DNA of 53,779 bases from Thiotrichaceae bacterium (lineage in GTDB: Bacteria > Pseudomonadota > Gammaproteobacteria > Thiotrichales > Thiotrichaceae). Below are positions 1 through 53,779 of the stretch, piece by piece (position 1 is the first letter of the stretch; each line of letters opens with the position of its first letter). The stretch is from NCBI GenBank assembly GCA_027083815.1, contig JALWMR010000099.1:1-53779 (forward strand), given 5' to 3'. Made by a program: the position numbers and the translations under genes. The notes under the pieces were generated by a model. The model had not been told where the DNA came from and did not search any database. It worked only from the letters and a program-made list of their open reading frames with translations.

Positions 1-197
1 CTTGCAAATTATCTTACCATATATTCTGCTTTATTTGTGTAATATCAGTAGCTTGTGTATTCTTCAGGGGCGACCTGCTAGGCTCGGCTTGCCCTTTTGC
101 CAGGAAGAACAGATTTACTCGCTGCCCAAATCTCGCGACAAACCTCTTTATATCAAGGTAAGCAGTTATTTTAAAGACCAATCAATGTGTTACGAAA

Positions 198-784
198 ATG
201 TATAAGACTAGTGGGTGTCCAATCTTTTGTATTCGGTTAACGAAGTCAGCGGTTAAACTTCATACGTTGTTAGACCTGCAAGGTAATATTTCGACCTTTA
301 TCCATATTTCGGATGGAAAGATGCATGATGTCAATGTACTTGATATTTTAATGCTGGAAACGGATGCTTTCTACATTATGGATAGTAGGGGGTATTTAGA
401 CATTGAAAGACTGCTTACTATCAGTCATGTAGGTGCTTTTTTGTTATCCATGAAAAGAAGAATACGCAATACAGGTGACAAAATTACCACACCATTACAC
501 CAAGACTTTTCTTCAAATGGATCAAGCAACACCTGAGGATAAAGTCATTTTTTGGTGTGATAGAAAAAGCGGTAAAAAATCAAATATGGATTGCTGTTTC
601 AGTTTATGTGCTAATTGCTATCATTAAAAAGTGTCTCAAGTAAGAATCTGGACTTTATACAATATTACAGATTTTAAGTCTTAGTCTATTTGAAAAAGCT
701 CCTTTTAATCAATTTTCTTACAAATATGGAAAACAGAACTGAAAATATTGATAATCCTAAGCAATTGAATTAATTCGATTTAAC
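198..784 (+). pseudogene. IS4-family (DDE) transposase remnant
   Basis: Reading frames between about 236 and 784 give pieces typical of the catalytic half of IS4-type transposases: a stretch with KLHTLLDLQGN, then FIHISDGKMHDVNVLD, then FYIMDSRGYLDIERL. A later piece in another frame reads IWIAVSVYVLIAIIKK, and then LQILSLSLFEKAPFNQ. The last piece, near 760-784, resembles the usual QLNLFDL ending. The pieces lie in different frames and are broken by stops at about 533 and 640, so the gene is dead. The N-terminal half is not recognisable; 1-197 holds no feature I can name. I found no clear terminal inverted repeats. The relic borders the radical SAM locus, which suggests an insertion-prone spot. 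I am fairly sure of the family and unsure of the exact limits. Confidence 0.7.
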
Positions 785-853
785 GTTGATACACTTGGCA
801 ATCTAGTGGTAATAAGCATTGCCCCTATACTATTTGATTTACGACTTGCCATA

Positions 854-2017
854 TTAAAGCGGAACTTGCAGGGTAGTGTTATTCGTGCGTACGATGCCGG
901 TTTTCATTATTTCTTGAGGAAAACCGCTTTCCATCAAGCGCGTTACAATATGTTCGATTACCGGGCGAAGTAAGCAACCGTGATCAGAAAGCATGTTCTG
1001 TTGCTCTGTTGTCGCATCCGCAACAAAAGACCCCGTACAGCTATCTTGGAAACGGCAATCTTTACAATAATGTGCAATTCGCGCCTCAGCCTCTATTGTT
1101 GTTTTTTCGCGCCCAGCCGAATCCAGAATTTCTTCAAAAGACTGTTTGAAAATATTACCGTATTGATAGCCAGCTTTATATGGTTCACTTATTCCCCATA
1201 TACTACCATCAATATCAACTAGATAGACTAGTTCTTCGGTATGTTTGTTATATGTGCCAGGAGTTACACCAGCAATATGTGCGATAGCATAATCCATATA
1301 TTCCCCAATAGGTTCGAGAGGGGTTGCACTTTCAGATTGAGCCCAACGATCAAATAATTGATTAAGCGTTCCAACGATCTCATTATAGGTCAATGCATGC
1401 TCAGACACCTGATCTTCAAATGAACTCATATAGAAGGGCAGAAACCGCATACTCATGCTTAACTTATCATAAAAATCATATATTTTAATCGCATGATCCA
1501 AGGTATTCCGAGCTAGTACGGCAATGGCTCCAACGTATATATCATTATCGACAAGTTTTTGCATATTGTTGATTACAGTGTTTGTACGTAATTTACCTTT
1601 TATATCAACACGTTGATCGCCGTATACATCAAACGATATACCCATATAATCGAATAGAGTTTTATCCTTGAGCATCTTAATATGGCGATTTGTCATGATG
1701 GTCATATTGGATTGCACACCATTTGTCACACAAGCAACATCACCGAGAATTTTTTTCTGCAGGTCCGCAATCTCTTCATAATAATCGACAGGAATCATAA
1801 ATGGCTCTCCCCCATGCCAAATAAAATCTAGCTGTTCGATTTCATGCTTGTAGGCATATTCTGCCATGTGTTGAAACATTGTTCCTATTTGTAACAAAGA
1901 CATACGTCTTTTCTCGGATAAATATTTGAATTCATAGCAATAACTGCAACGTAAATTACAATATTTAGACAGTTTTACTACAAGCTGAACAGCGTTTGGT
2001 CTAGCGGGAGATGCCAT
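854..2017 (-). CDS. Radical SAM/SPASM peptide maturase (putative RiPP-modifying enzyme)
   Basis: Predicted 387-residue radical SAM enzyme. The CxxxCxxC motif that holds the SAM-binding [4Fe-4S] cluster is seen at C20, C24 and C27 (CNLRCSYC), followed by the HGGEP motif common in anSME/SPASM-type maturases. The C-terminal part has a cysteine cluster (CKDCRFQDSC, then a later C in DHGC) as in SPASM domains that bind auxiliary clusters. Such enzymes cross-link or otherwise modify ribosomal peptides. I chose the ATG at 2017 because an AGGA sits about six bases upstream; a GTG at 2029 is an alternative. The gene follows a small precursor-like gene on the same strand by about 100 bases. Architecture is closest in my memory to the cyclophane-forming maturases (GrrM, XyeB, FxsB, YhhB types), but that subfamily call is inference. 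Confidence 0.85.
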   Translation of the reverse strand: MASPARPNAVQLVVKLSKYCNLRCSYCYEFKYLSEKRRMSLLQIGTMFQHMAEYAYKHEIEQLDFIWHGGEPFMIPVDYYEEIADLQKKILGDVACVTNGVQSNMTIMTNRHIKMLKDKTLFDYMGISFDVYGDQRVDIKGKLRTNTVINNMQKLVDNDIYVGAIAVLARNTLDHAIKIYDFYDKLSMSMRFLPFYMSSFEDQVSEHALTYNEIVGTLNQLFDRWAQSESATPLEPIGEYMDYAIAHIAGVTPGTYNKHTEELVYLVDIDGSIWGISEPYKAGYQYGNIFKQSFEEILDSAGREKTTIEAEARIAHYCKDCRFQDSCTGSFVADATTEQQNMLSDHGCLLRPVIEHIVTRLMESGFPQEIMKTGIVRTNNTTLQVPL

Positions 2018-2123
2018 TGATATCCTCACAATATATAAGCTATTACAGGTTTAATAAGCAAAGTTACAAAGAAAGTCAGATGCTGGCTGCCACTCCTAAC
2101 TTAAGCATAATAAACCAAGTCAT

Positions 2124-2525
2124 TTAACCCTTTTTGATATCATCGAAAACCTTACGAACACTAGTAACTCCAGAGAGAGACAGCTTTTTCTTCGGCTCAG
2201 TCTTTGGTGGTTTCGGTGCCGGTTCTGTCGACTGAACAAAGTCAGGGCCATTTGTCTGCACAAATGGTTTTGGTCCACCAATCCGAATAAAGGGTTTTGG
2301 GCCAATATTGATAAATACCTTCTTCTTTCCTTTGAGTTCATTAGATTTGTCATTTTTCAGAGATTGCATTGGTTCCAGTTTATTTGCAACCTGCTGCAAG
2401 GCGGAGGAACTCATCAAAAGAGCTGAATTGGTTGCATGCTCACCAGCAACTGTAGTTCCTGTTGCAATAACAGTGGAGAGCGTTGCTGTGGTGATACCTG
2501 TGATTATTGATTTCTTGTTCGACAT
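2124..2525 (-). CDS. Putative RiPP precursor with repeated F-x-[N/R/Q] motifs
   Basis: A 133-residue protein encoded just upstream of the radical SAM gene on the same strand. A GAGGGA ribosome-binding site precedes the ATG at 2525. Residues 1-30 have a lysine pair and a hydrophobic Ala/Thr/Ile-rich stretch ending in AGEHA, resembling a signal peptide or membrane-active leader. Residues 70-98 hold a degenerate repeat: VFINI, GPKPFIRI, GPKPFVQT and GPDFVQS. This puts Phe at 71, 79, 89 and 96, each followed by Ile or Val and then Asn, Arg or Gln. Three-residue aromatic-x-x sites next to a SPASM enzyme fit cyclophane ('triceptide') substrates, where the Phe ring is linked to the third residue. 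The tail is rich in Pro and Lys. No Cys or Trp is present. The precursor role is inference from composition and context. Confidence 0.65.
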   Translation of the reverse strand: MSNKKSIITGITTATLSTVIATGTTVAGEHATNSALLMSSSALQQVANKLEPMQSLKNDKSNELKGKKKVFINIGPKPFIRIGGPKPFVQTNGPDFVQSTEPAPKPPKTEPKKKLSLSGVTSVRKVFDDIKKG

Positions 2526-2594
2526 TATATATTCCCTCTTGTATTGATATTTTAATAAATATAGATATCTATTCTCACTGTATAGATGTAACTT

Positions 2595-2623
2595 TCTATA
2601 TGCTAATTTTCTGTATAGGACAA
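2595..2623 (-). promoter_or_regulatory. Possible promoter of the precursor/radical SAM pair
   Basis: On the minus strand, TTGTCC (2618-2623) and TATAGA (2595-2600) are separated by 17 bases, about 70 bases upstream of the precursor start. Each box matches the sigma-70 consensus at only four of six positions, and the region is AT-rich, so chance is possible. Confidence 0.25.
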
Positions 2624-2799
2624 AAATGCTAACCATTGATTTTTCGTTGTACTAAAAAACAACGATTCATGGATAATCAATAAGTTATGATTAGCTAGAA
2701 GAAATGTCTTGTACAGAGATGCTAAATGTACATTATTATTTTATATGCATATATAGTATATTCATACTAGTCATAATCAGTTCAAGCGTCAGTGATCAC

Positions 2800-2843
2800 C
2801 TATCACTAGACTTCTCGATATTAATTTCCCAAGTTAGTGATAG
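2800..2843. other. Hairpin-forming inverted repeat CTATCACTA/TAGTGATAG
   Basis: A perfect nine-base inverted repeat (2800-2808 and 2835-2843) flanks 26 bases in the gap between the divergent precursor and fumarase genes. It lies just before dispersed repeat copy 1. It could be an operator or a cruciform. There is no T-run, so a terminator is unlikely. Confidence 0.4.
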
Positions 2844-2865
2844 CTACACCTTGCCAGTACAAAAT

Positions 2866-2896
2866 GCCAAAAAAGTGGGGGGGTGTACTTTTTAAA
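2866..2896 (+). repeat. Dispersed G-run/TGTAC repeat, copy 1 (short form)
   Basis: Reads GCCAAAAAAGTG, seven Gs in all, then TGTACTTTTTAAA. The A-run plus GT and the AC plus T-run form a seven-base hairpin stem around the G-rich loop. It lies about 50 bases upstream of the fumarase start and supplies a spurious in-frame GTG start (2883) for that gene. Confidence 0.9.
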
Positions 2897-2942
2897 CCTT
2901 ATATTTGGCTATAATCAGGTTTTTCTAAATATAAAATCACCT

Positions 2943-4487
2943 ATGAGCAAGCCTGAAGCTAATAACAAGCAGAAATTCAAACAAAACGACCTGATAAAGA
3001 GCATCGCTGATGCACTTCAGTTTATATCTTATTATCATGGTGAGGATTTTATCCGTGCCATGACGGATGCCTGGGAGCGGGAAGAATCACCTGCTGCCAA
3101 AGATGCAATTACCCAGATTTTAGTTAATTCGCGGATGGCGGCCGAAGGGCATCGTCCTCTTTGTCAGGATACCGGTATTGTAGTGGTGTTTTTAAAGGTC
3201 GGTATGGATGTGCAGTGGGATGATGCCACTTTGTCGCTTGAAGAGATGGTAAATGAAGGGGTGCGCCGCGCCTATACCAACCCGGATAATGTGCTGCGCG
3301 CCTCGGTGATGGCCGACCCATTAGGCAAGCGTATTAATACCAAGGATAATACACCGGCGGTGATTCATACCCAGATTGTGCCGGGCAACAAGATTGAAGT
3401 GCAGCTGGCGGCGAAAGGGGGCGGCTCTGAAAACAAGGCAAAAATGGTGATGCTTAACCCCAGTGATTCCCTGCTTGACTGGGTGGTGAAGACGGTTCCG
3501 ACCATGGGTGCGGGCTGGTGTCCGCCGGGTGTGCTGGGCATTGGCGTGGGAGGCACGGCAGAAAAGGCGGCGCTGTTGGCAAAAGAGTCATTAATGCAGC
3601 CGATTGATATTCACGAACTGCGTGAGCGTGACCCCAAAAATCGTCTTGAAGAGCTGCGTCTTGAAATAATGGAACGCGTTAATGACCTGGGTATCGGTGC
3701 GCAGGGCCTGGGGGGATTAACCACGGTGCTGGATGTCAAAATACTGGATTATCCAACTCATGCTGCCTCTTTGCCGGTTTGTATGATTCCTAATTGTGCC
3801 GCCACACGGCATGCTCATTTTACCCTGGATGGTTCTGGCCCTGCGCTGCTTGATCCGCCCGATTTAAGTGTCTGGCCGGATATCGCTTACCAGGCGGGGG
3901 AACAGGCGCGGCGGGTTAATCTGGATACAGTAACAAGAGAGGAAGTGCAAGACTGGCAGCCGGGCGAGGTTTTATTATTATCCGGTAAAATGCTCACCGG
4001 GCGTGATGCGGCGCATAAGCGAATCAAGGCGTTACTTGATAAGGGCGAGCCGCTTCCGGTTAGTTTAAGGGATCGCTTTATTTATTATGTTGGGCCGGTT
4101 GACCCGGTGGGCGATGAGGTGGTTGGTCCGGCTGGCCCGACCACGGCAACGCGAATGGATAAATTTACCGAGCAGATGCTGGCACAAACCGGCTTGCTTG
4201 GCATGATAGGTAAAGCGGAGCGCGGCCCAGCGGCAATCGAGGCAATAAAAAAACATAAAAGTGTTTATTTAATGGCAGTGGGAGGCGCGGCTTATCTGGT
4301 ATCAAAAGCGATTGTCGGTGCCAAAGTGCTGGCTTTTGAAGAAATGGGTATGGAAGCGATTTATGAGTTTGAAGTGAAAGATATGCCAGTGACGGTGGCG
4401 GTTGATTCAAATGGCGTATCGGTGCATCAAACGGGGCCACAAAAGTGGCAAAAGATAATTTTTGAGAAAACCAGCAGAGAGAAATAA
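2943..4487 (+). CDS. fumA: Fumarate hydratase, class I (Fe-S)
   Basis: Class I fumarase of 514 residues, interconverting fumarate and malate in the TCA cycle using an oxygen-labile [4Fe-4S] cluster. The N-terminal alpha-type domain shows PLCQDTGI (a cluster cysteine) and a long conserved block with GGGSENKAKM. A second block has PVCMIPNCAATRHAHF, giving further cysteines. The C-terminal beta-type domain contains LLLSGKMLTGRDAAHKR and YYVGPVDP. Both halves are fused as in E. coli FumA/FumB (about 548 residues). I start at the ATG at 2943 (MSKPEA). The frame stays open upstream into the dispersed repeat, which gives 20 residues of unlikely hydrophobic sequence. The convergent downstream gene starts five bases after the stop. 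The class is certain; the A versus B symbol is arbitrary. Confidence 0.93.
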   Translation: MSKPEANNKQKFKQNDLIKSIADALQFISYYHGEDFIRAMTDAWEREESPAAKDAITQILVNSRMAAEGHRPLCQDTGIVVVFLKVGMDVQWDDATLSLEEMVNEGVRRAYTNPDNVLRASVMADPLGKRINTKDNTPAVIHTQIVPGNKIEVQLAAKGGGSENKAKMVMLNPSDSLLDWVVKTVPTMGAGWCPPGVLGIGVGGTAEKAALLAKESLMQPIDIHELRERDPKNRLEELRLEIMERVNDLGIGAQGLGGLTTVLDVKILDYPTHAASLPVCMIPNCAATRHAHFTLDGSGPALLDPPDLSVWPDIAYQAGEQARRVNLDTVTREEVQDWQPGEVLLLSGKMLTGRDAAHKRIKALLDKGEPLPVSLRDRFIYYVGPVDPVGDEVVGPAGPTTATRMDKFTEQMLAQTGLLGMIGKAERGPAAIEAIKKHKSVYLMAVGGAAYLVSKAIVGAKVLAFEEMGMEAIYEFEVKDMPVTVAVDSNGVSVHQTGPQKWQKIIFEKTSREK

Positions 4488-4491
4488 TTAT

Positions 4492-4746
4492 TTATTTTTT
4501 GTCATCAAAGCTAAAGCCACAAACGTCTTTTACCAGCGTGTGTTCTTCGCGGCTGCGAGGAAATTTGCGACAGTTTGGTGGGCGCACCGCATAGATTGAA
4601 CAATACTCTTTGCCATCCTCTTTTTCTTTTAAAAAGATACAGCGAAAAGGCAGGCGACAGCAAGCACCACAGTTATTACATTCGCCCTGGCGACCTTCTT
4701 CAATGGGTAACAAGGAGGTGAGTGTTCTTTTAAGTTTATGTTTCAT
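4492..4746 (-). CDS. YkgJ-type cysteine cluster protein
   Basis: A small protein of 84 residues with the cysteine pattern of the YkgJ/UPF0153 family: CNNCGACC, then CIFL, CSIY, and RPPNCRKFP, with a final VCGF. Family members are thought to bind zinc or an Fe-S cluster; the function is not established. I chose the ATG at 4746, which lies five bases past the stop of the upstream pseudouridine synthase gene, implying translational coupling. A GTG at 4779 would add eleven residues and overlap that gene. Start choice is moderately sure. Confidence 0.75.
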   Translation of the reverse strand: MKHKLKRTLTSLLPIEEGRQGECNNCGACCRLPFRCIFLKEKEDGKEYCSIYAVRPPNCRKFPRSREEHTLVKDVCGFSFDDKK

Positions 4747-4750
4747 AAGG

Positions 4751-5671
4751 TTAAACAGGAAAAGTGAGTGCCCGCTCACTTTGAAACGATCGCTCTTCCC
4801 CTGTTATCGGGTCAATAAAAGTCAGCGATTGTGCCAGAAGTTGCAGTGGAGTGGAATAATCATTACCTTTATCCGGTAATAAATCGGGGTAAAAAGGGTC
4901 ATTTAAAATAGGAATTCCCAGTGACATCATATGCACGCGTAACTGATGCTGTTTTCCGGTAAGTGGTTTTAGCTGATAAAGCCCCAGATTAGCTTGTTTT
5001 TCTAACAAGTTAATTTCAGTTTCGCTATTTGCGGTTCCTGCTTCCTCTTTCATAATAAAAAATGGTTCGCCTTTTACCATGTGGCTTTTGTGGGTGACTG
5101 GAAAAGAGTAATCAGCAATAGGCGCGATGGCTTGGTAGACCTTTTGAACCTGACGGTTTTGAAACAGGTTTTGATAAGCGCCACGCGCCTCACGTTTGCA
5201 GGAAAACAAGACAATGCCAGCCGTTTCCCTGTCGAGTCGATGAATTGGACTAATATCTTCCAGTTGATAATGATCCTTTAAACGCACCAGCAGACTTTCT
5301 TTTAGAAAGCGCCCGGTAGGTGTCACTGGAATAAAATGGGGCTTGTCCACCACGATAATATGCTCATCTTTAAAGAGTATTTTCTCTTTAAAGGGGATCG
5401 CTGGCTCATCGGGTATTTCACGATAATAAAATAAAAAGGTTTCTCCTTGATAGGTTGTGTCTGGCTGAAAGGGTGTGCCCGCTTGATCGACAATATCATT
5501 ACGTAACATGCGTTCGCGCAAAATTTGTTTGTCAATAAACTGAAAGCGTTCAATTAAAAAGTCCAATACTGTTTGCCATTGATTATGGGTGTCTTTGGGT
5601 AGCCAGACACGGCTGGCGGAAACGCCTTCACGCATGGGAAGAGGCGATTTCAGTTTTTCTTTTTTAGGCAT
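4751..5671 (-). CDS. RluA-family pseudouridine synthase
   Basis: A 306-residue protein converting uridine to pseudouridine in rRNA or tRNA. The catalytic motif HRLDRETAG is clear, with its Asp as the nucleophile. The later KPLTGKQHQLRVH motif is also typical. The N-terminal 100 residues (around LRERMLRNDIVD) look like a degenerate S4 RNA-binding domain. The family has many paralogues (RluA, C, D, TruC) and I cannot assign the target site. The gene sits between the YheT-type gene (stop five bases upstream of this start) and the YkgJ-type gene (start five bases after this stop), so the three probably form one operon read leftward. Confidence 0.9.
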   Translation of the reverse strand: MPKKEKLKSPLPMREGVSASRVWLPKDTHNQWQTVLDFLIERFQFIDKQILRERMLRNDIVDQAGTPFQPDTTYQGETFLFYYREIPDEPAIPFKEKILFKDEHIIVVDKPHFIPVTPTGRFLKESLLVRLKDHYQLEDISPIHRLDRETAGIVLFSCKREARGAYQNLFQNRQVQKVYQAIAPIADYSFPVTHKSHMVKGEPFFIMKEEAGTANSETEINLLEKQANLGLYQLKPLTGKQHQLRVHMMSLGIPILNDPFYPDLLPDKGNDYSTPLQLLAQSLTFIDPITGEERSFQSERALTFPV

Positions 5672-5675
5672 AATT

Positions 5676-6683
5676 TTATGTATGATGTTGTTCTTGTTCT
5701 TGATGATATTGCTGTTCTCTCAACCATTGAATAATTCTGTCATCAAGCCAATATTCGGCCATAAAGGGGATTTTACCGCTAATAAAACCGACGTGACCAC
5801 CTCTGCTGGATAGTTCTAACTGAACACTGGGCGAAAGTTCTTCCGCGTCCGGAATGGTATGTTCCCACATAAATGGATCATCTTTTGCATGCAAAATAAG
5901 TGTTGGTTTGTGAATATGGCTTAAAAACTGGCGACTGCTGCATTGTTGATAATAATCATCAGCGCCTTTAAAACCGTGCAGGGGCGCCGTAATACGGTCA
6001 TCAAATTGATAAAAGGTTTTAAGTTTATTCGCATCAACATCCAAAGGGCAGGCTTGTTCCTTGAATTTGTGATTATATTTTTGCTGACAGCTTGATAAAA
6101 GATGCTTTTGATAAACACGGGAAAAACTTTTCTCCAGCCGTTGACCTGCATGTGCTAATTGGAAGGGAACAGAGACGGCAATGGCCGTTTGTACGGGGGC
6201 ATTATCGGCTTGTTCACCCATCCATTTTAGTACTACATTGCCACCGAGTGAGAATCCTATAACGGCGAAAACACCCTGATTATAGGTCTTGATAAGATAA
6301 TCAATCACCCGTTGCAAGTCATCCGTATCACCACTGTGGTAGCTTCGTGGCAGGCGATTAATTTCTTCACTACAACCCCTGAAATGAACAAAGCAGGCGG
6401 CAAAGCCATTTTGATCAAGTGCCTTTATTAAAGGCTTTATATAATGTGATTTTAAGGAGCCTTCAAGCCCATGTAATATAACGACTATAGGTTTAGTGTG
6501 TGGATTTTGTTTGTTTCCCTGCCCACTGAGTGCCAAATCGAGAAAATCACCATCGTCCAGTTCAAGACGGTGGTGCATAATATCAACATTGGGACTACGC
6601 TGAAAAAAAGTAGGCCAGAGCGTTTGTAAATGGGGGTTTTTGAGCCACCAGGCTGGTTTAAAAGGGCTAGCAATGATGGGCAT
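5676..6683 (-). CDS. YheT-family alpha/beta hydrolase
   Basis: A 335-residue alpha/beta hydrolase of the YheT/ABHD1-3 type. The N-terminus FKPAWWLKNPHLQTLWPT is characteristic of the family. The oxyanion-region motif VILHGLEGS, the nucleophile elbow GFSLGG, the acid in HAKDDPFM and the histidine in GGHVGFI give a complete catalytic triad. The substrate is unknown; some relatives act on esters or lipids. I start at the ATG at 6683 (MPIIAS). The open frame upstream runs into the dispersed repeat through a TTG and gives an unconvincing extension. It heads a likely three-gene operon with the pseudouridine synthase and the YkgJ-type gene. Confidence 0.88.
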   Translation of the reverse strand: MPIIASPFKPAWWLKNPHLQTLWPTFFQRSPNVDIMHHRLELDDGDFLDLALSGQGNKQNPHTKPIVVILHGLEGSLKSHYIKPLIKALDQNGFAACFVHFRGCSEEINRLPRSYHSGDTDDLQRVIDYLIKTYNQGVFAVIGFSLGGNVVLKWMGEQADNAPVQTAIAVSVPFQLAHAGQRLEKSFSRVYQKHLLSSCQQKYNHKFKEQACPLDVDANKLKTFYQFDDRITAPLHGFKGADDYYQQCSSRQFLSHIHKPTLILHAKDDPFMWEHTIPDAEELSPSVQLELSSRGGHVGFISGKIPFMAEYWLDDRIIQWLREQQYHQEQEQHHT

Positions 6684-6710
6684 AATTATGATTTGTTCCC
6701 TAAATGCCCC

Positions 6711-6753
6711 AAAAGGAGAAAAGGCCAAAAAAGGTGGGGGGTGTACTTTTAAA
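6711..6753 (+). repeat. Dispersed G-run/TGTAC repeat, copy 2 (short form)
   Basis: Reads AAAAGGAGAAAAGGCC, then six As, GGTG with six Gs in the run, then TGTACTTTTAAA. It lies between the stop of the flippase gene and the start of the YheT-type gene, both on the minus strand, so here the G-rich strand is opposite to transcription. Confidence 0.9.
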
Positions 6754-6781
6754 CGATTATTTTAGACGTTTCAACTGCTTA

Positions 6782-8206
6782 TTATAAGCCTTTAAATACC
6801 ATTTCTGCCAGTCGTGTTCTGATATCTAACACGTTAAAGGCTATCATCATAAGAAGATAAGTGAATATTCCTGCGCTTAATTGTACTATTAGCCAGCCCC
6901 AGCCACGTAAATCTTTTAACCACCAAAGGCAGATGCCCATAACTAATGTTGAGAAAATAATTTTAATGAAATCAGCAATAGGGAAGGGTAATTTAAAACG
7001 TTTTCTACCCATAATACCGCTCAGAATACTGCCCAGGGTAAATGAACTCAAGGTTGCAATCGCTGCGCCTTTTAAGCCCATATCCGGGATTAGCCAATAA
7101 TTGAGAGCAAAGTTAATGGAGGCAACAACTACAGCGATTTTTGCGACGGCAATAACATAATGCCCCAGCTGAAAGGCCAGATCAAAATAGAAAGCCTGTA
7201 AGCCCATCATGAAAACGGCAGAGGTAATCCAGGGTAATAGAAATATAACGGATTTTTGATATTCCTCATCTATAAGTAGATAAACAATATCAGGCCCGAC
7301 AAAAATCAAGCCAACAACCGCTGGAACAGAGATGCCTAAAAGGAGGATTGCATAATGGCGGAAGTAATCCATCGCTGCCTTTTTTCCTTCTGTATCCAAT
7401 AACTTGATAACAACCGGATAAGCCGCCAAATTAAGTGCAGACATAATGAGCAAGATCGAATTACCCGATAAATCATAACCAACAGCATACAGGCCAGCAT
7501 GAGCACTATCTTGCAGCCAGGCCAGCATGTATCTGTCTGTGACTTTGGTGAGCTCTTCCAGCAGGGCGGCACTGGCGAAGGGTAAGCCATAGACAACCAG
7601 GCTTTTAAACAGAACCTTGTCATAAGCATCTTTTTTAAAAGGCAGCCAGGTTTTTTTAAAAACGAATAACGCCGGAACCAGTGTGCCGATGGTAACACCT
7701 GCTAATACGCCGGTCGCACCAAAACCCAGATAGGCGAGTAATGTGCCAGCCAGCAATGATAATACGGAATAACTTATGGTTAAATAAGCGTATAAATCCG
7801 GCTCAATCCTGGCAGTAAAAAGGTTCTGTGTAATGGTGAACAGTGCCAGGGCTTGAAGTAATAAAAAAGAGCTGGTGATCCAGATTGCTTGAGGCTTTCC
7901 CCAAAAATAGATAACAGCAATTAAGGTTATTCCCAATAAAATAGCTGAGATTCTTAAATAGCTTATAGCCAAAGTGCTAGTAAATGATAGAGAGCTATAT
8001 TTTTTATTGGCCCAAAAACGCAGTGTGCCCGCTGGAAGCCAGTTATAAAGGACATTATGCAACAGGGCTGTGCCAGTGATAATAAGGGTGTAAATACCGT
8101 ATTCACCAGGGCTTAGCAAATGAGTGTATAAACTCAAAGCTGCAAAAGCCATCAATCCCGGTATGACCTTGGCTAGTATATAAATAATACTGTGACGTAG
8201 AAGCAT
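6782..8206 (-). CDS. Polysaccharide flippase (Wzx/MATE-like)
   Basis: A 474-residue, very hydrophobic protein with about twelve to fourteen predicted membrane segments. The N-terminal pattern (ILAKVIPGLMAFAALSLY, then LLSPGEYGIYTLI) is that of oligosaccharide flippases in the polysaccharide biosynthesis family. Such proteins move lipid-linked repeat units across the inner membrane. Its ATG overlaps the TGA of the upstream ligase gene by one base (TGATG), so the two are translationally coupled. It is the last gene of a leftward set with the ligase and acyltransferase. No glycosyltransferases lie next to it in this window, so the sugar structure cannot be guessed. Confidence 0.87.
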   Translation of the reverse strand: MLLRHSIIYILAKVIPGLMAFAALSLYTHLLSPGEYGIYTLIITGTALLHNVLYNWLPAGTLRFWANKKYSSLSFTSTLAISYLRISAILLGITLIAVIYFWGKPQAIWITSSFLLLQALALFTITQNLFTARIEPDLYAYLTISYSVLSLLAGTLLAYLGFGATGVLAGVTIGTLVPALFVFKKTWLPFKKDAYDKVLFKSLVVYGLPFASAALLEELTKVTDRYMLAWLQDSAHAGLYAVGYDLSGNSILLIMSALNLAAYPVVIKLLDTEGKKAAMDYFRHYAILLLGISVPAVVGLIFVGPDIVYLLIDEEYQKSVIFLLPWITSAVFMMGLQAFYFDLAFQLGHYVIAVAKIAVVVASINFALNYWLIPDMGLKGAAIATLSSFTLGSILSGIMGRKRFKLPFPIADFIKIIFSTLVMGICLWWLKDLRGWGWLIVQLSAGIFTYLLMMIAFNVLDIRTRLAEMVFKGL

Positions 8207-9405
8207 CAGGAACTTTTACTCTCAACATAAGAATATTTTTGGGAGTGAATGGCAATCATGGTGAAGGCAAACCAGACAAACTTATCTAAATGTGTATGTG
8301 TGGTTAACTGACTTACGAGAAGAACCATTAGCAGTGTAAACAAAAATGCTTTCTCATCTATGGGTGTGTGAAGCAAATAATACAATAATGAAATAATAAT
8401 GAGTAAATAAAGGCTTAAACCTATAATTCCATCCTCAGTCAAAAGCTGGATAAAAACATTGTGTGCTCCTCTGTAATTGACATGCTCTTTGCTTAGAACA
8501 AAGCCAAGACCACCAAGGCCTGAACCGATAATAGGAGACTTTTCCCATTCTTTTAGTGATCCACGCCAAATAGAAGTTCTGCTATTTAAAGTACCTGAAG
8601 AAATAGACTGCCCTGCTGAAAAAATACGGTCAATTGATGCCTTGGGTGCAAGTGTAAAAATAGCTATCACAGAAACAACCATTACAAATGCAATAGAGGA
8701 TTTAACTAAAAATGATGCACTGCGGTGTGTAAAAACCCAATATAAAATACCTATCAATCCTACAATTGAACCTGTTCTGGTTCCGGTGAGAAAAATAGCA
8801 TAGAAGATAAGCGGAATGGCTAATAAGTTAATTAGTCGAATGACTTTATTGGTCTGCTTAAAAGCCAGGTATGCAGCCATTGGCAATGATACTGCTAGTA
8901 TTATAGATAAAGTGTCTGTTTCAATATTGTTGATCCCATAGCGACCATAGTAGTTAGTCTCAATGCCGTGGATAAAATTATTAATAATAATCAATGCTCC
9001 TGTAATATTGCCAAATACGTAAGCTTGGTATGATTTTATTATTAATGCTTTATTATCTATCACTAAGCTAAACAGGAAACACAATAGAATTAGCTGCACA
9101 GCTGTACTAGCAACACCTTTTGCCCACTCTAAATCCGGTGTCCATAACATGCTAAGGAGCAACCAGGCGATATATAAAATAATAAAAAAATGATAATAAG
9201 TGTAATTACGATGTGTTCCACTTGTTAAAAACTGAATTATTACTATTCCGAAACATAATGTTGCAACAACTCGTGGTGTGCCATCCCACAAGCCATCCCC
9301 CCAAGGTAGAAGAAATATTAGTAGAAGCGTTAGATATTGCGTTGCTTTTTTAATAAGGTCGGGTTGTTCATATTCACAATTGAATTGTAAGGGTGTGTTA
9401 TTCAT
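8206..9405 (-). CDS. O-antigen ligase/polymerase family membrane protein
   Basis: A 399-residue membrane protein with about ten or more hydrophobic segments and a large periplasmic-type loop near residues 260-310. The stretch SRTSIWRGSLKEW, then GSGLGG, and YRGAHNVFIQLLTEDGIIGL, is the Wzy_C (O-antigen ligase/polymerase) signature; the Arg and His are probably catalytic. It either polymerises repeat units or ligates glycan to a lipid or protein acceptor. These cannot be told apart from sequence. It overlaps the acyltransferase stop by eight bases (ATGAATAA) and the flippase start by one base, so all three are cotranscribed. Confidence 0.87.
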   Translation of the reverse strand: MNNTPLQFNCEYEQPDLIKKATQYLTLLLIFLLPWGDGLWDGTPRVVATLCFGIVIIQFLTSGTHRNYTYYHFFIILYIAWLLLSMLWTPDLEWAKGVASTAVQLILLCFLFSLVIDNKALIIKSYQAYVFGNITGALIIINNFIHGIETNYYGRYGINNIETDTLSIILAVSLPMAAYLAFKQTNKVIRLINLLAIPLIFYAIFLTGTRTGSIVGLIGILYWVFTHRSASFLVKSSIAFVMVVSVIAIFTLAPKASIDRIFSAGQSISSGTLNSRTSIWRGSLKEWEKSPIIGSGLGGLGFVLSKEHVNYRGAHNVFIQLLTEDGIIGLSLYLLIIISLLYYLLHTPIDEKAFLFTLLMVLLVSQLTTHTHLDKFVWFAFTMIAIHSQKYSYVESKSS

Positions 9406-10567
9406 TAAGTTTTAGCTTTTTGGGAGTTATAGTGTGAGTATGTTCTAGGTATTTAAACAGGGCTACTCCTTTCTTTTCGATGTAACGATAGGTGAAAGAG
9501 GCTGTATAAATTAAAATTACCAGATAGATTAATGTTAATAAGTCCATAAAATACTTGTTGTAAATAAAATATATGGGTACATCAATAGGGTTTTCTGGGG
9601 AATCTTTAGGTATGTACATCTTAAAATTGGTCTTTTCTTCTAAGATGAAAATACTTCGACTCATTAAAAGTAAAATAAATGCATGCATCATATAAATTGA
9701 ATAAGAGTATTTACCAAGCTTTTGAATGAAAGATGTTTTTAAAAGCCTGGAAATTATTCCTTTTTCATTAGCAAAAATAAAAATCATTAGTGCAAAAAGT
9801 ACTGGAGATAGAAGAGAGTATTTTGTATTAGCTAAAAGAGCAATAAAAGTAAATACCAGAGTAACTATAGATAGCTCTATCAGTGTGGGATAAACAATGC
9901 AAAAATTTTTGTGTTTAAAGTAATTATATACATTAAAGGTCAGCACACCCGCAAAGAATCCCGCGATACATCGAAAAATTCCATAATTGTAGGTGGCATT
10001 AGCAAAATTGTGAGGAAATAAATATATAATTATTAGGCTGATAATAATTAAAGCCAGCTTTGCTAGGTAATTTGTCTTAAACAAGAGCGTCATTAATACA
10101 AAAACCAGATAGGTATAAAACTCAACACTGATGCTCCAACTGGGATAGTTCCAGGTGAACGAGTCATGAAGCCCTAGTGACTGAACAAGAAAAAAATTAC
10201 TGAAAAAACTGGGTATTGAGTATTCATTGGTGAAAGGCGCATTTGCATTTGACCAGTCACTCCCTGAGCTCATGATAAAAAGCTTGGTCATTTCTAAACC
10301 TAAAAATAATAAGAGCACAAAAACATGGAGTGGCCATAAACGACCGATTCTACGCCAGATAAATTGCCTAATCTCTAATCCGGAATGAAGCCTGTCTAAG
10401 TAGGCATAAGAAATTACAAAACCACTGAGTACAAAGAAAAAATCAACAAATAAAAAACTATTTCTTATAAATGATAGTTCATGAAAATGATTTAAAAACT
10501 GCAAATGATAGACAGCAACAAGCAGTGCTGCTAAACCTCTCCATCCATCTAGTGCTTTAAATCTCAT
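9398..10567 (-). CDS. Acyltransferase family 3 (OafA/YrhL-like)
   Basis: A 389-residue integral membrane protein that begins RFKALDGWRGLAALLVAVYH, the start typical of acyltransferase-3 proteins, with the His of VYH as the likely catalytic residue. Further typical parts are FFVLSGFVISYAY and RRIGRLWPLHVF with its conserved arginines. About ten membrane segments follow. Such enzymes O-acetylate or otherwise acylate surface sugars. The gene opens the leftward polysaccharide set and faces away from the Wzc-like gene across a 346-base gap. The AT content is high compared with the housekeeping genes nearby, as often seen in surface-polysaccharide loci. Confidence 0.88.
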   Translation of the reverse strand: MRFKALDGWRGLAALLVAVYHLQFLNHFHELSFIRNSFLFVDFFFVLSGFVISYAYLDRLHSGLEIRQFIWRRIGRLWPLHVFVLLLFLGLEMTKLFIMSSGSDWSNANAPFTNEYSIPSFFSNFFLVQSLGLHDSFTWNYPSWSISVEFYTYLVFVLMTLLFKTNYLAKLALIIISLIIIYLFPHNFANATYNYGIFRCIAGFFAGVLTFNVYNYFKHKNFCIVYPTLIELSIVTLVFTFIALLANTKYSLLSPVLFALMIFIFANEKGIISRLLKTSFIQKLGKYSYSIYMMHAFILLLMSRSIFILEEKTNFKMYIPKDSPENPIDVPIYFIYNKYFMDLLTLIYLVILIYTASFTYRYIEKKGVALFKYLEHTHTITPKKLKLNE

Positions 10568-10696
10568 TGCTATTAACCTGAATCAGTGTGTAATTTTATT
10601 TTTGAATATAATCAGGTAGTAGATGATAGAGTACTTTAATAATTGGGTAAACTTTATACAGATAAGCTGACAAGAATTACTGAGGGTTGGGAACTT

Positions 10697-10774
10697 AAAG
10701 GGCTAGCAATAATAAACTCAAGGAGTAAATCAACCACTTGTCTTATAATTGCACTCGTATAGTACTAGCCCTTT
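10697..10774. promoter_or_regulatory. Inverted repeat AAAGGGCTAG/CTAGCCCTTT in the divergent polysaccharide promoter region
   Basis: Perfect ten-base arms at 10697-10706 and 10765-10774 are separated by 58 bases holding TATAAT (10743-10748) and TATAGT (10757-10762). The pair sits in the middle of the 346-base gap (10568-10913) between the leftward acyltransferase gene and the rightward Wzc-like gene. This placement suggests paired operators around a promoter, but no regulator gene is adjacent. I saw no other gene or RNA in this gap. Confidence 0.4.
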
Positions 10775-10913
10775 GCTAAAAATTTAAGCACAGTAGATAA
10801 TAATAAAGATAGCGGTATCTGGGCAATAAGATACTTCAGGTTAATGTCTTTCCTGCAACGATATTAAATCGGATGCTATCTAATAAAAATAGTTAAATAA
10901 GGTGCTTTAATAA

Positions 10914-13178
10914 ATGTCAGTTTTAATTAAAAAAAATAATGGTAACCTGCAACATTATGACTCTAATTCTGGTCTTGTCGTTCCTGCACAGACAAATCAG
11001 GCGTTTACACAGGATGTTTCAGTTAGAAAAGAGTTAAAACTGCATGATATTATAGAAATTATTAAACGCCGCAAACTTGCAATACTATTACCATTATTGC
11101 TGACCTTAGCGCTGGCGGTCTTGTATACCTTGTCTACGCCCGCTTCTTATCGTTCTAACGCCACGATACAGATAGAAAGAGAGGGTGTTCAAATTGTGGA
11201 TTTTGGTAGCACCAGTAAACCCGCAGATGCATTTGGTTCTGATAAAGACCCCTTTTTCAGGACTCGCTATGAGATGCTAAAAAGCCGTGTTTTATCACAA
11301 AAAGTAATAAATGATTTAAATTTAAAAGAGAGCCTGTCTTCTCCTGAAAAGAAGCCAGGCTTATCTCTTTCTACCCTATTAAATTACTTTGGGGCAGCAA
11401 AGAAAAGCAAAACCCCTCCTAGAATTGATTATAATGAAATCTTTCAAAAAAATCTGTTGATAAAACCTATAAACGGTACACATCTTGTCCAGATTATTTA
11501 CGAAGCGCCAACAGCAAAACTAGCTAAAGATGTTGTTTCATCGTTAATTAACAATTTTATAAAACTACAAATAGAGACGAAAAGTGAGACGGGAGAGTAT
11601 GCTAAAAACTTCTTGAAAAAACAGTTGGCTGAAGCGCGTACTCGTCTAAGAAGCTCAGAAGAAGCATTGGTGAAATATGCTAATGAAAAAGGTATCTTGG
11701 GGGTTGATGAAAAGCAAACCCGCCATGTGAAAAAACTTGAAAATCTTGATTCTGCTCTTGTTCAGGCTGAAATAAGAAGAATTGAAGCTGAAAGTTTATA
11801 CCAGCAAATGAAGCGTGCTGGTAGTGTTGCAACGGTTTTAACAAACCCGGTTATTTCAAACCTAAAGGCTAGCCTGGTTAAGCTTGAGGGTGATTACCAG
11901 GAAATGCTTAAAACCTTTAAACCAAACTATCCAGATATGGTGAGGCTAAAACAGCAAATCAACAACCTTCGCAGTAAGCTAAATAAAGAAATGGTTAATA
12001 TTCAGCGATCTATGGAAGCGGACTATCTGGCTGCAAAGCGACAAGAGAATAAAATAAGAAATGAATTAGGCCAATTTAATCATAAAATGCAAAACCTCCA
12101 GGATAGCAGTGTTGACTATAATACGCTTAAACGAGAAGTTGATAGTAATGGAAAACTCTACAATAACTTACTTCAGCGTCTAGAAGAGGTCAATGTAGCC
12201 TCTGCAGCTACAACCAGTAATATCAGTATTTTAGAGCCTGCTGTAGAACCGATTAGTCGTTATCGACCCAAGCCCAAAATCAATATTTTATTAGGCCTTT
12301 TCTCCGGTTTATTATTAGGCTTGGGTTTTGCTTTTTTACGTGAAGCATTAGATCAATCCATTAAGGATCCTGAAGACCTTGAGAGAATGACGGGTTTGCC
12401 TGTGTTAGGATCGGTTCCGAGGGTTAGAAAATCTGCACTAAAGAAAAACCTGGCATTGTTGTCCGCAAAAGAGCCACAAAATCCAGCTGCAGAAGCTTAT
12501 AGAATCCTGGCAACCAATTTACGTTTTATGTCTGGCCCGGAAGATGAGCGAGTGTTATTGATAACCAGTGCCCAACCTCAGGAGGGTAAAAGCGTCACTG
12601 CTTCAAACCTGGCCTGCTCCTATGCACAAATGGGGTTAAAGGTATTATTGGTTGATGCTGATATTCGAAAGGCCTCTTTGCATAAAAAACTTAATATCAG
12701 TAATAAGCTTGGATTAAGTAATTACCTTAAAGGAGAAGTCGATCTCGTTGGTATTACACAACCGGTCAAAGAGGTTCCGGGTTTGTATGCTATTACAGCC
12801 GGAGACTATGAGGCAGACCCCGTGAGCTTATTAAGTCACGAGCGTATGTCATATTTAACCACACAAGGAGCTTCTATCTTTGATTTTGTTATTATTGATT
12901 CTCCGCCGGTTCTTGGTTTTGCAGATTCATTGGTATTGTCTTCATTAGCATCTGCTACACTGGTTGTTACGCAAGAAGAAACGTTGAATGCTCGCACCGT
13001 TCAACGGGTCTTAAAGCAGTTGAGTCGTGTCAAAAATAATGTTATTGGCTTTTTATTGGTTAATGTAAGAAAAACCAATGCCGAGACAAAATTATACTCA
13101 AAGTACCATAAGAAAAGAGCCAGACAAGCCTTATTGGCACATGATTCGGCATCTAAAAAAGAAGTAAAATACGCTTAG
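10914..13178 (+). CDS. Polysaccharide co-polymerase/tyrosine autokinase (Wzc/ExoP-like)
   Basis: A 754-residue fusion of a Wzz-type chain-length determinant and a bacterial tyrosine kinase. A first membrane segment lies near residues 55-75 (LAILLPLLLTLALAVLYTL). A long coiled-coil periplasmic region follows. A second membrane segment (INILLGLFSGLLLGLGFAF) is preceded by the proline-rich EPISRYRPKPK typical of the family. The cytoplasmic kinase shows Walker A (SAQPQEGKS), Walker A' (VLLVDADIRK) and Walker B (FVIIDSPPVL). The C-terminal tail has only a few tyrosines (KLYSKYHKK and VKYA) rather than a dense cluster. It controls export and chain length of the polysaccharide handled by the divergent flippase/ligase set. 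No Wza-type outer-membrane exporter or phosphatase is adjacent. Confidence 0.92.
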   Translation: MSVLIKKNNGNLQHYDSNSGLVVPAQTNQAFTQDVSVRKELKLHDIIEIIKRRKLAILLPLLLTLALAVLYTLSTPASYRSNATIQIEREGVQIVDFGSTSKPADAFGSDKDPFFRTRYEMLKSRVLSQKVINDLNLKESLSSPEKKPGLSLSTLLNYFGAAKKSKTPPRIDYNEIFQKNLLIKPINGTHLVQIIYEAPTAKLAKDVVSSLINNFIKLQIETKSETGEYAKNFLKKQLAEARTRLRSSEEALVKYANEKGILGVDEKQTRHVKKLENLDSALVQAEIRRIEAESLYQQMKRAGSVATVLTNPVISNLKASLVKLEGDYQEMLKTFKPNYPDMVRLKQQINNLRSKLNKEMVNIQRSMEADYLAAKRQENKIRNELGQFNHKMQNLQDSSVDYNTLKREVDSNGKLYNNLLQRLEEVNVASAATTSNISILEPAVEPISRYRPKPKINILLGLFSGLLLGLGFAFLREALDQSIKDPEDLERMTGLPVLGSVPRVRKSALKKNLALLSAKEPQNPAAEAYRILATNLRFMSGPEDERVLLITSAQPQEGKSVTASNLACSYAQMGLKVLLVDADIRKASLHKKLNISNKLGLSNYLKGEVDLVGITQPVKEVPGLYAITAGDYEADPVSLLSHERMSYLTTQGASIFDFVIIDSPPVLGFADSLVLSSLASATLVVTQEETLNARTVQRVLKQLSRVKNNVIGFLLVNVRKTNAETKLYSKYHKKRARQALLAHDSASKKEVKYA

Positions 13179-13191
13179 CAATTATTTAGGG

Positions 13192-13212
13192 AGCCTCTAT
13201 TTATAGAGGTTT
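13192..13212 (+). terminator. Weak hairpin after the Wzc-like gene
   Basis: CCTCTA and TAGAGG pair across a TTTA loop, extended by one wobble and one A-T pair, and are followed by only three Ts. Position right after the stop codon favours termination; the short T-run argues for a weak one. Confidence 0.4.
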
Positions 13213-13302
13213 CCGGTAAGTATCTTAATTAGTTCTTGCTGTTAGATATAAAGATTTACTATTATGGTGTCACTCAGGTCATTATTTTTATAAATCTTAA
13301 GC

Positions 13303-13854
13303 ATGTCAATCTTAAAGCCAGTTGTAAAAACTTCCCTCTTGGCCGCACTATTTTTTTTAGTTGTTGTTTCCCTGGGTATTAAGTATCACTGGGTTGAAAA
13401 AATGCGTCCCAGTGAACAACAAAAAGAAATACCCATTCCTGTAGCTAAAGAAGCAAACCAGTCAGTCCTGGCTGTGGATGATACTGACCCCGTTAAGGGT
13501 AAGGAGAATGAATTCGAACCTGAGATGATTACGGATGTTGATTATGCTGATGTCGTTGCGAATATGGATAAAACTCAAATACTGGAAGCATGTACAGAAC
13601 TTTATACTCAAACAGAGCATGACCCTGTCTTAAAAGAGTTAGCCATTGGTGATTGTGTCGTTAGTAATTATTCTGAATCAGAAGATGGGGGAATAACGCG
13701 CTCAAAGAACAATCGTCAAGTTCAGACATTAAGAAAAAACGCGACCCTGGCTTGCTGGAAAGAGCTTCAACTGGGCGGCTCAGAATTTTCCCAACTCGAA
13801 CAACAATTACTGATTGGCGTGTGTGTGGCAAATCGTCTTAGCCTTGAAAAGTAA
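13303..13854 (+). CDS. Hypothetical membrane-anchored protein
   Basis: A 183-residue protein I do not recognise. Residues 9-27 (KTSLLAALFFLVVVSLGIK) form a single membrane anchor or uncleaved signal. Then comes an acidic, low-complexity linker and a C-terminal region of about 100 residues with five cysteines (in LEACTELY, GDCVVS, ATLACW and GVCVANRL). The cysteines suggest a disulfide-stabilised periplasmic fold. It follows the Wzc-like gene by 124 bases in the same direction and may belong to the same surface programme, but nothing in the sequence shows a function. Confidence 0.65.
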   Translation: MSILKPVVKTSLLAALFFLVVVSLGIKYHWVEKMRPSEQQKEIPIPVAKEANQSVLAVDDTDPVKGKENEFEPEMITDVDYADVVANMDKTQILEACTELYTQTEHDPVLKELAIGDCVVSNYSESEDGGITRSKNNRQVQTLRKNATLACWKELQLGGSEFSQLEQQLLIGVCVANRLSLEK

Positions 13855-13879
13855 CCGCTGAATCAGATTCTTTAAGGTT

Positions 13880-14377
13880 TTATTCTTGAAGATGCAAACC
13901 ATAGTAGAGATGATCAAAGGACTCATTGTTAAATTCTACAATATTGGATAAACGGCCCCATTCCTTAAAGTTGTATTTATTCAAAATTCCTATACTGCCC
14001 TGGTTATTGCCAATTAATATGGCAACCAATGTTTTTATTTTCAGGCTTGGGCAAAGGCTCAGTGCCTTATTGATTAACTGTGAGGCAACGCCTTTACGAT
14101 GGTGTTCAAAATGAATGAAATAGCTGATTTCTGCTGTATGGCGTAAGGCTTCGCGTCCAAACCGATAAGGGCTAAGTGTTAAATAGCCAAGGACTGTGCT
14201 TCCTTCTTTTGCCACAAGTAAAGGGTATCTTTTTGAAGTATGCTCAGCAAACCAATTCTTTCTTTGTTCGATAGTGAAAGTCCGGGTATCCGCTGTACAG
14301 TGTGCTTTTATCGCCTGATTGTAGATTGTTACGATTTGTGGCAAATCTTTTTCTGTCGCGGTAACAATGTCGATCAT
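13880..14377 (-). CDS. GNAT-family N-acetyltransferase
   Basis: A 165-residue acetyltransferase. The N-terminus (IVTATEKDLPQIVTIYNQAI) resembles phosphinothricin acetyltransferase relatives. The acetyl-CoA-binding motif A region is HHRKGVASQLINKAL, and the downstream block with IGNNQGSIGILNKYNF is also typical. Substrate is unknown. Its ATG overlaps the stop of the DUF1015 gene by four bases (14374-14377), so the two are cotranscribed leftward. A second GNAT of the same kind, now broken, lies at 51464-52214. Confidence 0.85.
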   Translation of the reverse strand: MIDIVTATEKDLPQIVTIYNQAIKAHCTADTRTFTIEQRKNWFAEHTSKRYPLLVAKEGSTVLGYLTLSPYRFGREALRHTAEISYFIHFEHHRKGVASQLINKALSLCPSLKIKTLVAILIGNNQGSIGILNKYNFKEWGRLSNIVEFNNESFDHLYYGLHLQE

Positions 14378-15714
14378 TTTATTTTTCTTGCTTCCAGATA
14401 AAAGCGTTTTTCATCAGCTTCACCCATAGAAAAAGTTTTACGTGGCAAAACACCATCAAAAATAATGGTTTTAAACAAAGTATCTTTAGAAATAGGTGGG
14501 AAGAAGAATCCCATATTACCTTCTTTACCACCTAATTCATTGATAACCTCTTCGCCGTGGATAAAATCAACTTTGCCGCCTACCTGATCCAGATAATCAT
14601 TTAAAAAAGATTCCAGAGTGGCTAATTCCAGGGTAAGGGCGGGCTTATCTATTTGTATAAATCCATAACCTTGTTCATCAATAAAAGGCACAATATGCGT
14701 ATTATCGGCTTTTGCTGCATTTGCTTGGATTTTCATTTCAGCTTCATTATTACAACGGTGAATCTGGCAGTCTTCACCAAAATGTGCTTGTAAATCTTTG
14801 AGTAGCTGCTCAGAATTAACCTCAAATACCAGCCGGTGAATGGGTTCGAATTCAAGGCCTTCATCATGAATATTGACCAGCTCGACCAGGGCATAACGTG
14901 CCTTATCGTTCATCACGCTGTTGACATCATTCGCATCAGCCTTGATTTTTTCCCAAATGGCTTTAGCGGTGGCTAATGAGTGGTTGCCATCGCCCATTGC
15001 ATATAGCAGTACATCGTTATGCTTATCATCAGTGATATTATACTTTTCTTTGAAAAGTTCTGGCTCAGTTAGATTTTCGAGAGCCTTTGCAACCTGCTGA
15101 ATAAGCTCCGGCTTATCAATTGCATAGCCTTTGATATGACCACTATTCATCATTAGTTCAAAATCGTAAATCTTTTCAGGATTCTGTTCGAAAAGTGGTT
15201 CTATAACAGTACGCTGTGGGTCATCAATTAAAACCATGATATGTGGCAGTTCGATCGCAGCATCCTGTCGTACTTTAACACGCGGGGGAAGGCGGTCAAC
15301 AATGGTTCCTTCGGTTGCCCGGATAAGTGTTTGCGAACCTTTATTAAAGTCGTACTGTTCAAGGTCTATCGCAACAACCAGTCCTTTCCTGGATGGGGCT
15401 TGCGATGTTTTTCTGTCAACCAGCACAAAGCCCTTTTGAGGCATACTTTCCAGAACACCTTCATCCAGGTATTCCTGCATGGTACGGTTGATGTTTTCGA
15501 TGCGTTGATCACCGTCACTGTCTTCCAGATATACTTCTGGAAAGGTTACCTTTAACGTGGAGGGTGCTTCACCGACAAAATCTGCCACTGCGTTCCAGTA
15601 TTCCGGTTGCGAGGTATATTGATCGCAGGCGACAACGGCCCACTTTTGTAGATCTACATCCTTAGCGGGTAGAAGAATTTCTGGAACTTGAAGACCAATT
15701 TTATCAAAATTCAT
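14374..15714 (-). CDS. DUF1015 family protein
   Basis: A 446-residue soluble protein with the features of the DUF1015 family: an N-terminal block with KWAVVACDQYTSQPEYW, a central YAMGDGNHSLATAKAIW motif and a C-terminal GKEGNMGFFFPP block. The function of the family is not known to me. The DGNHS motif could be a metal or phosphate site. The downstream GNAT gene overlaps its stop by four bases. The start codon region overlaps, on the opposite strand, the upstream end of the Rossmann-fold gene, so the two promoters face away from each other. Confidence 0.85.
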   Translation of the reverse strand: MNFDKIGLQVPEILLPAKDVDLQKWAVVACDQYTSQPEYWNAVADFVGEAPSTLKVTFPEVYLEDSDGDQRIENINRTMQEYLDEGVLESMPQKGFVLVDRKTSQAPSRKGLVVAIDLEQYDFNKGSQTLIRATEGTIVDRLPPRVKVRQDAAIELPHIMVLIDDPQRTVIEPLFEQNPEKIYDFELMMNSGHIKGYAIDKPELIQQVAKALENLTEPELFKEKYNITDDKHNDVLLYAMGDGNHSLATAKAIWEKIKADANDVNSVMNDKARYALVELVNIHDEGLEFEPIHRLVFEVNSEQLLKDLQAHFGEDCQIHRCNNEAEMKIQANAAKADNTHIVPFIDEQGYGFIQIDKPALTLELATLESFLNDYLDQVGGKVDFIHGEEVINELGGKEGNMGFFFPPISKDTLFKTIIFDGVLPRKTFSMGEADEKRFYLEARKIK

Positions 15715-15760
15715 GGTATGTTTAATGGTTAAAGTAAAATTGAATTATACGGTATTTACT

Positions 15761-16528
15761 ATGCAAAATGCACTAAATGGATCAATTGTTGTTATAGGAA
15801 TTGGTGAGATCGGATCAGTGATCGCTCGTGCCTTTTTACGAACGGGTCGCCCTGTTATACCCGTTACTCGTGACATGGATGTTCAAGAAAAGGCGAAACA
15901 GCTTGAAGCGCCCGAAGCGGTTGTAGTAGCCGTTGGGGAAACTTCACTAGAGCCAATTCTGGAAGCAATGCCCGAGGTCTGGAAGGATCGACTGATTTTA
16001 ATACAAAATGAGCTGTTACCAAATGATTGGCAAAAGTATCAACTTGACCCGACAGTTATTTCCGTCTGGTTTGAAAAGAAAAAAGGGCAAGACGTTAAAG
16101 TCGTCGTGCCATCGCCGATTTATGGTAAACACGCCAAAATACTCGGTAAGGCCTTACAAGAGCTGGACATTCCAACAACCATACTGGATACGCCCGATCA
16201 ACTGGAATTTGAACTGGTCAGAAAAAACCTTTACATACTGGTCACCAATCTGGCTGGCTTGAAAGTAGGGGGCACCGTCAGTGAATTATGGAACAAGCAT
16301 CGTGATCTGGCACAAGCCGTTTTTGATGATGTGTTGAGTATTCAAGAATACCTTGTTGGGAAATCACTGGATAAAGCGTCATTGAAAGCCGCCATGTTAA
16401 CAGCATTTGAAGGTGATCCTGACCATCAATGCATGGGGCGAAGTGCACCGGCACGTTTGAAAAGGGCGCTTGAAATAGCTGATAAAGCCGGCCTTGAAGT
16501 GCCAGCCTTGCGTTCAATTCAAGCATAA
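15761..16528 (+). CDS. Putative NAD(P)-binding Rossmann protein (ketopantoate-reductase-like)
   Basis: A 255-residue protein with a dinucleotide-binding N-terminus, VVIGIGEIGSVIARAFLRTG, giving GxGxxG, followed by an acidic/charged turn (VTRDMD). The helical C-terminal half contains KNLYILVTNLAGLKVGGTV and AMLTAFEGDPDHQCMGR, reminiscent of the helical domain of 6-phosphogluconate/ketopantoate reductase folds. I cannot name a substrate. I start at the ATG at 15761 (MQNALN); an ATG at 15713 is in frame but lies inside the opposite gene's start. The gene ends ten bases before dispersed repeat copy 3, and xerD follows. Confidence 0.6.
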   Translation: MQNALNGSIVVIGIGEIGSVIARAFLRTGRPVIPVTRDMDVQEKAKQLEAPEAVVVAVGETSLEPILEAMPEVWKDRLILIQNELLPNDWQKYQLDPTVISVWFEKKKGQDVKVVVPSPIYGKHAKILGKALQELDIPTTILDTPDQLEFELVRKNLYILVTNLAGLKVGGTVSELWNKHRDLAQAVFDDVLSIQEYLVGKSLDKASLKAAMLTAFEGDPDHQCMGRSAPARLKRALEIADKAGLEVPALRSIQA

Positions 16529-16537
16529 GCCTTATAT

Positions 16538-16701
16538 ATGGAGAAAAAGGCAAGTCGAGTGGAAGGCGAGACAATGTCAGAGCATAGCGTCGACTACCAG
16601 CAGGGTGGCTTGAGCCGAGCAAAGCCAGACAACAGCCCTGCTGACCCGAAGGGTGAGGCACAGCCGGACAAAAGCCGTAAAAAGGGGGGGGGTGTACTTT
16701 T
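16538..16701 (+). repeat. Dispersed G-run/TGTAC repeat, copy 3 (long form)
   Basis: Begins ATGGAGAAAAAGGCAAG, runs through the GC-rich middle (GGCGAGACAATGTCAGAGC is shared with copy 7), has extra sequence near 16607-16670, and ends AAAAAG, a nine-base G tract (16684-16692), then TGTACTTTTA. It is the longest copy (about 164 bases). It lies inside the xerD reading frame and contains the probable xerD ribosome-binding site and start codon. Confidence 0.9.
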
Positions 16702-17665
16702 AAATCCTATTATTGAGTCAAATGAAGCAGAACAGAAGGCTGAAAAGAACGAAAAGGGCAATGAAAATGTTTATCTGACTCAAATAGAATCATTTTTGGA
16801 TGCTTTGTGGTCGGAAAGAGGCTTAAGTCAGAACACTTTATCCGCTTATGGGCGTGACTTAAAGAGTTTCGCTCATTGGCTGCTTAAGCAGGGCAATAAA
16901 AGTTCTTTAGTTAAAGTCGAAAATGCCGATATACAGGTTTATATTGCACATTGTGGCTTACAGGGTCGTAAATCCAGTTCGCTTGCCCGCACTGTTTCCA
17001 GTATTAGGCGCTTTTATCGTTACCAATTACGCGAAGGGCGCATCCAGGATGACCCAAGTGCCTTGATTGAATCACCCAAGTTAGGAAGAGCTTTGCCAGG
17101 TACCTTGAGTGAAACGCAAGTCGATGATTTATTAAGCGCCCCTGATATTAATGATCCTGTTGGATTAAGAGATAGAGCCATGTTAGAGCTATTATATGCA
17201 ACCGGTTTACGCGTCAGTGAGCTGGTATCACTGGAATATTCTCAACTGAGTTTGCAACAGGGTGTGGTGCGTGTTATCGGTAAAGGAAACAAGGAGCGGC
17301 TGGTGCCAATGGGAGATGAGGCTGTCAGTTGGTTAAGCCAGTATAAAGAAGAGGCCAGGCCTGATCTAATGAAAGGCAAGGGAATATCCCCCAGTTTGTT
17401 TGTCACCCGACGCGGCAGCGGTATGAGTCGGCAGGCCTTTTGGTACCTGATAAAACGCTATGCCGTACTGGTTGGTATTCGTCAGAAAATATCGCCGCAC
17501 ACCTTGCGCCATGCCTTTGCAACACATTTATTGAACCATGGAGCCGATTTGCGTGTCGTACAATTATTATTAGGCCATAGTGATCTTTCCACCACACAAA
17601 TTTATACGCATGTTGCCAAGGCTCGCCTGCAAAGTTTACATCAAGAGCATCATCCACGCGGATAG
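16574..17665 (+). CDS. xerD: Site-specific tyrosine recombinase XerD with repeat-derived N-terminus
   Basis: Tyrosine recombinase that with XerC resolves chromosome dimers at dif. The N-terminal SAM-like domain starts at LTQIESFLDALWSERGLS. The catalytic domain has the Arg in ATGLRVSELV, the Lys in VIGKGNKERLVP, HTLRHAFATHLL, LLGHSDLSTTQ and the nucleophile Tyr in TQIYTH. The end HQEHHPRG matches E. coli XerD closely. There is no ATG, GTG or TTG between the repeat and the domain start, so translation must begin inside the repeat. I choose the ATG at 16574, with GGAAGG seven bases upstream; the ATG at 16538 lacks such a site. The protein is 363 residues against about 298 usual. The extra N-terminus is polar, repeat-encoded and crosses a nine-G tract. 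Confidence 0.9.
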   Translation: MSEHSVDYQQGGLSRAKPDNSPADPKGEAQPDKSRKKGGGVLLNPIIESNEAEQKAEKNEKGNENVYLTQIESFLDALWSERGLSQNTLSAYGRDLKSFAHWLLKQGNKSSLVKVENADIQVYIAHCGLQGRKSSSLARTVSSIRRFYRYQLREGRIQDDPSALIESPKLGRALPGTLSETQVDDLLSAPDINDPVGLRDRAMLELLYATGLRVSELVSLEYSQLSLQQGVVRVIGKGNKERLVPMGDEAVSWLSQYKEEARPDLMKGKGISPSLFVTRRGSGMSRQAFWYLIKRYAVLVGIRQKISPHTLRHAFATHLLNHGADLRVVQLLLGHSDLSTTQIYTHVAKARLQSLHQEHHPRG

Positions 17666-17827
17666 CCGATGAAATGCATCTGGATGAACTTAATTAACGT
17701 AATTGACTCTGGTATGATGTCGATTGTACGACGGATCATATAAACAGGGCTTGATATAAAAAATAACAACACAATATTTTATCAATTAACAATTTATTAT
17801 TCAGATTAAAGAAATACAGGAATCAAA

Positions 17828-18595
17828 ATGATTAAAAAAACACTACTTGGGGCATCCTTAAGCCTTATCTTGCTAACTGCTTATGTAAGCACACAGGCCA
17901 AGACCGATGCAGCTGCGGATAACACTGCTACGGCAGATACAATAACAATGCTAAAAGAAAAACTGAAAAAAATATTCAAATCAGAGCCGGCTTCAATCAA
18001 GCCCAGCGCTGTTCCTGATCTTTATGAAGTGATGTATGGCACTGAAGTGGTCTATGTTACCGCTGATGGAAAATACTTTCTTGCTGGTGATCTGATTAAT
18101 ATGGATAGTCGCAAAAATATGACCGAAGTAGCCAAGCGTTCAGTGGTCAAGGATCTGTTGAACAAGAAAGATAATAAACCGGTGGTTTTTAAAGCCGATA
18201 ATGAGAAATATAAATTAACTGTTTTTACCGATATTGATTGCCCCTATTGCGCCAAGTTACACAGAGAAGTACCCGAGTTAAACAAGAAAGGCGTAACAAT
18301 TGAATATCTGATGTTCCCACGCGCTGGACTTGCTTCCAACTCCTTTAATAAAGCTGTTAGTATGTGGTGTGCTGACGATCAACAGCAGGCCATGACGGAT
18401 GCCAAGGCACGTAGACCAATTCCTGAAAAAACTTGCGATAACCCTATAGCAGACCAGTATAATTTAGGTGGTGAAATCGGGGTAAATGGTACACCCGCGC
18501 TCATTACGCAAAGTGGAAAAATGATACCCGGTTATGTGCCAGCTGACAGGTTGGTCAGAATGCTAGAAGCGGATGCGAAAACAAGCAAAAATTAG
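17828..18595 (+). CDS. dsbC: Thiol:disulfide interchange protein DsbC
   Basis: Periplasmic disulfide isomerase of 255 residues. A signal peptide is clear (MIKKTLLGASLSLILLTAYV, cleavage probably near TQAKT). An N-terminal dimerisation domain (LYEVMYGTEVVYVTADGKYF, then AGDLINM) is followed by a thioredoxin-like domain with the active site CPYC in FTDIDCPYCAKLH (E. coli uses CGYC). The cis-proline loop is GVNGTPALI, and a second cysteine pair sits at MWCADD and KTCDNP. It rearranges wrong disulfides in exported proteins. In many gammaproteobacteria dsbC follows xerD, as here, with a 162-base gap. The ATG at 17828 is preceded by a weak CAGGAAT site. Confidence 0.93.
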   Translation: MIKKTLLGASLSLILLTAYVSTQAKTDAAADNTATADTITMLKEKLKKIFKSEPASIKPSAVPDLYEVMYGTEVVYVTADGKYFLAGDLINMDSRKNMTEVAKRSVVKDLLNKKDNKPVVFKADNEKYKLTVFTDIDCPYCAKLHREVPELNKKGVTIEYLMFPRAGLASNSFNKAVSMWCADDQQQAMTDAKARRPIPEKTCDNPIADQYNLGGEIGVNGTPALITQSGKMIPGYVPADRLVRMLEADAKTSKN

Positions 18596-18663
18596 TTTCT
18601 TTTTTCCATTCTTTTCTATTAACGGATAAACGACTGAGGTATAGTTAACGACTCAGTGAAATC

Positions 18664-18900
18664 TCCTGCAGGAGAGATCTGTTTTTTTCATGCCAGGCAT
18701 GGATTAATCCAGACGCCGAAGGCGCAAATTCGCCCGGAAACGCTCAGGCAAAAGGACTGCAGGTACGAATACTGGCTCTGGAGAGCGAAGCAAGTTGTGA
18801 ATCGTTGTTTTATCAACATACTTGTCTTCCACCGAAGGGTTTAACTTTGATTCAGGCGTTGTAGCCGTAGCAAAGGAATCTCTCAGGTATCAGGACAGAG
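18664..18900 (+). promoter_or_regulatory. Tandem glycine riboswitch
   Basis: Two glycine aptamers in a row lie upstream of gcvT. The first (about 18664-18762) is closed by CTGCAG/CTGCAG and holds GCCGAAGGCGCAAAT and CGCTCAGGCAAAAGGAC. The second (about 18763-18900) holds CTGGAGAGCG, CACCGAAGGGT and CTCTCAGGTATCAGGACAGAG. These are the conserved core elements of the family. The second aptamer runs straight into a strong terminator hairpin, so glycine binding probably decides readthrough into gcvT. An 'on' switch in excess glycine is the usual arrangement and is inferred here. The rest of the 375-base gap after dsbC holds no gene. Confidence 0.93.
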
Positions 18901-18934
18901 GGGCGGCAGACAGAAATGTCTGCCGCCCTTTTTT
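18901..18934 (+). terminator. Riboswitch expression-platform terminator
   Basis: A perfect twelve-base stem, GGGCGGCAGACA with TGTCTGCCGCCC, around a GAAA tetraloop, followed by six Ts. It starts at the last paired bases of the second glycine aptamer, leaving room for competition between aptamer closing stem and terminator. gcvT begins 37 bases further on. Confidence 0.9.
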
Positions 18935-18970
18935 ATGCCCGTAATATATACCTGAAAAAATGGATTAAAC

Positions 18971-20089
18971 ATGAGTAATACAGAACAAACAGTCAGACCC
19001 CAACAAACGCCACTTTACCAGAAGCACATTGAAGCCGGTGGTAAAATGGTTGATTTCGCGGGCTGGGAAATGCCCATTAACTACGGCTCTCAGGTAAAGG
19101 AACATAAGCAAGTGCGAGAAGATGCCGGCATGTTCGATGTCTCGCATATGGTCATCCTTGACTTTAAAGGTAAAGAAGTAAAAGCCTTTTTGCAGTATTT
19201 GTTGGCAAATGATGTGAGTCGATTAAAAGATTCCGGAAAGGCACTTTACTCAGCCATGTTAAATGACAAAGCCGGCGTGATCGATGACTTGATCGTTTAT
19301 TATCTGGCTGATGATTTTTATCGGATGGTTGTCAATGCGGCGACTCGTGAAAAAGACATAAAATGGATAATTAAGCAACTTGAAAGCTTTGATGTAACAA
19401 TGGAAGAGCGTGATGATCTATCCATGATTGCCGTGCAGGGTCCCAATGCCCGTGAAAAAGTCGTGAGTATTCTGGTAAATGAATTATCATCAGAAGAAGC
19501 TGATCAGGCAAATGAACTTAAACCATTTTTTGGCAAACAAATGGGTGATTGGTTTGTTGCTCGCACCGGTTATACGGGAGAAGATGGTTTTGAAGTGCTA
19601 CTGCCCAATGAATCAGTTGCTAAATTTTGGGATCAATTATTGGAAAAAGGCGTAAAACCAATAGGTTTGGGTGCACGTGATACCTTGCGCCTTGAAGCCG
19701 GCATGAATTTATACGGCACTGATATGGATGAAACCATTACTCCACTATCCGCAGGCATGGCCTGGACAGTTGCCTGGGAACCAGAAGATCGCGACTTTAT
19801 AGGCCGCCAGGCCTTGCAAAAAGAAAAAGCCACTGGTCCCAAAATGAAGTTAGTTGGTCTGGTACTGGAAGACAAAGGTGTGTTGCGTGGTCATCAAAAA
19901 GTTATTACTGATTTCGGCGATGGTGAAATAACCAGTGGCTCATTTTCGCCTACACTAAGTGTAGCTATCGCACTGGCGCGTGTACCTTTTGAAACGAAAG
20001 ATCAGTGCCATGTTGAGATTCGCGGCAAACAACTGGCTGCACGTATTGTAAAACCACCTTTTGTAAGAAATGGTAAGGCGCTCGTTTAG
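18971..20089 (+). CDS. gcvT: Glycine cleavage system T protein (aminomethyltransferase)
   Basis: A 372-residue tetrahydrofolate-dependent aminomethyltransferase. It takes the aminomethyl group from lipoylated GcvH, releasing ammonia and making 5,10-methylene-THF. Typical parts are the N-terminal [20 protein letters not shown], the folate/catalytic region [24 protein letters not shown] and [17 protein letters not shown]. Length is normal (E. coli 364). It is the first gene after the glycine riboswitch and is followed by gcvH after 53 bases. The order T-H-P matches E. coli. Confidence 0.96.
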
Positions 20090-20142
20090 AACGCCTCTAA
20101 TACTAAAACTGCAAACACTACAAACATAACTATCAGGAGAAT

Positions 20143-20541
20143 ATGATGAACAATGAAAATCCAGGTGATCTTAAATATACCAAATCCCATGAGTGGGTGC
20201 GTGATAACGGTGATGGTACGGTAACGGTTGGGATTACCGATCATGCGCAAGAGCTACTCGGTGATGTCGTCTATGTAGAACTACCAGAAGTAGATACCGA
20301 ACTTACCACCGAAGAAGCTTGTGGCGTTATCGAGTCTGTAAAAGCAGCATCCGATATGTATGCGCCGCTGGATGGCACGGTAACCGAGGTAAATGAAGAG
20401 CTGGATGGCGAGCCAGAATTAATCAATAGTGCGCCTTTTGGCGAAGGCTGGGTGTTTTCCATGAAACTGGCAAACCCGGACGATCTGGATAACTTACTGG
20501 ATGCCAATGAATACGAAGCCGTGTGTCAGGAAGACGAGTAA
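20143..20541 (+). CDS. gcvH: Glycine cleavage system H protein
   Basis: A 132-residue lipoyl carrier that shuttles the aminomethyl group between GcvP, GcvT and the L protein. The lipoylation lysine lies in VIESVKAASDMYAPL. The N-terminal KYTKSHEWV and the central GITDHAQELLGDVVYVELP are typical. Two ATGs are adjacent (20143 and 20146) after AGGAGAAT; the second has the better spacing, so the protein may be one residue shorter. A hairpin with a T-run lies between it and gcvP. Confidence 0.96.
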   Translation: MMNNENPGDLKYTKSHEWVRDNGDGTVTVGITDHAQELLGDVVYVELPEVDTELTTEEACGVIESVKAASDMYAPLDGTVTEVNEELDGEPELINSAPFGEGWVFSMKLANPDDLDNLLDANEYEAVCQEDE

Positions 20542-20570
20542 GTCTGATATAAGCGCCTAGTATATGACTC

Positions 20571-20601
20571 AGCCATGGAGCCCAGGTTCTATGGCTTTTT
20601 T
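20571..20601 (+). terminator. Hairpin with T-run between gcvH and gcvP
   Basis: AGCCAT pairs with ATGGCT, and inside it GAGCC pairs with GGTTC (one wobble), followed by six Ts. It looks like an intrinsic terminator and stands 27 bases before the gcvP start. Partial termination here would make less gcvP mRNA than gcvTH mRNA, or gcvP may have its own promoter. Confidence 0.7.
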
Positions 20602-20627
20602 AAGCAAATGACCTACTAATACGGATT

Positions 20628-23519
20628 ATGAAAAGCCAAGCCCTAAATACCTTAAACCAAACAACCGACTTTATAACGCGACATATTGGTCCCTCGGGTG
20701 ATGATGTTGGCGCCATGTTGGAAACGATTGGCCTTAAATCACTTGATGAACTAATTGACCAGACTGTACCAGAAAATATCCGTATAAAAGATGAATTAAA
20801 CCTCCCTGAAAGTTGTACTGAGCAGGAAGGCTTATCCTGTTTGAAACGGCTTGCAGCAAAAAATAAGGTCAATACTTCTTATTTGGGGCAGGGCTATTAT
20901 GACACCATACTGCCACCCGTGATTCAACGCAATGTTTTGGAAAACCCCGGTTGGTACACGGCATACACACCTTATCAGCCTGAGATTTCTCAGGGTCGTC
21001 TGGAAGCATTACTCAATTATCAGCAAATGGTTATGGATTTAACCGGCATGGATATGGCTAACGCGTCCTTGCTGGATGAGGCAAGCGCAGCGGCTGAGGC
21101 AATGGCTTTATGTAAACGATCAAATCGTTTAAAAACAGACAAATTCTTTGTCTCGCAAGATATTTTCCCACAAACGCTGGAGGTGCTAAAAACGCGCGCC
21201 CAATATTTTGGTTTTGAACTGATTGTCGGCGACCCAGCCGAAGAACTGGCAGAGCATGACGTGTTTGGTGTACTGCTGCAATACCCTGGTGCATCTGGTG
21301 TTGTTAGTGATATTGAACCGATTATAAAACAGGCTCATGAGCAAAAAGCACTGGTTTGTGTGGCAACTGATCTGATGGCACTGGTAATGCTTAAGTCACC
21401 CGGTGAAATGGATGCTGATATTGTTTTTGGTAACTCACAGCGCTTTGGTGTACCTATGGGCAATGGTGGGCCGCATGCTGCCTTTTTTGCGGTCAAGGAT
21501 AAGTTTAAACGCTCCATGCCCGGTCGCGTTATTGGTGTCTCGGTTGATAGCAAGGGTAATCAGGCCTTACGCATGGCAATGCAGACCCGCGAGCAACATA
21601 TTCGCCGTGAAAAAGCGACCTCCAATATTTGTACGGCACAGGCCTTGCTTGCCAATATGGCGGGAATGTATGCAGTCTATCACGGGCCAATACGCTTAAA
21701 ACAGATAGCAGCCCGTATTAACCGCCTTGCCAGTATTATGGTGGCAGCGGTGCGCCAGAGCGATTTATCCAGGGCTGAATTTTTGGTCAATACCAGTTGG
21801 TTCGATACCCTGACTATCCATGTGAATAATCAGGATGAGATTGTGCAAAACGCTTTGGATAGAGGAGTTAATGTCGGACGTGTAGGTAGCGATAAAATTC
21901 GCATCAGTTTTGATGAAACCAAAACAGCAGATGACCTTGCTGAGCTCTTTGATATTTTCTTCGGTGAAGGCCACGGTTTTACTGTTGATGCTCTGGATGC
22001 GCAAGTTGTCAGTGCCAGGTGTGACTCTGGAATACCCGAGGCTTATCAGCGACAGTCCGACTTTTTGACGCATGAAGTGTTTAATAAATACCACTCAGAA
22101 ACGGAAATGATGCGTTATCTGAAGCGCATGGAAAACAAGGACTTATCTCTAGTCCATGCCATGATTCCGCTAGGCTCATGCACCATGAAGTTAAATGCCG
22201 CAAGTGAGCTCATGCCGGTTAGCTGGCCAGAATTTAATGCAATACACCCCTTTGCGCCGGCCGATCAAAAAGTCGGTTATCAACAAATGATTGATGAACT
22301 GGAGCAGTGGCTCTGCGAAGTAACCGGCTATGATGCGGTGTCAATGCAGCCTAACTCAGGCGCACAGGGTGAATACGCTGGCCTGGTTGCGATTAACCGC
22401 TATAACGAAAGCATCGGTCAAGGTCACCGCGACATCTGTTTGATTCCAAGCTCGGCACATGGCACAAATCCGGCATCGGCTGCCATGGCACACATGAAAA
22501 TTGTACTGGTTGATTGTGATAAAAACGGTAATATTGATCTTGCTGATTTGCGTAGCAAAGCCGAGCAACACAAGGATGATCTGGCATGTATCATGGTCAC
22601 TTATCCTTCAACACATGGTGTTTTTGAAGAAGGCATTGTTGAGGTTTGCGAGATTATCCATGACAACGGTGGTCAGGTTTATCTGGATGGTGCCAACCTG
22701 AATGCACAAGTGGGTTTGGCCAGGCCGGGCAAGTTTGGTTCGGATGTCTCACATTTGAACCTGCACAAAACCTTCGCTATTCCGCATGGCGGTGGTGGCC
22801 CTGGCATTGGGCCGATTGGCGTTCGTAGCCACTTAATCCCCTTCCTGCCTGGTCATATTAGCAATGAATCTGATGATAAACAGAGCTATGCGGTCGCCGC
22901 AGCACCTTATGGTAGCGCCTCTATATTGCCGGTTTCGTGGATGTATATGAAGTTGCTTGGAAGGCAGGGTAATACGGCAGCGACCAAGATGGCAATTTTA
23001 AATGCAAACTACGTTACAGAGCGTTTGGCTGAGCATTATCCGGTTTTGTATCGTGGTAGCAAGGGCAGGGTGGCACACGAATGTATTATTGATATTCGCC
23101 CTGTAAAAGAAGCCTCAGGCATTAGCGAAGAAGATATTGCCAAGCGCTTGATGGACTATGGCTTTCATGCGCCAACCATGTCTTTTCCGGTTGCAGGTAC
23201 ATTAATGATAGAGCCGACAGAATCAGAATCAAAATATGAGCTTGATCGTTTCTGTGATGCCATGATTGCCATCCGCGAGGAAATAAGCAGAGTAGAAAAA
23301 GGCGATTGGCCGCTGGAGGATAATCCGCTGGTTAATGCACCCCATACACACGCCGATATTAGCGAAGAATGGAATCACCCTTACGAAAAATCACTGGCTT
23401 TCTTCCCCAGGGGCATTACACCTTCCAGCAAATTCTGGCCGAGTGTCAATCGGGTAGATAATGTCTATGGCGACCGTAATTTGATATGCTCTTGCCCATC
23501 TATTGAGTCTTATCGCTAA
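20628..23519 (+). CDS. gcvP: Glycine dehydrogenase (decarboxylating), P protein
   Basis: A 963-residue PLP enzyme, full length and of the single-chain type (E. coli 957). It decarboxylates glycine and passes the aminomethyl group to lipoyl-GcvH. The N-terminus [17 protein letters not shown] is typical. The PLP-binding lysine is in [18 protein letters not shown], and the glycine-rich loop is directly after it. [17 protein letters not shown] and the C-terminal [13 protein letters not shown] block are also conserved. No gcvR or gcvA regulator is adjacent; control appears to rest on the riboswitch and on the hairpin upstream. Confidence 0.97.
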
Positions 23520-23550
23520 AAAAGTGTATTACAAGACTGAAATATAATGA

Positions 23551-23594
23551 TAAAAAGTACACCCCCCCACTTTTTTGCCCTTTTCTCCATAAAG
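23551..23594 (-). repeat. Dispersed G-run/TGTAC repeat, copy 4 (short form)
   Basis: On the minus strand it reads ATGGAGAAAAGGGC, six As, GTG with seven Gs in the run, then TGTACTTTTTA. This shows the full left end seen in the long copies joined straight to the core, as if the middle had been lost or never gained. It lies between gcvP and dgkA. Confidence 0.9.
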
Positions 23595-23655
23595 GGCTTT
23601 AAGTGGGCAAGTTTACAACTGAGAAATTCAGATTCATCAGTTTGGAGAGTTTTTT

Positions 23656-24018
23656 ATGGCAGGTAGTGGCAATACAGGTGTAACACGCTGGGTTAAGGCT
23701 TTGGGTTTTACCTGGCTGGGCTTAAAAGCGGCCTATAAACACGAAGAAGCTTTTCGGCAAGAAGTCTGGACGTTAATTGTTGCCGTACCTCTTGCTATCT
23801 GGCTCGGTGAAACTGGCATAGAGATTGCGTTATTAATCGGCAGTGTCTTGCTGCTATTGATAGTTGAGCTGCTAAATTCAGCCGTTGAAGCGGTGGTAGA
23901 TCGCTTTGGTGGTGAGATTCACGAACTTTCAGGGCGAGCCAAAGATATGGGCTCTGCCGCCGTGTTTATTGCCATGATAAATACCGCTATGGTGTGGGGT
24001 CTGGTGCTGCTTTTTTAG
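23656..24018 (+). CDS. dgkA: Diacylglycerol kinase
   Basis: A 120-residue prokaryotic diacylglycerol kinase that phosphorylates diacylglycerol in the inner membrane, recycling it to phosphatidic acid. The signature VELLNSAVEAVVDRFGGEIHELSGRAKDMGSAAV contains the catalytic glutamate, shown here in part: ELLNSAVEAVVDR and KDMGSAAV. Three membrane segments are apparent. E. coli DgkA has 122 residues. A GGAG site lies before the ATG. It converges on metG; between the stops an imperfect inverted repeat (about 24027-24059) may stop transcription from both sides. Confidence 0.94.
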   Translation: MAGSGNTGVTRWVKALGFTWLGLKAAYKHEEAFRQEVWTLIVAVPLAIWLGETGIEIALLIGSVLLLLIVELLNSAVEAVVDRFGGEIHELSGRAKDMGSAAVFIAMINTAMVWGLVLLF

Positions 24019-24052
24019 GCCTTAGGCTAAGTGGTCAAGTGTACCTGGCTGA

Positions 24053-26113
24053 CTACTTAACCCGCATTCCCGGCAGTGCTCCTTCATCAGGGTTAAGAAT
24101 ATAAAGATCCTCTCCACCCGGGCCGGCTGCTAGCACCATGCCTTCCGATACGCCAAAACGCATTTTGCGCGGTGCCAGATTCGCCACCATTACGGTCATT
24201 TTCCCTTCCAGATCAGCAGGGTCGTAGGCTGATTTTATGCCTGCAAAGACATTACGCTGCTCATCACCCAGGTCGAGGGTCAGTTGTAGCAGCTTATCGG
24301 CGCCTTTAACCTGTTCTGCCTTAATGATTTTAACGATTCGCAAGTCAACTTTAGCAAAATCATCATAGTTAATCGTGGGGCTAATGGGGTCTTTAGCCAG
24401 TTGCGACTCCTCTTTGTTATTGCCTGCGCCCGTTTTGGCTTGAAGCGCTGCCGCTGCTGCCAGGTGTTCTTTATTGGCTTCCAGCATTTGATTAATGTTA
24501 GCTTCTTCAATGCGAGTCATAAGTGGCTTAAAACGATTGATCTCGTTGCCTAGTAAGGGAGATGCTACGCTATCCCATTGTAATTCGCCCGCATTTAAAA
24601 AGGCTTCTGATTTTGCGGCCAACTCTGGTAATACAGGCTTAAGGTAGGTCATAATCGCCCGGAACATATTGATTCCCAGTGAGCAAATATCTTGTACTTC
24701 TTGTTGGCGAGTTTCATCTTTTGCCAATACCCAAGGCTGTTTTTCATCAACATATTGGTTAGCAAGATCAGCCAGGGCCATAATCTCACGCATTGCCTTG
24801 CTGTAACGGCGCGCTTCATAGGCACTTGCAATGCTCTCACTGGCATCAATGAATTGTTGGTAGAGGGTTGTTTCGGCAAGCGTATCGGAAAGTTTTCCAT
24901 CAAACTTTTTACTGATAAAGCCAGCACAACGTGAGGCGATATTGACCACTTTACCCACCAGGTCGCTATTAATGCGCTGCTGGAAGTCTTGTAAGTTAAG
25001 GTCAATATCATCAACGCCATTACTCAACTTTGCCGCATAATAATAACGCAGCGGCTCTGCTGGCAGATGGTCCAGATAGACACGCGCCTGTATAAAGGTG
25101 CCGCGTGACTTTGACATTTTTTGTCCATTTACATTTAAAAAACCATGACAGAATACACCTGTTGGCACTCTAAAATTGCCCGCTTTTAAAACGGCTGGCC
25201 AAAATAGCGTATGAAAATAGGCAATGTCTTTACCAATAAAGTGATAAAGCTCAGTTTCATCTTCCTTGCCTTCCTGCCAATATTCATCAAAATCAATGCC
25301 GGTACGATCACAATAATTTTTGAAGGATGCAATGTAGCCTATCGGCGCATCCAGCCAGACATAAAAATACTTGTCTTCTGTGCCGGGGATTTTAAAGCCC
25401 CAGTAAGGCGCATCGCGGGAAATATCCCAGTCATTCAGGCCGCCTTCCAGCCACTCATTCATTTTATTGGCAATTTCTTTTTGTACTGCACCGCCATTAA
25501 CCCATTTTTTAAGAAAGTCAGCATAATCTGCTACTTTGAAAAAGTAATGCTCACTGTCCTTCTCAATCGGGGTGGCACCAGAAACAACCGAATAGGGGTT
25601 CTTTAGCTCGGTTGTAGAATAGGTTGCGCCACATACCTCACAATTATCACCGTATTGATCGGCCGCACCGCACTTTGGGCATTCGCCTTTTACAAAACGA
25701 TCCGGTAGAAACATGTTGGCTTCGGGGTCGTAGGCTTGCTTGATCGTTTTTGTGCTTATATTGCCCTTTGCTTTGGCACTGAGGTAAATCTGCTCTGAAA
25801 AAAATCGATTCTCTTCAGAGTGGGTAGAATGGAAATTATCAAATGCAACGTAAAAATCAGCAAAGTCACGCTCATGCTGTACCTTCATATTATCAATTAA
25901 GGTCTGAGGTTCAATACCTTCCTGCTGGGCACGTAGCATGATAGGTGTGCCATGGGCATCATCAGCACAAACATAGATACACGAGTTGCCCCGTAAACGC
26001 TGAAAACGTGCCCAAATATCGGTCTGGATATATTCAACCATATGGCCTAAATGGATTGGACCATTGGCATAGGGAAGGGCGCTGGTAATAAGAATTTTGC
26101 GTGGTTCGTTCAT
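24053..26113 (-). CDS. metG: Methionine-tRNA ligase
   Basis: A 686-residue class I aminoacyl-tRNA synthetase. It shows the HIGH-type motif ([15 protein letters not shown]), the zinc knuckle ([17 protein letters not shown]), the KMSKS motif ([11 protein letters not shown]) and a C-terminal Trbp111-like tRNA-binding domain ([20 protein letters not shown], then [19 protein letters not shown]). Length equals that of E. coli MetG (677). A linker of about 40 residues rich in Ala, Lys and Glu separates the anticodon and tRNA-binding domains. Dispersed repeat copy 5 lies between its start and the end of proS. Confidence 0.97.
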
Positions 26114-26250
26114 GATTTGGAGTGATTATTTAAAGGTGATATAAACTAACAGAGTACATATAGAATCGCTAGTAAGGTTTTTGTCTTTGCAAAGAAATGA
26201 TGACGTGTGAGAGTGACATAACAGGTTCAAAAGGGTCAAAAATAAGAATA

Positions 26251-26352
26251 GAAAGTACACCCCCACCCTTTTTTACGGTTTTAACCGCCCTACGGGTAGT
26301 TGTCGCTTCGCTCCAACATTATCTGGCCTACGGCTCGGCTGCCCTTTTCTCG
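26251..26352 (-). repeat. Dispersed G-run/TGTAC repeat, copy 5 (long form)
   Basis: On the minus strand it reads GAGAAAAGGGCAGCCGAGCC, then the hairpin-rich middle (GCC-GTA-GGC; GTTG...CAAC; CCC-GTA-GGG; CGGTTAAAACCG), then AAAAAAGGGTG with five Gs and TGTACTTTC. Several stem bases differ from copy 7 in both arms, keeping the pairing. It lies between proS and metG. Confidence 0.9.
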
Positions 26353-26364
26353 TCTTACAGCTCC

Positions 26365-28074
26365 TTATCCAATTTTATCAGCAATAAATTGAAGTATTAA
26401 TGCCTTGTCCACTACGGTTGCTTCTGCATCAGTTCGAGATTTAAACTCTAGCTGATTCTCTTTTAGACCTCGCTCTGAAATAACGATCCGGTGGGGGATT
26501 CCAATTAATTCATGGTCGGCAAACATGGCGCCTGCGCGCATTTTTCGATCATCCAGCAATACTTCATACCCCGCATCGCCAAGTTCTTTGTAGAGTGCAT
26601 CTGTATTCTCTTTTACGGTATCAGATTTTTGATAATTGATGGGTATTAAACTGATCTGGAAAGGTGCTAAAGCTTCTGGCCAGATGATTCCATTATTGTC
26701 ATGGCTTTGTTCAATGCTGGCGGCGACCACACGGGTAACGCCAATGCCATAGCAGCCCATGGTCATGACTTCGGCTTTGCCATTTTCATTAAGCACTTTA
26801 GCATCCATTGCCTCGGTATATTTTTTGCCAAGCTGGAAGATATGGCCAACTTCGATGCCGCGCAAAATACTTAATGTGCCTTTTCCGTCGGGGCTAGGGT
26901 CGCCTTCTACTACATTTCTGATATCGACAAATTTTGGCTCGGGCAAATCACGTTGCCAGTTAACGCCAACTAAATGTTTGCCATCTTTATTCGCGCCACA
27001 AACAAAATCAGCCATATTTGTGGTTGCGTGATCGGCATAAATTTTCATATCTAGCCCAACGGGACCAATTGAACCAGCATTGCTGCCTGTGGCTTCGAGC
27101 AGCTCCTCATCACTGGCGTAGCTGAGTGGGGATAGCACACCGTCAAGCTTTTCGGCTTTGATCTCATTGAGCTGATCATTGCCACGCATTAGAATGGCAA
27201 TGTATGTATTGTCTTGTTCACCTCGAACGATCAATGTTTTAATGGATTGCTCTGGAGGCAGGCCTAAAAATGCTGAAACTTCGTCAATGGTGTGTTGATT
27301 TGGCGTATCGATTATATCCATTTCTTGCGAGGGAGCAGGGCGTTCACCTTTAGGTGGAATAGCCTCAGCTAACTCGACGTTTGCTGCATAGTCACTTTCT
27401 GATGAAAAGGCGATGGCATCTTCTCCAGAGTCTGCCAGTACATGGAACTCATGCGAAGCATTGCCACCGATAGAGCCAGTATCAGCAAGGACAGGTCGAT
27501 ATTCTAAACCTAAACGGTCAAAGATCCGACAGTATGCCTGAAACATGGTGTCGTAAGTTTCTTGCAGGGATTCTTGCGTTAAATGAAAGGAATAGGCATC
27601 TTTCATAATGAACTCTCGAGAACGCATTACGCCAAACCGTGGGCGAACTTCGTCGCGAAACTTTGTTTGAATTTGATAGAAGTTAACAGGCAGTTCTTTA
27701 TAGCTTTTTAACTCTTTGCGAGCATACTCTGTAATGATTTCTTCGTGAGTCGGACCGTAGCAAAACTCTGTGCCTTTACGGTCTTTAAAGCGTAATAACT
27801 CGGGGCCATACTGATCCCATCGACCTGATTCTTGCCAGAGTTCAGCTGGTTGTACAGTGGGCATCAGGAGTTCAATACCCCCGGCCTTATTCATCTCTTC
27901 GCGGATAATATTTTCTACTTTGCGTAAAACTTTCAGGCCAAAAGGTGCCCATGTATAAAGGCCAGATGCAAGCCTCCGAATCATCCCTGATTTTAACATA
28001 AGCTGGTGACTGACTATTTCAGCATCTGCAGGGACTTCGCGTAATGTTGTGATAGGAAACTGTGAAACTTTCAT
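26365..28074 (-). CDS. proS: Proline-tRNA ligase
   Basis: A 569-residue class II synthetase of the bacterial type with the inserted editing domain. Motif 1 and 2 regions are seen in [22 protein letters not shown] and [17 protein letters not shown], and motif 3 in [14 protein letters not shown]. The editing insert spans about residues 225-400 and contains [10 protein letters not shown] and [12 protein letters not shown]. The C-terminal anticodon domain includes [20 protein letters not shown]. Length equals E. coli ProRS (572). The C-terminus ends next to repeat copy 5. Confidence 0.97.
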
Positions 28075-28196
28075 ATATTCATGCCAATAATTAAACTGCC
28101 ATGAAGTTTAATGCTTGTACGATGAATTTACAGTTTTTTTTCTCTTTAAAGTAATCTAATGGTTTTGATTAGACCAACTTTAGCTTGGATGAAATA

Positions 28197-28676
28197 CTAT
28201 TTTACTTCTGCACAGGTTTCTTTCAGAGTTTTTGCTATCTGGTCGGCTTTTTCCTGACGCTGCTGTTGATTTAATGGTGTTTTTATTCCATTGGTGTCTA
28301 CCCAAACGTTTCTGAAGTTATTTTTTAAACCCTCCAGATTTTTTCTTTGACTTTTACAATATTCAACCAGTTTTTTATCGGGAGGTGACAACTCAGTTCC
28401 TGTGGACTTGGCTTTTTTATTCGCGTTTGATTGCGGGGTATTTGTTGTCATTGAGGTCTTTTGTGATTTTTTAGGTGGTCGATACTTACCCGCAGCAGAT
28501 TTAATTTTATCTTCTATGTTTTTTGCCTTTACCTGGACTTTCTTTTTAACAGGGGGATGGGCTGAATAATGCGTAACCCCCTTGGCATCTACCCATTTGT
28601 AAATTTCAGCATGTGAAGATGTTGCTAAAATTATGAGAACTGAGCTTATGGAAAGGGTAAGGAGTGTCTTATTCAT
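28197..28676 (-). CDS. DUF4124 domain protein
   Basis: A 159-residue exported protein. Residues 1-23 form a signal peptide ending in SHA. Immediately after it comes EIYKWVDAKGVTHYSAHPP, the hallmark of DUF4124 domains common in gammaproteobacteria. The rest is Lys/Ser/Gln-rich, with a C-terminal helical stretch containing two cysteines (EYCKSQRKN and KETCAEVK). The function is unknown. It stands alone, divergent from the RND adaptor gene. Confidence 0.82.
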   Translation of the reverse strand: MNKTLLTLSISSVLIILATSSHAEIYKWVDAKGVTHYSAHPPVKKKVQVKAKNIEDKIKSAAGKYRPPKKSQKTSMTTNTPQSNANKKAKSTGTELSPPDKKLVEYCKSQRKNLEGLKNNFRNVWVDTNGIKTPLNQQQRQEKADQIAKTLKETCAEVK

Positions 28677-28868
28677 TATTATTCTGCCTTAATTTATACT
28701 AAAATTATCTGGGTTAATACTTTTTATCATTATGTCTATTATATTAACTTAAGCTATGCTTAAACATTAAACACTTACTATTTGTTGGGTTTATCCATAA
28801 GTATTAGGTAATGCTAATGTACTTTGTTAAACTATTTCGAACATAACTATTTACTAGAGAATTTTACC

Positions 28869-30065
28869 ATGAGTTTAACTCGTAATCTTAATATTATGGG
28901 CTTCTTAATCTTAGTAACACTACCTTTAGTCGTAAAAGCAGAGATTTCACCGCTTGAGACTACTGTTGCAAGAGTTGAAGAGGTTACTAATTATCAAACT
29001 TTAGATGGTCATATTGAGGCAGTTAATAAAAGTACCGTGTCTGCACAGACGGGAGGGGTTATTAGTAAATTAAAATATGATGTTGGAGATTATGTGAAAA
29101 AAGGGAGCCTGATTGCTCGCATTTCTTCTAAAAATCAGAAGTCTGGTTTGCAGCAAGCTCAGGCTGCTGTTAATGAGGCACGGGCCGCAATTAATCGTGC
29201 AGGGGCGGCAATTGCACAAGCAGAGGCAGCAACGAGAGAAGCAAATGCAAATTATGCGGCAGCTCGTGCTGAGTTTTTACGTGTTAAAGGTTTGTATGAT
29301 AAACGTATTTTAACTAAATCTGCTTATGATAAGGCTGAAGCGGCAATGAAGTCATCACTTGCCAGACTTGAAGCAGCCAAAGCGAGCCTGGTCGCAGCAA
29401 AATCAGAACGAGTAGCCGCCCAGTCTGGATTAGCATCTGCTAAAGCAGGCCTGGCAAAAGCAGGAGAACAACTTGGTTATACCGAAGTCATTGCCCCCTA
29501 TAGCGGAATTGTCACAGAAAGACATGTTGAGCTAGGTGAGGTTGTTCAGGCCGGAACTCCGATTATGACAGGTATCTCTCTTAAGGAGCTTCGTGTCGTT
29601 TCGAATGTGCCGCAGAGATTGATCTTAGCTGTCCGAAAGTATAAAAAGGCTCAAGTTTTAACTAATGTTTTAAGAAATAATGATGAGGTTGGGATTCCGA
29701 CTAAATCCATTACTTTTTTCCCCTATGCTGATTCTTCTACAAATGCTTTTAAAATACGTGCCTCACTTGGGTCGGCTGTCGAAGGCTTGTTTCCGGGGGT
29801 TTTTGTGAAAATCAAATTTGAAGTTGGCAAGGAAAAGCATCTTGTTATTCCTCAGGAAACAGTTGCATACAGAAGCGAGGTGACCGGTGTTTATGTACTT
29901 AATGAAAAAGGTGTGCCGTTGCTTCGTCAAATTCGTCTGGGTAATTATACAGATGATGGCAATGTTCGTGTTCTGGCGGGTTTAGATGAAGGAGAAAAGA
30001 TTGCACTTGATCCTTCTCATGCAGCTGCCTTCTTAAAACAAAATGAGCAGAAAAAAAATGACTGA
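28869..30065 (+). CDS. RND efflux periplasmic adaptor (membrane fusion protein)
   Basis: A 398-residue membrane fusion protein that bridges an RND pump to an outer-membrane channel. A signal peptide spans roughly residues 1-26 (IMGFLILVTLPLVVKAE). The biotinyl-lipoyl half motifs are seen in VSAQTGGVISKLKYDVGDYV and, after the hairpin, in LGYTEVIAPYSGIVTERHVE. Between them a long alpha-helical hairpin of Ala-rich heptads covers about residues 95-205. I start at the ATG at 28869 (MSLTRN), since the frame upstream gives a poor leader. The permease gene overlaps its 3' end. No TolC-like gene is in the window. Confidence 0.92.
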   Translation: MSLTRNLNIMGFLILVTLPLVVKAEISPLETTVARVEEVTNYQTLDGHIEAVNKSTVSAQTGGVISKLKYDVGDYVKKGSLIARISSKNQKSGLQQAQAAVNEARAAINRAGAAIAQAEAATREANANYAAARAEFLRVKGLYDKRILTKSAYDKAEAAMKSSLARLEAAKASLVAAKSERVAAQSGLASAKAGLAKAGEQLGYTEVIAPYSGIVTERHVELGEVVQAGTPIMTGISLKELRVVSNVPQRLILAVRKYKKAQVLTNVLRNNDEVGIPTKSITFFPYADSSTNAFKIRASLGSAVEGLFPGVFVKIKFEVGKEKHLVIPQETVAYRSEVTGVYVLNEKGVPLLRQIRLGNYTDDGNVRVLAGLDEGEKIALDPSHAAAFLKQNEQKKND

Positions 30066-33000
30066 TCATGATAAAGAGCCAAAACTGGGCATATCGGGCA
30101 CCATTGCCAAGAAATTTCTGTTAACTGAAATTACGCCATTACTTGCCTTAATAGCATTATTGTTAGGCCTTTTTGCAGTTATGGTGACACCTCGCGAAGA
30201 AGATCCGCAAATTAATGTAACATTTGCAAATATATTCATTCCTTTTCCTGGTGCTAGTGCAGCAGAAGTTGACAGTTTGGTAAGTTCACCAGCCGAGCAA
30301 GTTTTATCAGAGATATCCGGGATAAAACATATCTATTCTACATCTATGCCGGGAATGTCATTAATTACGGTTCAATACAAAGTTGGTCTGGATCGTACTG
30401 AGGCATTGGTCAGGCTTTACAATAAGATTGCATCCAATCAGGACTGGTTACCGCAACGCCTGGGTGTGGGTATGCCCCTGATCAAACCAAAAGGAATTGA
30501 TGATGTTCCTGTTGTCAACCTGACGCTGTGGACAGAGGATAAAACTCGTGGAGCTTATGAGCTAACACAGGTGGCTCATGCAATTGAAGCAGAGCTAAAA
30601 CGTGTGCCAGGAACCAGAGATATTTATACGATTGGTGCAACAAAAAAAGTTGTGCATGTGTTACTGGATAGCGCAAAACTAGCCGGGTATAACATATCAC
30701 TTGATGATTTAAGAAACGCGCTACGGGCTAGCGATATTGCCAGTAATGCTGTCTCTTTGGTTGATAATAATAAAGAAATTCAAGTAATTGCGGGTACTTA
30801 TCTAAGTACTGTTGATGAAGTCGGTGATCTGGTTGTTGGTGTTAGCAAGGGAAGTCCGGTTTTTTTACGTGATGTTGCACGTATCTCTACAAAAGCTGAT
30901 TCACCTGAAACTTATGTGAACTTTGCAACGACGAAGGGTGCGCCTCATATTGGGCTTAAAGACGGGTTACGATCTCCTGCTGTAACTATAGCTATTGCCA
31001 AAAAGCCTGGAGTAAATGCTGTTAATGTAGCTGATAACTTGATTAAACGTATTGAGCAGTTAAAAGGTACTTTTATCCCTGATGGTGTCAATGTTACGGT
31101 AACACGAAACTATGGTGCCACCGCCAAGGCCAAGTCTGACAAGTTAATCAATAAATTGATTATTGAAACGATTGCAGTAGCACTTTTGATCTGGCTGGCA
31201 TTAGGGATACGAGAAGCATTTATTGTTGCCGCAGCTGTTATTATAACCTTGGCTCTAACTCTTTTTGCCTCCTGGGCATGGGGCTTCACGCTTAATAGAG
31301 TTTCATTATTTGCATTGATTTTTTCCATTGGTATTCTGGTCGATGATGCAATTGTTGTTGTCGAAAACATACATCGTCATATGGTTCTTGATGGGAAGAA
31401 AAAACTTGCTGACGTCATACCAAAGGCTGTAGATGAAGTAGGTGGGCCTACTATTCTGGCCACGTTTGCTGTTATTGCTGCTTTGTTGCCTATGGCCTTT
31501 GTTACCGGTCTGATGGGGCCTTATATGAGTCCTATTCCTATCAATGCCAGCTTGGGCATGATTTTGTCACTGGCTGTAGCTTATGTGGTAACACCGTGGA
31601 TGACAAATAAAGTGCTAGCAAAGGTTGATTTTACTCATCACCAAGCTGAAGAAAAAGAGGAAACACGCTCAAAGCGTTTTTTCAATAAAGTGCTAGGACC
31701 TTTTCTGGAGAAAAAAGGCGGTGGCTGGAAACGTTTTTCATTGCTGTTTGTTGTTATACCAATATTGATAGCTGCATCGGTTTCCCTGGCCCTACCGTTT
31801 GCACCATTTAAGCAGGTAGTTTTAAAAATGTTGCCATTTGATAACAAGTCAGAATTTCAGATAGTGGTTGATATGCCTGAAGGCACGCCTCTTGAACAAA
31901 CCTCAAGAGTCTTAAATGAGCTAGCTTATGAGTTAAAGGATATTGAAGAAATAAGTGATTATCAAACCTATGCGGGTACGGCAGCACCAATTAATTTCAA
32001 TGGACTGGTTCGACAGTATTTTTTGCGTAAAGGCTCTAATGTTGGTGATATTCAAGTTAACTTAATTGATAAGCATGAACGTGAACGTAAAAGCCACGAA
32101 ATTGCCTTGTCAGTTAGGGAAAAGCTTAAACCCGTTGCCATAAAATTTAATGCTAATGTAAAAGTTGTAGAAGTGCCTCCAGGGCCTCCTGTTATGGCGC
32201 CCATTGTTGCTGAGATATATGGCCTCGATTATAACGGACAGATAGATGTTGCCAAAAAAGTTAGATCTGTCTTTGAATCAACTAAAGACATTACTGATGT
32301 TGATGATAGTGTTGAAGCACCACAAAAAAGATTAGTTGTTAAAGTTGATCGGCAAAAAGCTTCCATTCTTGGTGTAAGTCAGGAAAACATCACCTCATCC
32401 ATAAGCACAGTGCTTGGCGGTGAAGATGTGGTATTTATTCATGGAAAAAATCAAAAATATGGTGTCCCTATTCGTTTAGAGTACCCACTTGCAAATAAAG
32501 CGAAAATTGAGTCTGTTCTTGCCTTGAAGGTTCGCAGTAGATCAGGTGCGCTGGTACCCATGTCTGAGATTGTAACCGTTACTGAAACAACACGTGAACA
32601 CTCAATTAATCACAAGGATTTATTGCCAGTTGTATATGTGACAGGTGATATGGTTGGTAAAACAGATAGCCCTCTTTATGGAATGTTTGATATTTCTGCT
32701 GCAATAAAAGAATTACCTTTAACTGTTTATAAGCAACCGGTAGCACAAAACTTCTTCTCACCGCCAGATAACCCCTATTTTTATAATTTGAAATGGGATG
32801 GAGAGTGGCAGATCACTTATGAAACATTTAGAGATATGGGTATTGCTTATGGTGTGGGCTTAATAATGATTTTCCTGCTAATTGTTGCCCAGTTTAAGTC
32901 ATATATGGTGCCGTTGGTGATTATGTCTCCGATTCCATTGACGATTATTGGTGTTATGCCTGCTCATTTTCTTGCTGAAAAACAGTTCACAGCAACCTCA

Positions 33001-33327
33001 ATGATAGGCATGATCGCGCTTGCTGGAATAATAGTGCGAAACTCCATATTGCTTGTTGATTTTATTAATGAGCAATTAAAATCGGGAGTTGAGTTAAAGG
33101 AGGCTATTATTAATTCAAGTGCGGTAAGAGCCATGCCAATTCTTCTAACAGCGATAGCTGCAATGGTTGGAGCTTTTTTTATTTTAGATGATCCAATCTT
33201 TGGTGGTTTAGCAATAGCGTTGATTTCAGGTATCCTGGTCTCGACCGTATTAACACTGGTGGTGATTCCTTTATTATATTTTATGTATATAAGAAAAAGG
33301 CTACATTTGTTTGACACTAAGGCGTGA
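30058..33327 (+). CDS. RND efflux permease
   Basis: Inner-membrane proton-driven pump of about 1089 residues, as expected for the HAE/AcrB-like superfamily. It has a first membrane segment (LLALIALLLGLFAVMV), a large periplasmic domain, membrane segments 2-6 with the proton-relay ILVDDAIVVVENIHRHM (the two aspartates match AcrB D407/D408), and a repeat of this plan in the C-terminal half. The C-terminus includes ALAGIIVRNSILLVDFINE. Substrates cannot be told. The ATG at 30058 overlaps the adaptor stop as ATGACTGA; an ATG at 30043 is also possible. The two genes are translationally coupled. Confidence 0.93.
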   Translation: MTDHDKEPKLGISGTIAKKFLLTEITPLLALIALLLGLFAVMVTPREEDPQINVTFANIFIPFPGASAAEVDSLVSSPAEQVLSEISGIKHIYSTSMPGMSLITVQYKVGLDRTEALVRLYNKIASNQDWLPQRLGVGMPLIKPKGIDDVPVVNLTLWTEDKTRGAYELTQVAHAIEAELKRVPGTRDIYTIGATKKVVHVLLDSAKLAGYNISLDDLRNALRASDIASNAVSLVDNNKEIQVIAGTYLSTVDEVGDLVVGVSKGSPVFLRDVARISTKADSPETYVNFATTKGAPHIGLKDGLRSPAVTIAIAKKPGVNAVNVADNLIKRIEQLKGTFIPDGVNVTVTRNYGATAKAKSDKLINKLIIETIAVALLIWLALGIREAFIVAAAVIITLALTLFASWAWGFTLNRVSLFALIFSIGILVDDAIVVVENIHRHMVLDGKKKLADVIPKAVDEVGGPTILATFAVIAALLPMAFVTGLMGPYMSPIPINASLGMILSLAVAYVVTPWMTNKVLAKVDFTHHQAEEKEETRSKRFFNKVLGPFLEKKGGGWKRFSLLFVVIPILIAASVSLALPFAPFKQVVLKMLPFDNKSEFQIVVDMPEGTPLEQTSRVLNELAYELKDIEEISDYQTYAGTAAPINFNGLVRQYFLRKGSNVGDIQVNLIDKHERERKSHEIALSVREKLKPVAIKFNANVKVVEVPPGPPVMAPIVAEIYGLDYNGQIDVAKKVRSVFESTKDITDVDDSVEAPQKRLVVKVDRQKASILGVSQENITSSISTVLGGEDVVFIHGKNQKYGVPIRLEYPLANKAKIESVLALKVRSRSGALVPMSEIVTVTETTREHSINHKDLLPVVYVTGDMVGKTDSPLYGMFDISAAIKELPLTVYKQPVAQNFFSPPDNPYFYNLKWDGEWQITYETFRDMGIAYGVGLIMIFLLIVAQFKSYMVPLVIMSPIPLTIIGVMPAHFLAEKQFTATSMIGMIALAGIIVRNSILLVDFINEQLKSGVELKEAIINSSAVRAMPILLTAIAAMVGAFFILDDPIFGGLAIALISGILVSTVLTLVVIPLLYFMYIRKRLHLFDTKA

Positions 33328-33398
33328 TAATACTGCGAGTTTCCGTAATTAGTTAACGGATATAAAGGCATAAGTTTGATCTAGCGTTTTTTTTGGCG

Positions 33399-34091
33399 CT
33401 ATGATGCTAAGTCAACCTCTGGTTTCTCATTTGTTGTTGCTCTAAATGGAATAATATTAGAAGAGCCAATATTTTCACTAGTGCTATTAACGAAGTCGTT
33501 AATTCTATTTTCAATTCTGGTGTAAAGAAATTCGTCTATGACTCCATAATTAAAAAGCTCAGCCATAGTCATTTTTGAAAATGATACGGTTTTGGTATTG
33601 GTATCTTGTTGATTAATACGCTTAATTTTTTTTGTAAGGGTGCTGATAAAGCGCTTTGTATCATTTAACGGATGGGTGTCTTCTGTATTTGATTGAGAAA
33701 CAACAATTGAAAATAATTTGGTCTTTGTATTAACAAAATAAAATGTTGCAACCTCTTTTTTATTTTTAAACATAAGTACTAGTGTAATTACTGTTAAGGC
33801 GAGCAACACCACGTTTAGTATTACACTAAAAGATGGGTCTATATATTGATTTAAACTGTTAACCGAAATAGTTATCATTACTAGTATTAGTCCCAAACCC
33901 ATCAAGTATTTATCTGCTATTTTTTCAAGCCTGGGTTCCGGGTTTATCATATCCAGAGGTACTAAATCTATACTGGATTGATAAGGGGAGACGCTTGTAA
34001 TTGTCAGAGTTTGCTCTTTATCTATTTTATATTGAACACTTTTTAGTAATGAAGTGTCAGTGAGTAAATAGTCTGATGTGGGATGTGTCAT
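33399..34091 (-). CDS. Hypothetical protein with two membrane segments
   Basis: A 230-residue protein I do not recognise. Two adjacent hydrophobic segments lie near residues 69-85 (YLMGLGLILVMITISVN) and 93-110 (FSVILNVVLLALTVITLVLM). The N-terminal 65 residues contain short beta-like stretches and the C-terminal 120 residues are polar and cytoplasmic or periplasmic. It may form a set with the two envelope genes upstream on the same strand, 200 bases away. No motif suggests a function. Confidence 0.65.
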   Translation of the reverse strand: MTHPTSDYLLTDTSLLKSVQYKIDKEQTLTITSVSPYQSSIDLVPLDMINPEPRLEKIADKYLMGLGLILVMITISVNSLNQYIDPSFSVILNVVLLALTVITLVLMFKNKKEVATFYFVNTKTKLFSIVVSQSNTEDTHPLNDTKRFISTLTKKIKRINQQDTNTKTVSFSKMTMAELFNYGVIDEFLYTRIENRINDFVNSTSENIGSSNIIPFRATTNEKPEVDLAS

Positions 34092-34294
34092 ATTTAAGTC
34101 GGGGAATTATTAAGCTATTAAAATCAATAAAACTAGCTTAACAAAAACCAAAATAATGGCACGTAGTTACTGCTTTATCAGTATTGAACCACTGACAAAT
34201 CAAATTACCGTTAATAAATTGTCGATAGCCGGTAAGCAATAATAATCATTTTTATAATAAACAAAGGCTCTTAAATCTTAATAGAGATTAAGCA

Positions 34295-35908
34295 TTATTC
34301 CCGTCCACCTAATAAGAAGTCCTGGTATTCTTTTAGTTTATCCCATTCTCCTCTATAGGCCATTTTGGCCTGATGAGGCCAGGTATCTGGATTGTGCATT
34401 CTATATTGCGGGCCAGCAGCATCCAATAGATCTTTTATGGTTGTGCTACTGCACTCCATTAATTGCTCAAAGGTGGTAATTCCAGCCTTGTTTAAAAGTT
34501 CTTCAATTTTCGGGCCTATACCTTCAATCTTTTTAAGGTCGTCTTTTGAGCCACTTTCATTATCTATTTCATTGTTAATGGAATCAGGTTTTGATGATAC
34601 CTTATTGATATGTAGAGAAGTGTTTTGAGATGTTGTAATTTGGTCAGATTTTTGTGAGGTAGCATCATTCGTACCAAGAGCAATACTATCCTGGTACTCT
34701 TCCAGTTTTTGCCATTCTCCTTGATTAGCTAAGTCAGCTTGATGAGGCCACGACTCGGGTTCGTGCATTTTAAACTGATTACCGGCCTTATTTAGATAGG
34801 ATTTTAAGGTATCTCGATCGGTGTTCTTTAGGTCAAGATAGGTATGTATGCCATTTTCATTAAGAATAGCTTCAATTTTAGGGCCAATTCCATCTATTTT
34901 TTTAAGATCATCATTTTTAGTTTTATCTAATGATTTTTTATTTATCTGTGTGACGTTATCAGATACAGTACTTCTTTCCTTATTAGTACTCTCATCTGTG
35001 TTAATGGTATTATCATTTTCAGAGATATCAGAACTAAAGAGTTCGGAGTCATCATCCATAAATTCCTGATATATCTTCAATTCTTCCCATTCACCGCGCT
35101 CAGCCATGCCGGATTGTAGTGGCCATGTTTCAGGTTCATGATGCTTGAATCGTGCATCAGCCTCAACCAGGTATGTTTTTAAGGTATCTCGATCAGTTTT
35201 TCTTAAATCTTTATAGGTAAAAATACCTTTATTATTAAGTATTTCTTCAATTACAGGCCCTATACCTTCAATTTGCTTTAAATCATCCCTATCTGTTCCA
35301 GCATAATCTTTTTTTGCTGAAGGCTTTGACATTTTAGATTTGGAGCGTTCTATAAATGCCTGATACTCAGATAGTTTATTCCATTCACCTTTGGCGGCCA
35401 GGCTGGCTTGATGCTGCCAGGATTGTGCATCTTTAGCTAGTTCACTATTTTCAGCGATTTCCAGTGTGGTGACTAATGTTTGTTTATCTATATCTCGTAA
35501 GTCTGTAAAGGACTTTACTCCATTATTTTTCAATAAGGACTGTATCCTGGGTGTAATACCATGAATTTTGGTAAAATCATCGATCTTGGGTGTAGAGTAG
35601 GATGAAGATGATGAATTATTTTTACTGGGTGTAGTAACAGTATGAGCCTGTTTATTGGTACTAATAATTGGCTGCCTGCCTTTGTTAGCTGGTGATGCAG
35701 CTTCATCATTGAGTTGCTTAGCACTGCCCTTGTTATTTATGCGCTCCTGATATAACGCTTGTTCAGCGGTCTCTTGATTGGCACTAAAGAGCTTTTTAAG
35801 TAACCAGCAAAGCAGGTAGCCCAGTAAGAACGCACCCAGGAGCATTATCAGTATTTCGAGAGTTGCATCTTGAAGGTTATATTTTTGTGTTACATCATTA
35901 TTAAACAT
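34295..35908 (-). CDS. Membrane-anchored protein with four helix-hairpin-helix modules
   Basis: A 537-residue protein. Residues 17-37 form one membrane anchor (EILIMLLGAFLLGYLLCWLL). Four copies of an 80-residue module follow at about 109-188, 208-285, 333-411 and 456-537. Each begins with a helix-hairpin-helix, DDLKKIEGIGPKIEELLN, then GIxTYxDLRxTDRDTLKxYL, and each ends with the conserved WPxQAxxAxxGEWxxLxEYQ. The first copy is most divergent (KIHGITPRIQ). Linkers are Ser/Asn/Asp-rich and disordered. The HhH part resembles predicted DNA- or protein-binding HhH domains. A membrane anchor argues against a plain repair enzyme. The OmpA/TSP3 gene lies 88 bases upstream on the same strand, so the two are probably cotranscribed. 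Confidence 0.85.
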   Translation of the reverse strand: MFNNDVTQKYNLQDATLEILIMLLGAFLLGYLLCWLLKKLFSANQETAEQALYQERINNKGSAKQLNDEAASPANKGRQPIISTNKQAHTVTTPSKNNSSSSSYSTPKIDDFTKIHGITPRIQSLLKNNGVKSFTDLRDIDKQTLVTTLEIAENSELAKDAQSWQHQASLAAKGEWNKLSEYQAFIERSKSKMSKPSAKKDYAGTDRDDLKQIEGIGPVIEEILNNKGIFTYKDLRKTDRDTLKTYLVEADARFKHHEPETWPLQSGMAERGEWEELKIYQEFMDDDSELFSSDISENDNTINTDESTNKERSTVSDNVTQINKKSLDKTKNDDLKKIDGIGPKIEAILNENGIHTYLDLKNTDRDTLKSYLNKAGNQFKMHEPESWPHQADLANQGEWQKLEEYQDSIALGTNDATSQKSDQITTSQNTSLHINKVSSKPDSINNEIDNESGSKDDLKKIEGIGPKIEELLNKAGITTFEQLMECSSTTIKDLLDAAGPQYRMHNPDTWPHQAKMAYRGEWDKLKEYQDFLLGGRE

Positions 35909-35996
35909 GGTCTTTCCTTAAATATGTTCATCTAACTAGCCTGGATGACTATTACTACTTATTTATTAGCTTCTATCTCTTTTTTTTGTTTACTTA

Positions 35997-37949
35997 TTAT
36001 TTGTTTGTCTTTGAAGGTGCAATTTCTACACGCCTGTTTTTGAGTCGTCCTGCTTCGGTTTTATTATTGGCAATGGGCTCGTCTTCTCCACGCGAAATTA
36101 CATCAATTTGCTGGAATGGGGCGCCCATCTGAATAAGCATTTCTCTGACGACCATAACCCTGCGAATGCCAAGAGCAAGATTGGCCTTTTTAGACCCAAT
36201 ATTGTCGGTATGTCCGGTCAAGGTAATGGTATGGTCTTCGCTGTGTTTCATCCATTCAACGACTTCTTTAAAGAAATCTGATACTGCGGAAGATGCCTTT
36301 AGTTCTTTAGACCTGAAGGGGAAATATAGTCGAGATGCGCGGAAAGGCTTTGCAGTAGCATCCTTTATCGGCTCAATGGTAACCGTATCCTTACTTTTAT
36401 CCTTATCCTTCTTAATGGCCGTGCTTAGGGTGTCAGGCTTGGGTGGTGTAATAGTAGCGTTAGCTTCTGAGGGTCTGGTATTTTCAGTGTTCAGATTTTT
36501 TTTGTCTGCAATGGACTGTTTATCAGTTGTTTCATCAATGTGATTATCAAGCGCGTCAATAATACCATCTTTGTCAGCGTCAACGGGCTTGGCTAAATCA
36601 CCAATTTCTTTAGCATCATTTATCCCATCATTATCTGAATCAGCTTTTAAAGGATTTGTGCCGAGCCTAAGTTCATCAGCAGTGAGTAATGAATCATTAT
36701 CATCATCGGTATCTACAGGGTCGATTTTTCCATCCGCATCCGTGTCTTGAAGAGGTTCTTTGAATGAATTGCCCAGTTCTTTTGCATCACTAATACCATC
36801 ATTATCGGTATCACTGGATAGTGGATTAGTGCCAATTTTAATTTCTAGTTTTGTCGCCAGGGTATCATTATCATCATCGCTATCCAGAAGATTGAGTATA
36901 CCATCTTCGTCTGAGTCAAGAGGCGTTTCCAGGTTGTTTCCTATCTCCTGGTAATCATTGATGCCATCACCATCTGAATCCACTTTTGTTGGGTCACTGC
37001 CCAGTTTATTCTCTTGAGCATCGGTTAAGCCATCGTTATCAGTATCACTATCATCAACGGTATCTAGAGCATCAATAATACCGTCCAGGTCTTTATCCAG
37101 TGGTGCGTTGCTATCCTTGCCTACTTCTTCGGCATCGTTGATGCCGTCACCATCTGTGTCTTGCTTGGTCGGATCAGTATTTAGTATTGCCTCAACAGCA
37201 TCGGGCAGGCCATCGTTGTCCTGATCGTTATTATCTTCTGTATCCAGCGCATCTATGGTGCCATCTCCATCGCTATCCACTGGCTTATTTATATGCTCGC
37301 CAATCTCCTCAAGATCGGTTATACCATCACCATCGGTATCGGCTAACAAGAAGTTTGTACCAATGGCTAATTCAACTGACGTATTTAAACCATCGTCATC
37401 ATCATCAATATCCAATGCGTTAATGGTACCGTCATTATCAGTATCAAGGGGGCGGTCAGTGTTTGGGCCAACTTCGTCGCTGTCAGTTAAACTATCTTCA
37501 TCGGTGTCTGCAAGTAATGGGCTGGTACCGATTTCGCCTTCAAGCCTGGTGGATAGACCATCATTATCATCGTCCAAATCAAGAATATCGATAAGACCAT
37601 CACCATCGGTATCAATTGGGTTGTCAATATCCATGCCAACTTCATCACCATCGGAAACACCATCGCTATCGGTATCTTTTAATAGTGGATCGGTTTTTAG
37701 AATTTTTTCTTGCGCATCACTAAGCCCATCACCATCGGTATCGACAGGAGGGGCTGTTGCAACCACAGCTGGTGGTGTTAGTGCTTTAGGAGGATTCGTT
37801 GCAGTGTTTATGTTTTTGGTAGAATTCGTATTGGCGTTATTACAAAAGCCTTTTATTTTGCAGGTGTAATACCACCAACTGCCCATAAACCAAAGAACCG
37901 TTGCGATCAAGGTTAACAAGATTGAAAGTTTAATTGTGCTTTTACTCAT
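35997..37949 (-). CDS. OmpA-family protein with thrombospondin type-3 calcium repeats
   Basis: A 650-residue envelope protein. Residues 8-26 form a signal anchor (LSILLTLIATVLWFMGSWW), followed by two cysteines in YTCKIKGFC. Residues about 72-480 carry at least ten thrombospondin type-3 repeats of the form DTDGDGLSDAQE and DSDGDGIND, whose Asp-rich loops bind calcium. The C-terminal 105 residues form an OmpA-like peptidoglycan-binding domain, with TITLTGHTDNIGSKKAN and LKNRRVEI. The protein is thus probably tethered to the inner membrane and to peptidoglycan, with a stiff calcium-dependent arm between. It is encoded just upstream of the HhH-module gene. Confidence 0.9.
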   Translation of the reverse strand: MSKSTIKLSILLTLIATVLWFMGSWWYYTCKIKGFCNNANTNSTKNINTATNPPKALTPPAVVATAPPVDTDGDGLSDAQEKILKTDPLLKDTDSDGVSDGDEVGMDIDNPIDTDGDGLIDILDLDDDNDGLSTRLEGEIGTSPLLADTDEDSLTDSDEVGPNTDRPLDTDNDGTINALDIDDDDDGLNTSVELAIGTNFLLADTDGDGITDLEEIGEHINKPVDSDGDGTIDALDTEDNNDQDNDGLPDAVEAILNTDPTKQDTDGDGINDAEEVGKDSNAPLDKDLDGIIDALDTVDDSDTDNDGLTDAQENKLGSDPTKVDSDGDGINDYQEIGNNLETPLDSDEDGILNLLDSDDDNDTLATKLEIKIGTNPLSSDTDNDGISDAKELGNSFKEPLQDTDADGKIDPVDTDDDNDSLLTADELRLGTNPLKADSDNDGINDAKEIGDLAKPVDADKDGIIDALDNHIDETTDKQSIADKKNLNTENTRPSEANATITPPKPDTLSTAIKKDKDKSKDTVTIEPIKDATAKPFRASRLYFPFRSKELKASSAVSDFFKEVVEWMKHSEDHTITLTGHTDNIGSKKANLALGIRRVMVVREMLIQMGAPFQQIDVISRGEDEPIANNKTEAGRLKNRRVEIAPSKTNK

Positions 37950-38171
37950 CTAGGCTTGATCCTTGCTTTTATCAGTATTTGCAATTGGCTAGTTATTGCA
38001 TATTTGATGACATTACTATAAGTAATTAAAACCTGTATAAATGGCTTTATCAATGAAGTGGTTAAATATTCAACACCATATCCCTGGCGATTGAGTATTT
38101 ATATAGGGGGAGCCACTATAAAAGTAGATGTATCTGATTAAACGAAAAAAATGAGTGACAAGTGGATGACG

Positions 38172-38693
38172 TTAGGTCTCCTTATGTTCAAGCTTGTTTC
38201 TTTTATTAGATAGTTGATAAATCCATACGCTAAGCCCCATAGTGAGTAGCACCGAGCTGGCAAATGCAATTAGGCCGTAATGTACTTCAACCTTGGCTAG
38301 CACACCGAGCTTCACTGATACCAGTAATAAGGCAACCACGAATACATCCAGCATAGACCATTTTCCAATAAGTTCAATAACATGAAGCATCTTGTCCAGA
38401 AAAGAGTTTTTAGCATAGTCCAGATTAAGTATCAGAACTAAACTGGCTATTTTTATAATGGGCACACACAGGCTAAACAAGGCAATTACAATAAATAAAA
38501 ACCACTCTTTCTGAGAAAATAATTCAGTAACGGTCGAAAAAAGAGACACCGTATTCTCAAAAAAATACATTTTTTCAAGGGTTAGCAAAGGCGCCGATAC
38601 GCCAATAATTAGTGTGGCAAGCGCGACTAACAGTAGCAGATTAATAATAATACCCTGCCTGGGGAACGTTCTTATTAATGATTTCATCTGCAT
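38172..38693 (-). CDS. PqiA-like membrane protein
   Basis: A 173-residue protein with four membrane segments, corresponding to a single PqiA domain (paraquat-inducible protein A). Typical parts are APLLTLEKMYFFENTVSLF, CVPIIKIASLVLIL and KWSMLDVFVVALLLVSVKLG. E. coli PqiA has two such domains in one chain. PqiA relatives partner with MCE proteins in lipid traffic; no PqiB is next to this gene. Two ATGs (38693 and 38687) are possible; the second has better spacing from AAAGAG. Confidence 0.85.
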   Translation of the reverse strand: MQMKSLIRTFPRQGIIINLLLLVALATLIIGVSAPLLTLEKMYFFENTVSLFSTVTELFSQKEWFLFIVIALFSLCVPIIKIASLVLILNLDYAKNSFLDKMLHVIELIGKWSMLDVFVVALLLVSVKLGVLAKVEVHYGLIAFASSVLLTMGLSVWIYQLSNKRNKLEHKET

Positions 38694-38824
38694 TCTCTTT
38701 GGGTAATGATAAATATTAATAGAGACCTTTATAAAGTAGAAATTGATTATGCAAGCTTGTTGGAGGAAGGCTAGCTAAATTGGTTAATAGTAAGTTCATT
38801 CGATGATACTGCAAAGATGTTGCT

Positions 38825-38863
38825 GAGAAAAAGCCAAAAAAGGTGGGGGGTGTACTTTTTAAA
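38825..38863 (+). repeat. Dispersed G-run/TGTAC repeat, copy 6 (short form)
   Basis: Reads GAGAAAAAGCC, six As, GGTG with six Gs in the run, then TGTACTTTTTAAA. It lies in the 253-base gap between the PqiA-like gene and the haem lipoprotein gene. The rest of that gap holds nothing I recognise. Confidence 0.9.
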
Positions 38864-38946
38864 GGTGGTTACCAGGTGTTTTCTAAGAAAAGGGAGTCAA
38901 GAGACTCCCTTATAGGCCGAGATTAACGTAGGAATCCAGAATTTGT

Positions 38947-39570
38947 CTAATTCAGGTCCTTAACGACCACAACAGCCCCACGAACCTGCCCTTTTTTATA
39001 GCCTGTTGCTTTATCATTGGGGTAAAGTTCTTTAAGTTTAGCTTTAACTTTCCCATCTATTTTTTCACCGTGGCAGGTTAAGCACACATCGCCTGTTGGC
39101 ATGGCTTTCATAAAGCGCAACTGCTTTTTGCCATTGTTCTCAACTACACTGGCATAGGCCATTTTAACAACATCTTCTCCCTTGGCGGCGCGTTTATCAA
39201 AGTCTTCTAAAACTGCCTTTTGCCAGAAATTAGGTACATTGGCAGGGTTGCGATTTTTAAGGCTAACTCGGTTCAGTTGAGCCTTATGTTTTTTTGCCAC
39301 TTCCTGAGTGATGGGCATAGCCTTAGTGTTACAAACTGTCAGTGCATTAATAGGGCCTCCTGCCTTCATCGCCGCTTTTAATTCGGTTTTTAACGAAGTT
39401 GTGAAATCCTTGGTAATTTTCTTGGCTTCTTCAATGGCAGCTTTTTTATCAATGCTGGCACTCGCAACTGGCTTTTGAGTTGTTGCTGTTTTATTGTCTT
39501 TTTTATCATCACCGCCGCCACAGGCGCTAAGTAAAATACAGACAGATGAGATTAGGATTAATTTATTCAT
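38947..39570 (-). CDS. DUF3365 (Tll0287-like) haem-binding lipoprotein
   Basis: A 207-residue exported protein with a lipoprotein signal: LILISSVCILLSACGGG, the lipobox being LSAC. The C-terminal part contains the c-type haem site CLTCH in TGDVCLTCHGEKIDG, then ELYPNDKATGYKKGQVRGAV. This is the pattern of DUF3365/Tll0287-like domains, which act as haem sensors or small periplasmic cytochromes. The linker after the lipid-anchored cysteine is Lys/Asp/Thr-rich. It stands alone on the minus strand. Confidence 0.85.
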   Translation of the reverse strand: MNKLILISSVCILLSACGGGDDKKDNKTATTQKPVASASIDKKAAIEEAKKITKDFTTSLKTELKAAMKAGGPINALTVCNTKAMPITQEVAKKHKAQLNRVSLKNRNPANVPNFWQKAVLEDFDKRAAKGEDVVKMAYASVVENNGKKQLRFMKAMPTGDVCLTCHGEKIDGKVKAKLKELYPNDKATGYKKGQVRGAVVVVKDLN

Positions 39571-39753
39571 AAAGTACTCTTTTGGTTAAGTTTGGTTAAG
39601 TATTCTAGCTTAATTATTGGGTTTAAAATTGACGGGGATACTAGCTATTCTGATTGGCAATTAATATGATATTTCGCAATCATTCCCTTGATCGTGCATA
39701 CCCCTTAGTGTAGGGCAGGAGTATAGCATAGGTTTCTATCGCATCAATCCAGA

Positions 39754-40566
39754 TCAACTTCTGGGAAGATAAATATCATACCGGGTTGCTTTACCACTAA
39801 TGCAAAAGTCTGGAGCCAAATCAGCCAGGGTATCCGCTAAACGAGGGCGTTTAACCACAATGCGTTTTTTAGCCAAATAACGTGCCTTGTGTAACACCTC
39901 GCCACTGTCCGTATCTTCACCAACCAGAGAATGAAAAAACTGCATTTCTTTTTTTACCTGTGCTGATTTTTTTCGATGGGGAAACATCGGGTCAAGGTAG
40001 ATAACATCAGGTAAATCGTTAAGGCCGTTGATTTCACTGGGTGATAATTCAAGTATTTCTAAAATAGCTAATCCACTTCCTTTTATTAAGCTAAGCCGAT
40101 TCAATATAGGCTGTAATTCAGGGTCAGTATTCAAACTGGCACGTTCGAGTGCATCGTCCAGCAGGGCGTGGATAACCGGGTTGCGCTCCACCATTATCAC
40201 GGTTGCACCTAAACTTGCCAGCACAAAAGCATCGCCACCCATACCGGCGGTTAAATCAAGGACAGTTGGATTTTTATGCTTATGCAGACCGACCGCCCTG
40301 GCAATGTCCTGGCCTTTGCCTCCACCGTACAAGCGCCTGTGATTGGTTTTTCCGCCGACAAAATCAACGTAGATTGACTCACTTTTCAGTTTTTTTCCAG
40401 CTTTAATCAGGTGTCGGCACTCAAGGTGCTCAAGTGTAATGTGCAATAGAAAATCAGCATCAATTTTTGGTGATAACAAAGGCAGGGCAGTTTGCCTGGA
40501 TAGTTTATCCAGTTTGTCTTTGGGTACGCCTTTATCGGCGCTGATAGCAATGGTTGGGTGTATCAT
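39754..40566 (-). CDS. rsmJ: 16S rRNA (guanine-N2)-methyltransferase RsmJ
   Basis: A 270-residue SAM-dependent methyltransferase that methylates G1516 of 16S rRNA in E. coli (YhiQ). The GGKTNHRRLYGGGKGQDIAR block is characteristic. The SAM motif I is LDLTAGMGGDAFVLASLGA, followed by MVERNPVIHALL. YLDPMFPHRKKSAQVKKEM gives the catalytic DPMFP. Length is close to E. coli RsmJ (250). Its ATG overlaps the upstream gene's stop by four bases, so it is cotranscribed with the DUF3592-like gene. Confidence 0.94.
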   Translation of the reverse strand: MIHPTIAISADKGVPKDKLDKLSRQTALPLLSPKIDADFLLHITLEHLECRHLIKAGKKLKSESIYVDFVGGKTNHRRLYGGGKGQDIARAVGLHKHKNPTVLDLTAGMGGDAFVLASLGATVIMVERNPVIHALLDDALERASLNTDPELQPILNRLSLIKGSGLAILEILELSPSEINGLNDLPDVIYLDPMFPHRKKSAQVKKEMQFFHSLVGEDTDSGEVLHKARYLAKKRIVVKRPRLADTLADLAPDFCISGKATRYDIYLPRS

Positions 40567-41321
40567 TGCTCGCTTGCTTGTCTTGTCAGGCTTCTATCTT
40601 TAAGCCAAAACATCTTAATCATGCCAAACAGGGCAATCATAGAGAAAAATAGAAAGATGCTCATCAGAACCATAGCCCAAAATGGAATATCCTCAGCGCC
40701 AGTGAAGCCTAGCCAAAGTTTGTAGACAAACACCCCTAATAATAGGCTGGTGATTAAAGGTATAAGACCTTTTATAACGAATTTGATTCCATATTCAAGA
40801 ACGGCATCGTAGTTTTTCCCAGTTGCATACAGCAGAAAATAAAGTGGAAATAAGCCAAAAAGATGTACCATAACCAAGCCGGCAAAGGTCATAAAAATGC
40901 TGGATAAGGATAACTCGAGCAAAACGCCATTGCCGTACTTTATTTTTTCAACTGTTCCGATAACGGGTTTTTCACCACGGCTAAAAGAGCTGATAATGGT
41001 ATGTTTGTTACCTTGATTATCCGTAAATTCAAACACTTTGCTATGCATCAGTGTTTCATCGCCTTCATCATTTTCCTTTAACTCACTTTTAATATCTACC
41101 ACCGTTGCTTCATAGCTAGGGTCGCTAAGATAATGATAGACATCGCTCAGCATCCAGCCAGCAAATGGAAAAACCATTACACTGGTAAAAAGAATAATGA
41201 GACTCACTCTAAACCCTGCGAAAAAGCCTCTACTAACTTCAGGGTCACGCGAGCGTCGCCACAATACCAACGGAATTACAATGATTGAAAATATCAGAGC
41301 AGCTTTTAATAATATTGGCAT
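40563..41321 (-). CDS. DUF3592-like membrane protein
   Basis: A 252-residue protein with a hydrophobic N-terminus, a soluble loop and three further membrane segments. The loop (SYEATVVDIKSELKENDEG, then FEFTDNQGNKHTIISSFS, then VEKIKYGNG) has the beta-rich layout of DUF3592 domains. The function is unknown. It lies between slyX (17 bases upstream) and rsmJ (four-base overlap), all leftward. Confidence 0.6.
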   Translation of the reverse strand: MPILLKAALIFSIIVIPLVLWRRSRDPEVSRGFFAGFRVSLIILFTSVMVFPFAGWMLSDVYHYLSDPSYEATVVDIKSELKENDEGDETLMHSKVFEFTDNQGNKHTIISSFSRGEKPVIGTVEKIKYGNGVLLELSLSSIFMTFAGLVMVHLFGLFPLYFLLYATGKNYDAVLEYGIKFVIKGLIPLITSLLLGVFVYKLWLGFTGAEDIPFWAMVLMSIFLFFSMIALFGMIKMFWLKDRSLTRQASEQ

Positions 41322-41337
41322 AAGGTTTTATGTCATA

Positions 41338-41550
41338 TTAATAATGAGGCGGAGGCGGCTCATCTTCCTCTGTTTCTGGCTCCAGCAGATCTTCCTTGCT
41401 GATTGAGTTGAGCTTGTCCTTCAGGTACTGAAGTTGAACTTCAAGTGTTTGAATTTGTTGCTGTTGTCGATGAAGCTCACGATTGAGTGTTTCTATCGTG
41501 CTTTCCTGCTCCATTGATAGCATTTCGAGATTGGTAAGTCGCTTTTCCAT
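41338..41550 (-). CDS. slyX: SlyX family protein
   Basis: A 70-residue coiled-coil protein. The sequence MEKRLTNLEMLSMEQESTIE, then LNRELHRQQQQIQTLEVQL, then YLKDKL and a proline-rich tail ending PPPPHY matches SlyX (E. coli 72 residues, same kind of tail). The biochemical role of SlyX is unclear. It starts 17 bases from dispersed repeat copy 7 and heads a likely operon with the DUF3592-like gene and rsmJ. Confidence 0.9.
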   Translation of the reverse strand: MEKRLTNLEMLSMEQESTIETLNRELHRQQQQIQTLEVQLQYLKDKLNSISKEDLLEPETEEDEPPPPHY

Positions 41551-41566
41551 AGTTTTAGTGGCTTAA

Positions 41567-41671
41567 ATGGAGAAAAGGGCAACCGAGCCGCAGGCGAGAT
41601 AATGTCGGAGCATAGCGACGACAACCCGAAGGGCGGTCAAAACCGTAAAAAAGGTGGGGGGTGTACTTTTT
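41567..41671 (+). repeat. Dispersed G-run/TGTAC repeat, copy 7 (long form, best preserved)
   Basis: Begins ATGGAGAAAAGGGCAACC and ends with six As, GGTG, six Gs and TGTACTTTTT. The middle holds four short hairpins in a row: GCC-GCA-GGC, GTCG-(GAGCATAGCGA)-CGAC, CCC-GAA-GGG and CGGT-CAAA-ACCG. It lies between argG and slyX. A solitary inverted AGAAAAGGGC occurs at about 41707-41716. Confidence 0.92.
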
Positions 41672-41722
41672 ACAGCTTATTATTCGCTTTATCCCGCTTT
41701 ATTTTGCCCTTTTCTACTCCCT

Positions 41723-42949
41723 TTACAGTAATTTGCGCCCTTTTTGAGAGGCAATTCGTAAACGCAGTGCATTTAGTTTGATAAATCCTTCTGCATCCGC
41801 CTGGTTATAGGCACCGGCATCATCATCAAAGGTGGCAATCGCTTCATCAAACAGCGAATTATCTGATTTTCGACCTACACAGGTGACTGAACCTTTATAA
41901 AGTTTTAAACGCACGGTGCCATTAACGTATTGCTGTGACTCATCTATCATCTGCTGCATCATTTCACGCTCGGGGCTCCACCAGTAGCCGTTGTAAATCA
42001 ATTCGGCATATTTTGGCATGAGTGAATCTTTAAGATGCGCCACTTCACGATCCAGGGTGAGTGATTCCATAGCGCGATGACCTTGAAGCATAATGGTGCC
42101 ACCGGGTGTTTCATAACAGCCGCGTGATTTCATGCCGACATAGCGGTTTTCAACAATATCAAGACGACCAATACCGTTTTCGCCGCCCAGTTTGTTTAAG
42201 GTTTCGAGCATGGTTGCCGGGCTGAGTTCTTTTCCATCCAGTGCAACCGGGTCGCCTTTCTTATAAGTCAGTTCAATATAAGTCGGTTTGTCGGGTGCCG
42301 CCTCAGGTGATACCGACCAGCGCCACATATCGTCTTCGGCTTCATTCCACGGGTCTTCCAGAATATCGCCTTCATAGGAGATATGGAGCAGGTTGGCATC
42401 CATCGAATAGGGTGATTTTTTACCCTGTTTTTGATAGTCAATTTCAATGCCGTGGTTTTCGGCATAAGCCATTAATTGCTCGCGTGAGTTCAAATCCCAC
42501 TCACGCCACGGAGCGATAATCTTAATGCCCGGTTTGAGCGCGTAGGCCCCCAGCTCAAAACGTACCTGATCGTTGCCTTTACCTGTCGCACCGTGAGCAA
42601 TGGCATCAGCACCAGTTTCATTGGCAATTTCAATCAGGCGCTTTGAAATTAGCGGGCGGGCAATGGATGTACCGAGCAGGTATTCACCCTCATAAACCGT
42701 ATTGGCGCGGAACATGGGGAATACAAAATCACGCACAAACTCTTCACGTAAATCTTCAATAAAAATTTCCTTTACGCCAGCCGCCTTGGCTTTGGCGCGA
42801 GCTGGCTCAACCTCTTCACCCTGACCGACATCGGCGGTAAAGGTAACGATTTCGCAGCCGTAATTTTCTTCCAGCCATTTGATGATGATTGAAGTATCGA
42901 GTCCGCCAGAATAGGCAAGGACGACTTTCTTTACTTTTTGTGAAGACAT
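41723..42949 (-). CDS. argG: Argininosuccinate synthase
   Basis: A 408-residue enzyme joining citrulline and aspartate in an ATP-dependent step of arginine synthesis. The PP-loop is [18 protein letters not shown]. Further signatures are [11 protein letters not shown], the citrulline/aspartate-binding block [10 protein letters not shown], and [20 protein letters not shown]. Length and sequence match the short (about 400-residue) type. It is divergent from murB, with 62 bases between the starts. No arginine-repressor box was obvious in that gap. Confidence 0.97.
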
Positions 42950-43011
42950 GATTTAAACCAGATAATTAAAAACAGGCGCGCATTTTATCAGATTAAAGTA
43001 GAATATGCGCC

Positions 43012-44022
43012 ATGGAAATACAGCAAAATGCCTCTTTAAAAGGCTTAAACACCTTTGGCGTCAACGCCCGGGCAGACTATCTCACAGAAATTCATAATCA
43101 TGATGACATTGAAGCTCTGCTTGAATGGAAAGTGCAGCATGATTTACCCTTTCTGTTATTAGGTGGTGGCAGTAATCTGCTGTTTAAAAATGATTATAAA
43201 GGGCTGGTCGCCCGAGTTTGTTTAGAAGGTAAAGATATTGCCGCAGAAGATGATAACAAGGTCTACGTTTCGGCAGCAGGCGGTGAAAACTGGCATAATT
43301 TTGTTCGCTGGACAGTAGAAAATGGCTACGCCGGACTGGAAAATCTGTCGTTGATACCCGGCACTGTGGGTGCTGCACCAATTCAGAATATCGGTGCTTA
43401 TGGCGTTGAACTGGCCGATCATTTTCACTCCTTGCAGGCGGTTAATCTGGAAACCAGTGAAGTGCTTGAATTTGACCTTGAACACTGCCAGTTTGCCTAT
43501 CGGGACAGCTTTTTCAAGTCACACACACTGGATAAGCTGCTGATTACTTCAGTCACTTTCGCCCTGCCCAAAAAGGCAGAATGGAAAATAGACTATGCCG
43601 GCGTGCGCGAAGTGCTAGAGGGAAAAGAACCAACAGCGCAATCCATTAGCGATGCTATTGTCGCACTGCGACAAAGTAAACTGCCAGACCCGGCAACAAT
43701 AGGTAATGCCGGAAGCTTTTTTAAGAATCCTGTATTAGCTGTTGAAAAATGGGAAGATTTAAAAGTAAATAACCCTGATATTCCTGGCTGGAAACAGCCG
43801 GATGGCCAAATCAAAACATCTGCCGCCTGGCTTATCGACCAGTGCGGCTGGAAAGGCTACCGCAAGGGTGACGCCGGTGTCTCACAAAAACACGCCCTGG
43901 TTCTGGTTAATTATGGCAATGCGAGCGGTGTTGAACTGTGGCAAGTGGCAGAAGACATTATAGATAAAGTAGAAGGGCAGTTTGGCATTGAGCTAGAAGC
44001 AGAGCCAAGAGTGATTGGATAA
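43012..44022 (+). CDS. murB: UDP-N-acetylenolpyruvoylglucosamine reductase
   Basis: A 336-residue FAD enzyme that reduces UDP-GlcNAc-enolpyruvate to UDP-MurNAc in peptidoglycan synthesis. The FAD-binding part shows LLLGGGSNLLF and SLIPGTVGAAPIQNIGAYG. The catalytic serine region is TIGNAGSFFKNPV. The C-terminus has AAWLIDQCGWKGYRKGDAGV and the final glutamate in ELEAEPRVIG. Length is that of the E. coli type (342). An inverted repeat ATAACAGG/CCTGTTAT just after the stop may act as a terminator. Confidence 0.96.
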   Translation: MEIQQNASLKGLNTFGVNARADYLTEIHNHDDIEALLEWKVQHDLPFLLLGGGSNLLFKNDYKGLVARVCLEGKDIAAEDDNKVYVSAAGGENWHNFVRWTVENGYAGLENLSLIPGTVGAAPIQNIGAYGVELADHFHSLQAVNLETSEVLEFDLEHCQFAYRDSFFKSHTLDKLLITSVTFALPKKAEWKIDYAGVREVLEGKEPTAQSISDAIVALRQSKLPDPATIGNAGSFFKNPVLAVEKWEDLKVNNPDIPGWKQPDGQIKTSAAWLIDQCGWKGYRKGDAGVSQKHALVLVNYGNASGVELWQVAEDIIDKVEGQFGIELEAEPRVIG

Positions 44023-44108
44023 CAGGAGTAGGGTTTTTGAGTCTGAATTTGCCCTGTTATTACCTGAGTTAAGGCAGGTGTGAAAAAATGCGAATAAAAC
44101 AAAGATGA

Positions 44109-44863
44109 ATAGTTTATGAAAAAGTAATTAATGATAGTTGGTTTACTCATTCTGAATCCAGTTTTTCTTCACCTGAAATAACAAGGACACCTGATGAACT
44201 TAGGCAATATTTAAACAATATTCCTGGCGTTGTTACCATAACGGCCAATAGCGAAAGACTGGTTGATTCCCAGCGTGCTCGTGTAAAACTGCTTGTGGTA
44301 ACTGACTCAAAATTGTTGGCAGATGCATTAATAAATAATTTTGATATTAGACAACTAGCGAAAGAAGAGATGGCAAAACTTGGAATAAGTCAAAGCAAGG
44401 TGAGTGAGTCAAAGTTTTCCTATACACCAGAATATGGATTATTCAGTGATTTGCCAAAGTCTTATATAGTCAGAAATATTCTTTCTATCATGGTGTCTAC
44501 TGAAGAGCAGTTGATTGCTATTGCAAATCTATCTGATAAAAATAATAAAACAGATATTTATCAGTAAAACCAATAGTCGAAAATAAAGGTGAAATATATG
44601 CCGAGCTTCTCGATAAGGCTATGAAGTCGGTAAAAGACAAGGCACTTCTATATAAATCAAAATTAGGGCTTAACTTGTCCCCCATTTTCTTTGAAGATTC
44701 CAAGTCTAATCTTATTGAGCAGAATCAAATTGACAAAAGAAGTTCTTTTAATAAAACAATTGTTTCAAGTAAAAGTAGCGGGTATTCCAAGCTTGGTCAA
44801 TCTTTTGGTGAAGAAAAACTAAAAGCATCCGTGCTTGTTAAATATAAAGTGATAAATAATTAA
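44109..44863 (+). pseudogene. Frameshifted SIMPL-domain-like (DUF541) gene
   Basis: Two consecutive frames encode one likely protein. The first (44109-44567) reads VTITANSERLVDSQRARVKL, then LGISQSKVSESKFSYTPEYG, then SYIVRNILSIMVSTEEQLIAI. The second, shifted at about 44555-44565, reads KPIVENKGEIYAELLDKAMK, then SVKDKALLYKSKLGL. The layout (ITAN start, S-x-FSY-x-PEYG, SY-x-V-x-N, then a long helix) resembles SIMPL/DUF541 periplasmic proteins. The only signal-peptide-like run, MIVGLLILNPVFL (from 44131), is in a third frame and ends at a stop. At least two frame breaks make a functional product unlikely. Confidence 0.5.
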
Positions 44864-44885
44864 CAAAGCTGAACTGGGTGATTTT

Positions 44886-46163
44886 TCACTCTATCCGAAT
44901 AAAACCGCCACCACGGGGTAGTGGGATAGTGCCACCTTGAAACCAGTCGGTGCTAATTGGGGCTGATGTCATTACGCCCTGATTTTGCATAAAATAGAGC
45001 ATCCCCAGTACCAGGATCATACCTGTAATAACGGCCAAAACTATCTTTATAATGCTGTAAGGCCGCTCCCCCTGTATGGTGCCATTTCGACCATTAATTA
45101 CATAGCGATAGGTTTTGCCACGGTATTTAAAGGCGGCCGACCACACCGGCAACAGCATGTGCTTGAAGGTGGTGTCTTCATGGCGAGTGTTTACAGCAGA
45201 GATGCGTTGGTGGTCGCCACCGATATCATAGCGAATCCGTTCACGAATTTTATAATCCATTACATTTTGTGCCTGTAGAAAACCTTGGTCAACCGTGACC
45301 TGGTAAATTTCACTGCGAAAACCGCTAATATATTCAGGCGAATAGGGAACTAGATTGTCTAAATCCCAGGGTTGCAGATTATCAATAATGGTTCGCGGCA
45401 GCGTTTTGGTTGCACCGATTAGCACATCATCAAAATGAACGCTGACTTGTCCGGCGACCGGAGTCCAGCGTATTCGGGGTACGGTTCTAACTTGTTGGAC
45501 ACGCCGTCCATTAACAACCGTGCTAACCACCTGGCGATCATAATAAGTAACGCCGCGTTGACCACGATATTGGTTATAGGTTTGGCTGTCATAAGTCCAA
45601 TAGGGCAGGTAGATGCCAATCAACTTATCATCGCGTTTGCTGTGGCTTTTTAATGCCGAGGGCGCAAACCAGCGGCTGCCTATCCATTTGTCGTAGATTT
45701 GAATGGCTTCTTTTTGACTAATGCGAAAAGGCAGTAAGGAACGCGGTGTAATATAACGGGCATATTCAGTACCAATAATAACGGGGGTTCCACAGTATGG
45801 ACATTCGCCTGCGTGTACGTTTTTATCAAAACTAAACTCGGCTCCACAGGATGGACATTGTATAACCGCGATTTTTTCCTTGTCTTGACCGCTTAATTCA
45901 GAGGCATGTTTGAGGCGAGCTAATTCTTTGATGGCTCGATTAAAATCATATTCCCTGATGGGTTCTTTTGAGGTGACGACGGGAAAGTGATGTCCACAGG
46001 AACGACACACCAAGTCCTGAGAGGTGGGTGAATAGACCAGATCAGAACCGCAGTTTTTACAGGTGAAATGAGCTTGTGAGATGACGTGCTCATCTTCAAT
46101 CGCCCTGAGTGTATCCATTTCTAGCGGCGTAAAGTGGGTATCTTTATTAAAAAGATTTTTCAC
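44886..46163 (-). CDS. Zinc-ribbon membrane protein (YdjG-like)
   Basis: A 425-residue protein. Two zinc ribbons lie at the N-terminus: CKNCGSDL with CRSCGHHFP, and CPSCGAEFSF with CPYCGTPVII. A middle domain has IYLPYWTYDSQTYNQYRGQR and later LLPVWSAAFKYRGKTYRYVI. One membrane segment is near residues 376-394 (IVLAVITGMILVLGMLYFM), with a short Gly-rich tail ending GGGFIRIE. The plan resembles B. subtilis YdjG, encoded next to PspA-like and SPFH proteins. It follows the SPFH gene here by 15 bases and closes the four-gene operon. Confidence 0.8.
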   Translation of the reverse strand: MKNLFNKDTHFTPLEMDTLRAIEDEHVISQAHFTCKNCGSDLVYSPTSQDLVCRSCGHHFPVVTSKEPIREYDFNRAIKELARLKHASELSGQDKEKIAVIQCPSCGAEFSFDKNVHAGECPYCGTPVIIGTEYARYITPRSLLPFRISQKEAIQIYDKWIGSRWFAPSALKSHSKRDDKLIGIYLPYWTYDSQTYNQYRGQRGVTYYDRQVVSTVVNGRRVQQVRTVPRIRWTPVAGQVSVHFDDVLIGATKTLPRTIIDNLQPWDLDNLVPYSPEYISGFRSEIYQVTVDQGFLQAQNVMDYKIRERIRYDIGGDHQRISAVNTRHEDTTFKHMLLPVWSAAFKYRGKTYRYVINGRNGTIQGERPYSIIKIVLAVITGMILVLGMLYFMQNQGVMTSAPISTDWFQGGTIPLPRGGGFIRIE

Positions 46164-46178
46164 GATATTTTTTGGCCG

Positions 46179-47297
46179 TTATTTTTTTGGCAAGGGTGGA
46201 GGCAGAACCACTTCCTCAGTATCAAAAAGACCTTCCAGAGCCTTAATTGATTCGATAGATTCCCAGGTTTTCATACCATCAATCCATGCTAGCGTACCCG
46301 GTGTAATCTGACGTTTTTCGACCATTTCCCGTAACTGATTCAGGTCATACGGGCCTCTTTGCTGGCGATCTATAACGACATGCCAATTGGTATCTGGAAT
46401 GGGAGGGGGCTTGGGTAAGCTTGTGCCGGTTTCTTGTGAGCTTGCATGTGGTGTATTCATATCCTGTGCCATTTTATTCGCCATGGCAAAACCGAGACCC
46501 ATTTCAATCGCACTGCCCGTGCCACTGCCAGCGCCGGTTTGCATGGATTCGGCAGCTCCAAACTGGATGTATTTATTCAGGTCACCAATCATGCCCATGC
46601 TGGTGCGTTTATCCAGTGCTTCTTCAACGGCAGGGGGCAGGGATATATTTTCAACCAGAATCTTGGTAAGCTTCAGACCGTATTCCTTAAACTCGGGAGC
46701 GATGCGCTGGGTTAATAACTCACCCAACTGCTGCTGGTTTCCGGCTAAATCCAGTACCGGGATTTGCGAGCTACCGAGGATATCGGTATAGCGGGTGACA
46801 ATCAGGTTTCTTAGCTGGGCGCTGATTTCATCAACGGTAAAGTGACCATCGGTGCCGACAATTTCACGAATGAACTTGGCCGGGTCTTCAATGCGGATGC
46901 TGTAAGTGCCAAAGGTGCGTAAGCGAACCATGCCAAATTCTTTATCGCGCATCATGACAGGGTTGCGGGTTCCCCATTTTAGGTCAACAAATTGTTTGGT
47001 ATTAAAAAAGTAAACTTCAGCCTTGAAGGGGCTTTCAAAACCGTGATCCCAGTGTTGCAGGGTGGATAAAATGGGCAGGTTTTTGGTTTCCAGCTCATAC
47101 ATGCCGGGGCCAAGAATATCGGCGATTTCACCTTCGCTGACAAAAACGGCGACCTGTGATTCGCGCACGGTGAGTTTGGCGCCAAACTTGATTTCATTGC
47201 CATAGCGTGGAAAACGATACACCATGGTATCGACGCTTGAATCAGTCCACTCGATAATATCAATGAACTCACCAAATAACTTTTCCCATAATCCCAT
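46179..47297 (-). CDS. SPFH-domain (virion-core-like) protein with C-terminal GYF_2 domain
   Basis: A 372-residue protein. The N-terminal two thirds match the SPFH/YdjI type: a start GLWEKLFGEFIDIIEWTDSS, then VYRFPRYGNEIKFGAKLTVR, FNTKQFVDLKWGT and SAQLRNLIVTRYTDILGSSQ. A Gly/Ala/Met-rich linker follows. Residues about 300-360 form a GYF_2 domain, NWHVVIDRQQRGPYDLNQLR and then GTLAWIDGMKTWESI, likely to bind proline-rich peptides. The tail is LPPPLPKK. It has no obvious membrane segment and probably associates with the membrane through partners. It is third in the operon. Confidence 0.87.
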   Translation of the reverse strand: MGLWEKLFGEFIDIIEWTDSSVDTMVYRFPRYGNEIKFGAKLTVRESQVAVFVSEGEIADILGPGMYELETKNLPILSTLQHWDHGFESPFKAEVYFFNTKQFVDLKWGTRNPVMMRDKEFGMVRLRTFGTYSIRIEDPAKFIREIVGTDGHFTVDEISAQLRNLIVTRYTDILGSSQIPVLDLAGNQQQLGELLTQRIAPEFKEYGLKLTKILVENISLPPAVEEALDKRTSMGMIGDLNKYIQFGAAESMQTGAGSGTGSAIEMGLGFAMANKMAQDMNTPHASSQETGTSLPKPPPIPDTNWHVVIDRQQRGPYDLNQLREMVEKRQITPGTLAWIDGMKTWESIESIKALEGLFDTEEVVLPPPLPKK

Positions 47298-47334
47298 TGT
47301 TTACTCCTTGGCTTTTGTCTTTTTGATAATAATG

Positions 47335-48531
47335 TTACTTAATTGCTTTTGTCGCATTTAGTGCCGCGTTGCTGCCTGCTTCTTCAGCACGTGATTTAGC
47401 TGCAACCAGGGCAGCACGCAATTCGCTTTCCATGGTTTGCAGCTCTTTGGCAGCTTCGGCACGCTTTGCCTTGCCTTCTTCAGTAATGCGCAGGCTATCA
47501 TTGATGGTTTCGATGAGTTGATTATTCGCTTTACGCACCGATTCAATATCAAACACGCCGCGCTCCATTTGCTCTCTAACCACAGCATTGGCCTGGCGCA
47601 AGTTATCGGCATTATCTTCAAGCAGGTCATTGGTTAAATCAGTTGCCTTTTTGACTGTTTCGGCGGCATCGCCCATACGGAAGATAGTTACTGCCTGTGC
47701 TAACTGATTTTTCCATAATGGCACCGTATTAATCAGTGTCGAGTTGATTTTATTAATCAACGTTTTGTCATTTTCCTGCACCAGACGGATACTGGGAAGG
47801 CTTTGCATGGCGACCTGTCGGGTAAGGCGCAGGTCGTGCAAACGTCTTTCCAGATCATCACGGGCGCTGCGCAAATCACGTACCGCCTGTGCTGCCATAA
47901 TGTTTTCTTTGTCTTCGGCAGCGGCCTTTTCCAGCTCTGGCAATTCATTGGTGTCTATCATGCGCAGTTTTTCATCACCTGCCGCGATATAGAGCTCCAG
48001 CTTGTGAAAATATTCAAGATTTGCTTCATAGAGTTTATCCAGCGAAATAATATCGGTAAGCAGTTGGGTTTTATGCTCTTCGAGGCGGTCGGTGATATGG
48101 TTGATTTGTTTGCGAACATCATCATATTTGCTTAAAAACACCGAAACAGGCTTTGCCTTGCCAAACAGTCGTGCAAAAAAACCAAGTTTTTTATTGGGAT
48201 TTAGCTCATCCACATCAAAACCGCGTATGGTGGCAATCATGTCATTTAAAGACGCGCCTGCCGAGCCAAGGTCTTTATTGCGTACCCCTTCGAGCATGTT
48301 TTCTGAAATGGTGCTCATTTGTTCCTGGGCTTTACTACCGAAGAAAATAATAGAGGTTCTGTCCTGCAAGTCTATTTCAGCAATTAACTCTTCAATGGTT
48401 TTTTTATCGTCACCTTCTGCTTCGGCATAGGCAATAATTTCTTTTTCGAGGTGTTTGTATTCGCTAAGTTCGGTACCGGGAAGAATATCGGCATCAGTGG
48501 TAGTTGCCGTTGTGGTGGTGGTTTCAGACAT
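47335..48531 (-). CDS. TelA/KlaA-family protein
   Basis: A 398-residue, mostly helical protein of the TelA (toxic anion resistance) family. The N-terminal region is Thr-rich and low-complexity. Typical blocks are FFGSKAQEQMSTISENMLEG, GFFARLFGKAKPVSVFLSKY, and RLTRQVAMQSLPSIRLVQEN followed by TVPLWKNQLAQAV. The family is linked to tellurite and antimicrobial stress; the mechanism is unknown. Coiled coils cover most of residues 140-390. It lies 29 bases after the XpaC-like gene and 37 bases before the SPFH gene. Confidence 0.9.
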   Translation of the reverse strand: MSETTTTTATTTDADILPGTELSEYKHLEKEIIAYAEAEGDDKKTIEELIAEIDLQDRTSIIFFGSKAQEQMSTISENMLEGVRNKDLGSAGASLNDMIATIRGFDVDELNPNKKLGFFARLFGKAKPVSVFLSKYDDVRKQINHITDRLEEHKTQLLTDIISLDKLYEANLEYFHKLELYIAAGDEKLRMIDTNELPELEKAAAEDKENIMAAQAVRDLRSARDDLERRLHDLRLTRQVAMQSLPSIRLVQENDKTLINKINSTLINTVPLWKNQLAQAVTIFRMGDAAETVKKATDLTNDLLEDNADNLRQANAVVREQMERGVFDIESVRKANNQLIETINDSLRITEEGKAKRAEAAKELQTMESELRAALVAAKSRAEEAGSNAALNATKAIK

Positions 48532-48560
48532 GCTTCTTTCCTCTTTGGTTTTCTGGGGGA

Positions 48561-49415
48561 TTATATAACGCCTTCACGTTCAAGCTGGGTTTTTAAAACC
48601 TCAATTTTCACTTCAAGGTCGAGTTGATCATTTTCCAGCAGTTTTTGATGTTGTTCATCAAAGGTTGATTCAATGGAGTCTAACACCCGTTGGAAATTCG
48701 TGTTCAGGGCTGCTGTAGTCGCATTATTGTTGTGCGTTTTGGCGTAACTTTCGGTGACGCGCTGGGTGCCATCCAAATAGACTTTCAAAAACTTGCGGGC
48801 GCGCGTCAGGTCTTTTGGGTCTTCTTCTATAAGGTTTATAATACCGCGTGCTTTTTGAATAATACGTTTTAACTGCTGATTAAAATCTATATTGCGGATG
48901 TTTTTACGCGCTTTCTCAATGGCATCTATTTTAATTTCGGCTGCTTCCAGTGCTTCAAAGACTTCATCGGCGCTAACGCCCAATGATACATTGCCTGTTT
49001 TATCTTGACGAGGATCCCAGCCGTAAGCCATATAAAAACCAATTAGGGTTACCAGACCAATCAGGATGCTTTCAAATAAACTGTATCCAGAAAGTAAAAA
49101 AGCCGTCAAGCCAGTCGTTACAGAAAGAAGCAATGCAGCGATTGATTTAAAGGGCGTTCCTGGTGCTTTGGCAAGACGTTTTTGACGAAACTTTGATTCA
49201 AGTTTAAAACCGTGGCGTGCTACCACAGCCGCTATCATAAAGCCGGCAAATAATGCGCCAGCAACTAAACTTGAAAAGATGTGCCCTTTTAGTAAATGAT
49301 AAATTGCAGCGATTAATACCGGCAAGGGCATAATAAAAAGGAGTAGACCTTTGACACCTGTTTTTACCGTATTTAAAACGGGATTTTCAGGCTCATAACG
49401 TGTTGCCTTGCTCAT
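48561..49415 (-). CDS. XpaC-like (5-bromo-4-chloroindolyl phosphate hydrolysis) membrane protein
   Basis: A 284-residue protein with four hydrophobic segments in the first 130 residues (such as GLLLFIMPLPVLIAAIYHLL and LFESILIGLVTLIGFYMAYG) and a helical cytoplasmic part with VSADEVFEALEAAEIKIDAI, RNIRNIDFNQQLKRI and ARKFLKVYLDGT. This is the XpaC pattern; XpaC genes often sit next to telA, as here. I start at the ATG at 49415 (MSKATR), with AGGATT upstream. A longer frame to 49523 lacks support. It opens the four-gene operon. Confidence 0.85.
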   Translation of the reverse strand: MSKATRYEPENPVLNTVKTGVKGLLLFIMPLPVLIAAIYHLLKGHIFSSLVAGALFAGFMIAAVVARHGFKLESKFRQKRLAKAPGTPFKSIAALLLSVTTGLTAFLLSGYSLFESILIGLVTLIGFYMAYGWDPRQDKTGNVSLGVSADEVFEALEAAEIKIDAIEKARKNIRNIDFNQQLKRIIQKARGIINLIEEDPKDLTRARKFLKVYLDGTQRVTESYAKTHNNNATTAALNTNFQRVLDSIESTFDEQHQKLLENDQLDLEVKIEVLKTQLEREGVI

Positions 49416-49658
49416 GAATAATCCTATAGATGGAAGAGAGCTTGCAGGGAAACTAATCCCACCGTTGCAAGAAGCAGAATCAAGCCAATAAATTTCTGAA
49501 TTAGGTAAGGCATTATGAACCAATGTTGTTATAAAACATAATCACTTTATAGTGGCATGTCACTCATTTATCAAGGGCTAGTACACAGATTACCTTATAT
49601 TGACTCGCCAATATAACGTAGTCAGTGTACTTGCGAGAAAAAGGAAAAAAAGTGGGGG

Positions 49659-50975
49659 TGTATAACCGGAACATAGGTAACACTTTAAACCGGCAGCATG
49701 GGTAACACTCTTTTTAATGTATATAATGCCACTTTGTTGCTCTTTTAAGTTGTTTCTCCCTCCCGATAATTTCACCTAGTTTATAAAATCCATAGAAAAC
49801 AGCAAAGATATCATCCTCTATTTCTTCTAAACAAATCCGCTCATTACTGAGTACTTGTGAGATGTAGATATGATGATTACGCCATTTTATTTCACCACCT
49901 CGTTTTACTTTACGGGTTTCTTTTCCTTCATCATAAATAATTTCAGGCAACACCTCAGGATAAATTTTTAGTGAAGGCTGATAAATTTCACCAGGACACT
50001 TTCTTCCTAAGCCCTCGTGTGAACGTTCTTGGTTATACTCATGAACAAAAGCATCAAATCTTTCTTGCTGAACCCTTTCATTGTATGCGGCGGGTTTGAT
50101 GGTTGCTTCTTTTAGGGTTCGATGCATTCGCTCGTGCCGGCCATTCTGCTGAGGATGACCTGGCTTGATACGTTGTGGATGTATTCCCAATTTTATCCAC
50201 CATTTTGACAGGCGGCTAATACCGCCAGCGGCCAAAGAAGAGAATGGCGTACCATTATCGGAACGGATAGCATCAGGTAATCCATATTCTCTAAATGCTT
50301 GTTCCATTTGGTCTTTTGCATCTTTATAGCAAGTGCTTTTTAATGACTGACAGCGAATCAAATAACGGCTATGAAGATCCGTCATAGTCAGTGGATAACA
50401 AAATTGTCCATTGCCAAGCTTAAACTGTCCTTTGTAATCGACACCCCAAACTTGATTGTTTTGCTTGCACGTTTCAAAGGCTTGTTCATCAGCAGCATAA
50501 TAGTTACGCCGACGTCTTTTCTTAACAAGTCCTGCACGTTTAAGAATTTCTCCTGCGGTACTATCTGCTGGTAAGTCAAGTGATGGATGTAGCCTTTTCA
50601 GGCGATCTAGCACCTTTTTAGGTCCCCATTTATCATGTTCTAGCTTCATGTTGATAATAAGCTGGCAGACTTCATCAGGTGTTTGGTGGGGTGTCGTTAA
50701 AGGTGCTCTTGAACGATCAGACAGGTTATTAAAGCCACCTGACATAAACCGATTGCGCCATTTATAACCTGTTTTTCGACTAATACCATAAGCCTCGCAT
50801 AAATCCTGAAAACTGGGATAATCCTTATTTAAAAACTCTTGTATAAACTGTCCTCGTAATTTCACAATATCTAACTCCGTCCACGGCATAGTTCTTTCCT
50901 CCTATGCCTATTTTAATGATATTGTGTTACCTATGTTCCCGGTTTAATCTGTTACCTATGTTCCCGGTTTATACA
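49659..50975 (-). mobile_element. IS481-family insertion sequence, 1317 bp, complete
   Basis: Ends are TGTATAACCGGAACATAGG (left) and, on the other strand, TGTATAAACCGGGAACATAG (right). Just inside each end the AACCGG-AACATAGG-TAACA unit is repeated once more with small changes, as expected for paired transposase-binding sites. Five Gs (49654-49658 and 50976-50980) flank it as a likely target duplication. One intact transposase gene fills it, so it may still be active. Confidence 0.88.
49714..50889 (-). CDS. IS481-family DDE transposase
   Basis: A 391-residue transposase. The N-terminal helix-turn-helix region is DLCEAYGISRKTGYKWRNRF. The DDE core shows VWGVDYKGQFKL (first Asp), DAIRSDNGTPFSS (second Asp) and QQNGRHERMHRTLKE (Glu). 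The C-terminal block YNQERSHEGLGRKCPGEIYQ is typical of IS481 relatives. A perfect AGGAGG lies eight bases before the ATG at 50889. The frame is uninterrupted. Confidence 0.95.
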   Translation of the reverse strand: MPWTELDIVKLRGQFIQEFLNKDYPSFQDLCEAYGISRKTGYKWRNRFMSGGFNNLSDRSRAPLTTPHQTPDEVCQLIINMKLEHDKWGPKKVLDRLKRLHPSLDLPADSTAGEILKRAGLVKKRRRRNYYAADEQAFETCKQNNQVWGVDYKGQFKLGNGQFCYPLTMTDLHSRYLIRCQSLKSTCYKDAKDQMEQAFREYGLPDAIRSDNGTPFSSLAAGGISRLSKWWIKLGIHPQRIKPGHPQQNGRHERMHRTLKEATIKPAAYNERVQQERFDAFVHEYNQERSHEGLGRKCPGEIYQPSLKIYPEVLPEIIYDEGKETRKVKRGGEIKWRNHHIYISQVLSNERICLEEIEDDIFAVFYGFYKLGEIIGREKQLKRATKWHYIH

Positions 50976-51005
50976 GGGGGGTACTTTTATGCTGTAATAT
51001 TCACT

Positions 51006-51165
51006 GAGACCTTTGCATGAGAGTATGGCGAGAGAAAAATTAGCGTAATTTTCCTGATTTTTTGTAGATTTGAGGGTAATAGCAGGGCTATTGCCCGAAA
51101 ATATACGAAAAAACAGGGGGAATTTAAGCAAGTTTTATCCGTCATATCTTTCGTGCAAAGGTCTC
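51006..51165. mobile_element. MITE-like element A, 160 bp
   Basis: Terminal inverted repeats GAGACCTTTGCATGAGAG and (other strand) GAGACCTTTGCACGAAAG extend over about 25 bases with a few mismatches. TCACT flanks both ends exactly (51001-51005 and 51166-51170) as a target duplication. The inside has no gene, but includes a palindrome-like GGGTAATAGCAGGGCTATTGCCC. The GAGACCTTTGCA end recalls some IS5-group elements, from memory. Confidence 0.8.
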
Positions 51166-51235
51166 TCACTAAAATTGATTATACAAAGGTTATTTTACGG
51201 CGATTCTATCGGTATTTATGCTAATTTAATGGTTC

Positions 51236-51272
51236 AAAAAGTACACCCCCCCACTTTTTGGCGGTTTTCTCA
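51236..51272 (-). repeat. Dispersed G-run/TGTAC repeat, copy 9 (short form)
   Basis: On the minus strand it reads TGAGAAAACCGCC, five As, GTG with seven Gs in the run, then TGTACTTTTT. It is inverted relative to copy 8, about 250 bases away, and touches MITE-like element B. Confidence 0.9.
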
Positions 51273-51439
51273 GGAATATGCACGAAATAAGGTCGACAAC
51301 TCTAACGAAGAATTATTATTTCAGATTAGATGATGTAAAAAAGAGGCGCATCGTCACTCTACGCAATTATTTTAGCTCATTCGAGCAGGGACAATAAGGC
51401 AGTTCAAGTTAGAGGTCGGGGTTATTTCGTGCACGTTCC
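51273..51439. mobile_element. MITE-like element B, about 167 bp
   Basis: Ends GGAATATGCACGAAATAA (51273-51290) and, on the other strand, GGAACGTGCACGAAATAA (51422-51439) are inverted repeats with two mismatches, extended further inward by a shared CGAC. No gene lies between. I see no certain target duplication. With elements A and the copies 8 and 9 it fills 50990-51463, which has no gene. Confidence 0.6.
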
Positions 51440-51463
51440 TTATTTAAATTTAAGGGTTAATTT

Positions 51464-52214
51464 ATGATTCGTGCAGTCAATGTGATGGATGCTCAGGCCA
51501 TCTGTAATATTTATAACCATTATGTTGGTAGTACCATTATCTCTTTTGAGGAAGAGCCTGTTGATATTGATGAAATGAAGGCGCGGATTGATCATATCTC
51601 CGTGCAGTACCCGTGGCTGGTTTATGAAGTTAAGGGCAGGGTGGTCGCGTTTGCCTATGCCTGTAAGTGGAAGGAGCGTAGCGCCTATCGGTTTACGGTG
51701 GAAGCTACCGTTTATATTCAGCATGATTTTATTCAAAAAGGGCTAGGTTCTTTGTTGTATGAGGCGCTATTAGCCGAGTTACAAGAAAGCTATACGCGCT
51801 CGGTTATGGCCGTGATTGCCTTACCCAATGAGGCGAGTATTGGTTTGCATGAGAAGATGGGGTTCGAAAAAGTAGCCCACTTTAAGGAAGCTCTGATTAA
51901 CCTAGGTGAATTCTGGCAACGCCAAATTTCCAGAATCAAGGCATGTGAGCTTAGAATGCTTATTGCCTTGTAAGCGAACATAACGCAGAGTCTGGGAATT
52001 TGGCTAAGCCCCACAGGGTAAGCCTCTAAGGCATCATCTCCGTTGTTGCACTTCTTGTGAAGGCAATAAGCATTCCCTGCGAAGCGCGCCTAGGATATGA
52101 TGCCTTAGAGACTTACAGAATTTCATCTAGGTTATTCAGAGCTTCCTTAAGGAAGTGGGCTACAAACTTGATCGTTGGATTGATGTTGGTTACTGGCAAA
52201 AAATGCTGGATTAA
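51464..52214 (+). pseudogene. GNAT acetyltransferase gene interrupted by a MITE
   Basis: The first part (to 51885) encodes a phosphinothricin-acetyltransferase-like protein: IRAVNVMDAQAICNIYNHYV, SFEEEPVDIDEMKARI, then the acetyl-CoA region HDFIQKGLGSLLYEALLAEL and ALPNEASIGLHEKMGFEKVA. The expected C-terminus, VGYKLDRWIDVGYWQKMLD, follows at about 52156-52214 after the insert. Removing the 261-base element and one TTAA rejoins HFKE to VGYK in frame and gives 161 residues. As it stands, reading runs into the element and ends at 51973 (169 residues) with an unrelated tail, so the product is probably impaired. Confidence 0.88.
51886..52146. mobile_element. MITE-like element C, 261 bp, IS5-type ends
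   Basis: Ends are GGAAGCTCTGATTAACCTAG (left) and, on the other strand, GGAAGCTCTGAATAACCTAG (right). TTAA flanks both sides (51882-51885 and 52147-52150), matching the YTAR target typical of IS5 relatives, whose ends also begin GGAAG. Inside are further hairpins: CCAAATTTCCAGA with TCTGGGAATTTGG, and GCCTCTAAGGCATCAT with ATGATGCCTTAGAG. There is no transposase, so it must have been moved by one supplied elsewhere. Confidence 0.87.
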
Positions 52215-52229
52215 TTGAACTCACTACAT

Positions 52230-53779
52230 TTACATTGACTTGATCTTGTTGAGTTGCTGTTCCAGTTGTTGTAATGCAGCTTTTTGGTCTTCGGCTTGTT
52301 TGCGTACCTGATTAACCACCTTTTCTGGCGCTTTATCGGTAAAGCTGGGGTTGCTCAAGCGTCCTTCCAGACCAGCCAGCCCTTTTTGAATTTTCTCGAT
52401 TTCCTTTGTCAGACGGGCTGTTTCGGCTTCTTTATCAATCAGGCCTGCCAGTGGAATCAGTATATTCATTTCACCACATAAAGCAGTGGCTGATTCAGGT
52501 GCATCGGCATCCTTTTGTAGCCATTTGGCTGATTCTATTTTGGCTAGTGAGTTGATAAACAGGGCGTTATTTTCAAAGTGTGTCTTGTCGGTCTCTGTCC
52601 AGTTTTTTAACAAAATCGGTAAGGCCTTGCTGGGTGGAATATCCATTTCGGCGCGGATTTTGCGAATACCGACGATAAAGGTTTTAACCCACTCAAGTTC
52701 ACTGCTGGCAGCTTCATCTATTAGGCTTTCATCCGCAAGTGGATAGGCTTGTAGCATGATGGTCTCACCTGATTTAGCGGCAAGAGGCTTGATGGTTTGC
52801 CAGATTTCTTCAGTGATATAGGGCATGATTGGGTGCAGCAAACGCAGCAGTGTCTCAAAGACACGCACCAGGGTACGTCGGGTACCACGTTTTTCGGCAT
52901 CGCTAATCTCATCCGAAAATAGTACTGGCTTGGATAGCTCCAGATACCAGCCACAGTATTCGCTCCAGGTAAATTCATAGAGCGCCTTTGCAGCCAGGTC
53001 AAAGCGGTATTTTTCAAAGTGTTCAGTGACTTCGGCGGTGACTTTCTGTAATAGTGAATTGATCCAGCGATCAGCCAGGGAGTATTGAATAGCGGCGCTA
53101 TCATCCAGGCCAACATCCTTGTCTTCGGTTTGCATCAGCACATAACGCGCTGCATTCCAGATTTTATTACAGAAGTTGCGGTAGCCTTCAATGCGCTGCA
53201 AATCAAAACGAACATCGCGTCCGGTTGAAGCCTGCGCCGCAAAGGTAAAACGCAAGGCATCGGTGCCATAAGCGGGAATACCGTCTGGAAATTGCTTTTT
53301 GGTAGCCCTGGCGATTTTTTCAGCCATTTGCGGTTGCATCATATTGCTGGTGCGTTTTTTGAGTAGATCATCCAGCGAGATGCCGTCAATTACGTCCAGC
53401 GGGTCGATTACATTGCCTTTTGATTTGGACATTTTCTGGCCTTCACCATCGCGCACCAGACCGTGTATATAGACTTCTTTGAAGGGTACTTCGCCGTCCA
53501 TAAATTTCAGGCCAAACATAATCATGCGGGCGACCCAGAAAAAGATAATATCAAAGCCGGTGACTAATACATTGGTGGGATACCAGGTTTGCAGTGCTTC
53601 AGTTTTATCGGGCCAGCCTAATGTTGAGAAAGGCCAAAGGGCAGAGGAGAACCAGGTGTCGAGTACATCTTCATCTTGCCTGAGCGGAATATCACCCAGG
53701 TTGTACTTTTCCCGGACGCTGGTTTCGTTTTTGCCTACATAGATATTGTCATTTTGATCATACCAGGCAGGAATACGAT
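52230..53779 (-). CDS. valS: Valine-tRNA ligase (3' part; N-terminus outside the window)
   Basis: A class I synthetase continuing beyond the window edge; the frame is open from 53779 with no break. Visible parts are the ValRS signature [20 protein letters not shown] near the edge, [20 protein letters not shown], the KMSKS loop ([14 protein letters not shown]), [10 protein letters not shown], the anticodon domain with [16 protein letters not shown], and a C-terminal coiled coil ([20 protein letters not shown]) that contacts tRNA. About 515 of the expected 920-950 residues are seen. The HIGH motif and most of the editing domain lie outside. Confidence 0.96.

Follow-up and report, generated by a model that had tools for sequence, protein, structure and literature searches.

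The window, the whole stretch of 53,779 nucleotides that was analysed, is one complete contig from the draft genome (2.78 Mb) of a Thiotrichaceae bacterium and carries, near one contig end, two genes on the minus strand: a precursor gene (2124..2525) coding for a protein of 133 amino acids without Cys or Trp and, just downstream of it, a gene (854..2017) for a radical SAM/SPASM-like peptide maturase of 387 amino acids. Both ORFs were found where the earlier note had placed a small protein followed by a radical SAM gene. The precursor starts with an ATG at 2525, which is preceded at a distance of 8 nt by a Shine-Dalgarno sequence (AGAGGG, 2534-2539). The maturase ORF was listed from a GTG at 2029; an ATG at 2017 has a GAGG 6 nt upstream and is probably the true start, the GTG being an unlikely one, and if the gene begins at this ATG, both genes have good ribosome-binding sites. 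Promoter and terminator scans gave sites no more numerous than in shuffled sequences. The observation that no transporter or protease is adjacent holds for what can be seen nearby, but the contig ends 853 bases past the maturase gene, which makes it a weak one. An IS4-type transposase remnant is located just past the maturase gene at this contig end (198-536, plus strand); its residues 13-91 match IS4 transposases with 52-64% identity among the matches listed, and its nearest annotated relatives are IS4 transposases.

The precursor (MSNKKSIITGITTATLSTVIATGTTVAGEHA...KKKVFINIGPKPFIRIGGPKPFVQTNGPDFVQSTEPAPKPPKTEPKKK...KKG) had no match in Pfam or NCBIfam. By eye, its N-terminus (MSNKKSIITGITTATLSTVIATGTTVAG, residues 1-28, 2442..2525, minus strand) resembles a signal peptide, with a Lys-rich start and a hydrophobic stretch, and the protein closes with a Pro/Lys-rich C-terminal follower (residues 99-133, 2127..2231, minus strand). 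Between the two lie, on the same strand, the sites F71-I-N (2307..2315), F79-I-R in GPKPFIR (2283..2291), F88-V-Q in GPKPFVQ (2256..2264) and F96-V-Q in GPDFVQ (2232..2240). All four of the regularly spaced Phe sites reported from the first reading are real, the third being F88-V-Q and not F89. In the part of the precursor after residue 30, which the shuffle test covered, four [FWY][VIA][NRQK] sites were present against 0.25 expected, and none of 20,000 shuffles reached four. The units GPKPFIR, GPKPFVQ and GPDFVQ differ in synonymous codons (GGC/GGA, CCA/CCT, CCC/CCA), which rules out a recent DNA duplication as the origin of the repeats and indicates that the protein pattern was kept while the DNA drifted. 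Sactipeptide or ranthipeptide precursors, which need a Cys as thioether donor, and darobactin-type precursors, which need two Trp joined by an ether and also a Lys-Trp link (PMC9055067), were rejected as candidates, the protein containing neither residue.

The maturase matched Pfam Radical_SAM (PF04055) with 44.5 bits, and Pfam SPASM remained below its cut-off (17.6 vs 21.5 bits). Among the NCBIfam models it scored highest with DynA (145.6 bits, cut-off 450), followed by sulfatase maturase (130, cut-off 349), DarE (102, cut-off 650), AmcB (101, cut-off 425), GrrM (84, cut-off 310), YhhB (80, cut-off 445), FxsB (71, cut-off 370) and XyeB (40, cut-off 450), and no curated NCBIfam model, the named triceptide families included, attained its cut-off. 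DynA was the top-scoring family model for the maturase and the three relatives scanned (121-158 bits). The GrrM, XyeB, FxsB and YhhB profile sets, which the earlier note had proposed for comparison, were all outscored by DynA, DarE and AmcB; since every curated cut-off tested was missed, we do not claim formal membership in a named family. When the window enzyme and its relatives were aligned with four anSME-like and two annotated GrrM/OscB enzymes, the Cys residues of the SAM-cluster motif CxxxCxxC (CNLRCSYC, C24/C28/C31, 1937..1960, minus strand) were invariant in all aligned enzymes, and the Aux II Cys columns (C322, C325, C331 and C352, numbered from GTG, 974..1066, minus strand) were invariant as well. 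The window maturase and its relatives contain these two sets only and lack all Aux I Cys; in the anSME-like enzymes all three sets (SAM cluster, Aux I, Aux II) are present, and the two GrrM/OscB enzymes are without a full Aux I set. DarE was reported to have a total of two clusters (PMC9055067). The label "SPASM-type" is appropriate, with the limitation that Cys ligands are confined to the Aux II half and that the Pfam score is sub-threshold, and the combination of a CxxxCxxC radical SAM domain with a SPASM-type auxiliary cluster domain is present as in triceptide systems. An anaerobic sulfatase maturase, for which both auxiliary sets are required, was rejected as an assignment. An AlphaFold2 model of the maturase (pLDDT 81.5) had as its nearest solved folds anSME (Z 29.8, 340 residues) and then ChlB (Z 28.0, 337 residues), a radical SAM enzyme that was solved with the leader of its own precursor (PDB 9gm3, 9gmc) and is 19% identical to the window maturase.

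Related maturases were encoded in Methylobacterium terricola (L007, 41% identity in the alignment), a second genome of the Methylobacterium genus group (L011, 44%), the IMG/VR contig IMGVR_UViG_3300035000_000007 (L012, 31%), another IMG/VR contig (L021, 29%) and a further genome with the most distant member (L020, 28%). Immediately upstream of its maturase gene, L007 has an ORF whose last residues are KPFARESGPSWVQR (sites F-A-R and GPSWVQ). The corresponding ORF of L011 includes YYFARESGPSWVNSPRK (sites F-A-R and GPSWVN), and that of L012 carries IKGPSWVKQM, preceded by a Nif11 leader that has a Gly-Gly site. The precursors of the window and of these three loci have the signature G-P-x-[W/F]-V-[Q/N/K] in common, represented in the window by GPKPFIR, GPKPFVQ and GPDFVQ; site 4 is the counterpart of GPSWVQ, GPSWVN and GPSWVK, and, as regards site 2, F-A-R precedes the GPSWV site in L007 and L011. 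The upstream ORF of L021 contains WAN and FVQ, neither of them in a GP frame, and the upstream ORFs of L020 hold no aromatic-x-x site of this kind. N-termini similar to that of the window precursor were present in the small proteins of L007, L011 and L021, not in the Nif11-led one of L012; a follower is found in L011 too (PRKIDKLNN...), and the L007 precursor stops at WVQR. Among all 986 ORFs of at least 60 amino acids from every locus collected, the strict pattern GPx(1-2)[FW][VIA][NRQK], which was written after the precursors had been seen, occurred in seven, four of them being the precursors of the window, L007, L011 and L012. Outside the window, aromatic-x-[NRQ] sites numbered 10 against 4.0 expected across four loci (P 0.002), with a P of 0.05 for L007 and L011 alone; L012 has no more than one site of this looser motif. 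Maturase homologues could have been situated beside unrelated substrates; small proteins with the same type of site accompany all three closest ones, the fourth (L021) fits loosely and the fifth (L020) does not. The F-x-x sites are likewise conserved among the homologous small proteins, with Trp partly in place of Phe, and the window, L007, L011 and L012 resemble triceptide systems in having, next to the maturase gene, a gene for a small precursor whose aromatic-x-x sites are conserved.

The maturase family is scattered, rare and patchy. No close homologue of the maturase was detected in 63 genomes of the window's order (E <= 1e-30) or in a 369-genome sample of its class (best E 1e-23), and neither of these sets contained a precursor homologue; a sample of 319 genomes of the phylum returned only an already known family member, and the phage and plasmid collections yielded no radical SAM enzymes other than distant ones. 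Matches in Cupriavidus and Paraburkholderia looked like other families and were rejected. The rare and patchy distribution, together with the IS4-type remnant beside the window copy, suggests that this copy likely arrived horizontally. In L012 the whole precursor-maturase-oxygenase operon is situated on a contig filed as viral, and near-duplicate small ORFs on either side of it (~3869-4210 and 7099-7443) may be the mark of a mobile or duplicated stretch. Another IMG/VR contig (L022) carries a radical SAM gene (113-1255, plus strand), whose product has Cys of the Aux I type, followed by an 88-residue ORF (1291-1557, plus strand) with W-D-R, W-N-Q and W-G-Q, which resembles another aromatic-x-[Arg/Gln] precursor.

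In both L011 and L012 the maturase gene is translationally coupled to a following oxygenase gene, the stop codon of the one and the start codon of the other sharing ATGA. This oxygenase, which has no Pfam family, matched MicC, an "alpha-ketoglutarate-dependent non-heme iron oxygenase" (PDB 9vkm), with E 7e-32; the L011 and L012 proteins are 35-37% identical to each other and have HLDSWD and DPGEAY..PT..LxHD in common. By homology, MicC-related oxygenases are encoded on the plus strand in L011 (2622-3473), L012 (6152-7033), L031 (3593-4441) and L034 (3650-4438). Homologues adjoin an annotated grrM on a Streptomyces plasmid and on a Nostoc plasmid, where a nearby small ORF holds WDN, WND and WGN. 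The MicC-related genes thus adjoin cyclophane-type radical SAM maturases in Methylobacterium, the viral-collection contig, Nostoc and Streptomyces, and those that are annotated are labelled "hypothetical protein". Their coupling to the L011 and L012 maturases and their position beside grrM in Nostoc and Streptomyces suggest that, in several lineages, cyclophane-type maturases occur together with oxygenases of this group. The homologue that forms the third gene of the L011 and L012 operons was not found in the genomes of the window, L007 and L020, in a search run without a positive control. A MicC-like gene on a plasmid of Streptomyces sp. NBC_01454 (L032, 3851-4774, plus strand) has no annotated radical SAM gene in the 8.7 kb covered, in a gene table that may be incomplete. 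The structure model of the oxygenase was too low in confidence (pLDDT 35.8) for use.

Taken as a whole, the pair very probably constitutes a real RiPP system. From the observed gene pairing, the site signature beside homologous maturases, the enzyme class, the predicted fold and the Cys pattern we infer the type of bond, and our main reading, to which we assign a probability of roughly two in three, is that the locus specifies a triceptide-type (three-residue cyclophane) RiPP with up to four rings on the Phe-[Ile/Val]-[Asn/Arg/Gln] sites. The proposal that the two genes are a radical SAM/RiPP pair whose aromatic-x-polar sites become cyclophanes, possibly in a new family, thereby gains support from the conserved sites beside homologous maturases, the cross-link itself being putative. 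Known triceptide links run from an aromatic residue at position i (Trp, Phe, Tyr or His) to the beta-carbon at i+2, the acceptor being Asn, Asp, Arg, Ser or Ala; XncB couples Trp with Arg or Asn, MscB couples Phe with Ser, YhhB couples Tyr or His with Arg, and OscB uses Asn or Asp (PMC11002830). The window sites fit this i to i+2 pattern, and Gln and Lys acceptors are absent from the published list. The MicC homologues coupled to the L011 and L012 maturases and found beside grrM also speak for the triceptide reading; the absence of curated matches, of listed Gln or Lys acceptors, of sites in L020 and of the oxygenase in the window and L007 speaks against it. Mixed third residues, which together with the GPKPF frame had at first appeared unfamiliar, are thus known already, Asn and Arg among them, but no curated model matches the precursor, and the family differs from the described systems in its GP-x-[W/F]-V-[Q/N/K] frame and in Gln or Lys as third residue. 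Like XncB, GrrM/OscB, FxsB/MscB and YhhB, the window maturase is a radical SAM/SPASM enzyme whose gene adjoins that of a small precursor in which aromatic-x-polar sites recur; with the two GrrM/OscB enzymes it shares the Aux II-only Cys pattern, although it is only 16-18% identical to them. By description, the locus can also be likened to the YNR/HNR pathway (Cluster 41, PMC9062424), which combines a maturase with an Fe/2-oxoglutarate oxidase and repeated aromatic-x-Arg sites, but with Tyr/His instead of Phe/Trp and without a GP frame. In the proposed mechanism, the maturase would bind the N-terminal part of the precursor, cleave SAM and abstract a beta-carbon hydrogen of the third residue in each Phe site, and the resulting carbon radical would close onto the Phe ring to give a three-residue cyclophane with a loss of 2 Da per site; perhaps as many as four rings would be formed in the cytosol before export, which may proceed through the signal-like N-terminus.

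We consider both the maturase subfamily, which is rare, and the precursor type to be new in the sense that they are without a curated model; they may have been listed earlier in the triceptide literature. More tentatively, and at slightly less than even odds, the members could form a rare distinct subfamily that makes cyclophanes on GP-framed Phe/Trp-Val-[Gln/Asn/Lys/Arg], accepts Gln and Lys, exchanges a signal for a Nif11 leader and has an optional MicC-like second step. The Gln and Lys acceptors and the swap of a signal-like for a Nif11 leader would be new. The signal-like N-termini in the window, L007, L011 and L021 as opposed to the Nif11 leader in L012 suggest, as far as sequences can tell, that the modification is constant and the way of export is not.

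A RiPP pair with another bond at the sites is an unlikely alternative: the enzyme might form an aryl ether there, attach the middle Ile/Val, close a larger or fused ring like those of dynobactin and the daropeptides, or make a change free of cross-links. DynA is the best family model, DarE and AmcB score too, and DarE forms ether as well as C-C links (PMC9055067). However, the DynA and DarE scores are about one third or less of the cut-offs (450 and 650), darobactin links involve Trp, which the window precursor lacks, and its repeated sites are isolated, 8-9 residues apart with Gly-Pro between them, an arrangement that fits separate small rings; in addition, homologues of the partner oxygenase adjoin GrrM. 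An anaerobic sulfatase maturase, or a maturase of another protein, with an upstream gene that encodes an unrelated secreted Pro-rich protein, is a very improbable reading: sulfatase maturase is the second-best family model and anSME the nearest solved fold, but the score of 130 bits compares with a cut-off of 349, the Aux I Cys of the anSME-like enzymes compared are all gone, and three further genomes or contigs likewise have an ORF with the signature ahead of the maturase gene.

Compatible with the triceptide reading, and a substantial though not the favoured possibility, is that the modified protein remains intact, either secreted or in the envelope, instead of being processed to a small diffusible peptide. 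The signal-like N-terminus, the long follower, the spread of the sites over 28 residues and the lack of a visible protease or transporter are consistent with this fate, whereas the nearby contig end leaves room for a missing partner and the Nif11-type leader with its Gly-Gly site in L012 is of the type used by cut peptides.

Triceptide-type enzymes form strained aromatic rings that are difficult to obtain by chemical synthesis. If the triceptide reading is true, the ring chemistry itself would be of a known kind, and the known substrate range would be widened (Gln, Lys) by a subfamily acting on a short GP-framed motif, which is repeated up to four times per protein and stands behind two unrelated leader types. 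The locus would provide a simple two-gene system for tests, and oxygenases annotated as hypothetical proteins would become linked to cyclophane maturases in several lineages.
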